Origin: an uncultured Oscillospiraceae bacterium
GTDB taxonomy: Bacteria; Bacillota; Clostridia; Oscillospirales; Oscillospiraceae
NCBI GenBank assembly: GCA_947589745.1
Contig: CANQCS010000016.1
Location: forward strand, 1 to 44,667
Reading direction: 5' to 3'
Length of the DNA stretch: 44,667 nucleotides
The notes below the pieces were generated by a model. The model searched no databases and had not been told where the DNA came from. It saw nothing but the letters and a program-made list of their open reading frames with translations. Below, in pieces: positions 1 to 44,667 of the stretch; the stretch's first letter is position 1; every line of letters starts with the position of its first letter. Both the position numbers and the translations under genes were made by a program.

Positions 1-2103
1 CTGGGCGCCTACGACCACAGCAAGCTGTACTTCGTGATCTGGACCACCACCATCTGGACCCTGCCCGGCAACCTGGCTATCGCCGTCCACCCCAGGGACA
101 GCTATGCTTTGGTGCGGAACAGTGCCAACGGCGAGGTCTATATCGTGGCCGAGGCCCTGGTGGAGAAGGTCATGGGCGTGGGCGGCATCAGCGACTACGA
201 GGTAGTGGAAACCCACCCCGGCAGCTTCTTCGAGTATATGCTGGCCAAGCACCCCTTCCTGCCCAAGACCTCCCAGCTCTGCACCGCCGAGTACGTCACT
301 ATGGACTCCGGTACCGGCTGCGTCCACACCGCCCCCGGCTTCGGCGCGGACGACTACGAGACCTGCAAGCGCTACGGCATGGAGATGGTGGTGCCCGTGG
401 ACGACCGGGGCCGCCACACCGACTACGCCGGGAAGTACGCCGGTATGTCCACCGACGAGTCCAACCCCGTCATTCTGGCGGACATGAGGGAGAGCGGTGT
501 GCTGTTCGCCTCCGAGGATATCGTCCACTCCTACCCCCACTGCTGGCGCTGCAAGAAGCCCATTATCTTCCGGGCCACCCCCCAGTGGTTCTGCTCCGTG
601 GACGCCTTCAAGGACGAGGCCTGCGCCGCCTGCGACGACGTGCGCTGGCTGCCCAGCTGGGGCATCGACCGGATGAAGTCCATGATCCGGGAGCGGGCCG
701 ACTGGTGCATCTCCCGCCAGCGCCGCTGGGGCCTGCCCATCCCCGTGTTCTACTGCGCCGACTGCGGCAAGCCCGTCTGCACTCCCGAGACCATCGAGGC
801 CGTCAGCAAGCTCTTTGCGGCCGAGGGCTCCAACGCCTGGTACGAGAAGGACGCCGCCGATATCCTGCCCGCCGGGTTCACCTGCCCCCACTGCGGGAAG
901 GGCACCTCCTTCACCAAGGAGGAGGACACCCTGGACGGCTGGTTCGACTCCGGCTCCACCCACTTTGCCTCCATGAAGAAGGACCAGGGCTTTTGGCCCG
1001 CCACCGTGTATATGGAGGGCCTGGACCAGTACCGCGGCTGGTTCCAGTCCAGCCTGCTCACCGCCGTGGGCGCCTTGGGCCAGGGCGCGCCCTTTAAGGA
1101 GTGCGTCACCCACGGCTGGACCGTGGACGGCGAGGGCAAGGCCATGCACAAGTCCCTGGGCAACGGCGTGGATCCCGCCGACGTCTTCAAGAAGTACGGC
1201 GCCGACATGATCCGCCTGTGGGCCGGATCCTCCGACTACCACGTGGACGTCCGCTGCTCCGACGCCATCTTTAAGCAGCTCTCTCAGAACTACCTAAAAT
1301 TCCGCAACACCGCCCGGTACTGCCTGGGCAACCTGGACGGGTTTGACCCCAACGACCTGGTCAAGCCGGAGGACATGCTGGAGCTGGACCGCTGGGCGGT
1401 GACCAAGCTGAACCAGCTCATCGTCCGGTGCTTCTCCGCCTATGACAACTATGAGTTCCACGTGGTGAGCCACGCCATCAACGACTTCTGCGTGGTGGAG
1501 CTGAGCAGCTTCTACCTGGATATCATCAAGGACCGGCTGTACTGCGAGGAGAAGGACGGCCTCCTCCGCCGCAGCGCCCAGACCGCCCTGTGGATGATCC
1601 TGGACACTATGACCAAGCTGTTCGCCCCCATTCTCTGCTTCACCTGCGACGAGATCTGGCAGGCCATGCCCCATAGGGAGGGCGACGACCCCCGGAACGT
1701 GCTGCTCAATGAGATGGACCAGCCCTTCGCCAACTATGCTCTGGATGAAGACGCCATGGCCGCTTGGAGCGGGCTGATCGACGTGCGGAATGCCGTCAAC
1801 GCGGCGCTGGAGCAGGCCCGGAACGAGAAACAGATCGGCAAGAGCCTGGAGGCCAAGGTGACCATCCCCGCCGGCAGGATCGCCGGATCGCGGCTGGTGG
1901 ACATGGATACCCTGGCTGATCTCTTGATCGTTTCCCAGGTGTCTGTTTCCGATGATGTGACAGACATCCAGGTGACCCCCGCCGAGGGCGAGAAGTGCCT
2001 GCGGTGCTGGAAGGTCCTGCCCGCCGTAGGGACCGACAGCGACCATCCGGGCCTCTGCCCCCGCTGCGCCAAGGTGGTCCGCAAGCTGGACGTGACGCTG
2101 TGA
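1..2103 (+). CDS. ileS: Isoleucine--tRNA ligase, 5' end outside window
   Basis: Charges tRNA-Ile with isoleucine in the cytoplasm. The frame is open from base 1, so the N-terminus with the HIGH motif lies upstream; 700 residues are visible. The CP1 editing domain shows the threonine-rich TTTIWTLPGN and the VHTAPGFGADDY motif, with the editing His and Asp kept. A KMSKS-type loop reads AMHKSLGN at about 1141-1164; the first Ser of the usual motif is His here. The anticodon-binding domain follows, and the C-terminus carries a zinc-binding CLRCW...CPRC pair, as in bacterial-type enzymes. The stop codon overlaps the next gene's start. Identification is firm. Confidence 0.97.
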   Translation: MGAYDHSKLYFVIWTTTIWTLPGNLAIAVHPRDSYALVRNSANGEVYIVAEALVEKVMGVGGISDYEVVETHPGSFFEYMLAKHPFLPKTSQLCTAEYVTMDSGTGCVHTAPGFGADDYETCKRYGMEMVVPVDDRGRHTDYAGKYAGMSTDESNPVILADMRESGVLFASEDIVHSYPHCWRCKKPIIFRATPQWFCSVDAFKDEACAACDDVRWLPSWGIDRMKSMIRERADWCISRQRRWGLPIPVFYCADCGKPVCTPETIEAVSKLFAAEGSNAWYEKDAADILPAGFTCPHCGKGTSFTKEEDTLDGWFDSGSTHFASMKKDQGFWPATVYMEGLDQYRGWFQSSLLTAVGALGQGAPFKECVTHGWTVDGEGKAMHKSLGNGVDPADVFKKYGADMIRLWAGSSDYHVDVRCSDAIFKQLSQNYLKFRNTARYCLGNLDGFDPNDLVKPEDMLELDRWAVTKLNQLIVRCFSAYDNYEFHVVSHAINDFCVVELSSFYLDIIKDRLYCEEKDGLLRRSAQTALWMILDTMTKLFAPILCFTCDEIWQAMPHREGDDPRNVLLNEMDQPFANYALDEDAMAAWSGLIDVRNAVNAALEQARNEKQIGKSLEAKVTIPAGRIAGSRLVDMDTLADLLIVSQVSVSDDVTDIQVTPAEGEKCLRCWKVLPAVGTDSDHPGLCPRCAKVVRKLDVTL

Positions 2104-2948
2104 GGACCACCCCGCGGGTGGCGGCTATCCACGACCTGAGCGCCTTCGGCCGCTGCTCCCTGACCATCGTGATCCCCACCCTCTCCGCCATGGGGGTCCA
2201 ATGCTGCCCGGTGCCCACGGCGTACCTCTCCACCCACACCGGCGGCTTCGGGGCCAACACCTTCCTGGACCTGACGGACCAGATGGGGCCGGTGCTGGCA
2301 CACTGGAAGAGCTTCAAGTTGACTTTCGACGCGGTGTACACCGGCTACATGGGCGGCGTGCGCCAGTCAGTGGAGGCAGCGGGGTACCTGGAGGCGTTCC
2401 GGGGCCCCGGCTGTCTCGCCGTGGTGGACCCGGTGCTGGGGGACCACGGGGCCCCCTACCGGGGCATTACGCCGGAGATCTGCGCTGCGGCCCGCGCCCT
2501 GGCGGACCAGGCGGACGTGCTGGTCCCCAACCGCACCGAGGCTGCTCTCCTGCTGGGCGCTGACTACGGCGATATCTGCCTGGACCGGGAGGCGGACTGC
2601 CGCCGCTGGGCGGAGGCCCTGAGCCGGGACGGGCGGCGGTCCGTGGTGCTGAAAGGTGTGTCCCTTGCGCCCGGGACCATCGGGGCCGTGTGCTTCGACC
2701 GGGACAGCGGGCAGACGGGCTTTGTGTCCGCGCCCCTGGCGCCGGGGGCGTTCCACGGTACCGGCGATCTGTTTGCCAGCGTCCTCACCGGGGCGCTGGT
2801 CACGGGAAAAACTTTGTCCGCCGCCGCCCAGCTGGCGGCGGACTTCACCGCCCTCTGTGCCCGGCGGACAGCGGAGCGGGGCCTCCCCGAGCGGGAGGGC
2901 ATCGACTTTGAACCGCTGCTGTACCGGCTGTACGGCCTGATGAGATAA
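2100..2948 (+). CDS. Pyridoxamine/pyridoxal kinase, PfkB-like fold
   Basis: Phosphorylates B6 vitamers for pyridoxal phosphate salvage. The 282-residue length fits the family. The N-terminus RVAAIHDLSAFGRCSL and the STHTGGFG segment match clostridial pyridoxamine kinases, and GTGDLFASVLTGAL near the C-terminus is the anion-hole and catalytic-Asp motif of ribokinase-like kinases. I place the start at the GTG at 2100, whose last bases form the ileS stop (GTGA overlap). An open frame continues upstream to 1995, but only inside ileS and without family similarity. No strong ribosome binding site precedes the GTG, so translation is probably coupled to ileS. PdxK and PdxY cannot be separated from sequence alone. 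Confidence 0.9.
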   Translation: MRTTPRVAAIHDLSAFGRCSLTIVIPTLSAMGVQCCPVPTAYLSTHTGGFGANTFLDLTDQMGPVLAHWKSFKLTFDAVYTGYMGGVRQSVEAAGYLEAFRGPGCLAVVDPVLGDHGAPYRGITPEICAAARALADQADVLVPNRTEAALLLGADYGDICLDREADCRRWAEALSRDGRRSVVLKGVSLAPGTIGAVCFDRDSGQTGFVSAPLAPGAFHGTGDLFASVLTGALVTGKTLSAAAQLAADFTALCARRTAERGLPEREGIDFEPLLYRLYGLMR

Positions 2949-2960
2949 AGGAGAAACCAC

Positions 2961-3611
2961 ATGATCTTAGTCCATCCCTCCATTGAGATCCTGACCGACA
3001 CCAGCTATGAGACCATGCTGAAAAAGATTGAGAAGATCGGCCGCGTGTGCTACAAGAGCGAGGACCGCATCAAGGACGGCAGCGCCGAGTCCTTCATCCG
3101 GGGCATCATCAAGCGGGGCCACGAGTCGGTCATCGAGCACGAGAGCATCAGCGTGCGGGTGGTGTGCGACCGGGGCGTCAGCCATGAGATCGTCCGCCAC
3201 CGGCTGGCCAGCTACAGCCAGGAGAGCACCCGGTACTGCAACTACACCAGCGACAAATTCTCCAACCAGATCTCCTGCATCGACCCCGCCACCGGCTTCG
3301 GCTACGACCTGGACGGCGAGGCGGACCGGAAGAAGTGGGAGATCTGGAAGGCCGCCATGGAGGACGCGGAGCGCCACTACTTCGCCCTGGTGTCCGCCGG
3401 GGCCAAGCCGGAGGAGGCCCGGGCCGTGCTGCCCAACGCCCTCAAGACGGAGATCGTCATGACCATGGACCTCCGGGAGTGGCGGCACTTCCTCCGCCTG
3501 CGCACCAGCCGCCGGGCCCATCCCCAGATCGCGGAGATCGCCAGGATGATCCAGGCGGAGTTCGTACAGAGGTATCCGGTGTTTTTTGAGGACCTGGATG
3601 TCTCCTGCTGA
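2961..3611 (+). CDS. thyX: FAD-dependent thymidylate synthase ThyX
   Basis: Makes dTMP from dUMP with methylenetetrahydrofolate and FAD, replacing ThyA. At 216 residues it is a normal ThyX length. The defining RHRxxSxxxxSxR motif is present as RHRLASYSQESTRY at residues 79-92. The C-terminal part has the usual DLREWRHFLRLRTSRRAHPQ block, split here as DLREWRHFLRLR followed by TSRRAHPQIAEIA. An AAAGGAG ribosome binding site sits just before the ATG, 12 bp after the kinase gene, so it is probably cotranscribed. No thyA is visible in the window. Confidence 0.96.
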   Translation: MILVHPSIEILTDTSYETMLKKIEKIGRVCYKSEDRIKDGSAESFIRGIIKRGHESVIEHESISVRVVCDRGVSHEIVRHRLASYSQESTRYCNYTSDKFSNQISCIDPATGFGYDLDGEADRKKWEIWKAAMEDAERHYFALVSAGAKPEEARAVLPNALKTEIVMTMDLREWRHFLRLRTSRRAHPQIAEIARMIQAEFVQRYPVFFEDLDVSC

Positions 3612-3626
3612 AAGGAACCTTATCGT

Positions 3627-4064
3627 ATGATCAGATTGGAAGAGGTTGGCCCAGAAAATTGGAGATATGATCTCAAGGTATCGGAGGAACAAGAGCGCTA
3701 TGTCTCCGACAGAATGTGCCTGCTGGCCAGGGCCTATGCCTATCGGGAGAGCAGAAGCAGGGCGCTTCTCATTTACCATGGGGAGACCCCTGTGGGGATG
3801 GCCCTGTATTACGATCTGGATGATTGGGGTGCGTATGACTTCAGCCAGTTCTTCATCGACCGGCGCTATCAGGGCCGGGGCTTCGGCACCGAGGCAGCCC
3901 GGCAGATCCTGGAGATGATGGAGCGCGACGGCAGGTATGACAAAGTCGTCCTGTGCTATATCGACGGGAACGAGGCCGCGAAGAGGATGTACGAAAACCT
4001 GGGGTTCCATTTGACGGGAGAGCGCTATGAGGATGAGATCACCATGGAAAAGACATTCCGGTAG
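3627..4064 (+). CDS. GNAT-family N-acetyltransferase, copy A
   Basis: A 145-residue Gcn5-related acetyltransferase. The acetyl-CoA loop is visible as RRYQGRGFGTEAARQIL, and the C-terminal GNEAAKRMYENLGF block is typical of the fold. The N-terminal LKVSEEQERYV resembles the diamine/spermidine acetyltransferase (BltD-like) branch, so a polyamine or small amine substrate is plausible but unproven. It starts 15 bp after thyX. A close paralogue is encoded on the opposite strand at 37590-38027, with roughly two thirds identical residues by eye. Likely end of the ileS-thyX transcript. Confidence 0.88.
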   Translation: MIRLEEVGPENWRYDLKVSEEQERYVSDRMCLLARAYAYRESRSRALLIYHGETPVGMALYYDLDDWGAYDFSQFFIDRRYQGRGFGTEAARQILEMMERDGRYDKVVLCYIDGNEAAKRMYENLGFHLTGERYEDEITMEKTFR

Positions 4065-4109
4065 CATACCCCACCATGGGAACAGCGGAATGATGGAAGC
4101 ATAAAAACA

Positions 4110-4134
4110 AGGCCGTCCCTTTGGGACGGCCTTT
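4110..4134. terminator. Perfect 10-bp hairpin between GNAT gene and recG
   Basis: Arms AGGCCGTCCC and GGGACGGCCT around a TTT loop. On the plus strand it is followed only by TTGG, a poor tail; on the minus strand the tail is T-rich (TTGTTTTTAT). It may end the upstream transcript weakly, or work better against antisense transcription. It lies directly upstream of the recG ribosome binding site. Confidence 0.55.
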
Positions 4135-4149
4135 GGAAAAGGAGGGGCC

Positions 4150-6198
4150 ATGCCTGACCTGACCACCAACGTCCGCTACATCAAGGGCATCGGAGAGCAG
4201 CGGGCCAAGAGCCTGCAAAAACTGGGGATCTACACCCTCCGGGACCTGATCTCCTACTTCCCCCGGGCCTACGACGACCGGCGGACCTTTCGGAAGATCA
4301 AGGACCTCCAGGACGGCGAGACCGCCTGCGTGGAGGCCATGGTGGCCGCCGCCCCCACCCTCAGCCGCGTCCGCAAGGGCCTGGAGCTGGTGAAGCTGCG
4401 GGCGGTGGACGAGACCGGGGCGCTGGATATCACGTTCTTCAACCAGGCCTATCTGAAGGACAACCTCCGGGCCGGGGAGACCTACACCTTCTTTGGCAAG
4501 GCGGAGGGGGCCCTGACCCGGAAGTCCATGGCCAACCCCATCGTGGAGCGGGAGGGCAGCCGCCTGATGACGGGCCGCATCATGCCCATCTATCCCCTCA
4601 CCGCCGGAATCAGCCAGCTGATGCTGGTGAAGGCGGTGGAGCAAGGGCTGGCGGCCTGCCGGGACCTGCTGCCGGACCCCATCCCCGACGGGGTGCGGAT
4701 GGAGCACCAGCTCTGCCGCATCGGCTACGCCTACGAACAGATCCACTTTCCCCGCAGCGAGGAGGAGCTGGCCATCGCCCGGCGGCGGCTGGTGTTCGAG
4801 GAGCTGTTCCTGCTGGCCCTGGGGCTCAAGCGGCTGCGGAGCCGCCGGGAGGGGCTGACCTGCGCGGCCTGGGCCCATACGGACCTGAGCGATTTTTATG
4901 CCCGCCTGCCCTTCTCCCTCACCGGGGCACAGCGGCGGGCCATCGGCGATATCCTCCGGGACGTGGCCTCGGGCCGCCCCATGAACCGGCTGGTCCAGGG
5001 TGACGTAGGCTCCGGCAAGACCATGGTGGCCGCGGCGGCCATGGTCTGCGCGGCGCGGAACGGGCGGCAGGCGGCCATGATGGCCCCCACGGAGCTGCTG
5101 GCGGAGCAGCACTACCGGGGGCTGGCCCCGCTGCTGGAGAGCCTGGGCGTCACCTGTGTGCTGCTGACCGGCGGCATGGGCGTCAAAAAGCGGCGGGAGG
5201 CCCTGGCGAAGCTGGCCTCCGGCGAGGCCCAGACCGTCATCGGCACCCACGCCCTCATCAGCGCCGACGTGGTCTATCAAGACTTGGGACTGGTGGTGAC
5301 CGACGAGCAGCACCGCTTCGGCGTAGGCCAGCGGTCCGCCCTCACCGCCAAGGGGGAGAGCCCCCACCTGCTGGTCATGTCCGCTACGCCCATCCCCCGG
5401 ACCCTGGCCCTTATCATCTACGGAGACCTGGACGTGTCCATCATCGACGAGCTGCCCCCTGGGCGGCAGAAGATCGACACCTTCGCTGTGCCGGGGTCCT
5501 ACCATCAGCGGGTGTACAACTTTCTCCGCAAGGAGATCGCGGCGGGCCGCCAGGCCTATATCATCTGCTCCATGGTGGAGGAGAACGACGCCATCCCCGA
5601 CGACCGCAAAGCCGCCACGGAGTACGCGGCCATGCTCCAGACCCAGGTGTTCCCGGACCTCCGGGTGGCCTGCGTCCACGGGCGGATGAAGAGTAAGGAA
5701 AAGGACCGGGTGATGGCCGCCTTCGCCAACCGGGAGACGGACATTCTGGTCTCCACCACGGTGGTGGAGGTGGGCGTGGACGTGCCCAACGCCACGGTGA
5801 TGGTGGTGGAGGACGCGGACCGCTTCGGCCTCAGCCAGCTCCACCAGCTCCGGGGCCGGGTGGGCCGGGGGCAGTACAAGTCCTACTGCATCCTGATCTC
5901 CGACAACCGGGCCGAGGAGACCCGGGCCCGGCTGAAGGTCATGACCAAGACCGCCGACGGGTTCCGGATCGCGGAGGAGGACCTGCGGCTGCGGGGCCCC
6001 GGCGACTTCTTCGGCCAGCGGCAGCACGGCCTGCCCGCCCTGAAGGTGGCGGACCTGAGCTGTGACGTGGCCCTCCTGAAGGAGGCCCAGACCGCGGCGG
6101 AGCGGCTGCTGGAGCGGGACCCGGAGCTGAAGGACGCCCCCGTGACCGCCCAGCGAATCGAGCTGCTGTTCACCGCCGGGGGAGATACGTTGAATTGA
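4150..6198 (+). CDS. recG: ATP-dependent DNA helicase RecG
   Basis: Branch-migrating helicase that remodels stalled replication forks and Holliday junctions. The 682 residues match the usual length. Order: N-terminal wedge domain with OB fold (about residues 60-150), then a superfamily 2 helicase core with Walker A GDVGSGKT at residues 284-291, DEQHRFG at 385, SATPIPRTLA, and the C-terminal HQLRGRVGRG (motif VI). The RecG-type C-terminus contains LRLRGPGDFFGQRQHG. An AAGGAGGGGCC ribosome binding site fixes the ATG. No partner genes are adjacent; the 3' end faces the small gene at 6304-6465. Confidence 0.97.
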   Translation: MPDLTTNVRYIKGIGEQRAKSLQKLGIYTLRDLISYFPRAYDDRRTFRKIKDLQDGETACVEAMVAAAPTLSRVRKGLELVKLRAVDETGALDITFFNQAYLKDNLRAGETYTFFGKAEGALTRKSMANPIVEREGSRLMTGRIMPIYPLTAGISQLMLVKAVEQGLAACRDLLPDPIPDGVRMEHQLCRIGYAYEQIHFPRSEEELAIARRRLVFEELFLLALGLKRLRSRREGLTCAAWAHTDLSDFYARLPFSLTGAQRRAIGDILRDVASGRPMNRLVQGDVGSGKTMVAAAAMVCAARNGRQAAMMAPTELLAEQHYRGLAPLLESLGVTCVLLTGGMGVKKRREALAKLASGEAQTVIGTHALISADVVYQDLGLVVTDEQHRFGVGQRSALTAKGESPHLLVMSATPIPRTLALIIYGDLDVSIIDELPPGRQKIDTFAVPGSYHQRVYNFLRKEIAAGRQAYIICSMVEENDAIPDDRKAATEYAAMLQTQVFPDLRVACVHGRMKSKEKDRVMAAFANRETDILVSTTVVEVGVDVPNATVMVVEDADRFGLSQLHQLRGRVGRGQYKSYCILISDNRAEETRARLKVMTKTADGFRIAEEDLRLRGPGDFFGQRQHGLPALKVADLSCDVALLKEAQTAAERLLERDPELKDAPVTAQRIELLFTAGGDTLN

Positions 6199-6223
6199 TC
6201 TGCTTTCGTTTCGGAGAAGAATC

Positions 6224-6261
6224 AGCAAGGACCAGGCGGCGTGTGCCGTCTGGTCCTTGCT
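6224..6261. terminator. 17-bp hairpin between convergent recG and small gene
   Basis: Left arm 6224-6240, loop GTGT, right arm 6245-6261; all positions pair apart from one G-T wobble. It lies between two convergent genes, so it probably ends both transcripts, although neither side has a long T run (ATATTTCC on the plus side). Confidence 0.65.
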
Positions 6262-6303
6262 ATATTTCCATGTGCGGCAGCACATGGCCGGGCTAGGTAT
6301 TTG

Positions 6304-6465
6304 CTATTGCTGCGTGATGTAGTGCTCCTCCGCCTCTCTGAGGGCGGAGAGAAGGATTTCCCCCGCGCGGCGGATGAGGTCCGCGTCGGGGTCGAACTGC
6401 TCCAGAACGGTGATGGCCCGGTCGATCTGTCCCACAAGATTTGCGTACTCTTTTTGGTAATCCAT
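6304..6465 (-). CDS. Small acidic protein of 53 residues, unknown function
   Basis: I do not recognise the family. The product begins MDYQKEYANLVGQID and is rich in Glu, Asp, Ala and Leu, with amphipathic helix character throughout, no Cys and no membrane segment. The start is chosen because GGAGG lies eight bases before this ATG (complement of 6470-6480). An open frame continues 14 codons upstream but has no ribosome binding site. It converges on recG with a shared hairpin. A -10-like TATACT on the minus strand at 6607-6612 could be its promoter. The residue pattern and ribosome binding site support a real gene. Confidence 0.68.
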   Translation of the reverse strand: MDYQKEYANLVGQIDRAITVLEQFDPDADLIRRAGEILLSALREAEEHYITQQ

Positions 6466-6693
6466 AGAATGACCTCCGTAGATTGGGCCCGGGCAGGCAG
6501 CGGGCAAAAAATGGGTGGATATACAGAGAGGCCCGCGGGAACGGCCCCCGGCGAAGATCCACGGACAGTGGTGAAAAACGGCGGCGGCTGTCGCTCTCTG
6601 TCACATAGTATAGCGAACGCAGATGAAATATCCTGTCGAAACCTGTCGGGCGGCAAAATTTATTTCTGACTTCTTTTTTGCCGCAAACACTAC
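6466..6693. other. Intergenic control region upstream of glycoside operon
   Basis: No gene seen. On the plus strand it contains a tandem CCTGTCG repeat near 6632-6648 and an inverted repeat GCGGCAAAA (6650-6658) / TTTTGCCGC (6676-6684) just upstream of the operon promoter. The minus-strand -10-like TATACT for the 53-residue protein also lies here. The whole region may be a shared divergent control region. Confidence 0.45.
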
Positions 6694-6699
6694 TTGCGG
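6681..6699. promoter_or_regulatory. Possible operator overlapping the -35 box
   Basis: Inverted repeat CCGCAA-N7-TTGCGG, its right half being the -35 element. A protein bound here would block RNA polymerase. The regulator is not identified, and no LacI, AraC or GntR gene is present in the window. Inference only. Confidence 0.45.
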
Positions 6700-6722
6700 G
6701 ATAGGCACCCGGGTTGTATAAT
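6694..6722 (+). promoter_or_regulatory. Sigma-A promoter of glycoside operon
   Basis: TTGCGG (6694-6699), a 17-bp spacer and a perfect TATAAT (6717-6722), 48 bp before the MFS-GH2 start codon. The -35 is also the right arm of the palindrome at 6681-6699. Confidence 0.85.
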
Positions 6723-6769
6723 ACAAGATATAGTGGTTTGCATTTATTTTCCAGAAGGAGGCAGGATCA

Positions 6770-9700
6770 ATGGCTCGGAATCGGGAAAACGCCCTGGGGA
6801 TGCGGACATGGCTGGCCATGCTCTCTTTTGGACTCATCGGTCAGATCGCGTGGGTCGTGGAGAACATGTATTTCAACGTGTTCTTATACAACACCATCAC
6901 CGGCGACAGCGGCATGATCGCCGCCATGGTGGCGGCCAGCGCCGTGGTGGCGGCGGTGACCACCCTCTTTGTGGGGGCCCTGTCGGACAAATTGGGGGTC
7001 CGGAAGCCCATTATCGTGGGCGGCTATCTGCTCTGGGGCCTCAGCGTCATGGCCTTCGCCCTGGTATCGGTGGACGGCCTGGGGTGGCTGCTGGGGGCGG
7101 CCCGGGCTGTCCACGCCGCGGCGGTGCTGGTCATCGTGCTGGACTGCGTCATGACCTTTTTCGGCAGCAGCGCCAACGACGCCGCCTTCAACGCCTGGGT
7201 CACCGACGTGACCAACGACCGGAACCGGGGCCGGGTAGAGGCGGTGCTGGCGGTGATGCCGCTGGTGTCCATGCTGGTGGTCTTCGGCGCTTTGGACGGC
7301 CTCACCGCCCAGGGGAGGTGGGGCGCCTTCTTCCTCATCGTGGGCGGCCTCACCATGCTGGGCGGCGTGCTGGGCCGGTTCCTCATCCGGGAGCCGGAGT
7401 CCCTCCGGCGGGCGGAGGGCAACTATCTGGCCAACATCCTCTACGGCCTCCGGCCCGATGTGGTGCTGAAAAATCCGGGGCTGTACCTGTCCCTCCTGGC
7501 CCTGGCGGTGTACTCCGCCAGCCAGCAGGTGTACATGCCCTACCTTATCATCTACATCCAGCGGTTCCTGGGCTTTGACGACTACGCCGTCATCCTGGGC
7601 GTGGTGCTTATCGCCGCCAGCGTCATCAGCGTGATCTTCGGACGGATCATCGACAAGCACGGCAAGCGGACCGTGGCGGTCCCGGCGGCCGTCGTGGCCG
7701 CTGTGGGGCTGCTGCTCATGTGCTTCGCCAGGAGCATGGCCTTCGTCATCGCCGCCGGGATCGTCATGCTGGGGGCCAGCATGGTCCTCTCCGCCTGTCT
7801 CCAGGGCCTCATCCGGGACTACACCCCGGCGGGCAAGGCCGGACAGTTCCAGGGCATCCGCATCCTCTTCCAGGTGCTGATCCCCATGGTCACCGGGCCC
7901 TTCATCGGCTCCGCCGTCATCGGCCACACCGGCATGACCTACAACGACCTGGGCGTTATCAAGGAGGTGCCCACGCCGGGCATCTTCGCCGCCTCGGCGG
8001 TGGTGCTGGCCCTCATCGCCCTGCCCCTGTGGCGGCTGGGCCGCCGGGAGGCGCGAAGGGCCCAGGGCCGCAAAGAGGCCCTGCGGCCCATGCTCACCCC
8101 GTGGGGCGAGCGGCTGGACCGGGAGCACCCCCTGCCGGAGTATCCCCGCCCCCAGCTGCGGCGGGACAGCTATCTCAACCTGAACGGCCCCTGGGAGTAC
8201 GCCATCCTCCCCACCGGGAAGGAGCCCAAAAAGTACCAAGGGGAGATCGTGGTGCCCTTCTCCCCGGAGACGCTCCTGTCCGGGGTGGGCCGCCGGTTGG
8301 AGCCCGGCGAGACGTTGTGGTACCGGCGGACCTTCGCCCTGCCGGAGGGGTTCCGGAAGGACCGGGTGCTGCTCCACTTCGGCGCGGTGGACCAGTGCTG
8401 CCGGGTGTTCGTCAACGGCAAACAGGCCGGGGAGCATAAGGGCGGCTATCTGCCCTTCACCTGCGACATCACGGAGCAGATGACGGCGGAGGACAACACC
8501 CTGGTGGTGGCCGTCACCGACGACACCAGCCGCTCCTGCCACGCCTACGGCAAACAGAGCTTCACCCCCGGCGGCATCTGGTACACGCCCCAGAGCGGCA
8601 TCTGGCAGACGGTGTGGCTGGAGTCCGTGCCGGAGAACTACGTCCAGCATCTGACCATCACGCCCCTCTACGACCAGCGGCAGGTCCGGGTCACTGTCAA
8701 GGCCTCCGCGCCGGTGGGCGCGGCGGTGACGGTCCTGCAGGAGGGCGAGGTCGTCGCCGAGGGCCGCACGGACCCGGAGGGCCAGGTCACCCTGGACCTG
8801 TGGCGGGACCGGTTCCGGCCCTGGAGCCCCGACGACCCGTTCCTCTACGGCCTGACGGTGGACCTGGACGGGGATAAGGTGGAGAGCTACTTCGGGATGC
8901 GCAAGCTGGGCGTGACCACTGTGGACGGCAGGAAGGTCCTGGCCCTCAATGACGCCCCCATCTTCATGAGCGGCGTGCTGGACCAGGGCTACTGGAGCGA
9001 CGGACTGTACACGGCCCCCTCCGACGAGGCCATGATCTACGATATCCAGACCATGAAGGACTGCGGCTTCAACATGCTCCGCAAACACATCAAGGTCGAG
9101 CCCCTGCGGTGGTACTACCACTGCGACCGGCTGGGGATGCTGGTGTGGCAGGACCTGGTCAGCGGCGGGGACAGGCAGAGCCCGTGGGTCACCACGTTCC
9201 TGCCCTTCGCGGGCATCCATCTGCGGGACAACAAGTACCCGCGCTTCGGCCGCGGCAGCGAGGAGAGCCGGGACCAGTTCGTGCAGGACCTGTACGACAC
9301 GGTGGAGCTGCTGTACAACACGCCCTCCGTGGCGGTGTGGGTGCCCTTCAACGAGGGCTGGGGGCAGTTCGACAGCCTGCAGATCACCCAGATCCTCTGG
9401 GAGGAGGACCCCACCCGGCTGGTGGACCACGCCAGCGGCTGGCACGACCAGGGCGGCGGGGACTTCAAGAGCCGTCACATCTATTTCCGCCCGGTCCGCA
9501 TGAAGCGGGACAAGAACCGCATCCTGGCCCTGACGGAGTTCGGCGGCTACAGCCTCCCGGTGGAGGGCCACACGGCCAGCCAGAAGGAGTTCGGCTACAA
9601 GACCTTCCGGGAGCAGGAGGCGTTCATGGACGCCTTCGAGGCGCTGTACCTGAAGGAGGTGCTGCCCTGCCGGGACCAGGAGGGGCTGTCCGTGGCGGTG

Positions 9701-9817
9701 TACACCCAGGTCAGCGACGTGGAGGAAGAGATCAACGGGCTGATGACCTTTGACCGCCGGACGGTCAAGGTGGATGTGGGCCGGGTCAGGCGGATCAACC
9801 GGGAGCTGCGGTTCTGA
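6770..9817 (+). CDS. MFS sugar transporter fused to GH2 glycoside hydrolase
   Basis: One 1015-residue frame. Residues about 1-430 form an MFS transporter (SLC45/MelB-like type) with multiple membrane segments and the motif-A-like loop GALSDKLGVRKP. After a basic linker (RREARRAQGRKEALRP), residues 441-1015 form a complete GH2 protein: sugar-binding domain (LNLNGPWEYAI, LWYRRTF, VFVNGKQAGEHKGGYLPF), immunoglobulin-like middle, then TIM barrel with acid/base E862 in FNEGWGQFD and nucleophile E923 in LTEFGGY. Residue 441 is Met, where free-standing relatives would start, and a weak AGAGG lies upstream, so internal initiation is possible. An even number of helices would keep the enzyme cytoplasmic. 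AGAAGGAGG precedes the ATG. Sugar specificity (beta-galactoside, glucuronide or other) is not resolvable. Confidence 0.88.
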   Translation: MARNRENALGMRTWLAMLSFGLIGQIAWVVENMYFNVFLYNTITGDSGMIAAMVAASAVVAAVTTLFVGALSDKLGVRKPIIVGGYLLWGLSVMAFALVSVDGLGWLLGAARAVHAAAVLVIVLDCVMTFFGSSANDAAFNAWVTDVTNDRNRGRVEAVLAVMPLVSMLVVFGALDGLTAQGRWGAFFLIVGGLTMLGGVLGRFLIREPESLRRAEGNYLANILYGLRPDVVLKNPGLYLSLLALAVYSASQQVYMPYLIIYIQRFLGFDDYAVILGVVLIAASVISVIFGRIIDKHGKRTVAVPAAVVAAVGLLLMCFARSMAFVIAAGIVMLGASMVLSACLQGLIRDYTPAGKAGQFQGIRILFQVLIPMVTGPFIGSAVIGHTGMTYNDLGVIKEVPTPGIFAASAVVLALIALPLWRLGRREARRAQGRKEALRPMLTPWGERLDREHPLPEYPRPQLRRDSYLNLNGPWEYAILPTGKEPKKYQGEIVVPFSPETLLSGVGRRLEPGETLWYRRTFALPEGFRKDRVLLHFGAVDQCCRVFVNGKQAGEHKGGYLPFTCDITEQMTAEDNTLVVAVTDDTSRSCHAYGKQSFTPGGIWYTPQSGIWQTVWLESVPENYVQHLTITPLYDQRQVRVTVKASAPVGAAVTVLQEGEVVAEGRTDPEGQVTLDLWRDRFRPWSPDDPFLYGLTVDLDGDKVESYFGMRKLGVTTVDGRKVLALNDAPIFMSGVLDQGYWSDGLYTAPSDEAMIYDIQTMKDCGFNMLRKHIKVEPLRWYYHCDRLGMLVWQDLVSGGDRQSPWVTTFLPFAGIHLRDNKYPRFGRGSEESRDQFVQDLYDTVELLYNTPSVAVWVPFNEGWGQFDSLQITQILWEEDPTRLVDHASGWHDQGGGDFKSRHIYFRPVRMKRDKNRILALTEFGGYSLPVEGHTASQKEFGYKTFREQEAFMDAFEALYLKEVLPCRDQEGLSVAVYTQVSDVEEEINGLMTFDRRTVKVDVGRVRRINRELRF

Positions 9818-9875
9818 GGGCCGGACAGATGTATTGGCGGAAAGATGGTTAAGGAACAACAGGGAGGAATATGAT

Positions 9876-10595
9876 ATGGAACCTAGCGCCTTTGACTCGC
9901 AGACCGCCACACGGGAGAAACTCCCGGCCCTTGGCCAGAGAATGCGGAACGGCCAAGCGGAGGAGCAGGCCCGGAAGGTGCGGAATTACCGGGAGCTGAA
10001 CCGGTACGCCCAAAAGGGGCAGATCCTCTTTACCGGCTCGTCCCTGATGGAGCAGTTCCCCATCGCGGAGTACTGCGCCAGCGCCGGAATCAGGAAGACA
10101 GTCTACAACCGGGGCATCGGAGGCACCACCACGGACGACTTCCTGCGGGAGATCGACACGGTGCTCTTTGACCTGGCGCCCAGCAAAATTTTCATCAATA
10201 TCGGTACCAACGACATTTCCACACAAATCTATGGCGACGGCTGGCAGGCCCATCTGCTGGACAATTACCGGGAAATTCTGCGGCAGATCAAAGAGCGTCT
10301 GCCGGACGCGGAGGTCTACATGATGGCCTACTACCCGGTGAACGCCGCTTTTGCCGGTGCGTCGGAGTGGTCAAAGGCGGTATTCGCCACCCGCAGCAAC
10401 GAGAATATCAACGATACCAACGAAAAACTGAAAGCTCTGGCGGATGAGTTCGGTGTCCGCTATATCGATGTCAACGACGGGATCAAGGACGGGCAGGGAA
10501 ATCTCCGTGGGGACATCACCGTGGACGGCATCCATATGTATGCCGGAGGCTACCGGCCGGCGTTCGAGGCGCTGAGAGAGTACATTGAGGTATAA
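9876..10595 (+). CDS. SGNH/GDSL-family esterase
   Basis: A 239-residue SGNH hydrolase, likely a deacetylase or other carbohydrate esterase from its context. Block I reads FTGSSLMEQ with S56 the predicted nucleophile (GSSL instead of GDSL). Block II glycine lies in NRGIGG (80-83), block III is IGTNDIS with N112, and block V is DGIH with D217 and H220. There is no signal peptide, so it acts in the cytoplasm. I start at 9876 because AGGGAGGAAT stands directly before it; upstream codons back to 9750 overlap the GH2 gene and have no ribosome binding site. It sits between two glycosidase genes in the same operon. Confidence 0.9.
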   Translation: MEPSAFDSQTATREKLPALGQRMRNGQAEEQARKVRNYRELNRYAQKGQILFTGSSLMEQFPIAEYCASAGIRKTVYNRGIGGTTTDDFLREIDTVLFDLAPSKIFINIGTNDISTQIYGDGWQAHLLDNYREILRQIKERLPDAEVYMMAYYPVNAAFAGASEWSKAVFATRSNENINDTNEKLKALADEFGVRYIDVNDGIKDGQGNLRGDITVDGIHMYAGGYRPAFEALREYIEV

Positions 10596-10612
10596 CAACA
10601 AGGAGAGATGAT

Positions 10613-13087
10613 ATGAGCATTTACGGCTGCAAGGTAAATCATTTGGAAAATCCCCTGGGCTTTGACCTGGGCAGGCCCGTGTTTACATGGAAAGGCGGGA
10701 ACGGGCGGCTGGTGGTAGCGCGGGACCCGGAGCTGACGGATGTTGTCTATGACTCCGGCGACGCAGTCCTGGACCCCCTCTGCACCCAGCCGGAGCTGGC
10801 GCTGGCGCCCCGGACCCGGTACTTCTGGCAGGTGGGGGACGGCCTAGTGTGCCGGTTCGAGACCGCCAAGCTGGACGAGCCCTGGGCGGCGGAGTGGATC
10901 GGCTGCGACCGCTCTGAGGCCCGGCACCCCATCTTCTCCAAACAGATCGTCGTCCGCGGCGAGGTGGCCTCCGCCCGGCTCTATATCTGCGGCCTGGGCC
11001 TCTATGAGGCGCGGATCGACGGCGTGCGGGTGGGTGACGAGCGCTTCGCCCCCTTCTGCAACGATTACCACCAGTGGCTCCAGTACCAGACCTACGACGT
11101 GACGGACACCCTCCAAAATGGCGGGGAACTGGCGGTGGAGCTGGGCAACGGCTGGTGGTCCGGCCGGTTCGGCTTCTCCTCCCGGCCCGGACAGGGGGGC
11201 TTTTACGGGGACGACTGGCGGCTCATCGCCGAGGTCCGGGTCCGGTACGCCGATGGGACCGAGGAGGTCACCGGCACCGACGGGACCTGGACCGTCACCC
11301 GTGGGAACATCACCTTCTCCAACATCTACGACGGGGAACACGTGGACATGACCCTGCCGGAGACGGAGCCCGTCCCGGCCACGGTCCTGGAGGCTCCCAA
11401 GACCCCACTCCGGGCCCGGCTCAGCCCACCGGTGACGGTACAGCAGGAGCTGCCAGTCCAGCGGGTCGTCCACACTCCGGCGGGGGAGACGGTGCTGGAT
11501 GTGGGCCAGAACATGACTGGCATCTTCCGGATGCGGGTCCACATCCCCAGGGGGCAGACCCTCCACCTCCAGTTCGGTGAGCATATGCAGGACGGCAACT
11601 TCTACCGGGATAACCTGCGCACGGCCCTGGCGGAATACTTCTGGACCTCCGACGGGGAGGAGCATGTGATCGAGCCGCGGTTCACCTTCTACGGCTACCG
11701 CTATGTGAAGGTGGAGGGCGCGGCGGTGGAGCCGGAGGACTTCACCGCCCTGGTGGTCCACTCCTACATCCCGCAAATCGGCGCCCTCACCACCGGGCAT
11801 GAACTGGTAGACCGGCTGATCCTCAACGCCATGTGGGGACAGCGGGGCAACTATCTGGACGTGCCCACCGACTGCCCCCAGCGGGACGAGCGCATGGGCT
11901 GGACCGGCGACGCCCAGGTCTTCGCTCCCACGGCCAGCTACTTCACCGACTGCGCGGCGTTCCTGCACAAGTACCTGACGGACATGAACCAGGAGCAGGC
12001 GGAACGGGGCGGCGCGGTGCCCTATGTGGTGCCCAGCTTCGGCCTGGAGGGTTCCGCCACCGCCTGGGGCGACGCCGCTGCGGTGATCCCCTGGACGGTG
12101 TACACCTTCACCGGCGACCGGGCGTTCCTGGAGGCCCACTTCGACGGTATGGCCGGATGGGTGGACTACTGCGCCCAAAAGTACGACGAAGGCACCTGGC
12201 TCACCCAGTTCCACTACGGCGACTGGCTGGCCCTGGACGGCCCACGGGCCGCCGACGCGGTGCGTGGCGGCACCGACGAGGCGTTCATCGCCTCCGCCTA
12301 CCTGATCCGCTCCGCCCGCCTCACCGCCGAGGCCGCCAAGGTCCTGGGCAAGGCTGGGGATGCGGAGCGCTTCACCGCCCTGGCGGAGCGTGTCCGGGGG
12401 GACCTGGTGAGCGACTACTACAGTCCCACGGGCCGGTGCTGCGTCAACACCCAGACGGCCCATCTGCTGACCCTGGCCTTCGGCCTGCACCCCGGCCGCG
12501 AGATGGCGGAGGCCGGGCTCCGGGACCGGCTCAAGTGGTCCGGCGGCAAGCTCCAGACCGGCTTCGTGGGCACGCCGCTGCTGTGCCCCACCCTGTCGGA
12601 ACTGGGGATGCACCGGGAGGCCTACGACCTGCTGCTGAACGAGGACCTGCCCGGCTGGCTCTACGAGGTGAAGATGGGAGCCACCACGGTCTGGGAGCGG
12701 TGGAACAGCGTGGACCCGGACGGCCACATGTCCTCCACCGGCATGAACAGCCTGAACCACTACGCCTACGGCTCCATCGTGGAGTGGATGTGGCGCTGGT
12801 GCGCGGGGCTGGAGCCCGTCGAGCCGGGGTTCAAGCGGGTGAAGCTCCACCCGGTGCCGGATATGCGGCTGGGGTCGCTGGACGCGGCCTACGACTCTGC
12901 CTCCGGCCTCTATGAGGTCCACTGGAGGTGCCTGGACGCCAGCCACCTTGCTGTCTCCGTTACGGTGCCGGAGGGCTGCGAGGCGGAGCTGACTCTGCCC
13001 TACGCCCCCGACAGCGCCTACACCGCCGGGAGGACGCTTCAGGCCGGAAAATACGAGTTCACCTATGAGACCACGCAGACGATGTGA
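10613..13087 (+). CDS. GH78 alpha-L-rhamnosidase, cytoplasmic
   Basis: Removes terminal alpha-L-rhamnose from plant glycosides or pectin fragments. The 824 residues show an N-terminal beta-sandwich and a GH78 N-domain (about 110-280), a concanavalin-like domain with ETVLDVGQNMTGIFRM, the (alpha/alpha)6 barrel with CPQRDERMGWTGDAQ (predicted general acid E426), and GATTVWERW with predicted general base E695, then a C-terminal sandwich. The absence of a signal peptide means the substrate must be imported first, matching the transporter at the head of the operon. AAGGAGAGATGAT precedes the ATG, 17 bp after the esterase gene. A strong terminator follows. Confidence 0.95.
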   Translation: MSIYGCKVNHLENPLGFDLGRPVFTWKGGNGRLVVARDPELTDVVYDSGDAVLDPLCTQPELALAPRTRYFWQVGDGLVCRFETAKLDEPWAAEWIGCDRSEARHPIFSKQIVVRGEVASARLYICGLGLYEARIDGVRVGDERFAPFCNDYHQWLQYQTYDVTDTLQNGGELAVELGNGWWSGRFGFSSRPGQGGFYGDDWRLIAEVRVRYADGTEEVTGTDGTWTVTRGNITFSNIYDGEHVDMTLPETEPVPATVLEAPKTPLRARLSPPVTVQQELPVQRVVHTPAGETVLDVGQNMTGIFRMRVHIPRGQTLHLQFGEHMQDGNFYRDNLRTALAEYFWTSDGEEHVIEPRFTFYGYRYVKVEGAAVEPEDFTALVVHSYIPQIGALTTGHELVDRLILNAMWGQRGNYLDVPTDCPQRDERMGWTGDAQVFAPTASYFTDCAAFLHKYLTDMNQEQAERGGAVPYVVPSFGLEGSATAWGDAAAVIPWTVYTFTGDRAFLEAHFDGMAGWVDYCAQKYDEGTWLTQFHYGDWLALDGPRAADAVRGGTDEAFIASAYLIRSARLTAEAAKVLGKAGDAERFTALAERVRGDLVSDYYSPTGRCCVNTQTAHLLTLAFGLHPGREMAEAGLRDRLKWSGGKLQTGFVGTPLLCPTLSELGMHREAYDLLLNEDLPGWLYEVKMGATTVWERWNSVDPDGHMSSTGMNSLNHYAYGSIVEWMWRWCAGLEPVEPGFKRVKLHPVPDMRLGSLDAAYDSASGLYEVHWRCLDASHLAVSVTVPEGCEAELTLPYAPDSAYTAGRTLQAGKYEFTYETTQTM

Positions 13088-13122
13088 TGCGGCCTGACTG
13101 CAGATAGGCTCGTAATGAAACG

Positions 13123-13153
13123 AAAACGCTCCGGCGATTGCCGGAGCGTTTTT
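13123..13153 (+). terminator. Intrinsic terminator of glycoside operon
   Basis: Stem ACGCTCCGGC / GCCGGAGCGT with GATT loop, extended by flanking A and T runs that pair with each other, ending in TTTTT. It ends the MFS-GH2/esterase/rhamnosidase transcript. Confidence 0.9.
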
Positions 13154-13181
13154 ATGCCCTGAAAAAATTTTGGGGGAAAAG

Positions 13182-13216
13182 TGAAACCATCGGGGCAGAC
13201 GGGCAGTCTTTATAGG
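13182..13216 (+). promoter_or_regulatory. Possible autoregulated ECF promoter
   Basis: TGAAACC (13182-13188) followed, about 17 bp on, by GTCTTTATAGG (13206-13216), placed 41 bp before the sigma gene. The TGAAAC box is the usual -35 of many Firmicute ECF sigma factors, suggesting the sigma factor reads its own promoter. The -10 is less clear. Confidence 0.5.
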
Positions 13217-13256
13217 TGAAACCGGTTTTCACAGCGGCTGATGGGCAGGTGATGGA

Positions 13257-13805
13257 GTGACAGACAACGAGTTGATCGACCGCCTCTCCCGGCGGGACGA
13301 AGATGCTCTGGAGGCGGTCCGGGAGCGGTACGGCGCTTACTGCCGGGCCGTGGTCCACGGCATTCTGGGAAACTCGGAGGACGAGGAGGAGTGCATGGCC
13401 GACCTATGGCTGCGGGTCTGGAACGCCATCCCGCCGGGCCGCCCGGAGCACCTCAAGGGCTGGCTGGGGACCGTGGCCCGCAACTGCGCTTTGACCTGCT
13501 GCCGCCGCCGGGGACGGTATAGCGTGTCCCTGGAGGAGGCGGGGCTGGAACTGGCGGAGGACCTGAGCGGCGGGCCCCAGGAGCGGCTGGAGGCCCAGGC
13601 CCTGGGGGAGGCCATCTCCCGCTTCCTGGAAAAACAGCCGGAAGCCCGGCGAGTCCTGTTCCTGCGCCGCTACTGGTACGGCGACAGCCTGGAGGCGGCC
13701 GCCAAGCGGGTAGGGTGGACCACCGGCAAGGCCAAGATGATCCTGTTTCGGATGCGGAACAAGCTGCGGGAAGAATTGCGGAAGGAGGATTTCTACCATG
13801 GATAA
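13257..13805 (+). CDS. ECF-type RNA polymerase sigma factor
   Basis: A 182-residue extracytoplasmic-function sigma factor. Region 2 is visible as YGAYCRAVVHGILGN followed by EDEEECMADLWLRVWNAI; region 4 as QPEARRVLFLRRYWYGDS with the helix-turn-helix LEAAAKRVGWTTGKAKM. The start is GTG, with AGGTGAT a few bases upstream. The stop overlaps the following anti-sigma-like gene by 8 bp, a typical coupled pair. It probably responds to envelope or metabolic stress sensed by the partner; the signal is unknown. Confidence 0.93.
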   Translation: MTDNELIDRLSRRDEDALEAVRERYGAYCRAVVHGILGNSEDEEECMADLWLRVWNAIPPGRPEHLKGWLGTVARNCALTCCRRRGRYSVSLEEAGLELAEDLSGGPQERLEAQALGEAISRFLEKQPEARRVLFLRRYWYGDSLEAAAKRVGWTTGKAKMILFRMRNKLREELRKEDFYHG

Positions 13806-14670
13806 GGAGAAAATTCTGGAGGGCATGAGCTATGTGGACCCGGCGCTGGTGGAGGCGACAGACGCCGCGCCCCGCTGCGGGAATAGCAGGTGGCGCCGCC
13901 CGGCGCTGATCGCGGCCTGCCTGTGTCTGGTGCTGGCGGGCACGGCGGTGGCGGTAGCCATGGGGCTGAACTGGACGCTGGGCGGCCCGGTGACGATGCT
14001 AGACGGGAAAAATTATGCCGGTACAGTGGAGGTCTGGTCCCCGGAGTACCTGCCGGTGGAGAGTCTGAGCCAGGAGGTCCGGGATCTGGTGGCGGAGGCT
14101 GCGGACCGCATGGCGGAGAGCAACAGCACACAACTTATCGATACGGAGACCGGAGAGCCGGTCACGTTCTATGACAACACCTATAAGATGAAAAACTGGG
14201 ACGAGTTGGAGCGATTCCTTGGGGTGGACGTCCTGCCGGAGAACCCGATCCTCCAAAACGACAACAGCGGAGTGCTGTATGTAGGCGAGGAAAGCGGGCA
14301 GTGCTTCCTTATGATGCGCTGCAACGGCGAGAGGCTGGTAAACATAGAGGCGATGGGGATATTCGATACCGCGGACAGCAGCATGATGACGCTCATGATC
14401 CATGCCACCGCCCGCACAGACGCAACCCCCTACAACAAGGGCGGTCTCGCGACCCTATACCGCACGGAGGAGGACCTGGCACAATCAGTCCAGGAGGAGT
14501 ATACGACGCCGAGCGGCTTACCGTGTCTGCTGACCAGCAAAGAATACGGATGGGATGGATACTTCTGCCACGGGGCCTTTGTGGTAGACGTAAAAGCCCA
14601 AGGGGGAGAGGGCGTAAGCGACCAGGACGTTCGAGCGGAGCTCATACGCGTCCTGGACGCTTTCCAGTAG
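13798..14670 (+). CDS. Membrane anti-sigma-like protein
   Basis: A 290-residue protein beginning MDKEKILEGMSYVDPALVEA, the short cytoplasmic segment seen in clostridial proteins paired with ECF factors. One membrane helix is at about residues 35-57 after RWRR, followed by a roughly 230-residue extracytoplasmic domain I do not recognise. The 8-bp overlap with the sigma gene and the single-pass layout suggest it holds the sigma factor at the membrane. The start is set by GGAGGATTTCTACC before the ATG. The stop lies only a few bases from the repeat element beginning at 14673. Confidence 0.75.
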   Translation: MDKEKILEGMSYVDPALVEATDAAPRCGNSRWRRPALIAACLCLVLAGTAVAVAMGLNWTLGGPVTMLDGKNYAGTVEVWSPEYLPVESLSQEVRDLVAEAADRMAESNSTQLIDTETGEPVTFYDNTYKMKNWDELERFLGVDVLPENPILQNDNSGVLYVGEESGQCFLMMRCNGERLVNIEAMGIFDTADSSMMTLMIHATARTDATPYNKGGLATLYRTEEDLAQSVQEEYTTPSGLPCLLTSKEYGWDGYFCHGAFVVDVKAQGGEGVSDQDVRAELIRVLDAFQ

Positions 14671-14735
14671 CCGGGTGGTAGGGGGCTCCGCCCCCACCGG
14701 GTCTGGGAGGGGCCTTTCGGCCCCTGCCTTCCCCT

Positions 14736-14765
14736 GGTGACTTTTCCCTCGCAGGAAAAGTCACC
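14736..14765. repeat. Arm palindrome, ACTTTTCC type (copy 1 left)
   Basis: GGTGACTTTTCC, six-base loop, GGAAAAGTCACC: a 12-bp perfect stem. Mirror of 15212-15241. Confidence 0.88.
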
Positions 14766-14882
14766 AAAAGTGCGCTTAAGGGGGCTTTCGCCCCCTTAAG
14801 AATCCCTCGGGGATGACGGTTAAGGACAGATGGGTGGTGGAACTATAGGCCAGGGAAAGCATTCATCAGGGGTGCTGGTTTG

Positions 14883-15015
14883 TTTTTCCGTAGTCCAACT
14901 GCCGGTTGCTCCGTTCCACTACGCAATTGATGGCGCGGTTCTTGTCGAGTCCGTAGACGAAAATCTGTCCTGTGCGTAGTGGAACGGAGCAGGACGCAGT
15001 CGGAATACGGAAAAA
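14883..15015. repeat. Core 43-bp imperfect inverted repeat, copy 1
   Basis: Arms 14883-14925 and 14973-15015; 37 of 43 positions pair, around a 47-base loop. The innermost 19 bp (TGCTCCGTTCCACTACGCA at 14907-14925 and its complement at 14973-14991) pair perfectly and are identical in copy 2. Confidence 0.9.
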
Positions 15016-15173
15016 ACGACCAACGCACCCAATGTGTCCGTGCACCAGCGCTTCACTCTCCTTGAGGACATACTTACTGTAGCCGCAACGCCTCATACAC
15101 GGGAGCAAGGACAGTTTAGAACAAACCAACCACAGGGGGAGCGCAAACACAAACAAAAAATAAGGAAAGATTC

Positions 15174-15203
15174 TCAAGAAAACCATTCCTGGTTTTCTTG
15201 AGT
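15174..15203. repeat. Perfect 13-bp hairpin at right edge of core, copy 1
   Basis: Arms CTCAAGAAAACCA and TGGTTTTCTTGAG around TTCC. Copy 2 (40670-40699) has TTTAAGAAAACCA and TGGTTTTCTTAAA: two base pairs changed on both sides, pairing kept. Confidence 0.88.
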
Positions 15204-15211
15204 GCACTTTT

Positions 15212-15241
15212 GGTTACTTTTCCTGCAAGGGAAAAGTAACC
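15212..15241. repeat. Arm palindrome, ACTTTTCC type (copy 1 right)
   Basis: GGTTACTTTTCC, six-base loop, GGAAAAGTAACC: a 12-bp perfect stem. It differs from the left arm by a G-C to T-A pair, with pairing kept. Confidence 0.88.
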
Positions 15242-15320
15242 CAGGGGTGCGCCCCACTGGGGGGCGAATCAGACCCGGTGGGGGCGGAGCCCCCACCCAC
15301 CATTGTAACGAAACCGTAAT

Positions 15321-15348
15321 ACAAATCCCCCATGATTTGTGTTATACT
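15321..15348 (+). promoter_or_regulatory. Promoter region of ABC-F gene with small palindrome
   Basis: A good -10 TATACT (15343-15348) with no clear -35 at 17 bp (TACAAA). A 7-bp inverted repeat ACAAATC (15321-15327) / GATTTGT (15334-15340) fills the spacer and could be an operator. Transcription from here gives a leader of about 240 bases. Confidence 0.6.
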
Positions 15349-15377
15349 AAACAAAAATCATGGAAAGGACTGAAAGA

Positions 15378-15392
15378 ATGATCAACGGCTGA
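15378..15392 (+). other. Four-codon leader ORF (MING-stop) before ABC-F gene
   Basis: ATG ATC AAC GGC TGA, preceded by GGAAAGGACTGAAAGA with a usable ribosome binding site. It is close to the 5' end of the predicted leader. It could serve as the ribosome-stalling sensor of an attenuator; inference. Confidence 0.4.
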
Positions 15393-15487
15393 ATCCGGCT
15401 TTTGTGCGAAAATCACCTGTCTGTCCACGCCTGGCGGCGTGGGCCTGGTGTTGTGCCGCCGAAAGTCAGAGGATGCCGGGTCATTTT

Positions 15488-15520
15488 GGCCGGAGCGTCC
15501 CGCTCCGGCGCGGCCTTTTT
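15488..15520 (+). terminator. First leader terminator of ABC-F gene
   Basis: Hairpin GGCCGGAGCG / CGCTCCGGC around TCC, with flanking GGCC pairing, followed by TTTTT (15516-15520). It lies between promoter and gene, so it would cut transcription before the ABC-F frame. Confidence 0.7.
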
Positions 15521-15529
15521 GCGTTCTCT

Positions 15530-15561
15530 GCCGCTTTCGGCTTGCCCGGAGGCGGCTTTTT
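15530..15561 (+). terminator. Second leader terminator of ABC-F gene
   Basis: Arms GCCGCTTTCGG (15530-15540) and CCGGAGGCGGC (15546-15556) form an 11-bp stem with two U-G pairs, followed by TTTTT, 32 bp before the ABC-F start codon. Two tandem terminators in one leader suggest attenuation. Confidence 0.72.
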
Positions 15562-15593
15562 GCTGCCCTCCGGCGAAGTGAAAGGAGAACGAT

Positions 15594-17141
15594 ATGCTGC
15601 AAGTCAAACACCTGACCATCACCCACACCAAGGACCTGCGGGTCCTGATCCAGGATTTTTCCTTTGTCCTCCACCCCGGCGACAAGGCCGTGGTCATCGG
15701 GGAGGAGGGCAACGGCAAATCCACCCTGCTGAAATGGCTCTACGACCCCGGCCTCATCGACGGCTACTGCGAGTGGTCCGGCGAGGCGGCCGGTGACCCC
15801 GGCCCCATGGGCTACCTGGCCCAGGACCTGACGGAGGCGGAGAAGGCCAAGAGCGTCTATGACTTCTGCGCCGGGTCCCCGGTCTTCTTCGACCTGACGC
15901 CAAAGGAGTTGGACCGGATCGCACGGCAGCTCCGCTTTCCGGCGGAGGAGTTCTACGCCGGCCGCCCGGTGGGCACTCTCTCCGGCGGAGAGCAGATCAA
16001 GCTCCAGCTGGCCCGGCTGCTCTTTGCCCGCCCCTCCGTGCTGCTGCTGGACGAGCCCTCCAGCGACGTGGACCTGGAGACGCTGCGCTGGATGGAGGGG
16101 TTCCTCAACAGCTTTGCCGGGATCTGCCTCTACATCTCCCACGACGAGACGCTTATCGAGAACACCGCCAACATGGTCCTCCACGTGGAGCACCCCCGGG
16201 AGGGCAAGCCGCCCCGCTGCACCGCCCACCGTCTCAGTTACCGGGACTACGTCCAACGCCGGGACGCGGGCATCTCCTTCCAGACCCAGCAGGCCCGAAA
16301 GGAGAAGGAGGAGTACGACAAGAAGATGGAGCGCTACCGCCGCATCCAGCAGAGCGTGGAGTACGCCCAGCGGACGATCACCCGCCAGAACCCCAGCGGA
16401 GGCCGCCTGCTGAAAAAGAAGATGCACGCGGTGATGTCCATGGGTCGGCGCTTTGAGCGGGAGGCGGAGGACATGACGAAGCTCCCCGAGGTGGAGATGG
16501 CCATGTTCCTCAGTTTCCCGGAGCACGTCCGCCTGCCCGCGGGGAAGACCGTGCTGGACCTGACGCTGCCGGAGCTGCGGGCCGGGGAGAGGCTTCTGTC
16601 CCAAAACATCCGCCTGCGGGTATACGGCGGCGAGAAGGTGGGCATCATCGGCCCCAACGGGACAGGCAAGACCACACTCCTGCGCCTCATCGCGGCGGAG
16701 CTGCTCCAGCGGCGGGACCTCCGCGCCGCCTATATGTCCCAGGACTACGCCGAGACCCTGCCCCTGGACCGGACGCCCATCCAGTACCTGGCCCCCGGCG
16801 GCGACACCGCCTCGGAGACCAGGGCCAGGACCTACCTGGGCAGCCTCCGCTACGCCCGGCAGGAGATGGTCCACCCCATCGCTGAACTCTCCGGCGGACA
16901 GAAAGCCAAGCTGCTGCTGACCCGGATGGCCCTGGACGGGGTGAACGTGCTGCTGCTGGACGAGCCCACCCGGAACTTCTCCCCCATCTCCGGCCCCAGG
17001 GTCCGGCAGGCGCTGGCGGACTACCAGGGCACCATCATCAGCGTCTCCCACGACAGGAAGTATCTGGCGGAGGTGTGCACCAAGCTGTACCGCCTGACGG
17101 CGGACGGCCTGCTGCCCATCGATACAGCCAGCCTATACTGA
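15594..17141 (+). CDS. ABC-F family ATPase (ribosome-associated)
   Basis: A soluble 515-residue protein with two ATPase domains and no membrane segment. Domain 1: Walker A GEEGNGKS (36-43), LSGGEQ (129-134), DEPSSDVDLETLRW. A charged linker (about 225-300, QQARKEKEEYDKKMERYRRI) is the ribosome-contacting P-site-tRNA motif region. Domain 2: Walker A GPNGTGKTT, LSGGQKAKLLL, DEPTRNFSPISGP and SVSHDRKYL. Family members act on the ribosomal E site, either as translation factors or in protection against lincosamide, streptogramin or pleuromutilin drugs. The attenuator-like leader favours drug-inducible protection; the subclass is not assigned. AAAGGAGAACGAT precedes the ATG. The stop codon is the first triplet of the palindrome at 17139. 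Confidence 0.85.
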   Translation: MLQVKHLTITHTKDLRVLIQDFSFVLHPGDKAVVIGEEGNGKSTLLKWLYDPGLIDGYCEWSGEAAGDPGPMGYLAQDLTEAEKAKSVYDFCAGSPVFFDLTPKELDRIARQLRFPAEEFYAGRPVGTLSGGEQIKLQLARLLFARPSVLLLDEPSSDVDLETLRWMEGFLNSFAGICLYISHDETLIENTANMVLHVEHPREGKPPRCTAHRLSYRDYVQRRDAGISFQTQQARKEKEEYDKKMERYRRIQQSVEYAQRTITRQNPSGGRLLKKKMHAVMSMGRRFEREAEDMTKLPEVEMAMFLSFPEHVRLPAGKTVLDLTLPELRAGERLLSQNIRLRVYGGEKVGIIGPNGTGKTTLLRLIAAELLQRRDLRAAYMSQDYAETLPLDRTPIQYLAPGGDTASETRARTYLGSLRYARQEMVHPIAELSGGQKAKLLLTRMALDGVNVLLLDEPTRNFSPISGPRVRQALADYQGTIISVSHDRKYLAEVCTKLYRLTADGLLPIDTASLY

Positions 17142-17168
17142 TACTTTTTCTTGAAAGAAAAAGTATCA
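17139..17168. repeat. Solo palindrome, ACTTTTTC type, including ABC-F stop
   Basis: TGATACTTTTTC, loop TTGAAA, GAAAAAGTATCA: a 12-bp perfect stem whose first three bases are the ABC-F stop codon. Its first 25 bases are identical to the last 25 bases of the window. Confidence 0.88.
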
Positions 17169-17259
17169 AAAAGAACTTTAACATCGCTCTCAAAGCGTTG
17201 CGATACCTGCATTTCCCACACGGTAACGTGACATACTTCTAATTGAAGAATAGTATGAT

Positions 17260-17310
17260 TTTTCCGGCCGCGGCTCCCGCTTGTGCGGGGAACTGCGGCC
17301 GGAAAATTTT
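17260..17310 (+). terminator. Strong hairpin terminator before marR
   Basis: Outer stem TTTTCCGGCCGC (17260-17271) / GCGGCCGGAAAA (17295-17306), inner stem CCCGC / GCGGG with TTGT loop, then TTTT. It probably ends the ABC-F transcript. Confidence 0.8.
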
Positions 17311-17313
17311 ATC

Positions 17314-17364
17314 AAGGTGCCTTGACAAATCGGCGTGGGAAGTGGTATTTTATGAAGGTACCTT
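17314..17364 (+). promoter_or_regulatory. marR-ABC exporter promoter with two operators
   Basis: TTGACA (17322-17327), 18-bp spacer, TATTTT (17346-17351). AAGGTGCCTT at 17314-17323 overlaps the -35, and AAGGTACCTT at 17355-17364 lies just after the -10. Both continue rightwards as TTGAYAAAT. Their spacing is 41 bp, about four helical turns, and they flank the promoter as expected for MarR autorepression. Confidence 0.8.
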
Positions 17365-17387
17365 GATAAATAGGAGAGAACACATCT

Positions 17388-17870
17388 ATGAGAGAACGGT
17401 ATCAGACATTGGACATCCAGCAGAAGCTGCTGTGGAATCTGCGGGACCTGGGGAAGACTCTCCACGGCATGTCGGAGGGCCGGGCCAGCCAGAAGCGGAT
17501 CCTGGTCATGCTCCTGCGGAGCGGCGGCATGACCCAGCAGGAGCTGACCGAGCGGCTGGAGGTCCGGCCCGGCTCCGCCAGCGAGGTGATCGGCAAACTG
17601 GAGGGGGCGGGCCTTCTGCTGCGCACCCCCAGCAGCGCGGACCGCCGCACCGCCGACGTGCATCTGACGGAGGCCGGGGAGCAGGCTGCCCGCGCCGCCG
17701 AGGAGGAGCGCCGGCAGCGCCGGGACGTCATGTTCTCCTGCCTCACGGAGGAGGAGAAGGGGACCTTGCTGAGTCTGCTGGAGCGGCTCAGCGGCCACTG
17801 GGAGGAGCGCTTCACGGGAGCGGAGGACCGCGGCTGCGGCCGCCATCACCACCGGGGAGGCGGCTGCTGA
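17388..17870 (+). CDS. MarR-family transcriptional regulator
   Basis: A 160-residue winged-helix repressor. The HTH is seen as MTQQELTERLEVRPGSASEV followed by IGKLEGAGLLLR; the wing has SSADRRTADVHLTEAG. Typically a dimer released from DNA by small ligands. It stands first in an operon with a two-subunit ABC exporter and probably represses all three genes through the two palindromes at its promoter. The C-terminus CGRHHHRGGGC is unusual and could bind metal, but this may be only tail sequence. Start supported by TAGGAGAGAACACATCT. Confidence 0.92.
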   Translation: MRERYQTLDIQQKLLWNLRDLGKTLHGMSEGRASQKRILVMLLRSGGMTQQELTERLEVRPGSASEVIGKLEGAGLLLRTPSSADRRTADVHLTEAGEQAARAAEEERRQRRDVMFSCLTEEEKGTLLSLLERLSGHWEERFTGAEDRGCGRHHHRGGGC

Positions 17871-17871
17871 T

Positions 17872-19611
17872 ATGTGGAAATATATCCGGAAATATCTGCC
17901 CTTTGCCGTTATGGCGGTGCTGTGCATGGTGCTGGAGGTGACCATGGACCTGCTCCAGCCGGAGATCATGAGCCGCGTGGTGGACGACGGCGTGCTGGGG
18001 CTGAACAACGGCGGCGTGGGGGACCTGTCCCTGGTGTGGACCCTGGGCCTGCAGATGGCGGGCATCGCCCTGGTGGGCTGCCTGGCCGGTTCCATGAACA
18101 ACGTCTTTACCCAGAACACCGCCCAGAATGTGGGCAACCAGATGCGGAAGGACTGCTTCCGCCGGATGATGCGCTTCTCCTTCCCCCAGATGGACCGGTT
18201 CGGCACCGGCTCCCTGGTGACGCGGGTGACCAACGACATCACCCAGGTCCAGAACATGGTGTCCCAGTTCATTCGGGGCCTGGTGCGCAACTCCATGCAG
18301 ATGTTTGGCAGCATCTTCTTCATGTTCTGCCTGAGCCGGACCTTCGGCATCGTGGTAGTGTGCGCCTTCCCGGTGATCGTGGGGTGCATGGCCCTGTTCC
18401 TCCGCCGGGCGGACCCGCTGTTCACCCGGCTCCAGTCCCAGCTGGACCGGATCAACTCCATCATGCAGGAGGACGTGGCGGGCATCCGGGTCATCAAGGC
18501 CTGCGTCCGGGAGGTCTATGAGAAGGTCCGCTTCGGCAGGGCCAACGACGATCTCATCAAAACCCAATTGCAAGTCCTGGTGATCTTCGCCTTTATGAAC
18601 CCGGCGGTGAATCTGCTGATGAACGCGGTGGTGGTGCTGCTGCTGTGGCTGGGCGCGGGGGAGGTCCTCCGGGGCGTGACCACGCCGGGGGACGTGATGG
18701 CCGCCGTGACCTACACCACCCAGCTGCTCCACGGCATCCTCATGCTGGTGATGCTGTTCCAGAGCATCTCCCGGGGCCTGGCCTCCTGGCGGCGGGTGAA
18801 GGAGCTGCTGCACACCGAGCCGGAGCTGCGGGACGGCCCCTTCCAGGGGGAGACGGAGGTCCGGGGACAGATCGAGTTCCGGGACGTGTCCTTCGCCTAC
18901 CCCGGCAGCGGCCAGACGGTGCTGCGGCATATCGACCTGACCATCCGCCCCGGCGAGACCGTGGCGGTCATGGGCGCCACCGGCTGCGGCAAGACCACCC
19001 TGGTGAACCTGATCCCCCGGTTCTACGACGTGACCGAGGGGGCGGTGCTGGTGGACGGCGTGGACGTGAGGGAGTACCGGCAGGGGGCCCTGCGGGCCAA
19101 GGTGTCCACGGCCCTCCAGAAGAGCGAGCTGTTCAGCCTGCCCATTGAGGACAACATCGCCTGGGGCGACCTGACGGCGGACGGGGAGGCCATTCGGAGC
19201 GCCGCCAGGGTGGCCCAGGCGGACGGTTTCATCACCGCCGCGCCGGAGGGCTACGGCACCATGGTGGCGGAGCGGGGCATGAGCCTGTCTGGCGGGCAGA
19301 AGCAGCGGCTCTCCATCGCCCGGGCGGTGCTGAAGCCGGCGGAGATCCTGATCCTGGACGACGCCTCCAGCGCCCTGGACCTGAAGACGGAGGCGGACCT
19401 GTACGCCGCTCTCCGGGAGCAGCGGCCGGACATGACCAAGATCATCATTGCCCAGCGCATCGCCTCGGTGCGCCAGGCCGACCGCATCCTGATCCTGGAG
19501 GGCGGGGAGATCATCGGCGACGGCTCCCACGAGGCGCTGCTGGCCTCCTGTGCCGCCTACCGGGATATCTACGACTCCCAGATGGGAAAGGACGGTGAGA
19601 ACGATGGCTGA
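17872..19611 (+). CDS. ABC exporter subunit A, degenerate ATPase site
   Basis: A 579-residue half transporter: six-helix membrane domain (about 1-320), then an ATPase domain with Walker A GATGCGKTT, signature LSGGQKQRLSIARA and Walker B ILILDDASSALD. The catalytic Glu after Walker B is Asp, and the H-loop His is Gln (IIIAQRIASV), so this site is expected to be weak. That is the pattern of heterodimeric multidrug exporters such as BmrCD and TM287/288. It starts one base after the marR stop and overlaps the next gene. The substrate is unknown; drug or peptide export is likely. Confidence 0.93.
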   Translation: MWKYIRKYLPFAVMAVLCMVLEVTMDLLQPEIMSRVVDDGVLGLNNGGVGDLSLVWTLGLQMAGIALVGCLAGSMNNVFTQNTAQNVGNQMRKDCFRRMMRFSFPQMDRFGTGSLVTRVTNDITQVQNMVSQFIRGLVRNSMQMFGSIFFMFCLSRTFGIVVVCAFPVIVGCMALFLRRADPLFTRLQSQLDRINSIMQEDVAGIRVIKACVREVYEKVRFGRANDDLIKTQLQVLVIFAFMNPAVNLLMNAVVVLLLWLGAGEVLRGVTTPGDVMAAVTYTTQLLHGILMLVMLFQSISRGLASWRRVKELLHTEPELRDGPFQGETEVRGQIEFRDVSFAYPGSGQTVLRHIDLTIRPGETVAVMGATGCGKTTLVNLIPRFYDVTEGAVLVDGVDVREYRQGALRAKVSTALQKSELFSLPIEDNIAWGDLTADGEAIRSAARVAQADGFITAAPEGYGTMVAERGMSLSGGQKQRLSIARAVLKPAEILILDDASSALDLKTEADLYAALREQRPDMTKIIIAQRIASVRQADRILILEGGEIIGDGSHEALLASCAAYRDIYDSQMGKDGENDG

Positions 19612-21418
19612 GAACAAGGCCACTGTGGACCGGAGCATCCCCGGCATGGGGCGCCGGGGGAACCGCTTCGCCGAGGTGGAGCACGCCCAGGACGCGGGCG
19701 CGGCCCTGCGGCGCATCTGGGCCTACTTCGCCAAGGAGAAGCTGTTGCTGCTGGGTCTGCTGGCCATCGTGGCGGTGGGCACCGCCTGCGGCATCTTGGC
19801 CCCCAGCCTCCAGAGCCGGGCCATCGACATCATGGCCGGGGTCCGGGAGGGGCGGCTGGCGGTGACGCTGCTGGTGATGCTGGCGGTGTACGGCGTGTAC
19901 GGCGGCAGCCAGCTCCTGCAGGGGCTGTGCAGTGCCAGGCTGAGCCAGAGCATCGTCAAGCGGATGCGGGAGGAGCTGTTCGGCAAGCTGGTGGGCCTGC
20001 CCATCCGCTACCTGGACACCCACTCCCACGGCGACGTGATGAGCCGCATGACCAACGACATCGAGAACATCTCCACCACCGTCTCCCAGGCCCTGCCCTC
20101 CCTATGCTCCGGTGCGCTGACCATCGTGGGCACGGTGGCGGTGATGGTGTGGTACTGCTGGCAGCTGGCGCTGCTGAGCTGCGTCACCGTGGTGATGACC
20201 CTGGCGGTGACGAAATTCCTCTCCAAGCGGGTGCGGCGGTTCTCCCGCCAGCGGCAGCGGCTGCTGGGCCAGCTCAACGGCACCGTGGAGGAGATGGTCT
20301 CCGGCTACCGCACGGTGGTGGCCTACGACCACCAGGAGGAGACCATCCGCGAGTTCTGCGGCACCTCCGACTCCCTGACCAAGGCCGGCATCCGCACGGA
20401 GATCTTCAGCGGCATCATGGGGCCGGTGATGAACTGCATCGGCAACCTGGGCTTCGTCATCATCGCCGCCTTCGGCGGGTACTTCTCCGTGAAGGGCATC
20501 ATCTCCGTGGGCGTCATCTCCGCCTTCATCGTCTACGCCAAGCAGTTCAGCCGCCCCATCAACGAGCTGGCCCAGGTCTACGGCCAGCTCCAGACCGCGG
20601 TCGCCGGGGCGGAGCGGGTGTTCCGGGTGCTGGACGAGACGGACGAGGACATGTCCGGGGAGCCCCTGGCAGAGGATCTGCAGGCGGCGGTGCGGTTCGA
20701 GCACGTGGATTTCTCCTACGAGCCGGGCCACCCGGTGCTGCGGGACTTCACCCTGACGGTGCCCAGCGGGAAGAAGGTGGCCCTGGTGGGGGCCACCGGC
20801 AGCGGCAAGACCACGGTGGTGAATCTGCTCATGCGCTTCTATGACCCGGACAGCGGAGAAATTTACGTAGGCGGGCAGGAGCTCAGCGGACTGGCCCGCG
20901 GGTCTCTGCGGAAGGACGTGGCCATCGTCCTCCAGGACACGGTCCTCTTCTCCGACACTGTCCGAAGCAACCTGAGCTACGCCGACGGGAACGCCAGCCA
21001 GGAGCAGATCCGGCGGGCCGTGGACCTGAGCCGGTGCGGGGACATGATCGCCGCCCTGCCCCAGGGCTACGACACCGTGCTCACCGGCGCGGGGGCCAAC
21101 ATCAGCCAGGGCCAGCGGCAGCTCCTGGCCATCGCCCGGGCTTTCGTGGCGGACCCGAAGATTTTGATTTTGGACGAGGCCACCTCCAACGTGGACACCC
21201 GCACGGAGAAGGCTATCCAGGACGCCATGCGCCAGGTGATGCGGCACCGTACCAGCCTCATCATCGCCCACCGCCTCTCCACCATCCGGGACGCGGACAC
21301 CATCGTGGTGATGGAGCAGGGCCGGATCGTGGAGCTGGGGGACCACGAGACGCTGCTGGCGAAGAAGGGCAAGTATTACGACCTGTACATGACCCAGTAC
21401 GCCGGGTTCGCTACTTGA
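19604..21418 (+). CDS. ABC exporter subunit B, consensus ATPase site
   Basis: A 604-residue half transporter, partner of the preceding gene. After a hydrophilic N-terminus, a six-helix membrane domain (about 30-330) leads into an ATPase domain with Walker A GATGSGKTT, signature ISQGQRQLLAIARA, Walker B ILILDEATSNVD with the catalytic Glu, and H-loop LIIAHRLSTI. Its LSGGQ motif is altered to ISQGQ, also common in heterodimers. I start at the ATG at 19604, which overlaps the previous stop by 8 bp and is preceded by GGAAAGGACGGTGAG; upstream in-frame codons lie within the previous gene. Confidence 0.93.
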   Translation: MAENKATVDRSIPGMGRRGNRFAEVEHAQDAGAALRRIWAYFAKEKLLLLGLLAIVAVGTACGILAPSLQSRAIDIMAGVREGRLAVTLLVMLAVYGVYGGSQLLQGLCSARLSQSIVKRMREELFGKLVGLPIRYLDTHSHGDVMSRMTNDIENISTTVSQALPSLCSGALTIVGTVAVMVWYCWQLALLSCVTVVMTLAVTKFLSKRVRRFSRQRQRLLGQLNGTVEEMVSGYRTVVAYDHQEETIREFCGTSDSLTKAGIRTEIFSGIMGPVMNCIGNLGFVIIAAFGGYFSVKGIISVGVISAFIVYAKQFSRPINELAQVYGQLQTAVAGAERVFRVLDETDEDMSGEPLAEDLQAAVRFEHVDFSYEPGHPVLRDFTLTVPSGKKVALVGATGSGKTTVVNLLMRFYDPDSGEIYVGGQELSGLARGSLRKDVAIVLQDTVLFSDTVRSNLSYADGNASQEQIRRAVDLSRCGDMIAALPQGYDTVLTGAGANISQGQRQLLAIARAFVADPKILILDEATSNVDTRTEKAIQDAMRQVMRHRTSLIIAHRLSTIRDADTIVVMEQGRIVELGDHETLLAKKGKYYDLYMTQYAGFAT

Positions 21419-21429
21419 ACCCAGATCAC

Positions 21430-21477
21430 AAAAAGGAAGGACCCGGACAGTGCGCGGCACTGTCCGGGTCCTTTTTT
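21430..21477. terminator. Bidirectional terminator between exporter and gltD
   Basis: A perfect 17-bp stem (21437-21453 / 21457-21473) with GCG loop. TTTTTT follows on the plus strand, and CCTTTTTGTG on the minus strand. It separates the convergent exporter operon and gltBD. Confidence 0.92.
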
Positions 21478-21495
21478 CATTATATCTCTCTGCGA

Positions 21496-22935
21496 TTATT
21501 CCACATACCGCATCAGATAGCTGTCCGCCAGACGGGCGGCCCGGCGGCCGTCGGCGATGGCGTTCACCACCAGACTGGCCCCGGTGCGCATATCCCCGGC
21601 CACGAAGACCCGCTCGTTGACGGTATCGCAGCCGCTGCCGAAGTCCCGGACATCCAGGCCGAAGCCGTCCGGCACGTAGTCCTCACAGCCGGAGAAGCCG
21701 CTGGCGATGATGAGCATATCCGCCGGGATAGTCTCCTCGCTGCCCTGGACCTCCTCCATGACGGGCCGGCCGTTGCCCTTCTTCCAGGTGACCTTGGCGG
21801 TGAGCACCGCGTTGAGGGCCCCCTTCTCGTCCCGGAGGACCTCCTTGATGACGGTGTCATACCGCCGGGGGCTGTGGCCGAATCTGACCGTGGCCTCCTC
21901 CTCGGCGTAGTCCGGCTTGTAGGGCATGAGGCCCCACAGGCCCTCCTTCCGCTCGATGGCCGTCTGGCTCTTGCGGATGACCTGGGTCACACTGGCGCAG
22001 CCCTGGCGGAGGGCGGTGGCCACGCAGTCGGCGCTGGTGTCCCCCGCGCCCACCACCACCACGCGGCGGTTCAAAGCGTCGTAGATGGGCAGGGCCCGGT
22101 CCAGCAGTGCCTTGGAGGCGGAGCGGAGGTAGGGCAGGGCGTACACCGCGCCGGGGCCCTCCACGCCCTTCACCTGGTAGGGCCGGGCCTTGCCCGCGCC
22201 GCAGCAGAGGACCACGCAGTCGTATTCCGCCAGCAGGTCCTTTGCCTGGACCGCCCGGCCCACGTCCACGTTGACCCGGAACCGGATGCCCTCCCGTTCC
22301 ATCAGGTCCAGGCGGCGCATGACGATATCCTTGGGCAGCTTCATGCTGGGGATGCCGTACATCAGCAAGCCGCCGGGGCGGTCGTCCCGCTCCAGGACGG
22401 TGACGGAGTGGCCCCGCTGGTTCAGCTGGTCCGCGGCGGCCAGGCCGGCGGGGCCGGAGCCCACCACCGCCACCCGCTTGCCGGAGCGGAGGGCGGGGAT
22501 GCGGGGCTTCATCAGCCCGTTGGCATAGGCGTACTCGATGATGCTCAGCTCGTTGTCCCGGATGGTCACCGCGTCCCCGCCCAGGCGGCAGACGCAGGCG
22601 GACTCGCACAGGGCGGGACAGACCCGTCCGGTGAACTCCGGGAAGTTGTTGGTCTTGAGCAGGCGGCTGAGGGCGTGGCGGCTGTTGCCGCGGTACACCA
22701 TGTCGTTCCACTCGGGGATCAGGTTGTGGAGGGGACAGCCGAAGCTGCCCTTGCCGAAGCTGCACCCGGACTGGCAGAAGGGCACGCCGCACTCCATGCA
22801 CCTTGCCCCCTGCTCCCGGCGCTCCTCCTCCGGCAGGGCGCCGTGGAAGCCGCCGAAGTGGGCCAGGCGCTCCTCCGGGCTCTGGACGGGGTCCTCCCGC
22901 CGGGCGTACTCCATGAATCCTGTGGGCTTTCCCAT
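21496..22935 (-). CDS. gltD: Glutamate synthase (NADPH) small subunit
   Basis: A 479-residue GltD that passes electrons from NADPH through FAD and Fe-S clusters to the large subunit. N-terminal Fe-S cysteines occur in CMECGVPFCQSGC and CPALCESACVC; the FAD site is VVGSGPAGLAAADQL and the NADPH site VVVVGAGDTSADC. The C-terminal FVAGDMRTGASLVVNAIADG is the usual FAD-closing block. AAAGGAGG stands before the ATG, which follows the gltB stop by three bases, so the two subunits are cotranslated. Confidence 0.96.
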   Translation of the reverse strand: MGKPTGFMEYARREDPVQSPEERLAHFGGFHGALPEEERREQGARCMECGVPFCQSGCSFGKGSFGCPLHNLIPEWNDMVYRGNSRHALSRLLKTNNFPEFTGRVCPALCESACVCRLGGDAVTIRDNELSIIEYAYANGLMKPRIPALRSGKRVAVVGSGPAGLAAADQLNQRGHSVTVLERDDRPGGLLMYGIPSMKLPKDIVMRRLDLMEREGIRFRVNVDVGRAVQAKDLLAEYDCVVLCCGAGKARPYQVKGVEGPGAVYALPYLRSASKALLDRALPIYDALNRRVVVVGAGDTSADCVATALRQGCASVTQVIRKSQTAIERKEGLWGLMPYKPDYAEEEATVRFGHSPRRYDTVIKEVLRDEKGALNAVLTAKVTWKKGNGRPVMEEVQGSEETIPADMLIIASGFSGCEDYVPDGFGLDVRDFGSGCDTVNERVFVAGDMRTGASLVVNAIADGRRAARLADSYLMRYVE

Positions 22936-22938
22936 CCC

Positions 22939-27453
<4,515 letters not shown>

Positions 27454-27518
27454 AGCGCCTCCTGTCCGCCTTGCAGGAAGTCCCTGCACAGCTTGCACAT
27501 ATCTTCTATTTTGTCCTT

Positions 27519-27547
27519 AAAATAAAGACAAATGTCCTTTTGAACAA
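27519..27547 (-). promoter_or_regulatory. Possible second gltB promoter P2
   Basis: TTGTTC (27542-27547), 17-bp spacer, TATTTT (27519-27524), downstream of the terminator. A moderate match; it would drive gltB regardless of the terminator. Confidence 0.4.
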
Positions 27548-27552
27548 GTCAT

Positions 27553-27600
27553 AAAAAGCGGGGCACGGGGGTCCTCCGCCGAGAACCGCTCCGTACCCCG
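27553..27600 (-). terminator. Terminator/attenuator in gltB leader
   Basis: On the minus strand CGGGGTACGG pairs with CCGTGCCCCG (one G-U), with inner GGTTCT / AGGACC, then CTTTTTAT. It starts about 8 bases after the P1 transcription start. Either it attenuates gltB, ends a ~55-base RNA, or stops readthrough from the permease gene. Confidence 0.8.
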
Positions 27601-27614
27601 GTCGTATGCAAGCT

Positions 27615-27643
27615 ATTATATGCACCCGTTCCGCCGGTGTCAA
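27615..27643 (-). promoter_or_regulatory. Consensus sigma-A promoter P1 of gltB
   Basis: TTGACA (27638-27643), 17-bp spacer, TATAAT (27615-27620): full consensus. Predicted start near 27608, immediately before the terminator hairpin. Confidence 0.9.
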
Positions 27644-27805
27644 TTCCCAAACCGCTGCAAACAGGAAGTTCTCACATTGCTCCAAAAATTTTTTAAGCCG
27701 AGCCGGAACCTTGTGCAACTTTCCGACGCGAAAAAGCGGGAAGTTCTCCATGGGCGAGCAAAATGCAAGATAAATTGCATTTCGGACAGTTCCGTCAGCT
27801 GCCGT

Positions 27806-28567
27806 CTATCCCCACAGCTCCCAGACCACCCGCACGAAAAACACCACCAGCACTATCACGATCAGCGGCCGGACCGCCCGGGAGCCGCCCTCCTTGAAGT
27901 ACCGGGCACCCAGGTAGTTGCCGCAGATGCTGAACAGGCCCGCGGCCAGGCCCAGGGGAATCAGCACCTTGCCGTTGAGCAGGTAGACCACCAGGCTGGT
28001 GACGTTGGTGGTGAGATTGATGACCTTGGTGACGCCCCCGGCGGAGAACAGGTCCATGTGGGCCAGGGCCGTCAGGAGCAGCAGCAGGAAGGTGCTGGTC
28101 CCCGGACCGTAGAACCCGTCGTAGGCCCCTACGACCAGGGCCGCGGCCATGGCGATGAGGACAGTCTTCCGCTCCGAGTAGGGCGGCTTGTCGGCGGCCA
28201 GCTCCTTGGTGCGGACCACGTACCAGCCCGTCAGGGGCAGGATCACCAGCATGAGGCGCTTGAAGACGCCGTCGTCGATGACCAGCGCCAGGTTGGCCCC
28301 GGCGGCCGAGCCGATCAGGGCGCAGACCGCGCAGAAGCCGGCCTTCTTCCAGGGGATGAAGCCGTTCTTGGCAAAGGTCCGGGTGGCGATGGCGGTGCCC
28401 ATGCCGGAGCTGAGCTTGTTGGTGGCGATGGCGGTGTGGACCGGCACGCCGGAGAGCATGTAGGCCGGCAGGGAGATCAGGCCCCCTCCCCCGGCCACCG
28501 CGTCCACGAATCCCGCCAGGAACACCAGCGGGCAGACGATCAGAAAATGGCGGATGGTGAGCTCCAT
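27806..28567 (-). CDS. TSUP-family permease (TauE/SafE type)
   Basis: A 253-residue membrane protein with about eight hydrophobic helices. The N-terminal FLAGFVDAVAGGGGLISLPAYMLSG and the repeat-like VVGAYDGFYGPGTSTFLLLL in the second half are the duplicated TSUP signatures. Relatives move sulfite, sulfoacetate, thiosulfate or other organosulfur anions; the substrate here is unknown. Start at 28567 is chosen for GGAGGGATCTGCG before the ATG. It has its own promoter and no sulfur-metabolism neighbours. Confidence 0.9.
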   Translation of the reverse strand: MELTIRHFLIVCPLVFLAGFVDAVAGGGGLISLPAYMLSGVPVHTAIATNKLSSGMGTAIATRTFAKNGFIPWKKAGFCAVCALIGSAAGANLALVIDDGVFKRLMLVILPLTGWYVVRTKELAADKPPYSERKTVLIAMAAALVVGAYDGFYGPGTSTFLLLLLTALAHMDLFSAGGVTKVINLTTNVTSLVVYLLNGKVLIPLGLAAGLFSICGNYLGARYFKEGGSRAVRPLIVIVLVVFFVRVVWELWG

Positions 28568-28623
28568 CGCAGATCCCTCCTGCGCCGGACAGACTGATGC
28601 CGGGAAACAGCGGCGCGTCCCCC

Positions 28624-28652
28624 ATGATAGCACGAAGGAGCGCCGTTGTCGA
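28624..28652 (-). promoter_or_regulatory. Promoter of TSUP permease gene
   Basis: TCGACA (28647-28652), 17-bp spacer, TATCAT (28624-28629) on the minus strand, just downstream of the LRR gene terminator. Confidence 0.6.
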
Positions 28653-28662
28653 GAGGAAGGCG

Positions 28663-28695
28663 AAAAAAGGCGTCCGGCCGGGGGCCGGACGCCTT
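28663..28695 (-). terminator. Terminator of LRR surface protein gene
   Basis: Arms AAGGCGTCCGGCC (28667-28679) and complement (28683-28695), a perfect 13-bp stem; on the minus strand it runs into TTTTTT. Confidence 0.9.
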
Positions 28696-28701
28696 GCTGG
28701 G

Positions 28702-31083
28702 TCAGGAGAGGCTGAGTACGACGGGAATGGTGAGAAGGAACGTGCCGTCCATGTAGACGAGGATGCCGAGGGTGAGCGTACCGTTCGACATATCCATCTG
28801 GGAGAAATCGAACTCAAAGGTGAACGACGGGCCGGACTGCTCGGAATACACCGCCTTGGCGGTCAGGTTGCCGGTGACGGTGATCCGGGCGCCGGGGGCG
28901 TAGGATTTGCCGCCGATCTCCCAGTGGGAGAACTTCTGGCCCTCCGGCGGGGTGAAGCCGCAGGCGGGCAGGACGTAGGCCATGCCCTCCTCGATCTCCG
29001 CGGGGGTCATGTCGCCGGTTCCGCCGTTGGAGAGGAAGGACACGGTGTACATCACCGGCGCGGGGCCCTGCTTCTTCCACATGGCCTTGATGCCCACGTT
29101 GCCGGTGACGGTGATGGTGTCGCCGGGGGCGTAGGCGCTGCCGTCCATCTCCCAGTGGGAGAACACTTTGCCCTCGGGGGGGGTGAAGTTGCACTCCGGG
29201 AGGGTGTACTGCGCGCCGGGGTCCATGACCTCGGTGTAGGGAGAACCATAGGGAAGGTCGTTATTGGGCAGCAGCGTGACCGTGGGGCGGGGGTTCTCCG
29301 TCACGTAAACATTGCAGTAGGCCCGGTATCCGCCTTCCTCCGTCTCGACATTAATTCTAGCATTGCCGCGCTGGTGGGCGGTGACGAGGCCGGAGGGGCT
29401 GACGGAGACGATCTCTGGGACGTAACTGGTCCAGGTGAGGTTCTGGTTGTCGGCGTTGGCGGGCAGGAGCTCCACAGGAAGCTGGAGCGTCTCGCCCACG
29501 GCTATTTGAACTTCACTGAAGAGCAGCGTCACGCCGCGCACGGGGATGATATCACCGTCGGTGCAGTGGATAGCGGCCAGGAGCAGGGGGGTGTTGCCAT
29601 CGTACAGACTTTTATCGATAGCAATTGCTTTCCACTGTGCTTTGCTGCCAGAATAATATACGTCCGTCAAAGAGGTGCAGTTGTAGGTTGCACTCCGACC
29701 GATTTTGGTCACGCTGACGGGGATGGTGATGCTTTCCAGACTGGTGCAGCCGCTAAACGTACTACCCCCTATGTTGGTAACACTGTCCGGAATGATCAGT
29801 TCTGTCAGACTGGTGCAACCGGAAAATGTTCCACTACCATAATAGTCGTCATAGTCGCCAAGCGTGGTGATACTATTGGGGATAGTAATGCTAGTCAAAC
29901 CAATGCAACCAGAAAATGCCCCATTCATAGAAGTTACACTGTCGGGGATATCAACGCTGGTTAGTCCTGTACAGCCAGAAAACGCCCCGTCTATGGAGAT
30001 AACGCTATCGGGAATCTCGACTTCCGTCAGGCCGGTACATCCTCCGAATGCATAGTTACCGATTGTGACCACACTGTCAGGAATTTCTATTCCCGTCAAG
30101 CTGGTGCAACCGGAAAATGTTGAGGAAGCAATATCTGTAAGGCGGTTGGGGATATTGATGCTTAAAAGGCCGCTACAGCCACTAAAAGCATAGGAGTCGA
30201 TTAGGGTAACAGTGTTGGGAATAGCAAGGGATGTCAAATTGGAGCAGCCGTAAAACGCCTCACGCCCTATTGACAACAGGCCCTTGGGGAGCGTGATATC
30301 AGTCAAACTGGAGCAACCATAAAACATGTCGTTCGATATCATCGTCAAACCGGATGGAATAGAGACGCTAGACAAGCCTGTACATCCCCCAAAAGCACCG
30401 CTTCCTATTTGGGTCAAACTCTCAGGGAGCGCAACAGAGCTCAAACCGGTGCATTCTGCAAAGGCACTGCCTCCGATCCGAGTGACACCCTCGGAAATCG
30501 TTAGATTAGTCAGGTTTGCACAGCCTTGAAACGCAGAAATGTCAATGGCCCCTGCACTCCCGGCAATGGTGACGCTGCGCAAAGCGGAGCAGCCCACAAA
30601 CGCCGAACTGCCGATGTAACAGGAGATATCCATACTGACCAGCTTTCGGCAGTCCTTGAAGGCAGAATCACCAATCCCATAGTAACCACTCCAATACTCT
30701 TCATTGCGGCGCAAGCTGTCCGGCAGGGAGATGCTGACCAGACTGCGGCAGCTCTCAAAGGCCGAAGGCCCGATATAGGTCACACCCTCGGGAATGGTCA
30801 CACTGGTTACCTTGTTACAGTTGTAGAAGGCCCCGGCACCGATGCGGGTCACGCCGCTGCCGATCTCGATGGACTGAATCTCGCCGTGGTAGTCGTACCA
30901 GGGCGCTCCGTCCGTGCCGTAGTCCTCCATGGCCCCGGTCCCCTCGATGGTGAGCACGCCGCCCTCCAGGGTCCAGGTCAGGCCCTCGCCGCAGGTCCCC
31001 GAGGCGTCCGCCGCCCGGGCCATGCCCGGCAGCAGGAGCAGCGCCGCCACCAGGGCCAGCAGCATGGTCGTACACTTCTTCAT
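28702..31083 (-). CDS. Secreted BspA-like leucine-rich-repeat protein
   Basis: A 793-residue secreted protein. The signal peptide is MKKCTTMLLALVAALLLLPG with likely cleavage after ARA (residue 24). After a short domain (TWTLEGGVLTIEGTGAMEDY), LRR_5 repeats of about 23 residues (IPDSVTSIGxxAFxGCTxL pattern) fill residues about 70-480. Then come a BIG_2-type immunoglobulin-like domain (VTLLFSEVQIAVGETLQL) and two InlB-type B repeats (FTPPEGKVFSHWEMDG, FTPPEGQKFSHWEIGG). No LPXTG or membrane anchor is visible at the C-terminus, so attachment is unknown. Relatives bind host proteins or other cells. The LRR part is clearly more AT-rich than neighbouring genes. GGAGGGACAACAAA precedes the ATG. Confidence 0.92.
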   Translation of the reverse strand: MKKCTTMLLALVAALLLLPGMARAADASGTCGEGLTWTLEGGVLTIEGTGAMEDYGTDGAPWYDYHGEIQSIEIGSGVTRIGAGAFYNCNKVTSVTIPEGVTYIGPSAFESCRSLVSISLPDSLRRNEEYWSGYYGIGDSAFKDCRKLVSMDISCYIGSSAFVGCSALRSVTIAGSAGAIDISAFQGCANLTNLTISEGVTRIGGSAFAECTGLSSVALPESLTQIGSGAFGGCTGLSSVSIPSGLTMISNDMFYGCSSLTDITLPKGLLSIGREAFYGCSNLTSLAIPNTVTLIDSYAFSGCSGLLSINIPNRLTDIASSTFSGCTSLTGIEIPDSVVTIGNYAFGGCTGLTEVEIPDSVISIDGAFSGCTGLTSVDIPDSVTSMNGAFSGCIGLTSITIPNSITTLGDYDDYYGSGTFSGCTSLTELIIPDSVTNIGGSTFSGCTSLESITIPVSVTKIGRSATYNCTSLTDVYYSGSKAQWKAIAIDKSLYDGNTPLLLAAIHCTDGDIIPVRGVTLLFSEVQIAVGETLQLPVELLPANADNQNLTWTSYVPEIVSVSPSGLVTAHQRGNARINVETEEGGYRAYCNVYVTENPRPTVTLLPNNDLPYGSPYTEVMDPGAQYTLPECNFTPPEGKVFSHWEMDGSAYAPGDTITVTGNVGIKAMWKKQGPAPVMYTVSFLSNGGTGDMTPAEIEEGMAYVLPACGFTPPEGQKFSHWEIGGKSYAPGARITVTGNLTAKAVYSEQSGPSFTFEFDFSQMDMSNGTLTLGILVYMDGTFLLTIPVVLSLS

Positions 31084-31227
31084 TTTGTTGTCCCTCCATT
31101 TTAATATGTTTCCGCTCAGCGGCCGGGGGCGGCAAGCCCCGCCCCACGGCGCCCCGCGGGAAACATAACGGCGGTGTCGAGTCCTTCAACTCAACACCGC
31201 CGGAAAAAATCGACGCGAACGCACAGG

Positions 31228-31256
31228 CTATCACACCCCTGTTTCCGCTCTTGCAA
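31228..31256 (-). promoter_or_regulatory. Possible promoter of LRR protein gene
   Basis: On the minus strand TTGCAA (31251-31256), 17-bp spacer, TGATAG (31228-31233). The -35 hexamer is self-complementary and also serves the plus-strand promoter. Confidence 0.45.
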
Positions 31257-31279
31257 TGAGAGGGGAAAGAGGGTATAAT
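31251..31279 (+). promoter_or_regulatory. Sigma-A promoter with structured leader
   Basis: TTGCAA (31251-31256), 17-bp spacer, TATAAT (31274-31279). The -10 sits inside GGGTATAATAACCC, a small palindrome. Transcripts would start near 31286 and run 300 bases before the ABC ATPase gene. Confidence 0.8.
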
Positions 31280-31362
31280 AACCCCGTGGTGCAGCGAATG
31301 CTGCTGTGCTGAGTGAGTAGTCCACTCGTACAGGGCCGCGGGGTGCGCCAACACCCCCGGCC
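31280..31362 (+). ncRNA. Candidate structured leader RNA
   Basis: From the predicted start: ACCCCG pairs with CGGGGT about 60 bases on, enclosing GCAGC-GAAT-GCTGC and GAGTG-AGTAGTC-CACTC stem-loops, a three-way-junction shape. The same CGGGGTG can pair instead with the following CACCCC around CGCCAA. Two exclusive pairings suggest a switch. I match it to no known riboswitch class, and no T run follows. Confidence 0.35.
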
Positions 31363-31517
31363 TGCCCGCTATTATGTTTCCATATCCATCATACTCCTTA
31401 ACGACTGGAATTGCAAGGGCTTTTTGCCGGAATGCGGCGGGCCGCCCGAGGCTTCGACATTTTTCGGCAAGGCCCCGCCCAACATTCACGGAAATTTCAC
31501 CAAATCCATTCCCGGTC

Positions 31518-31533
31518 TGGTATACTATATAAT
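31518..31533 (+). promoter_or_regulatory. Proximal promoter of ABC ATPase gene
   Basis: An extended -10, TGGTATACT (31518-31526), with a second TATAAT at 31528-31533; no good -35. It lies 57 bp before the gene. Confidence 0.5.
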
Positions 31534-31589
31534 TTAGAATTTTCCCCGGTTCCCGCGGCGCGGGGCCGGGAGGCATATGAGGTGACGAG

Positions 31590-32294
31590 ATGAGCGGGTT
31601 TGTCCGGTTCGAGCATGTCAAGAAGACCTACCGCATGGGCGAGGTGGAGATCCAGGCCCTGCGGGACGCCACGTTCTCCGTGGAAAAGGGGGAGCTGTGC
31701 GTCATCGTCGGCCCCAGCGGCGCGGGAAAGACCACCCTGCTGAACATCCTGGGCGGGATGGACACCCTCACCGAGGGGCGCGTCTATCTGGGGGAGGACG
31801 AGATCTCCTCCTACGACGCCAAGCGGCTCACCGCCTACCGGCGGTACGACGTGGGGTTCGTGTTCCAGTTCTACAACCTGGTGCCCAACCTGACGGCCCT
31901 GGAAAACGTGGAGCTGGCGGCGGAGGTGTGCAAGGACCCCATGGACCCCAAGGAGGTGCTGCGCTCCGTGGGGCTGGATTCGCGGATGATCAACTTCCCG
32001 GCCCAGCTCTCCGGCGGCGAGCAGCAGCGGGTGGCCATCGCCCGGGCCCTGGCCAAGAACCCCAGGCTGCTGCTCTGCGACGAGCCCACCGGCGCGCTGG
32101 ACTACACCACCGGCAAGGCGATTTTGAAGATCCTCCAGGAGATGAGCCGTGAGCGGGGCATGACCGTAATCATCATCACCCACAACAGCGCGCTCACCGC
32201 CATGGCGGACCGGGTGATCCGGGTGAAGAACGGGGCCGTGGTGTCTGAGACCGTCAACGAGGCCCCTGTGCCGGTGGAGGATATCGAATGGTAA
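31590..32294 (+). CDS. ABC transporter ATPase, MacB/LolD/SalX type
   Basis: A 234-residue ATPase with Walker [11 protein letters not shown]-loop [12 protein letters not shown], signature [14 protein letters not shown], Walker [13 protein letters not shown] and H-loop [15 protein letters not shown] and the FQFYNL Q-loop mark the FtsX-permease-linked branch. The last 7 bp overlap the permease gene, so the pair forms one transporter. Such systems export peptides or toxic compounds, or act in mechanotransmission. AGGTGACGAG precedes the ATG; a two-codon ATG AGG TGA lies immediately upstream and overlaps the ribosome binding site. Confidence 0.93.
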
Positions 32295-35200
32295 AGACAT
32301 TGCTGCGCTCGACCCTGCGGGAGATCCGGCAGAGCCTGGGGCGCTATCTGGCCATTATGGCCATCGTGGGCCTGGGGGTGGGCTTCTTCGCGGGGCTCCG
32401 CATGTGCCAGCCCGCCATGATGGCCACGGGCGTGGAGTACCTGGACACCTACCGGCTGTACGACTTCCGGCTGCTGTCCACCCTGGGCTTTACCGAGGAC
32501 GACGTGGCGGAGGTGTCCGCCATGGACGGCGTGGCCATCGCCCGGGGGGCGGTGTACACCGACTTCCTCACCGTCCGGGACGGGGAGGAGCTGGTGCTCC
32601 GGGCCCACTCCCTGACGGAGGGGCTGAATGAGCCGGAGCTGGTTTCCGGCCGGATGCCCGAGGCGGCGGACGAGTGCCTGGCGGACGCCCGGAGCTTCTC
32701 CGAGGCGGACTTGGGCACCGTGCTGCCCGTGGCGGAGGACAACGACGAGGACACCAAGGAGCTGATGTACTACGACGGCTACACCATCGTGGGCACGGCC
32801 TACTCCCCCTACTACCTGAACTACGAGCGGGGCACCGGCTCCATCGGCAGCGGCAGCATCAACGCCTTTGTGTACATCCCGGAGGAGGGCTTCGACTTCG
32901 ACGCCTACTACGAGATCTTCGTGGCCCTGAAGGACCGCGGCGAAGCCTACTCCGACGCCTACCAGCAGCAGATCGACGCGCTGACCGAGGCGGTGGAGGA
33001 CATGACCGGCACCCTGGCCATCCGGCGCCACGACAACATCTACAACGACGCCATGGACGAGATCCGCGACGGCGAGCGGGAGCTCAGCGACGGCTGGGAC
33101 GAGTACCGCACCGGCCGGGCCGACGCGGAGCGGGAGCTGAACGACGCCTACCAGGACCTGGTGGACGGCGAGAAGGAATACGAGAACGGCGTGGCTGACT
33201 ACGAGCAGGGCAAGCTGGACTACGCCGACGGCCTCCGGGAGTACCAGGACGGCCTCCGGGAGCTGGAGGACGCGGAGGAACAGCTGCGGGACGCGGAGCA
33301 GCAGCTGAACGACGGCGAGACGGAGTTGGCCGGCGCCCAGTCGGACCTTCAGGACGCCCGGCAGGAGCTGGACGACGGCTGGAAGGAGTATGAACAGGCC
33401 AAGGCGGACACGGAGCGGGAGCTGGAGGACGCCTACCTGAAGCTGCAGGACGGCGAGGCGGAGTACGACGACGGCCTGCGGGAATACGAGGAGGGCCTCC
33501 GTGAGTACCAGGACGGCCTCCGGGCGTATGAGGAGGGCGAGCGTCAGGTCCGCGAGAACGAGCAGAAGCTGGCCGAGGCGGAGCAGCAGGTGGAGGATGG
33601 CCGGCGGGAGCTGGCCAATGGCGAGAACGAGCTTCTCTACTCCCAGTACCAGCTCCAGAACGGCAAGGCGGAGCTGGACGCCAACAAGGCAAAGCTGGAC
33701 GAGGCGGCGGCGCAGATCCAGCAGCTCCAGGCCGCCTACGACCAGGCCAATTCGGTCTGCCAGCAGGTGTCCCAGACGGCCCAGCAGTTCGGGATGTCCG
33801 CGGAGCAGCTGATGTCCGACCCGGACCTGCTGCTCCAGGCCGCAGGCGGGGACGCGGATGCCGCCGCGTCGCTCCAGGCGGGCTGGGCGCAGGCCGTGGC
33901 CGCCGTGGCGCAGACGGGACCGCTTCTGGAGTCCAGCCGTGCCGCCTATGAGTCCGGTCTCGCGGCTTATGACGCCGGACTGGCGCAATATCAGGACGGT
34001 GTGCGGCAGTACGAGGAGGGCGCGGCCCAACTGGAAGCCGCCCGGCAGGAGCTGGCGGAGGGGGAGCGTGCCCTGGAGGAGGGCCGCGCCCAGTTGAACG
34101 AGGCCCAGCAGCAGCTGGCCGAATCCCAGCGGCAGCTGGAGGACGCCCGCCTGGAGCTGGAGAACGGCCGGCAGGAGCTGGAGGACGCCCGGAAAGAGCT
34201 GGACGACGGCTGGAAGGAGTACGAGGACGGCAAGGCCCAGGCGGAGCGTGAGCTGAACGACGCCTATCAGGAGCTGACTGACGGCGAGTCCGAGTACTCC
34301 GACGGCGTGAAGAAATATGAGGACGGCAGGGCCGAGCTGGACCAGGCCCGCCGGGACTATGACGACGGCAGGGCCCAGGCGGACAGCGCCCGCCGGGAGC
34401 TGAACGACGGCAAGGCCGAGCTGGACGACGCCCAGCAGCAGCTGACCGACGCGGAGCAGCAGATCCCCGAGTCCCGGCAGGAGCTGGACGACGGCTGGCA
34501 GGACTACTACGACGGAAAAGCCGAGGCGGAGCAGAAGTTTGCCGACACCGAGGATGAGCTGGCCGACGCCCAGCAGGAGATCGCCGACGCCTACGACGAG
34601 CTGTCGGAGCTGGAGGAGCCCGTCACCTACGTGCTGACCCGGGACGAGAACATCGGCTATGCCAGCTTTGACAATGACACCTCCATCGTGGCCGCCATCT
34701 CCGTGGTGTTCCCGGTGTTCTTCTTCCTGGTGGCGGCGCTGGTGTGCATGACCACCATGACCCGCATGGTGGACGAGCAGCGGACCCAGATCGGCGTATT
34801 GAAGGCCTTGGGCTACAGCAACGGGCAGATCATGGGCAAGTACCTGTTCTACTCCGGCAGCGCCGCCCTGGTGGGCTGCGTGGCGGGCTACGCCATCGGC
34901 TCCACCGCCCTGCCATGGGTCATCTGGGAGATCTACGGCATGATCTACGGCTTCGCGCCGCTGCGGATGGTGTTCCGCCCGTCGCTGGCCCTGGTGTCCT
35001 TCGCGGCCGCTATGCTGTGCTCCATGGGGGCCACCTACCTCTCCTGCCGGGTGGAGCTGAACCGGCAGGCGGCGGAGCTCATCCGGCCCAAGACGCCCAA
35101 GGCGGGCCGCCGGGTGCTGCTGGAGCATATCGATCCTCTGTGGCGGCGCCTGAGCTTCCTGTACAAGGTCTCCGTCCGCAACGTGCTGCGCTACCACAGC

Positions 35201-36277
35201 CGCCTCATCATGATGGTGCTGGGCATCGGCGGGTGCACCGCGCTGCTGGCCACGGGCTTCGGCATCCGGGACTCCATCGCCCACGTCGCGGACGACCAGT
35301 TCGACGAGATCACCCTCTACGACTACTCCGTCACCTTCCAGGACGCCCAGACGCCGGAGAGCGCGGCGGCCTATCTGGAGGAGTACGGCTGGAGCCCGGA
35401 GACGGGCCTGCTGGTCCACAGCGGCAGCACGGACGTGGTGGCCCAGGACGGCACCAAGTCCGTCTATCTGGTGATCTCCTCCACCGATTCCCTGGACGGC
35501 TTCCTCTCCCTCCACAGCGGGGAGGAGCCCATCGCCTATCCGGGGAAGGACGAGGTGGTGCTGAATGTGGGCCTGGCCAAGCGTCTGGGCATCTCCCAGG
35601 GCGACACGGTCCTGCTCCGGGACGAGGAGCTGGGGAGCATGACGGTGACTGTGTCCGCCATCTGTGACAACTACGTATTCAACTACGTGTACGTCTCGGC
35701 GGAGACCTACGCGGAGCAGCTGGGACAGCCCCCGGAGTACAACACTCTCTACGTCCTGGCCCACGAGGGGGCGGACCCCTACGCCGAGGGCGCCCTTCTC
35801 CTGGAGGACGGGGACGTGGGCAGCGTCACCGTCAACGCGGAGACCCGGAGCCGGGTGGACAACATGCTCTCCCGGCTGGACTACATCGTGGTGGTGGTGG
35901 TCCTGTGCGCGGCGGCCCTGGCTTTCATCGTGCTCTACAACCTGACCAACATCAACATCACCGAGCGCATCCGGGAGATCGCCACCATCAAGGTCCTGGG
36001 CTTCTACCAGAACGAGGTGGCTGCCTATGTGTTCCGTGAGATCGCCATTCTCGCCGTGCTGGGGAGCCTGGTGGGACTGCTGATGGGCAAGGCCCTCCAC
36101 GCCTATGTCATGGCCCAGATCAAGATCGACGCCATGTTCTTCGCCTGCCGCATCACGCCGGTCAGCTACCTCCTCTCCCTGGGGCTGACGATGGTGTTTA
36201 CCGCCGTGATCGCCGTGGGGATGCGGCCGCGCCTGCGCCGGATCGACATGGCGGAGTCGCTGAAGTCCATCGAGTGA
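32288..36277 (+). CDS. FtsX-type ABC permease with ~520-residue coiled coil
   Basis: A 1329-residue permease, far longer than the usual FtsX protein. Helix 1 is at about residues 17-38, then an extracytoplasmic domain, then about 250-777 of predicted coiled coil made of heptads such as YEEGLRE-YQDGLRA-YEEGERQ. Three helices follow (about 800-920, with the conserved IGVLKALGYSNGQI), another N-terminal-type helix near 970, a second periplasmic domain and the C-terminal FtsX domain (REIATIKVLGFYQNEV). The sequence ELxDGWxxY recurs at residues 265, 360, 637 and 732. Partner of the preceding ATPase. The coil could reach through the wall or bind a partner; function unknown. Confidence 0.9.
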   Translation: MVKTLLRSTLREIRQSLGRYLAIMAIVGLGVGFFAGLRMCQPAMMATGVEYLDTYRLYDFRLLSTLGFTEDDVAEVSAMDGVAIARGAVYTDFLTVRDGEELVLRAHSLTEGLNEPELVSGRMPEAADECLADARSFSEADLGTVLPVAEDNDEDTKELMYYDGYTIVGTAYSPYYLNYERGTGSIGSGSINAFVYIPEEGFDFDAYYEIFVALKDRGEAYSDAYQQQIDALTEAVEDMTGTLAIRRHDNIYNDAMDEIRDGERELSDGWDEYRTGRADAERELNDAYQDLVDGEKEYENGVADYEQGKLDYADGLREYQDGLRELEDAEEQLRDAEQQLNDGETELAGAQSDLQDARQELDDGWKEYEQAKADTERELEDAYLKLQDGEAEYDDGLREYEEGLREYQDGLRAYEEGERQVRENEQKLAEAEQQVEDGRRELANGENELLYSQYQLQNGKAELDANKAKLDEAAAQIQQLQAAYDQANSVCQQVSQTAQQFGMSAEQLMSDPDLLLQAAGGDADAAASLQAGWAQAVAAVAQTGPLLESSRAAYESGLAAYDAGLAQYQDGVRQYEEGAAQLEAARQELAEGERALEEGRAQLNEAQQQLAESQRQLEDARLELENGRQELEDARKELDDGWKEYEDGKAQAERELNDAYQELTDGESEYSDGVKKYEDGRAELDQARRDYDDGRAQADSARRELNDGKAELDDAQQQLTDAEQQIPESRQELDDGWQDYYDGKAEAEQKFADTEDELADAQQEIADAYDELSELEEPVTYVLTRDENIGYASFDNDTSIVAAISVVFPVFFFLVAALVCMTTMTRMVDEQRTQIGVLKALGYSNGQIMGKYLFYSGSAALVGCVAGYAIGSTALPWVIWEIYGMIYGFAPLRMVFRPSLALVSFAAAMLCSMGATYLSCRVELNRQAAELIRPKTPKAGRRVLLEHIDPLWRRLSFLYKVSVRNVLRYHSRLIMMVLGIGGCTALLATGFGIRDSIAHVADDQFDEITLYDYSVTFQDAQTPESAAAYLEEYGWSPETGLLVHSGSTDVVAQDGTKSVYLVISSTDSLDGFLSLHSGEEPIAYPGKDEVVLNVGLAKRLGISQGDTVLLRDEELGSMTVTVSAICDNYVFNYVYVSAETYAEQLGQPPEYNTLYVLAHEGADPYAEGALLLEDGDVGSVTVNAETRSRVDNMLSRLDYIVVVVVLCAAALAFIVLYNLTNINITERIREIATIKVLGFYQNEVAAYVFREIAILAVLGSLVGLLMGKALHAYVMAQIKIDAMFFACRITPVSYLLSLGLTMVFTAVIAVGMRPRLRRIDMAESLKSIE

Positions 36278-36296
36278 GCCGAAAACATATTTTTTC

Positions 36297-36338
36297 CGGG
36301 GGAAAGGGGCCTGAGGCCCCTTTCCCCCGCTGTTTTTT
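36297..36338 (+). terminator. Terminator after FtsX permease gene
   Basis: Stem GGGGGAAAGGGGCC / GGCCCCTTTCCCCC with TGA loop, then GCTG and seven T. Perfect 14-bp stem. Confidence 0.93.
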
Positions 36339-36422
36339 TCTTCCAGCCGCGGCGGGGGGGCCGGACATGAAGAAGAGCCTTATTTTTCATACAAAATTTG
36401 CAAAATTTGGTGCAATCTTCAC

Positions 36423-36451
36423 TTGACATTTTCCGCCGCAGATGGTATTCT
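36423..36451 (+). promoter_or_regulatory. Promoter of cold-shock gene
   Basis: TTGACA (36423-36428), 17-bp spacer, TATTCT (36446-36451). It predicts a leader of about 118 bases containing a foldable ACTGCAG...CTGCAGT stem (36483-36531 region), in line with the long leaders of cold-shock mRNAs. Confidence 0.85.
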
Positions 36452-36575
36452 AACAATGTGTTCGATAATGTACAAATTGGTCACTGCAGGATGCACCTTT
36501 TGGTCCCGCGTGGGAGTTGCGTCTCTGCAGTCTTCTTTTTTGCACAGACTTAAATTTATTTTAGGAGGCATTGGC

Positions 36576-36788
36576 ATGAATACGGGTACTGTGAAGTGGT
36601 TCAACGCGGAGAAAGGGTACGGCTTCATCTCCAACGACGATGGCAGCGGGGATGTCTTCGTTCATTTCTCCGCTATTCAGGGCACCGGCTACCGCACCCT
36701 TACTGAGGGGCAAAAGGTTACTTACGACGTGGAACCGGACCCCAAAAACAGCAGCAAAATGCGTGCGGCCAACGTCACGGTCATCTGA
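36576..36788 (+). CDS. Cold-shock protein, CspA family
   Basis: A 70-residue single-stranded nucleic-acid-binding protein with an OB fold. RNP1 is KGYGFIS and RNP2 VFVHFS; the N-terminus [17 protein letters not shown] is classic. The start at 36576 is set by TTAGGAGGCATTGGC and the family N-terminus; upstream codons in frame are leader RNA. Monocistronic, with its own promoter and terminator. The long leader may regulate translation by temperature, as in known csp genes (inference). Confidence 0.96.
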
Positions 36789-36809
36789 CGCCCTGCTCTG
36801 TGCAAGCGA

Positions 36810-36847
36810 AAGAGCGCCTCTCCCCCGGGAGAGGCGCTCTTTTTTTG
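36810..36847 (+). terminator. Terminator of cold-shock gene
   Basis: Stem AAGAGCGCCTCTCC / GGAGAGGCGCTCTT around a short C/G loop, then TTTTT. A near copy of this hairpin lies at 36959-36993. Confidence 0.92.
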
Positions 36848-36958
36848 TTGGCAAGGGCCGTAAGCTTTTTCCGGTAAAAGGGTTTTGCTGCACTCTGCGC
36901 CTCGCTTCTTTGCCGCCCCTCGATGGGGCAGCGAAACTCTGTGAGCCTTCTTGACGCA

Positions 36959-36993
36959 CAAAGCGCCTCTCCTTCGGGGAGAGGCGCTTTTCT
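36959..36993. terminator. Second GCGCCTCTCC hairpin
   Basis: AAAGCGCCTCTCC, TTCG-type loop, GGGAGAGGCGCTTTT. It shares the GCGCCTCTCC stem with the csp terminator 150 bp away. It may end the minus-strand DtxR-family gene. The roughly 110 bp between the hairpins has no supported gene. Confidence 0.65.
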
Positions 36994-37032
36994 AACTCCG
37001 AAAAACCTGACGGCGCTTCCGGACCGGGGGTA

Positions 37033-37416
37033 TCAGTGCCGGCCGGTGGCCATGGTCCGCAGGACGTGCTCCTTGATCCGCCGGTAGGTCTCCTCGCTCA
37101 GGTCGTGCTCCACCTTGCAGGCGTCGGCGGCGGCCACCTCCTGGCTGACGCCCAGGAAGGTGAAAAAGCTGGCCAGGGTCTGGTGGCGGTCGTAGATGCG
37201 GGAGGCGATCTCCTCCCCGGCGGGCAGCAGCTTGATGGAGCTGTCGGCGTCCATCTCGATGTACCCGCTCTCCCGCAGCTTCTTCATCGCCACGCTGACG
37301 CTGGGCTTGGAGTAGTTCAGTTCGTTGGCAATGTCGATGGACCGGACCTGGCCACGGCGGTTTCTGATGACCAGGATCGCCTCCAGGTAATCCTCCGCTG
37401 ATTCATAGACGCGCAT
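37033..37416 (-). CDS. DtxR/MntR-family metal-dependent repressor
   Basis: A 127-residue regulator. N-terminal winged helix (AEDYLEAILVIRNRRGQVRS, DIANELNYSKPSVSVAMKKL) and dimer/metal domain. By alignment to MntR, ligands are D9, E12, H78, C100, E103 and H104; the Cys at 100 is the DtxR-type ligand, whereas D9 is MntR-like. It likely represses Fe or Mn uptake genes, none of which is adjacent. I start at 37416, where GGGAGGCTGT precedes the ATG; an in-frame extension to 37476 is Cys-rich (CSCNCGGTGGC) but has no ribosome binding site. Confidence 0.88.
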   Translation of the reverse strand: MRVYESAEDYLEAILVIRNRRGQVRSIDIANELNYSKPSVSVAMKKLRESGYIEMDADSSIKLLPAGEEIASRIYDRHQTLASFFTFLGVSQEVAAADACKVEHDLSEETYRRIKEHVLRTMATGRH

Positions 37417-37512
37417 ACAGCCTCCCGTTCCCCCGCAGTTGCAAGAGCAGGCCGGGGCCGCCGCTTTTTCCGGCAAGCGGCGCGCCGGATTTCGCCATTT
37501 TTATATAGGAGT

Positions 37513-37541
37513 AGTATACCACTTCCGGAAAATTTTAGCAA
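37513..37541 (-). promoter_or_regulatory. Promoter of DtxR-family gene
   Basis: On the minus strand TTGCTA (37536-37541), 17-bp spacer, TATACT (37513-37518). Confidence 0.75.
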
Positions 37542-37589
37542 GAGGCACAAAAACATTTACGGCGGCGCATCAACCGGGGAGCCAAGGAG

Positions 37590-38027
37590 TTATCTCAGCA
37601 GCTTCTCCATTATGATCTCATCCCCGTCGCGCTCTCCCGTCAAATAGAAGCCCAGCTTCTCATACATGTGCCTCGCGGCCTCATTCCCATCGATATAGCA
37701 CAGGACGGCCTTATCAAATTTGCCGTCGCGCTCCATCCGCGCAAGGATCTGCCGCGCAGCCTCGCTCCCAAGGCCCTTCCCCTGATATCGCTCATCGATA
37801 AACAGCTGACTGAAATCAAATGCGTCCAGTTCATCGAAGTCGTAATACAGGGCCATCCCAACGGGAATACTTCCGTCATAAATGACAAAAGCATTGCTTC
37901 TGTGCTCCCGATACGCATACGCCCTTGCCAGCAAGCACATGCTGTCAGCCACATAATGCATTTGCTTTTCCGATACCTTGAGCCCCAGTCTCCAATTTTC
38001 TGGGTCCACTGCTTCTAATCTAACCAT
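37590..38027 (-). CDS. GNAT-family N-acetyltransferase, copy B
   Basis: 145 residues, same length as copy A at 3627-4064 and about two thirds identical: shared LLARAYAYRE, PVGMALYYD, DFSQ-FID, YQGKGLGSEAARQIL and VLCYIDGNEAA blocks. The acetyl-CoA loop is ERYQGKGLGSEAARQIL. AAGGAGAACC precedes the ATG. It lies 51 bp after larC on the same strand and may be cotranscribed. Its codons are more AT-rich than the flanking lar genes. BltD-like small-amine substrate suspected, not shown. Confidence 0.88.
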   Translation of the reverse strand: MVRLEAVDPENWRLGLKVSEKQMHYVADSMCLLARAYAYREHRSNAFVIYDGSIPVGMALYYDFDELDAFDFSQLFIDERYQGKGLGSEAARQILARMERDGKFDKAVLCYIDGNEAARHMYEKLGFYLTGERDGDEIIMEKLLR

Positions 38028-38078
38028 GGTTCTCCTTCAAAACAATTATGCCGCGCTGGACCGCCTGAGGGTCCCCCG

Positions 38079-39347
38079 CTATTTCGCCCGGTCGAACGCC
38101 TCCCGGGCGGCGGCCAGGGGGAGGCCGTGGGCCTTAGCGGCGGCGGCCAGGTCCTCGTACTCCGCCTTGCGCTTGACGAGGCCGTAGCCGGTGCCCGTCT
38201 TGCGGGCGATGGGACCCAGGAAGGTGTCCGCCGTGTCCCGGCCGGGCGTCAGGGCATAGCGGGGGCAGTCCGTGCGGCGCACGCCGAAGGTGGTGGTGTG
38301 GCGCAGCATCTCCAGCGCCAGCCGGTCCGCGTCCGCCGGACGGCACAGGCAGGTCAGCAACACACCGGGCCGGTTCTTCTTCATCTGGATGGGCAGGTAG
38401 GACACGTCCAGCGCCCCGGCCTCCAGCAGCCGCTCCATGGCGTACCCCAGGGCCTCGCCGGTCATGTCGTCGATATTGGCCTTCAGCTCCGTCACCGTGT
38501 CGTTGGGCCCCCCGGCGGTGTCCGCCGTGTCCACCAGGAAAGCCCGGACGCAGTTGGCCCGGGGGAAGTCCTTGGTGCCGCAGCCGTGGCCGCAGCCCAG
38601 CATGACCCCAGCGGGCATGGGCCCGAAGGAGCTGGCAAAGGTCTTCAGCAGCGCGGCCCCGGTGGGGGTGCAGAGCTCGGCGGCGATGTCGCCGGCGGCC
38701 ACCGGCACACCGGTGAGCAGCCGCGCCGTGGCGGGCGTAGGCACCGGCAGCACACCGTGGGCGGTATGGACCGTGCCGCTGCCCACCGTGACGGGGGACG
38801 CGGCCACCGCGTCCGGGGCCAGCAGATACATCAGGTAGCACACGCCGGTGACGTCCGCCACCGCGTCCATGGCGCCCACCTCGTGGAAGTGGACCTGTCC
38901 CGCCTCCACGCCGTGGGCGGCGGCCTCCGCCCGGGCGATGAGGGCGTAGACCTTTTTCGCGTCCGCACGGACCCGCTCCGGCAGGGAGAAGCCGTCGATG
39001 AGCGCCTCGATCTCCGCCAGGCTGTGGTGCTCGTGGTGATGGTGGTGTTCGTGTTCATGGGCATGGGGATGCTCATATTCATGACCGTGTTCGTGGTCAT
39101 GGTGCTCATGCTCATGGTGCTCATGGACATGCCCGCCGTAGGCCTCCTCCTGTCCGTCGATGACCACCCGCATATGGGTCCCGGCGATGCCCTGCCGGGT
39201 GACCGCCTCGGCCTCCACGGTGAGGCCGGGGAGCAGGTGGGCCATATCGTGGAGGAAGCGCTCTTTCTCCGGGCACAGCTCATAGAGGGCGCCCATGAGC
39301 ATATCGCCCGCCGCGCCCATGGCGCACTCCAGGTACAGTGTCTTCAT
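38079..39347 (-). CDS. larC: LarC, nickel insertion into NPN cofactor
   Basis: Inserts nickel into pyridinium-3,5-bisthiocarboxylic acid mononucleotide to make the NPN cofactor of lactate racemase-type enzymes. The 422-residue product begins MKTLYLECAMGAAGDMLMGAL, a LarC hallmark, and has a His-rich stretch (about residues 74-108, many HEH and HHH) for nickel. HFHEVGAMDAVADVTG is also conserved. In Lactobacillus plantarum larC is split and joined by programmed frameshift; here it is one continuous frame. The start overlaps the larB stop (ATGA). Confidence 0.95.
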   Translation of the reverse strand: MKTLYLECAMGAAGDMLMGALYELCPEKERFLHDMAHLLPGLTVEAEAVTRQGIAGTHMRVVIDGQEEAYGGHVHEHHEHEHHDHEHGHEYEHPHAHEHEHHHHHEHHSLAEIEALIDGFSLPERVRADAKKVYALIARAEAAAHGVEAGQVHFHEVGAMDAVADVTGVCYLMYLLAPDAVAASPVTVGSGTVHTAHGVLPVPTPATARLLTGVPVAAGDIAAELCTPTGAALLKTFASSFGPMPAGVMLGCGHGCGTKDFPRANCVRAFLVDTADTAGGPNDTVTELKANIDDMTGEALGYAMERLLEAGALDVSYLPIQMKKNRPGVLLTCLCRPADADRLALEMLRHTTTFGVRRTDCPRYALTPGRDTADTFLGPIARKTGTGYGLVKRKAEYEDLAAAAKAHGLPLAAAREAFDRAK

Positions 39348-40105
39348 ATCTCGTCGATCCCCTTCATCTGATTGATGCGGTGGGCCAGGAAACCGGCCCC
39401 GAAGCCGTTGTCAATATTTACTACGCTGACGCCGCTGGCGCAGGAGTTGAGCATGGCCAGCAGGGCGGCCAGCCCGCCCAGGTTGGCGCCGTATCCCACG
39501 CTGGTGGGCACGGCGATGACCGGGCAGCTGACCAGCCCGCCCACCACGCTGGGCAAAGCCCCCTCCATCCCGGCCACAGCCACGATGCAGCGTGCCTTCT
39601 CCAGGGTCTCCAGCTGGGACAGCAGCCGGTGGAGCCCGGCCACCCCGGCGTCGTAGACCCGGTGGACCCGGCTGCCCAGGGCCTCAGCGGTGAGGGCGGC
39701 CTCCTCGCAGACCGCCAGGTCGCTGGTCCCGGCGGAGACCACCACGATGCTGCCCGTCAGGGGATGGTCCTGGGGGTTGGCCACCGCCAGATGGGCGGCG
39801 GCATCATACGTATAAGGGAAAAGCCCCTCCAGAACGGCGGCCTTTTCCTCCGAGAGGCGGGTGATGATGATGTTGGCGGTGCCCCGCTCCATCATGGCGC
39901 GGACAATGCCAGCGATCTGCTCCGCCGTCTTGCCCTGGCCGAAAATCACCTCCGCCGCCCCCTGGCGGGCGGCGCGGTGGTGGTCCACCTTGGCGTAGCC
40001 CAGATCCTCAAAAGGGGATGGCCCGATGAGGCGGGCGGCCTCCTCCGGGGAGAGGGAATGGGCCTTTACCCTGTCCAAAAGGGTAAGAAGGGTGGACTGG
40101 TCCAT
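39344..40105 (-). CDS. larB: LarB, nicotinate mononucleotide carboxylase
   Basis: Carboxylates and hydrolyses nicotinic acid adenine dinucleotide to pyridinium-3,5-dicarboxylate mononucleotide, the first step of NPN cofactor synthesis. 253 residues. The C-terminal PurE-like domain is visible (VVSAGTSDLAVCEEAAL, VYDAGVAGLHR, VAVAGMEGALPSVVGGL, AVPTSVGYGAN). Start at 40105 has AAGGAG 11 bases upstream; a GTG four codons earlier lies inside that site. It forms larB-larC; larE and larA are not in the window. The upstream region is the left arm of repeat copy 2. Confidence 0.94.
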   Translation of the reverse strand: MDQSTLLTLLDRVKAHSLSPEEAARLIGPSPFEDLGYAKVDHHRAARQGAAEVIFGQGKTAEQIAGIVRAMMERGTANIIITRLSEEKAAVLEGLFPYTYDAAAHLAVANPQDHPLTGSIVVVSAGTSDLAVCEEAALTAEALGSRVHRVYDAGVAGLHRLLSQLETLEKARCIVAVAGMEGALPSVVGGLVSCPVIAVPTSVGYGANLGGLAALLAMLNSCASGVSVVNIDNGFGAGFLAHRINQMKGIDEI

Positions 40106-40220
40106 AGCGTAGATCACTCCTTCCTGGGGGTGTGGGGGCGCAGCCCCCTAATGCGAATCAGTAGGGGCCTCCGGCCCCTACCACCTCTTATATTATCTTT
40201 CAGTGCCTATGGGCACCCTG

Positions 40221-40250
40221 GGGTACTTTTCCCACGCGGGAAAAGTACCC
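40221..40250. repeat. Arm palindrome, ACTTTTCC type (copy 2 left)
   Basis: GGGTACTTTTCCC, loop ACGC, GGGAAAAGTACCC: a 13-bp perfect stem; its mirror is at 40709. Confidence 0.88.
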
Positions 40251-40357
40251 AAAAGGGCGCCAGCCCGTAGGGCTGGACCTCTGACTAATTTTTGTTAAGG
40301 ACAGATGGGTGGTGGGACTAGGGGCCAGGGAAAGCATTCATCGGGGGTGCCCCCTTG

Positions 40358-40489
40358 TTTTTCCTTAGTCTTACTGCTGGTTGCTCCGTTCCACTACGCA
40401 ATTGATGCCGCGGTTCTATTTGGGCCGTATACGGAAATCTGTCCTGTGCGTAGTGGAACGGAGCAGAACGCAGTCGGAATACATAAAAA
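40358..40489. repeat. Core 43-bp imperfect inverted repeat, copy 2
   Basis: Arms 40358-40400 and 40447-40489 around a 46-base loop. The inner 19 bp (40382-40400 and 40447-40465) are perfect and identical to copy 1; the outer part is more diverged. Confidence 0.9.
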
Positions 40490-40708
40490 CGACCAGCGCA
40501 CCCAATGTCCGGTTTCGCCGCCCCAAGCGGCGAAACTTGCGCCGCAGAAGGATCTCCTTGGGGACATACTGAAACAGCCGCTTCGCCCCTATACACGGGA
40601 CCCGGTCCGGTTTAGACCTGACCAACCAAAGGGTGAGCGCAAAACTAAACAAATAATTAAGGAAAGATTTTTAAGAAAACCATTCCTGGTTTTCTTAAAC
40701 GTGCTTTT

Positions 40709-40738
40709 GGGTACTTTTCTCACGAGGGAAAAGTACCC
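40709..40738. repeat. Arm palindrome, ACTTTTCC type (copy 2 right)
   Basis: GGGTACTTTTC pairs with GAAAAGTACCC, extended by one T-G and one C-G pair. The inverted match to the left arm extends outward on both sides (CTTTTGGGTAC and CCCCAGGGGTGC). Confidence 0.86.
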
Positions 40739-40790
40739 CAGGGGTGCACCCATTGGGGGTGCAGATCAACCCCGTTGGGGGCGGAGCCCC

Positions 40791-42239
40791 CTACCTCTTT
40801 TTCCAGAGAGAAGGAAACAGCAGCAGCAGCAGCGGCATGATCTCCAGCCGCCCCAACAGCATGTTGAGGCTCAAAAAAATCTTGCTGAGGCCCGACAGGG
40901 CCGCAAAGTTGCTGGTGGGCCCCAGAGAGGAGAACGCCGGGCCCACGTTGCTGATGCACGTCAGCGACGCGGTGAACGCGGCGGTGAAGTCAATGTCGTC
41001 CCACGAGACCACCAGCGTCACCACCAGCAGCATCAGGATATAGGCGAAGAAGAACAGGGAGATGCCCGACAGGATGGGCTCGTCCACACGGTCGCCGTCG
41101 CTCTTGATGGTGGTCACTACACGGGGGTGCAGAATGCGGTTCACCTCCCGGCGGAGGTTCTTCACCAGCAGCACCACCCGGATCTGCTTCACGCCGCCCG
41201 CCGTGGACCCGGCGCAGGCCCCGGCGAACATGATGAAGATCAGCACCGTCTGGGAGAAGGTGGGCCATAGGGTGTAGTCATAGGTCATGTACCCCGTGGT
41301 GGTCATCAGCGTCACCACCTGGAAAGCGCTGTCCGTGACGGTCTGGAGGCTGACCTCAGCCCCGGCCTTGACGACCAGGTTGATGACGATGAGCACCGTG
41401 GCGCCTACGGCCATGGCGGTGTAGCTCCGCAGCTCCTCGCTCTGGAACACCGCCTTGAAGTTCCGCCGCACGGCGAAGTACAGCAGAGCGAAGTTGATGC
41501 CGGAGAGGAACATAAAGACAATGATGATCCAGTCCACCGCCAGACTGTTGTAGGCGGCGATACTGGCGTTCCGGTTGGAGAAGCCGCCGGTGGAGATGGT
41601 GGAAAAGGCGTGGATGAAGCAGTCGTACCAGGGGAGGCCGGCCACGCGGAGGCTGAGGATCTCCCCCACGGTGAGGCCGATATAGATACTGTACAGGATC
41701 TTGGCCGTGTCGCCCACCCGGGGGGTCAGCTTGCTCTTGATGGGGCCGGGGGACTCCGCCCGCATCAGGTAGACGCTGCCCTCCCCCAGCTTGGGCACCA
41801 GGGCCAGGGCCAGCACCAGGACGCCCACGCCCCCCATCCACTGGGTCTGGGCCCGCCAGAAGAGGACCCCCAGGGGCTGGCCCTCGATGAAGGTCAGCAC
41901 CGTGGAGCCAGTGGTGGTGAAGCCGGACACCGTCTCAAAGACGGCATCGATGTAGTTGGGCAGCACCCCGCTAAACACATAGGGCAGGGCCCCGCACATG
42001 GACAGCACGATCCAGGTCAGGGACACCGTGGCGAAGCCGTCCCGGGCCTGCATCTTGATGCCCTTGTAGGGCAGGAAGCACAGCAGCTGCCCGATGGCGA
42101 AGGTGAGGACCATGGCCCAGAGGAACGCGGGCCCGTCCCCCCCGCCGGTGGCAAAGCCGATCACCAGGGAGGGCAGCATCAGCACCGCCTCCACCCGCAG
42201 AATCATGCCGAGGATGTGAAATACCAGCTTATAATTCAT
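40791..42239 (-). CDS. Potassium uptake membrane subunit, TrkH/KtrB family
   Basis: A 482-residue channel-like protein with four M1-P-M2 units and about ten hydrophobic helices. P-loop glycines occur in SGFTTTGSTVL, STISTGGFSN, TLMTTTGYMTYDYTLW and SLTCISNVGPAFSSLG, forming the potassium filter. Works with the cytoplasmic TrkA-type subunit encoded 15 bp upstream. GGGGAGGGCGCT precedes the ATG. The stop codon shares a base with the terminal hairpin of repeat copy 2. Confidence 0.94.
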   Translation of the reverse strand: MNYKLVFHILGMILRVEAVLMLPSLVIGFATGGGDGPAFLWAMVLTFAIGQLLCFLPYKGIKMQARDGFATVSLTWIVLSMCGALPYVFSGVLPNYIDAVFETVSGFTTTGSTVLTFIEGQPLGVLFWRAQTQWMGGVGVLVLALALVPKLGEGSVYLMRAESPGPIKSKLTPRVGDTAKILYSIYIGLTVGEILSLRVAGLPWYDCFIHAFSTISTGGFSNRNASIAAYNSLAVDWIIIVFMFLSGINFALLYFAVRRNFKAVFQSEELRSYTAMAVGATVLIVINLVVKAGAEVSLQTVTDSAFQVVTLMTTTGYMTYDYTLWPTFSQTVLIFIMFAGACAGSTAGGVKQIRVVLLVKNLRREVNRILHPRVVTTIKSDGDRVDEPILSGISLFFFAYILMLLVVTLVVSWDDIDFTAAFTASLTCISNVGPAFSSLGPTSNFAALSGLSKIFLSLNMLLGRLEIMPLLLLLFPSLWKKR

Positions 42240-42254
42240 AGCGCCCTCCCCTGC

Positions 42255-43640
42255 TCACTGGAGAATGTCGTCCAGGTTCTGGAGGAACAGGTTCTTGGCC
42301 ATGACGATGACCCGGTCCCCGGCGTGGATGCTGGTGTTGCCGTCGGGGATGATGGTCTGGCCCTCCCGGGCGATGGCCGCCACCAGCAGGCCGTCCTTCA
42401 GCCGCTTGGCGTTCCGGCCGCCGGGGTTCATGTCCTTCAGCGGCGTGTCCAGCAGCGTGGTGGCAGGGGTGGCGGTGAACTCCAGGGCCTCGATGCCGCC
42501 GCCCAGCAGGCGGTACAGGTTCTCCACCGCGCCGCCCTGGCCCTGGCCCCGGGCCATGGCCCGGACGTAGGCGATGATCTGGTTGGCGGTGATGTCCTTG
42601 GGGCTGATGATGCTGTCCACGCCGAACTCCCGCATCATCTCCATGTAGTTGGGCCGGTTCATCTTGGCGATGACCTTCCGCACACCGTGGCGCTGGGCGG
42701 TCATGGCCATCAGCAGGTTCTCCTCGTCCCGGTTGGTCAGGGCGATGAAAGCGTCGGTGCTCAGCAGGTGCTCCTCCTCGATGGTGGCGCTGTCGGTGCC
42801 GTCGCCCTGGATGATGAGGCTGTTGGGCAGCTTGTCCGCCAGGGACAGGCACTGCTCCGGGTCCTGCTCCACGATGCGGACCTTCATGCCCACCTTCTCC
42901 ACCGCCCAGGTGAGATAGGTGGCGATCTTGCTGCCGCCCAGGACGGTGATCTCCCGGATGCGCTCGCTGTCCCGGCCCAGGGTGTGGAAGAACTTCACGA
43001 TCTCCCCCTGGCTGCCAATCACATAGGCCTTGTCCCCCACCTGGGGCACGAAGCGGCCGTTGGGCACGAAGACCTCCCCGCCCCGGATGGCGGCGCACAT
43101 CAGCACGCCGTTGGGACGGCGGCGGTTGTACTCAAAGAGGCTCACCCCCGCCAGCCCGTCGCTCTCCAGGATGGGGAAGCCGATCATCTCCACCAGGCCC
43201 CGGGCGAAGGTCTCCACGCTGAAGGCCGAGGGCACGCGGAGCAGCCGGGAGATCTCCTGGGCCGCCGCGTACTCCGGGTTGATGATCATGTTCAGGCCGA
43301 TCTCCCGCTTGAGCAGGTTGGCCTCCTTGTAGTACTCCGGGGAGCGGATGCGGGCCACGGTGTGCCGGGCCCCCAGCTTCTTGGCGATGAGGCAGCAGAC
43401 AATGTTCAGCTCGTCGGAGCCGGTGACCGCCACCACCAGGTCCGCGCTCCGCACCCCGGCGTTCAGCAGCACCTGGATGGAGGCGCCGCTGCCCTCCACG
43501 CACAGCACATCCAGGGCGCTGTCGGCGTTTTGCAGAGCCTGGGCGCTCCGGTCGATGAGCACCAGCTCGTGGTTCTCACCGCTGAGCTGCTGGGCCAGGG
43601 TGTAGCCCACCTTGCCGTTGCCGATAATCATGATCTTCAT
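42255..43640 (-). CDS. trkA: Potassium uptake regulatory subunit TrkA
   Basis: A 461-residue cytoplasmic protein with two RCK modules. The first Rossmann fold has GNGKVG (residues 7-12) and Asp/Arg in LVLIDRS; the second starts ITVLGGSKIATYL, with a less standard glycine pattern. Each is followed by a TrkA_C domain. It binds NAD(H) or nucleotides and gates the TrkH channel. Its ATG overlaps the stop of the preceding gene (ATGA), so yihY-like, trkA and trkH form one operon. Confidence 0.95.
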   Translation of the reverse strand: MKIMIIGNGKVGYTLAQQLSGENHELVLIDRSAQALQNADSALDVLCVEGSGASIQVLLNAGVRSADLVVAVTGSDELNIVCCLIAKKLGARHTVARIRSPEYYKEANLLKREIGLNMIINPEYAAAQEISRLLRVPSAFSVETFARGLVEMIGFPILESDGLAGVSLFEYNRRRPNGVLMCAAIRGGEVFVPNGRFVPQVGDKAYVIGSQGEIVKFFHTLGRDSERIREITVLGGSKIATYLTWAVEKVGMKVRIVEQDPEQCLSLADKLPNSLIIQGDGTDSATIEEEHLLSTDAFIALTNRDEENLLMAMTAQRHGVRKVIAKMNRPNYMEMMREFGVDSIISPKDITANQIIAYVRAMARGQGQGGAVENLYRLLGGGIEALEFTATPATTLLDTPLKDMNPGGRNAKRLKDGLLVAAIAREGQTIIPDGNTSIHAGDRVIVMAKNLFLQNLDDILQ

Positions 43641-44545
43641 AGGTCGTTCTCCTTATCGGGCCCCGCGCCGGTCTCGCGCGGGTGTTTTTCCGCTTTGGCC
43701 CGCTCCCCCCGCAGGGACAGCAGGGCGCCGTTGATCTCCGCCCCCATGATGAGGGCCACCGCCGACAGGTTCAGCCACACCATCAGCACGATGATCGTGC
43801 CCAGTGCGCCGTAGATGACGGTATAGTTGGCGAAGTTCTCCACGTAGTAGGAGTAGGCCGCCGATATCACCAGCCACCCGGCCAGGGCCGCCACCGCGCC
43901 GGGGACCACGTGGCCCGCCGTCTGCCGGGCGTCCTGGGCCACGGCGTACAGCAGCCCCAGGGCCGCGAACATCACCACGGCCACCGCCACGAAGCGCAGC
44001 GTGTTCCACAGCGGGATGAAGTCCACCGGCAGGCGCAGCACACCGGCCAGAGCCGTCAGCACCCGCCGCCCCACCGTGGCCAGGAACAGCGACACGGCGA
44101 TGGTCACCAGCAGGAACACGGTGTAGAGCAGGACCTTGATCCGGTAAATGAGGGGGTGCTTGGGCCGGGACAGGCGGTAGGCCCGCCGCACCGCCTGCAT
44201 GAGGCAGTCGGAGGCCCGCATGGGGAAGTAGACGGTAAACACCAGGCCGAACCACATCATGGTCCGGCTGGGGGTCTGGGAGACATACAGCAGATAGGTC
44301 TCCACCAGCTCCACGATCCCCTCCGGCAGCAGGGAGCGGAGGAAGATCGTGATCCCCTCCACGTCCAGGGCCAGCAGACCCAGCAGGCTGCTGACGAAGA
44401 TTATGAAAGGAAACAGGGTAAAGAGCAGGTAGTAGGCCAGGGCCGCCGCCTGCCGGGCCACGTCGTCGATAAAATACCGCCGCACCACGGCGGTCAGAAA
44501 TCTTCCCGGACGGCTCTCCGCCGCCGGGGCCAGCCACTTGGGCAA
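43637..44545 (-). CDS. YihY/BrkB-family inner-membrane protein
   Basis: About 302 residues with six hydrophobic helices. Family blocks AALAYYLLFTLFPFIIF near the N-terminus and YTVIYGALGTIIVLMVWL near the C-terminus are clear. Older annotations as RNase BN are wrong for this family; function unknown, possibly transport or envelope related. I favour the TTG start at 44545, eight bases after GAGGAGG; an in-frame ATG at 44563 has no ribosome binding site and would place GAGGAGG inside the gene. First gene of the trk operon. Confidence 0.85.
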   Translation of the reverse strand: MPKWLAPAAESRPGRFLTAVVRRYFIDDVARQAAALAYYLLFTLFPFIIFVSSLLGLLALDVEGITIFLRSLLPEGIVELVETYLLYVSQTPSRTMMWFGLVFTVYFPMRASDCLMQAVRRAYRLSRPKHPLIYRIKVLLYTVFLLVTIAVSLFLATVGRRVLTALAGVLRLPVDFIPLWNTLRFVAVAVVMFAALGLLYAVAQDARQTAGHVVPGAVAALAGWLVISAAYSYYVENFANYTVIYGALGTIIVLMVWLNLSAVALIMGAEINGALLSLRGERAKAEKHPRETGAGPDKENDL

Positions 44546-44642
44546 AGGGGTTCCTCCTCTCATCACACAGTCCCACGGACTCCAGTATATCACCGCCGCG
44601 CCGCGTCAACTGTGCGAATCTGTCGAGGGGCTGCCGGATATC

Positions 44643-44667
44643 TGATACTTTTTCTTGAAAGAAAAAG
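44643..44667. repeat. Solo palindrome cut by window edge
   Basis: The last 25 bases match 17139-17163 exactly: TGATACTTTTTC, TTGAAA, GAAAAAG, with the remaining right arm outside the window. Another copy of the same palindrome class. Confidence 0.85.

Follow-up and report, generated by a model that had tools for sequence, protein, structure and literature searches.

Copy 1, a segment of the 44,667-nucleotide window that we analysed from an uncultured Oscillospiraceae bacterium, is probably a gene-less member of a family of non-autonomous intergenic repeats with hairpin arms, which are able to carry genes at their apex and are homogenised between copies. Its mobility we infer from the sequence comparison of genomes. 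The source genome (G000) has 4,053,535 bases in 252 contigs and is 98.8% complete. A preliminary description of the window had recognised copy 1 and one related copy; the present analysis adds the 19-mer core, copies with cargo, and sites shared with a sister species.

The features of both copies are listed in Table 1. The exact 24-bp inverted repeats described earlier at the two ends of copy 1 were present. The longest exact terminal inverted repeat was 25 nt, and in 300 random control stretches of 629 nt from the window the longest inverted repeat was 18 nt, with none reaching 24. Nested inverted pairs and local hairpins were likewise found, the pairs being 32 nt at 94%, 50 nt at 86% and a central 62 nt at 77%. 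When copy 1 was folded as single-stranded DNA, the z value was -18.4 and none of 20 shuffles was as stable. A 113-aa ORF lies inside copy 1 (14866-15207, minus strand). However, across the 40 aligned copies the longest run free of stops on this strand spans 56-99 aa, and therefore this ORF was not regarded as a gene, in agreement with the earlier statement that the segment has no coding capacity. An Rfam match had been named as a finding that would speak against the original description, and none was obtained at the gathering score in the whole window. At a relaxed threshold, five weak matches with unrelated, implausible names appeared in five loci, none of them in L001, which holds the window copy. 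The related copy at the other position in the window (copy 2) was confirmed, with 79% identity to copy 1 over 502 aligned columns plus arm matches. According to Pfam, copy 2 is neighboured by an AIR-carboxylase-domain gene (39344-40117) and a TrkH gene (40791-42239).

Table 1. Positions of the two element copies and their parts in the window.
Feature	Position	Strand	Basis or remark
Element copy 1, arm A to arm B	14673..15301	+	recognisable repeat ~14677-15296 (alignment of 40 copies)
Outer GC-rich terminal repeat, arm A side	14674..14705	+	24 bp exact at 14681-14704
Outer GC-rich terminal repeat, arm B side	15270..15301	-	24 bp exact at 15271-15294
Arm A 'ACTTTT' hairpin	14735..14766	+	local stem self-complementary in 62/62 A arms
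Arm A second hairpin, CTTAAGGGGGC...GCCCCCTTAAG	14775..14800	+	sequence reading; within minimum-energy fold
Arm A conserved inner segment	14819..14906	+	column identities of 40-copy alignment
Left core 19-mer, reverse complement of TGCGTAGTGGAACGGAGCA	14907..14925	-	
47-bp apex spacer	14926..14972	+	elsewhere in the family, genes or an extra 60-bp unit here
Right core 19-mer, TGCGTAGTGGAACGGAGCA	14973..14991	+	
Arm B conserved inner segment	14992..15170	+	column identities; copy 2 counterpart matches several congeners
Arm B hairpin 1	15173..15202	+	covariation
Arm B 'ACTTTT' hairpin 2	15212..15241	+	covariation
Element copy 2, arm A to arm B	40131..40793	+	homology to copy 1
Left core 19-mer of copy 2	40382..40400	-	
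Right core 19-mer of copy 2	40447..40465	+	

Several other features of the window were observed. Among the matches listed, the neighbours of copy 1 lie on different contigs in the congener that has both. An ABC-F-like gene with two ABC_tran domains (15594-17141) follows copy 1, and the interval between them (15302-15593) contains palindromes and a very short ORF (ATG ATC AAC GGC TGA). Together they resemble a translation-sensing leader, and a similar short ORF precedes the same gene in the congener G266 (L122). Behind the ABC-F-like gene, a second dispersed repeat with its own ACTTTTTC hairpin was found at 17138-17270; pieces of it match many congeners among the matches listed. Two GNAT-like paralogues (3627-4064 and 37590-38027) agree at 105 of the 146 positions compared, counting the stop, and an ORF at 32288-36277 encodes a permease-like protein of 1329 aa with, by eye, a very long repetitive heptad-like segment.

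The family extends beyond the two copies in the window. A genome search with the element matched at least 40 long places, 40 of the 260 first-look candidates having been scored, and TGCGTAGTGGAACGGAGCA was found in G000 at 425 sites with up to two mismatches, the reversed control giving 0. Direct reading of 1.18 Mb of G000 located 182 core sites in 85 elements, which comprise 53 with one inverted pair, 21 with an extra 60-bp unit and 11 incomplete ones. In the single-pair elements, the cores are 64-66 bp apart in 46 and have cargo between them in 7. Scaled from the 85 elements in 1.18 Mb, the genome-wide copy number is estimated at ~198. An enlarged sample of 1.906 Mb, read with up to three mismatches, contained 203 core sites in 95 groups. 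With up to three mismatches, no core was found on contigs 9, 10, 13, 18, 19, 21, 23, 24, 25 and 27 of G000 or in the first 20 kb of contigs 31, 32, 36 and 37; about half of these stretches have a lower GC content (0.475-0.60) and are perhaps islands or foreign contigs.

Each unit is ~600-720 bp long and modular, consisting of arm A, the inverted core 19-mers and arm B. The elements are asymmetric, 67 of the 85 having one A and one B arm. The extra 60-bp units are direct units ending in the core. For an alignment we took the 40 of the 85 elements that had two cores, no extra unit, A and B arms and full flanks. In this alignment, identity is high over the recognisable repeat (Table 1, copy 1 coordinates) and lower outside it. 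Mean column identity just beyond the B end is ~0.2-0.4; beyond the A end it is irregular, and some copies are longer there. The outer ends are fuzzy and modular, and terminal modules differ among copies. The most invariant part of the element is its centre, not its ends. The constraint on the core was examined in arms found by words from outside the core, so that there was no selection for the core itself. The exact 19-mer was present in 77/85 B arms and 78/92 A arms, while the 19 nt adjoining the core matched the better of two consensus words exactly in 0/83 B arms and 2/91 A arms. The core 19-mer is thus nearly invariant while the neighbouring sequence varies.

These ends bear on the possibility that copy 1 is an ordinary MITE, an internally deleted DNA transposon moved in trans by its transposase via terminal inverted repeats, as the preliminary description had suggested when it compared the segment to a MITE or other passively mobilised element. 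A MITE would fit the size, the high copy number, the intergenic placement, presence/absence between congeners and the terminal inverted repeats of 24-32 nt. The accessible part of a MITE review (PMC10969869) gives 50-500 bp as the usual size, mentions a 611-bp MITE that mobilised a gene, and states that MITEs can mobilise genes in trans. However, no target-site duplication was detected in the 59 elements with recognisable hairpins, the longest direct repeat in the flanks being 4.31 nt vs 4.45 nt in shuffled sequences; element ends were set by rule in this test, and a short duplication could escape it. As a common target motif, TCTATTCGA was discarded, with only 3 occurrences in 1.18 Mb. A full-length transposon with the same ends had been proposed as something to look for, and no parent with matching ends was found. 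The Pfam search of the tested cargo proteins identified no transposase. Neither plasmids nor phages gave a blastn match, and viral contigs gave none to the exact core; records near the source genome may be absent from these sets. Compared with what that part of the review describes, the element resembles MITEs in being non-autonomous, with terminal inverted repeats and many copies, and differs in its constrained centre, its modular ends, the lack of a detected target-site duplication and its length above the usual size. Terminal inverted repeats and dispersed high copy number with presence/absence were found, and a target-site duplication was not. We therefore keep the broader part of the earlier suggestion, dispersed intergenic copies with presence/absence and no enzyme of their own identified, and consider a strict MITE unlikely.

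Hairpins in inverted pairs could also be spread by a RAYT (Y1) transposase, as REP/REPIN sequences are. Many intergenic hairpins in inverted pairs are seen here too, and G268, the other species with the core, has one partial Y1_Tnp match. However, G000, in which the family is largest, gave no match to PF01797 (Y1_Tnp, RAYT). Matches were obtained in 5 of the 25 genus genomes, and the seven loci around them contain neither the arm hairpin nor the core. As far as the source genome is complete, a REPIN/RAYT system was rejected for it, and we find this explanation scarcely credible. The element shares with REPINs/BIMEs, as described in the available text of PMC3116915, inverted pairs forming hairpins, extragenic location and abundance; it differs in being ~620 bp long and in a genome with no RAYT match.

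The covariation of the hairpins was analysed in an alignment of 39 of the 40 aligned copies, including both window copies; one copy near a stretch edge was left out, and two rows that align only in their first part (L074:13567 and L057:2635) were retained. Both arm B hairpins covary, with 97.3% of cells paired vs 90.6% in shuffles. Compensatory change was observed as well, since 10 of 24 pairs were altered on both sides, with 52 such cells vs 10.5 in shuffles. Among 62 elements with recognisable hairpins, the local stems are complementary in every A arm and in 59/62 B arms. Arm A and arm B of one element have the same stem type in 24/62 elements vs 21.6 expected, suggesting that selection acts on the local hairpins and not on a long fold-back. 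Fold-back of the whole element as a conserved structure is not supported on this ground, the A-B agreement being close to the chance level. The earlier claim that the whole segment can fold on itself stands for the stability of the fold of copy 1; only the local hairpins are conserved as pairs. The same results weaken the other suggestion made at that time, a structured RNA with unusually long arms. The strong fold and the covarying hairpins would agree with a large RNA of defined structure that some mobile process has dispersed, but A-B pairing is not conserved, no Rfam match was found, and the centre is interrupted by genes in some copies. We consider it very unlikely.

Cargo was found between paired cores ~250-1685 bp apart in 7/95 groups, plus 3/30 groups of a further set whose stretches were picked partly for holding copies or DUF6809 matches. 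The cargo includes a class I methyltransferase (PF08241) with a DUF6199 protein, two GNAT acetyltransferases and a third one, and shorter or unassigned ORFs. In three G000 elements, on contigs 216, 7 and 97, a Cro/C1-type HTH gene is divergent from a DUF6809-family gene. HTH_3 was confirmed on contigs 216 and 7, the contig 97 HTH being assigned by reading, and the contig 97 copy has a stop within the DUF6809 frame. In the contig 216 element, both cores have the same altered word, a paired change. On contig 28 (13225-20064), several genes lie in the 6.8 kb between a lone A-side core and a lone B-side core; this may be one large cargo or two half-elements. A frame on contig 28 that looked by eye like part of an IS630-type transposase had no Pfam match, and neither had one small cargo frame read as ribbon-helix-helix. 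At bases 1-230 of contig 97 (L273), arm B is cut by the apparent terminus of a different mobile element, in which the end of a recombinase-like coding sequence was seen by eye.

Such cargo recalls integrons. Integron gene cassettes are small genes beside a short conserved, foldable site, attC, and are recombined by IntI at a platform. An integrase could by analogy recombine at the 19-mers and exchange genes here: genes lie between inverted cores, the 60-bp direct units end in the core, and the kinds of cargo are reminiscent of integron cassettes. The likeness is thus one of small genes near a short conserved, foldable site. Unlike cassettes, the elements are dispersed and not arrayed at one platform, their cores are paired in inverted order, and the core, judged by eye, departs from the attC consensus. 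An integron-like system is therefore highly improbable in our view.

The DUF6809 gene is more widespread than the elements that carry it. It was detected in 24 of the 25 genus genomes at E <=0.01 and over the cut-off in 18, and a fourth match in G000 (contig 213, under the cut-off) is outside any element. Of 30 DUF6809 loci read, four have arms on both sides and eight have any arm. Among 33 control loci none has two-sided arms and six have one arm; four of these six are the TrkH-side elements of G029, G251, G255 and G257, which hold DUF6809-like frames. The core word of the congeners lies within 500 bp of DUF6809 for 2/9 matches in G029 and 2/13 in G252, with ~2% per match expected. Nine named DUF6809 loci, from 41 pattern-matching stretches, all have a divergent HTH-like ORF by reading. 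An arm stands 207-215 bp behind the HTH/DUF6809 pair in five of them, Oscillibacter/Oscillospiraceae MAG loci (L264-L268), and in 0/4 of the others. Four of the five armed loci turned out to be DNA from congener loci included above, and therefore they added names rather than cases. Since the pair is without arms in 4/9 named loci, and 26/30 DUF6809 loci are without two-sided arms, it may be ordinary cargo. The HTH and DUF6809 genes are a wider module sometimes carried by elements, not proof of a parent element. PADLOC had no family for two DUF6809-like proteins, and the regulators matched general HTH models. The predicted structure of a DUF6809-like protein is all-helical, with a mean pLDDT of 57.6 that is too poor for a fold search. 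A full-text literature search found no paper on DUF6809. In G212, a genome of another genus of the family, an ACTTTT arm hairpin is close to a DUF6809-like frame (locus L103, 2000-2659).

We also compared the distribution of the core and the arms among relatives. With up to one mismatch, the 19-mer was found among 250 genomes of the family only in the source genome and at one contig end of G231, which belongs to another genus. At this end (contig 24, L112), one 19-mer and part of arm B stand behind a gene that looks by eye like GNAT; this copy may reflect either transfer or contamination. A degenerate core matched 2 of the 25 genus genomes, G000 (423 sites) and G268 (56 sites). The G268 elements have the same layout as those of G000, with pieces 66-80% identical to copy 1, and their core differs on both sides of the pair. 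One core position is fixed by species, with 191 T vs 3 G in 1.9 Mb of G000 and 0 T vs 42 G in the G268 loci read. Yet another core word, unrelated to these, matches 5/25 genus genomes, chiefly G029 (55 sites) and G252 (46 sites), where the elements are similarly armed. The strict ACTTTT arm hairpin occurs in 9/250 family genomes, G000 among them.

Many element sites are shared by G000 and G268. The 32 element places of G268 yielded 57 flank sequences, of which 22 have a homologue in the 1.18-Mb sample of G000. Sixteen of these 22 project to within 142 bp of a G000 core, one to a contig edge and five elsewhere. Counted by locus, 10/15 gaps are shared, with two G268 loci (L138 and L139) excluded for having no core motif; where both flanks were mapped, 6/7 agree, the remaining one being rearranged. 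A rough calculation puts the chance expectation for such agreement at ~3%. At the ten shared loci, read by eye among the matches listed, the arm order often differs. We read the shared gaps as old sites whose content was reshuffled and homogenised. In the more distant G029, six element loci have long flank matches in G000; an element is found within ~550 bp in one and is absent in five. At one of these five, the gap is 595 bp with the element in G029 vs 24 bp in G000. Behind the TrkH gene that flanks copy 2, the arm hairpin is present in G029, G251, G255 and G257 and in 0/11 other congeners read.

The agreement of positions between two species would also suit a host feature that is old and static, and in that respect it speaks against mobility. 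Bidirectional terminators, or nucleoid or recombination-control sites selected at fixed places, would explain the same gaps and the invariant core. They would also suit the placement of the elements as judged with a simple ORF caller, where 2/95 cores are within a called ORF and 26/70 element-holding gaps are convergent vs 321/1335 of all gaps. Against this, the core is present in only 2/25 genus genomes, sister species have a different core, the arm order differs at shared sites, cargo genes are carried, and relatives have element-free gaps. Hence we consider a host feature distinctly unlikely.

For the favoured reading, a mobile repeat with a gene-carrying apex, the following mechanism can be proposed. 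A sequence-specific protein acting in trans would recognise the inverted 19-mers and handle the apex, and the hairpins would aid processing of the element in single-stranded or cruciform form. Copies with cargo may represent the fuller state, the numerous gene-less ones being its empty form after amplification. Arm modules could be reshuffled, and the core kept uniform within each species, through recombination or gene conversion among copies. The uniformity of the core may also come from recent spread rather than from a binding protein, and some of the cargo may be native genes that became caught between two half-elements. A related but rather unlikely possibility is an undescribed exchange system, in which a trans-acting enzyme would read a lineage-specific core pair and swap the apex content, core and enzyme co-evolving so that each species has one core. 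The apex contents in this reading would be nothing, the 60-bp unit, HTH with DUF6809, GNAT, or the methyltransferase.

Two other known repeats resemble the favoured hairpin-armed repeat in part. BOX elements are built from boxA, boxB and boxC modules. The available text on BOX elements of Streptococcus pneumoniae (PMC3049150) gives 67-637 bp and a variable number of inner units, with ORFs in large ones. The element is, like BOX, a modular intergenic repeat, here with an extra 60-bp unit, the layouts being compared by description only. Unlike BOX as described in that text, it has two inverted invariant 19-mers with independent genes between them. Mobile insertion cassettes have repeat ends around a non-transposase gene, which is the likeness to our element; its ends, however, are not recognised as a known insertion sequence, and most of its copies are gene-less. 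One such cassette, MIC231, is named in the available part of PMC6542083. In the literature on Faecalibacterium, Oscillospiraceae and Oscillibacter repeats, no title or abstract start among the matches listed describes this family.

At ~198 copies of roughly 0.64 kb, an estimated ~3% of the genome would be one undescribed hairpin-armed repeat. Armed elements give a context to DUF6809. Some copies stand at synteny breaks, and the family may also shape chromosome rearrangement. The combination of shared sites, a species-specific core and interchangeable genes makes three questions testable within one genus: how gene-poor repeats are amplified without a recognised enzyme, how copies scattered over the genome remain uniform, and how small accessory genes end up between operons.
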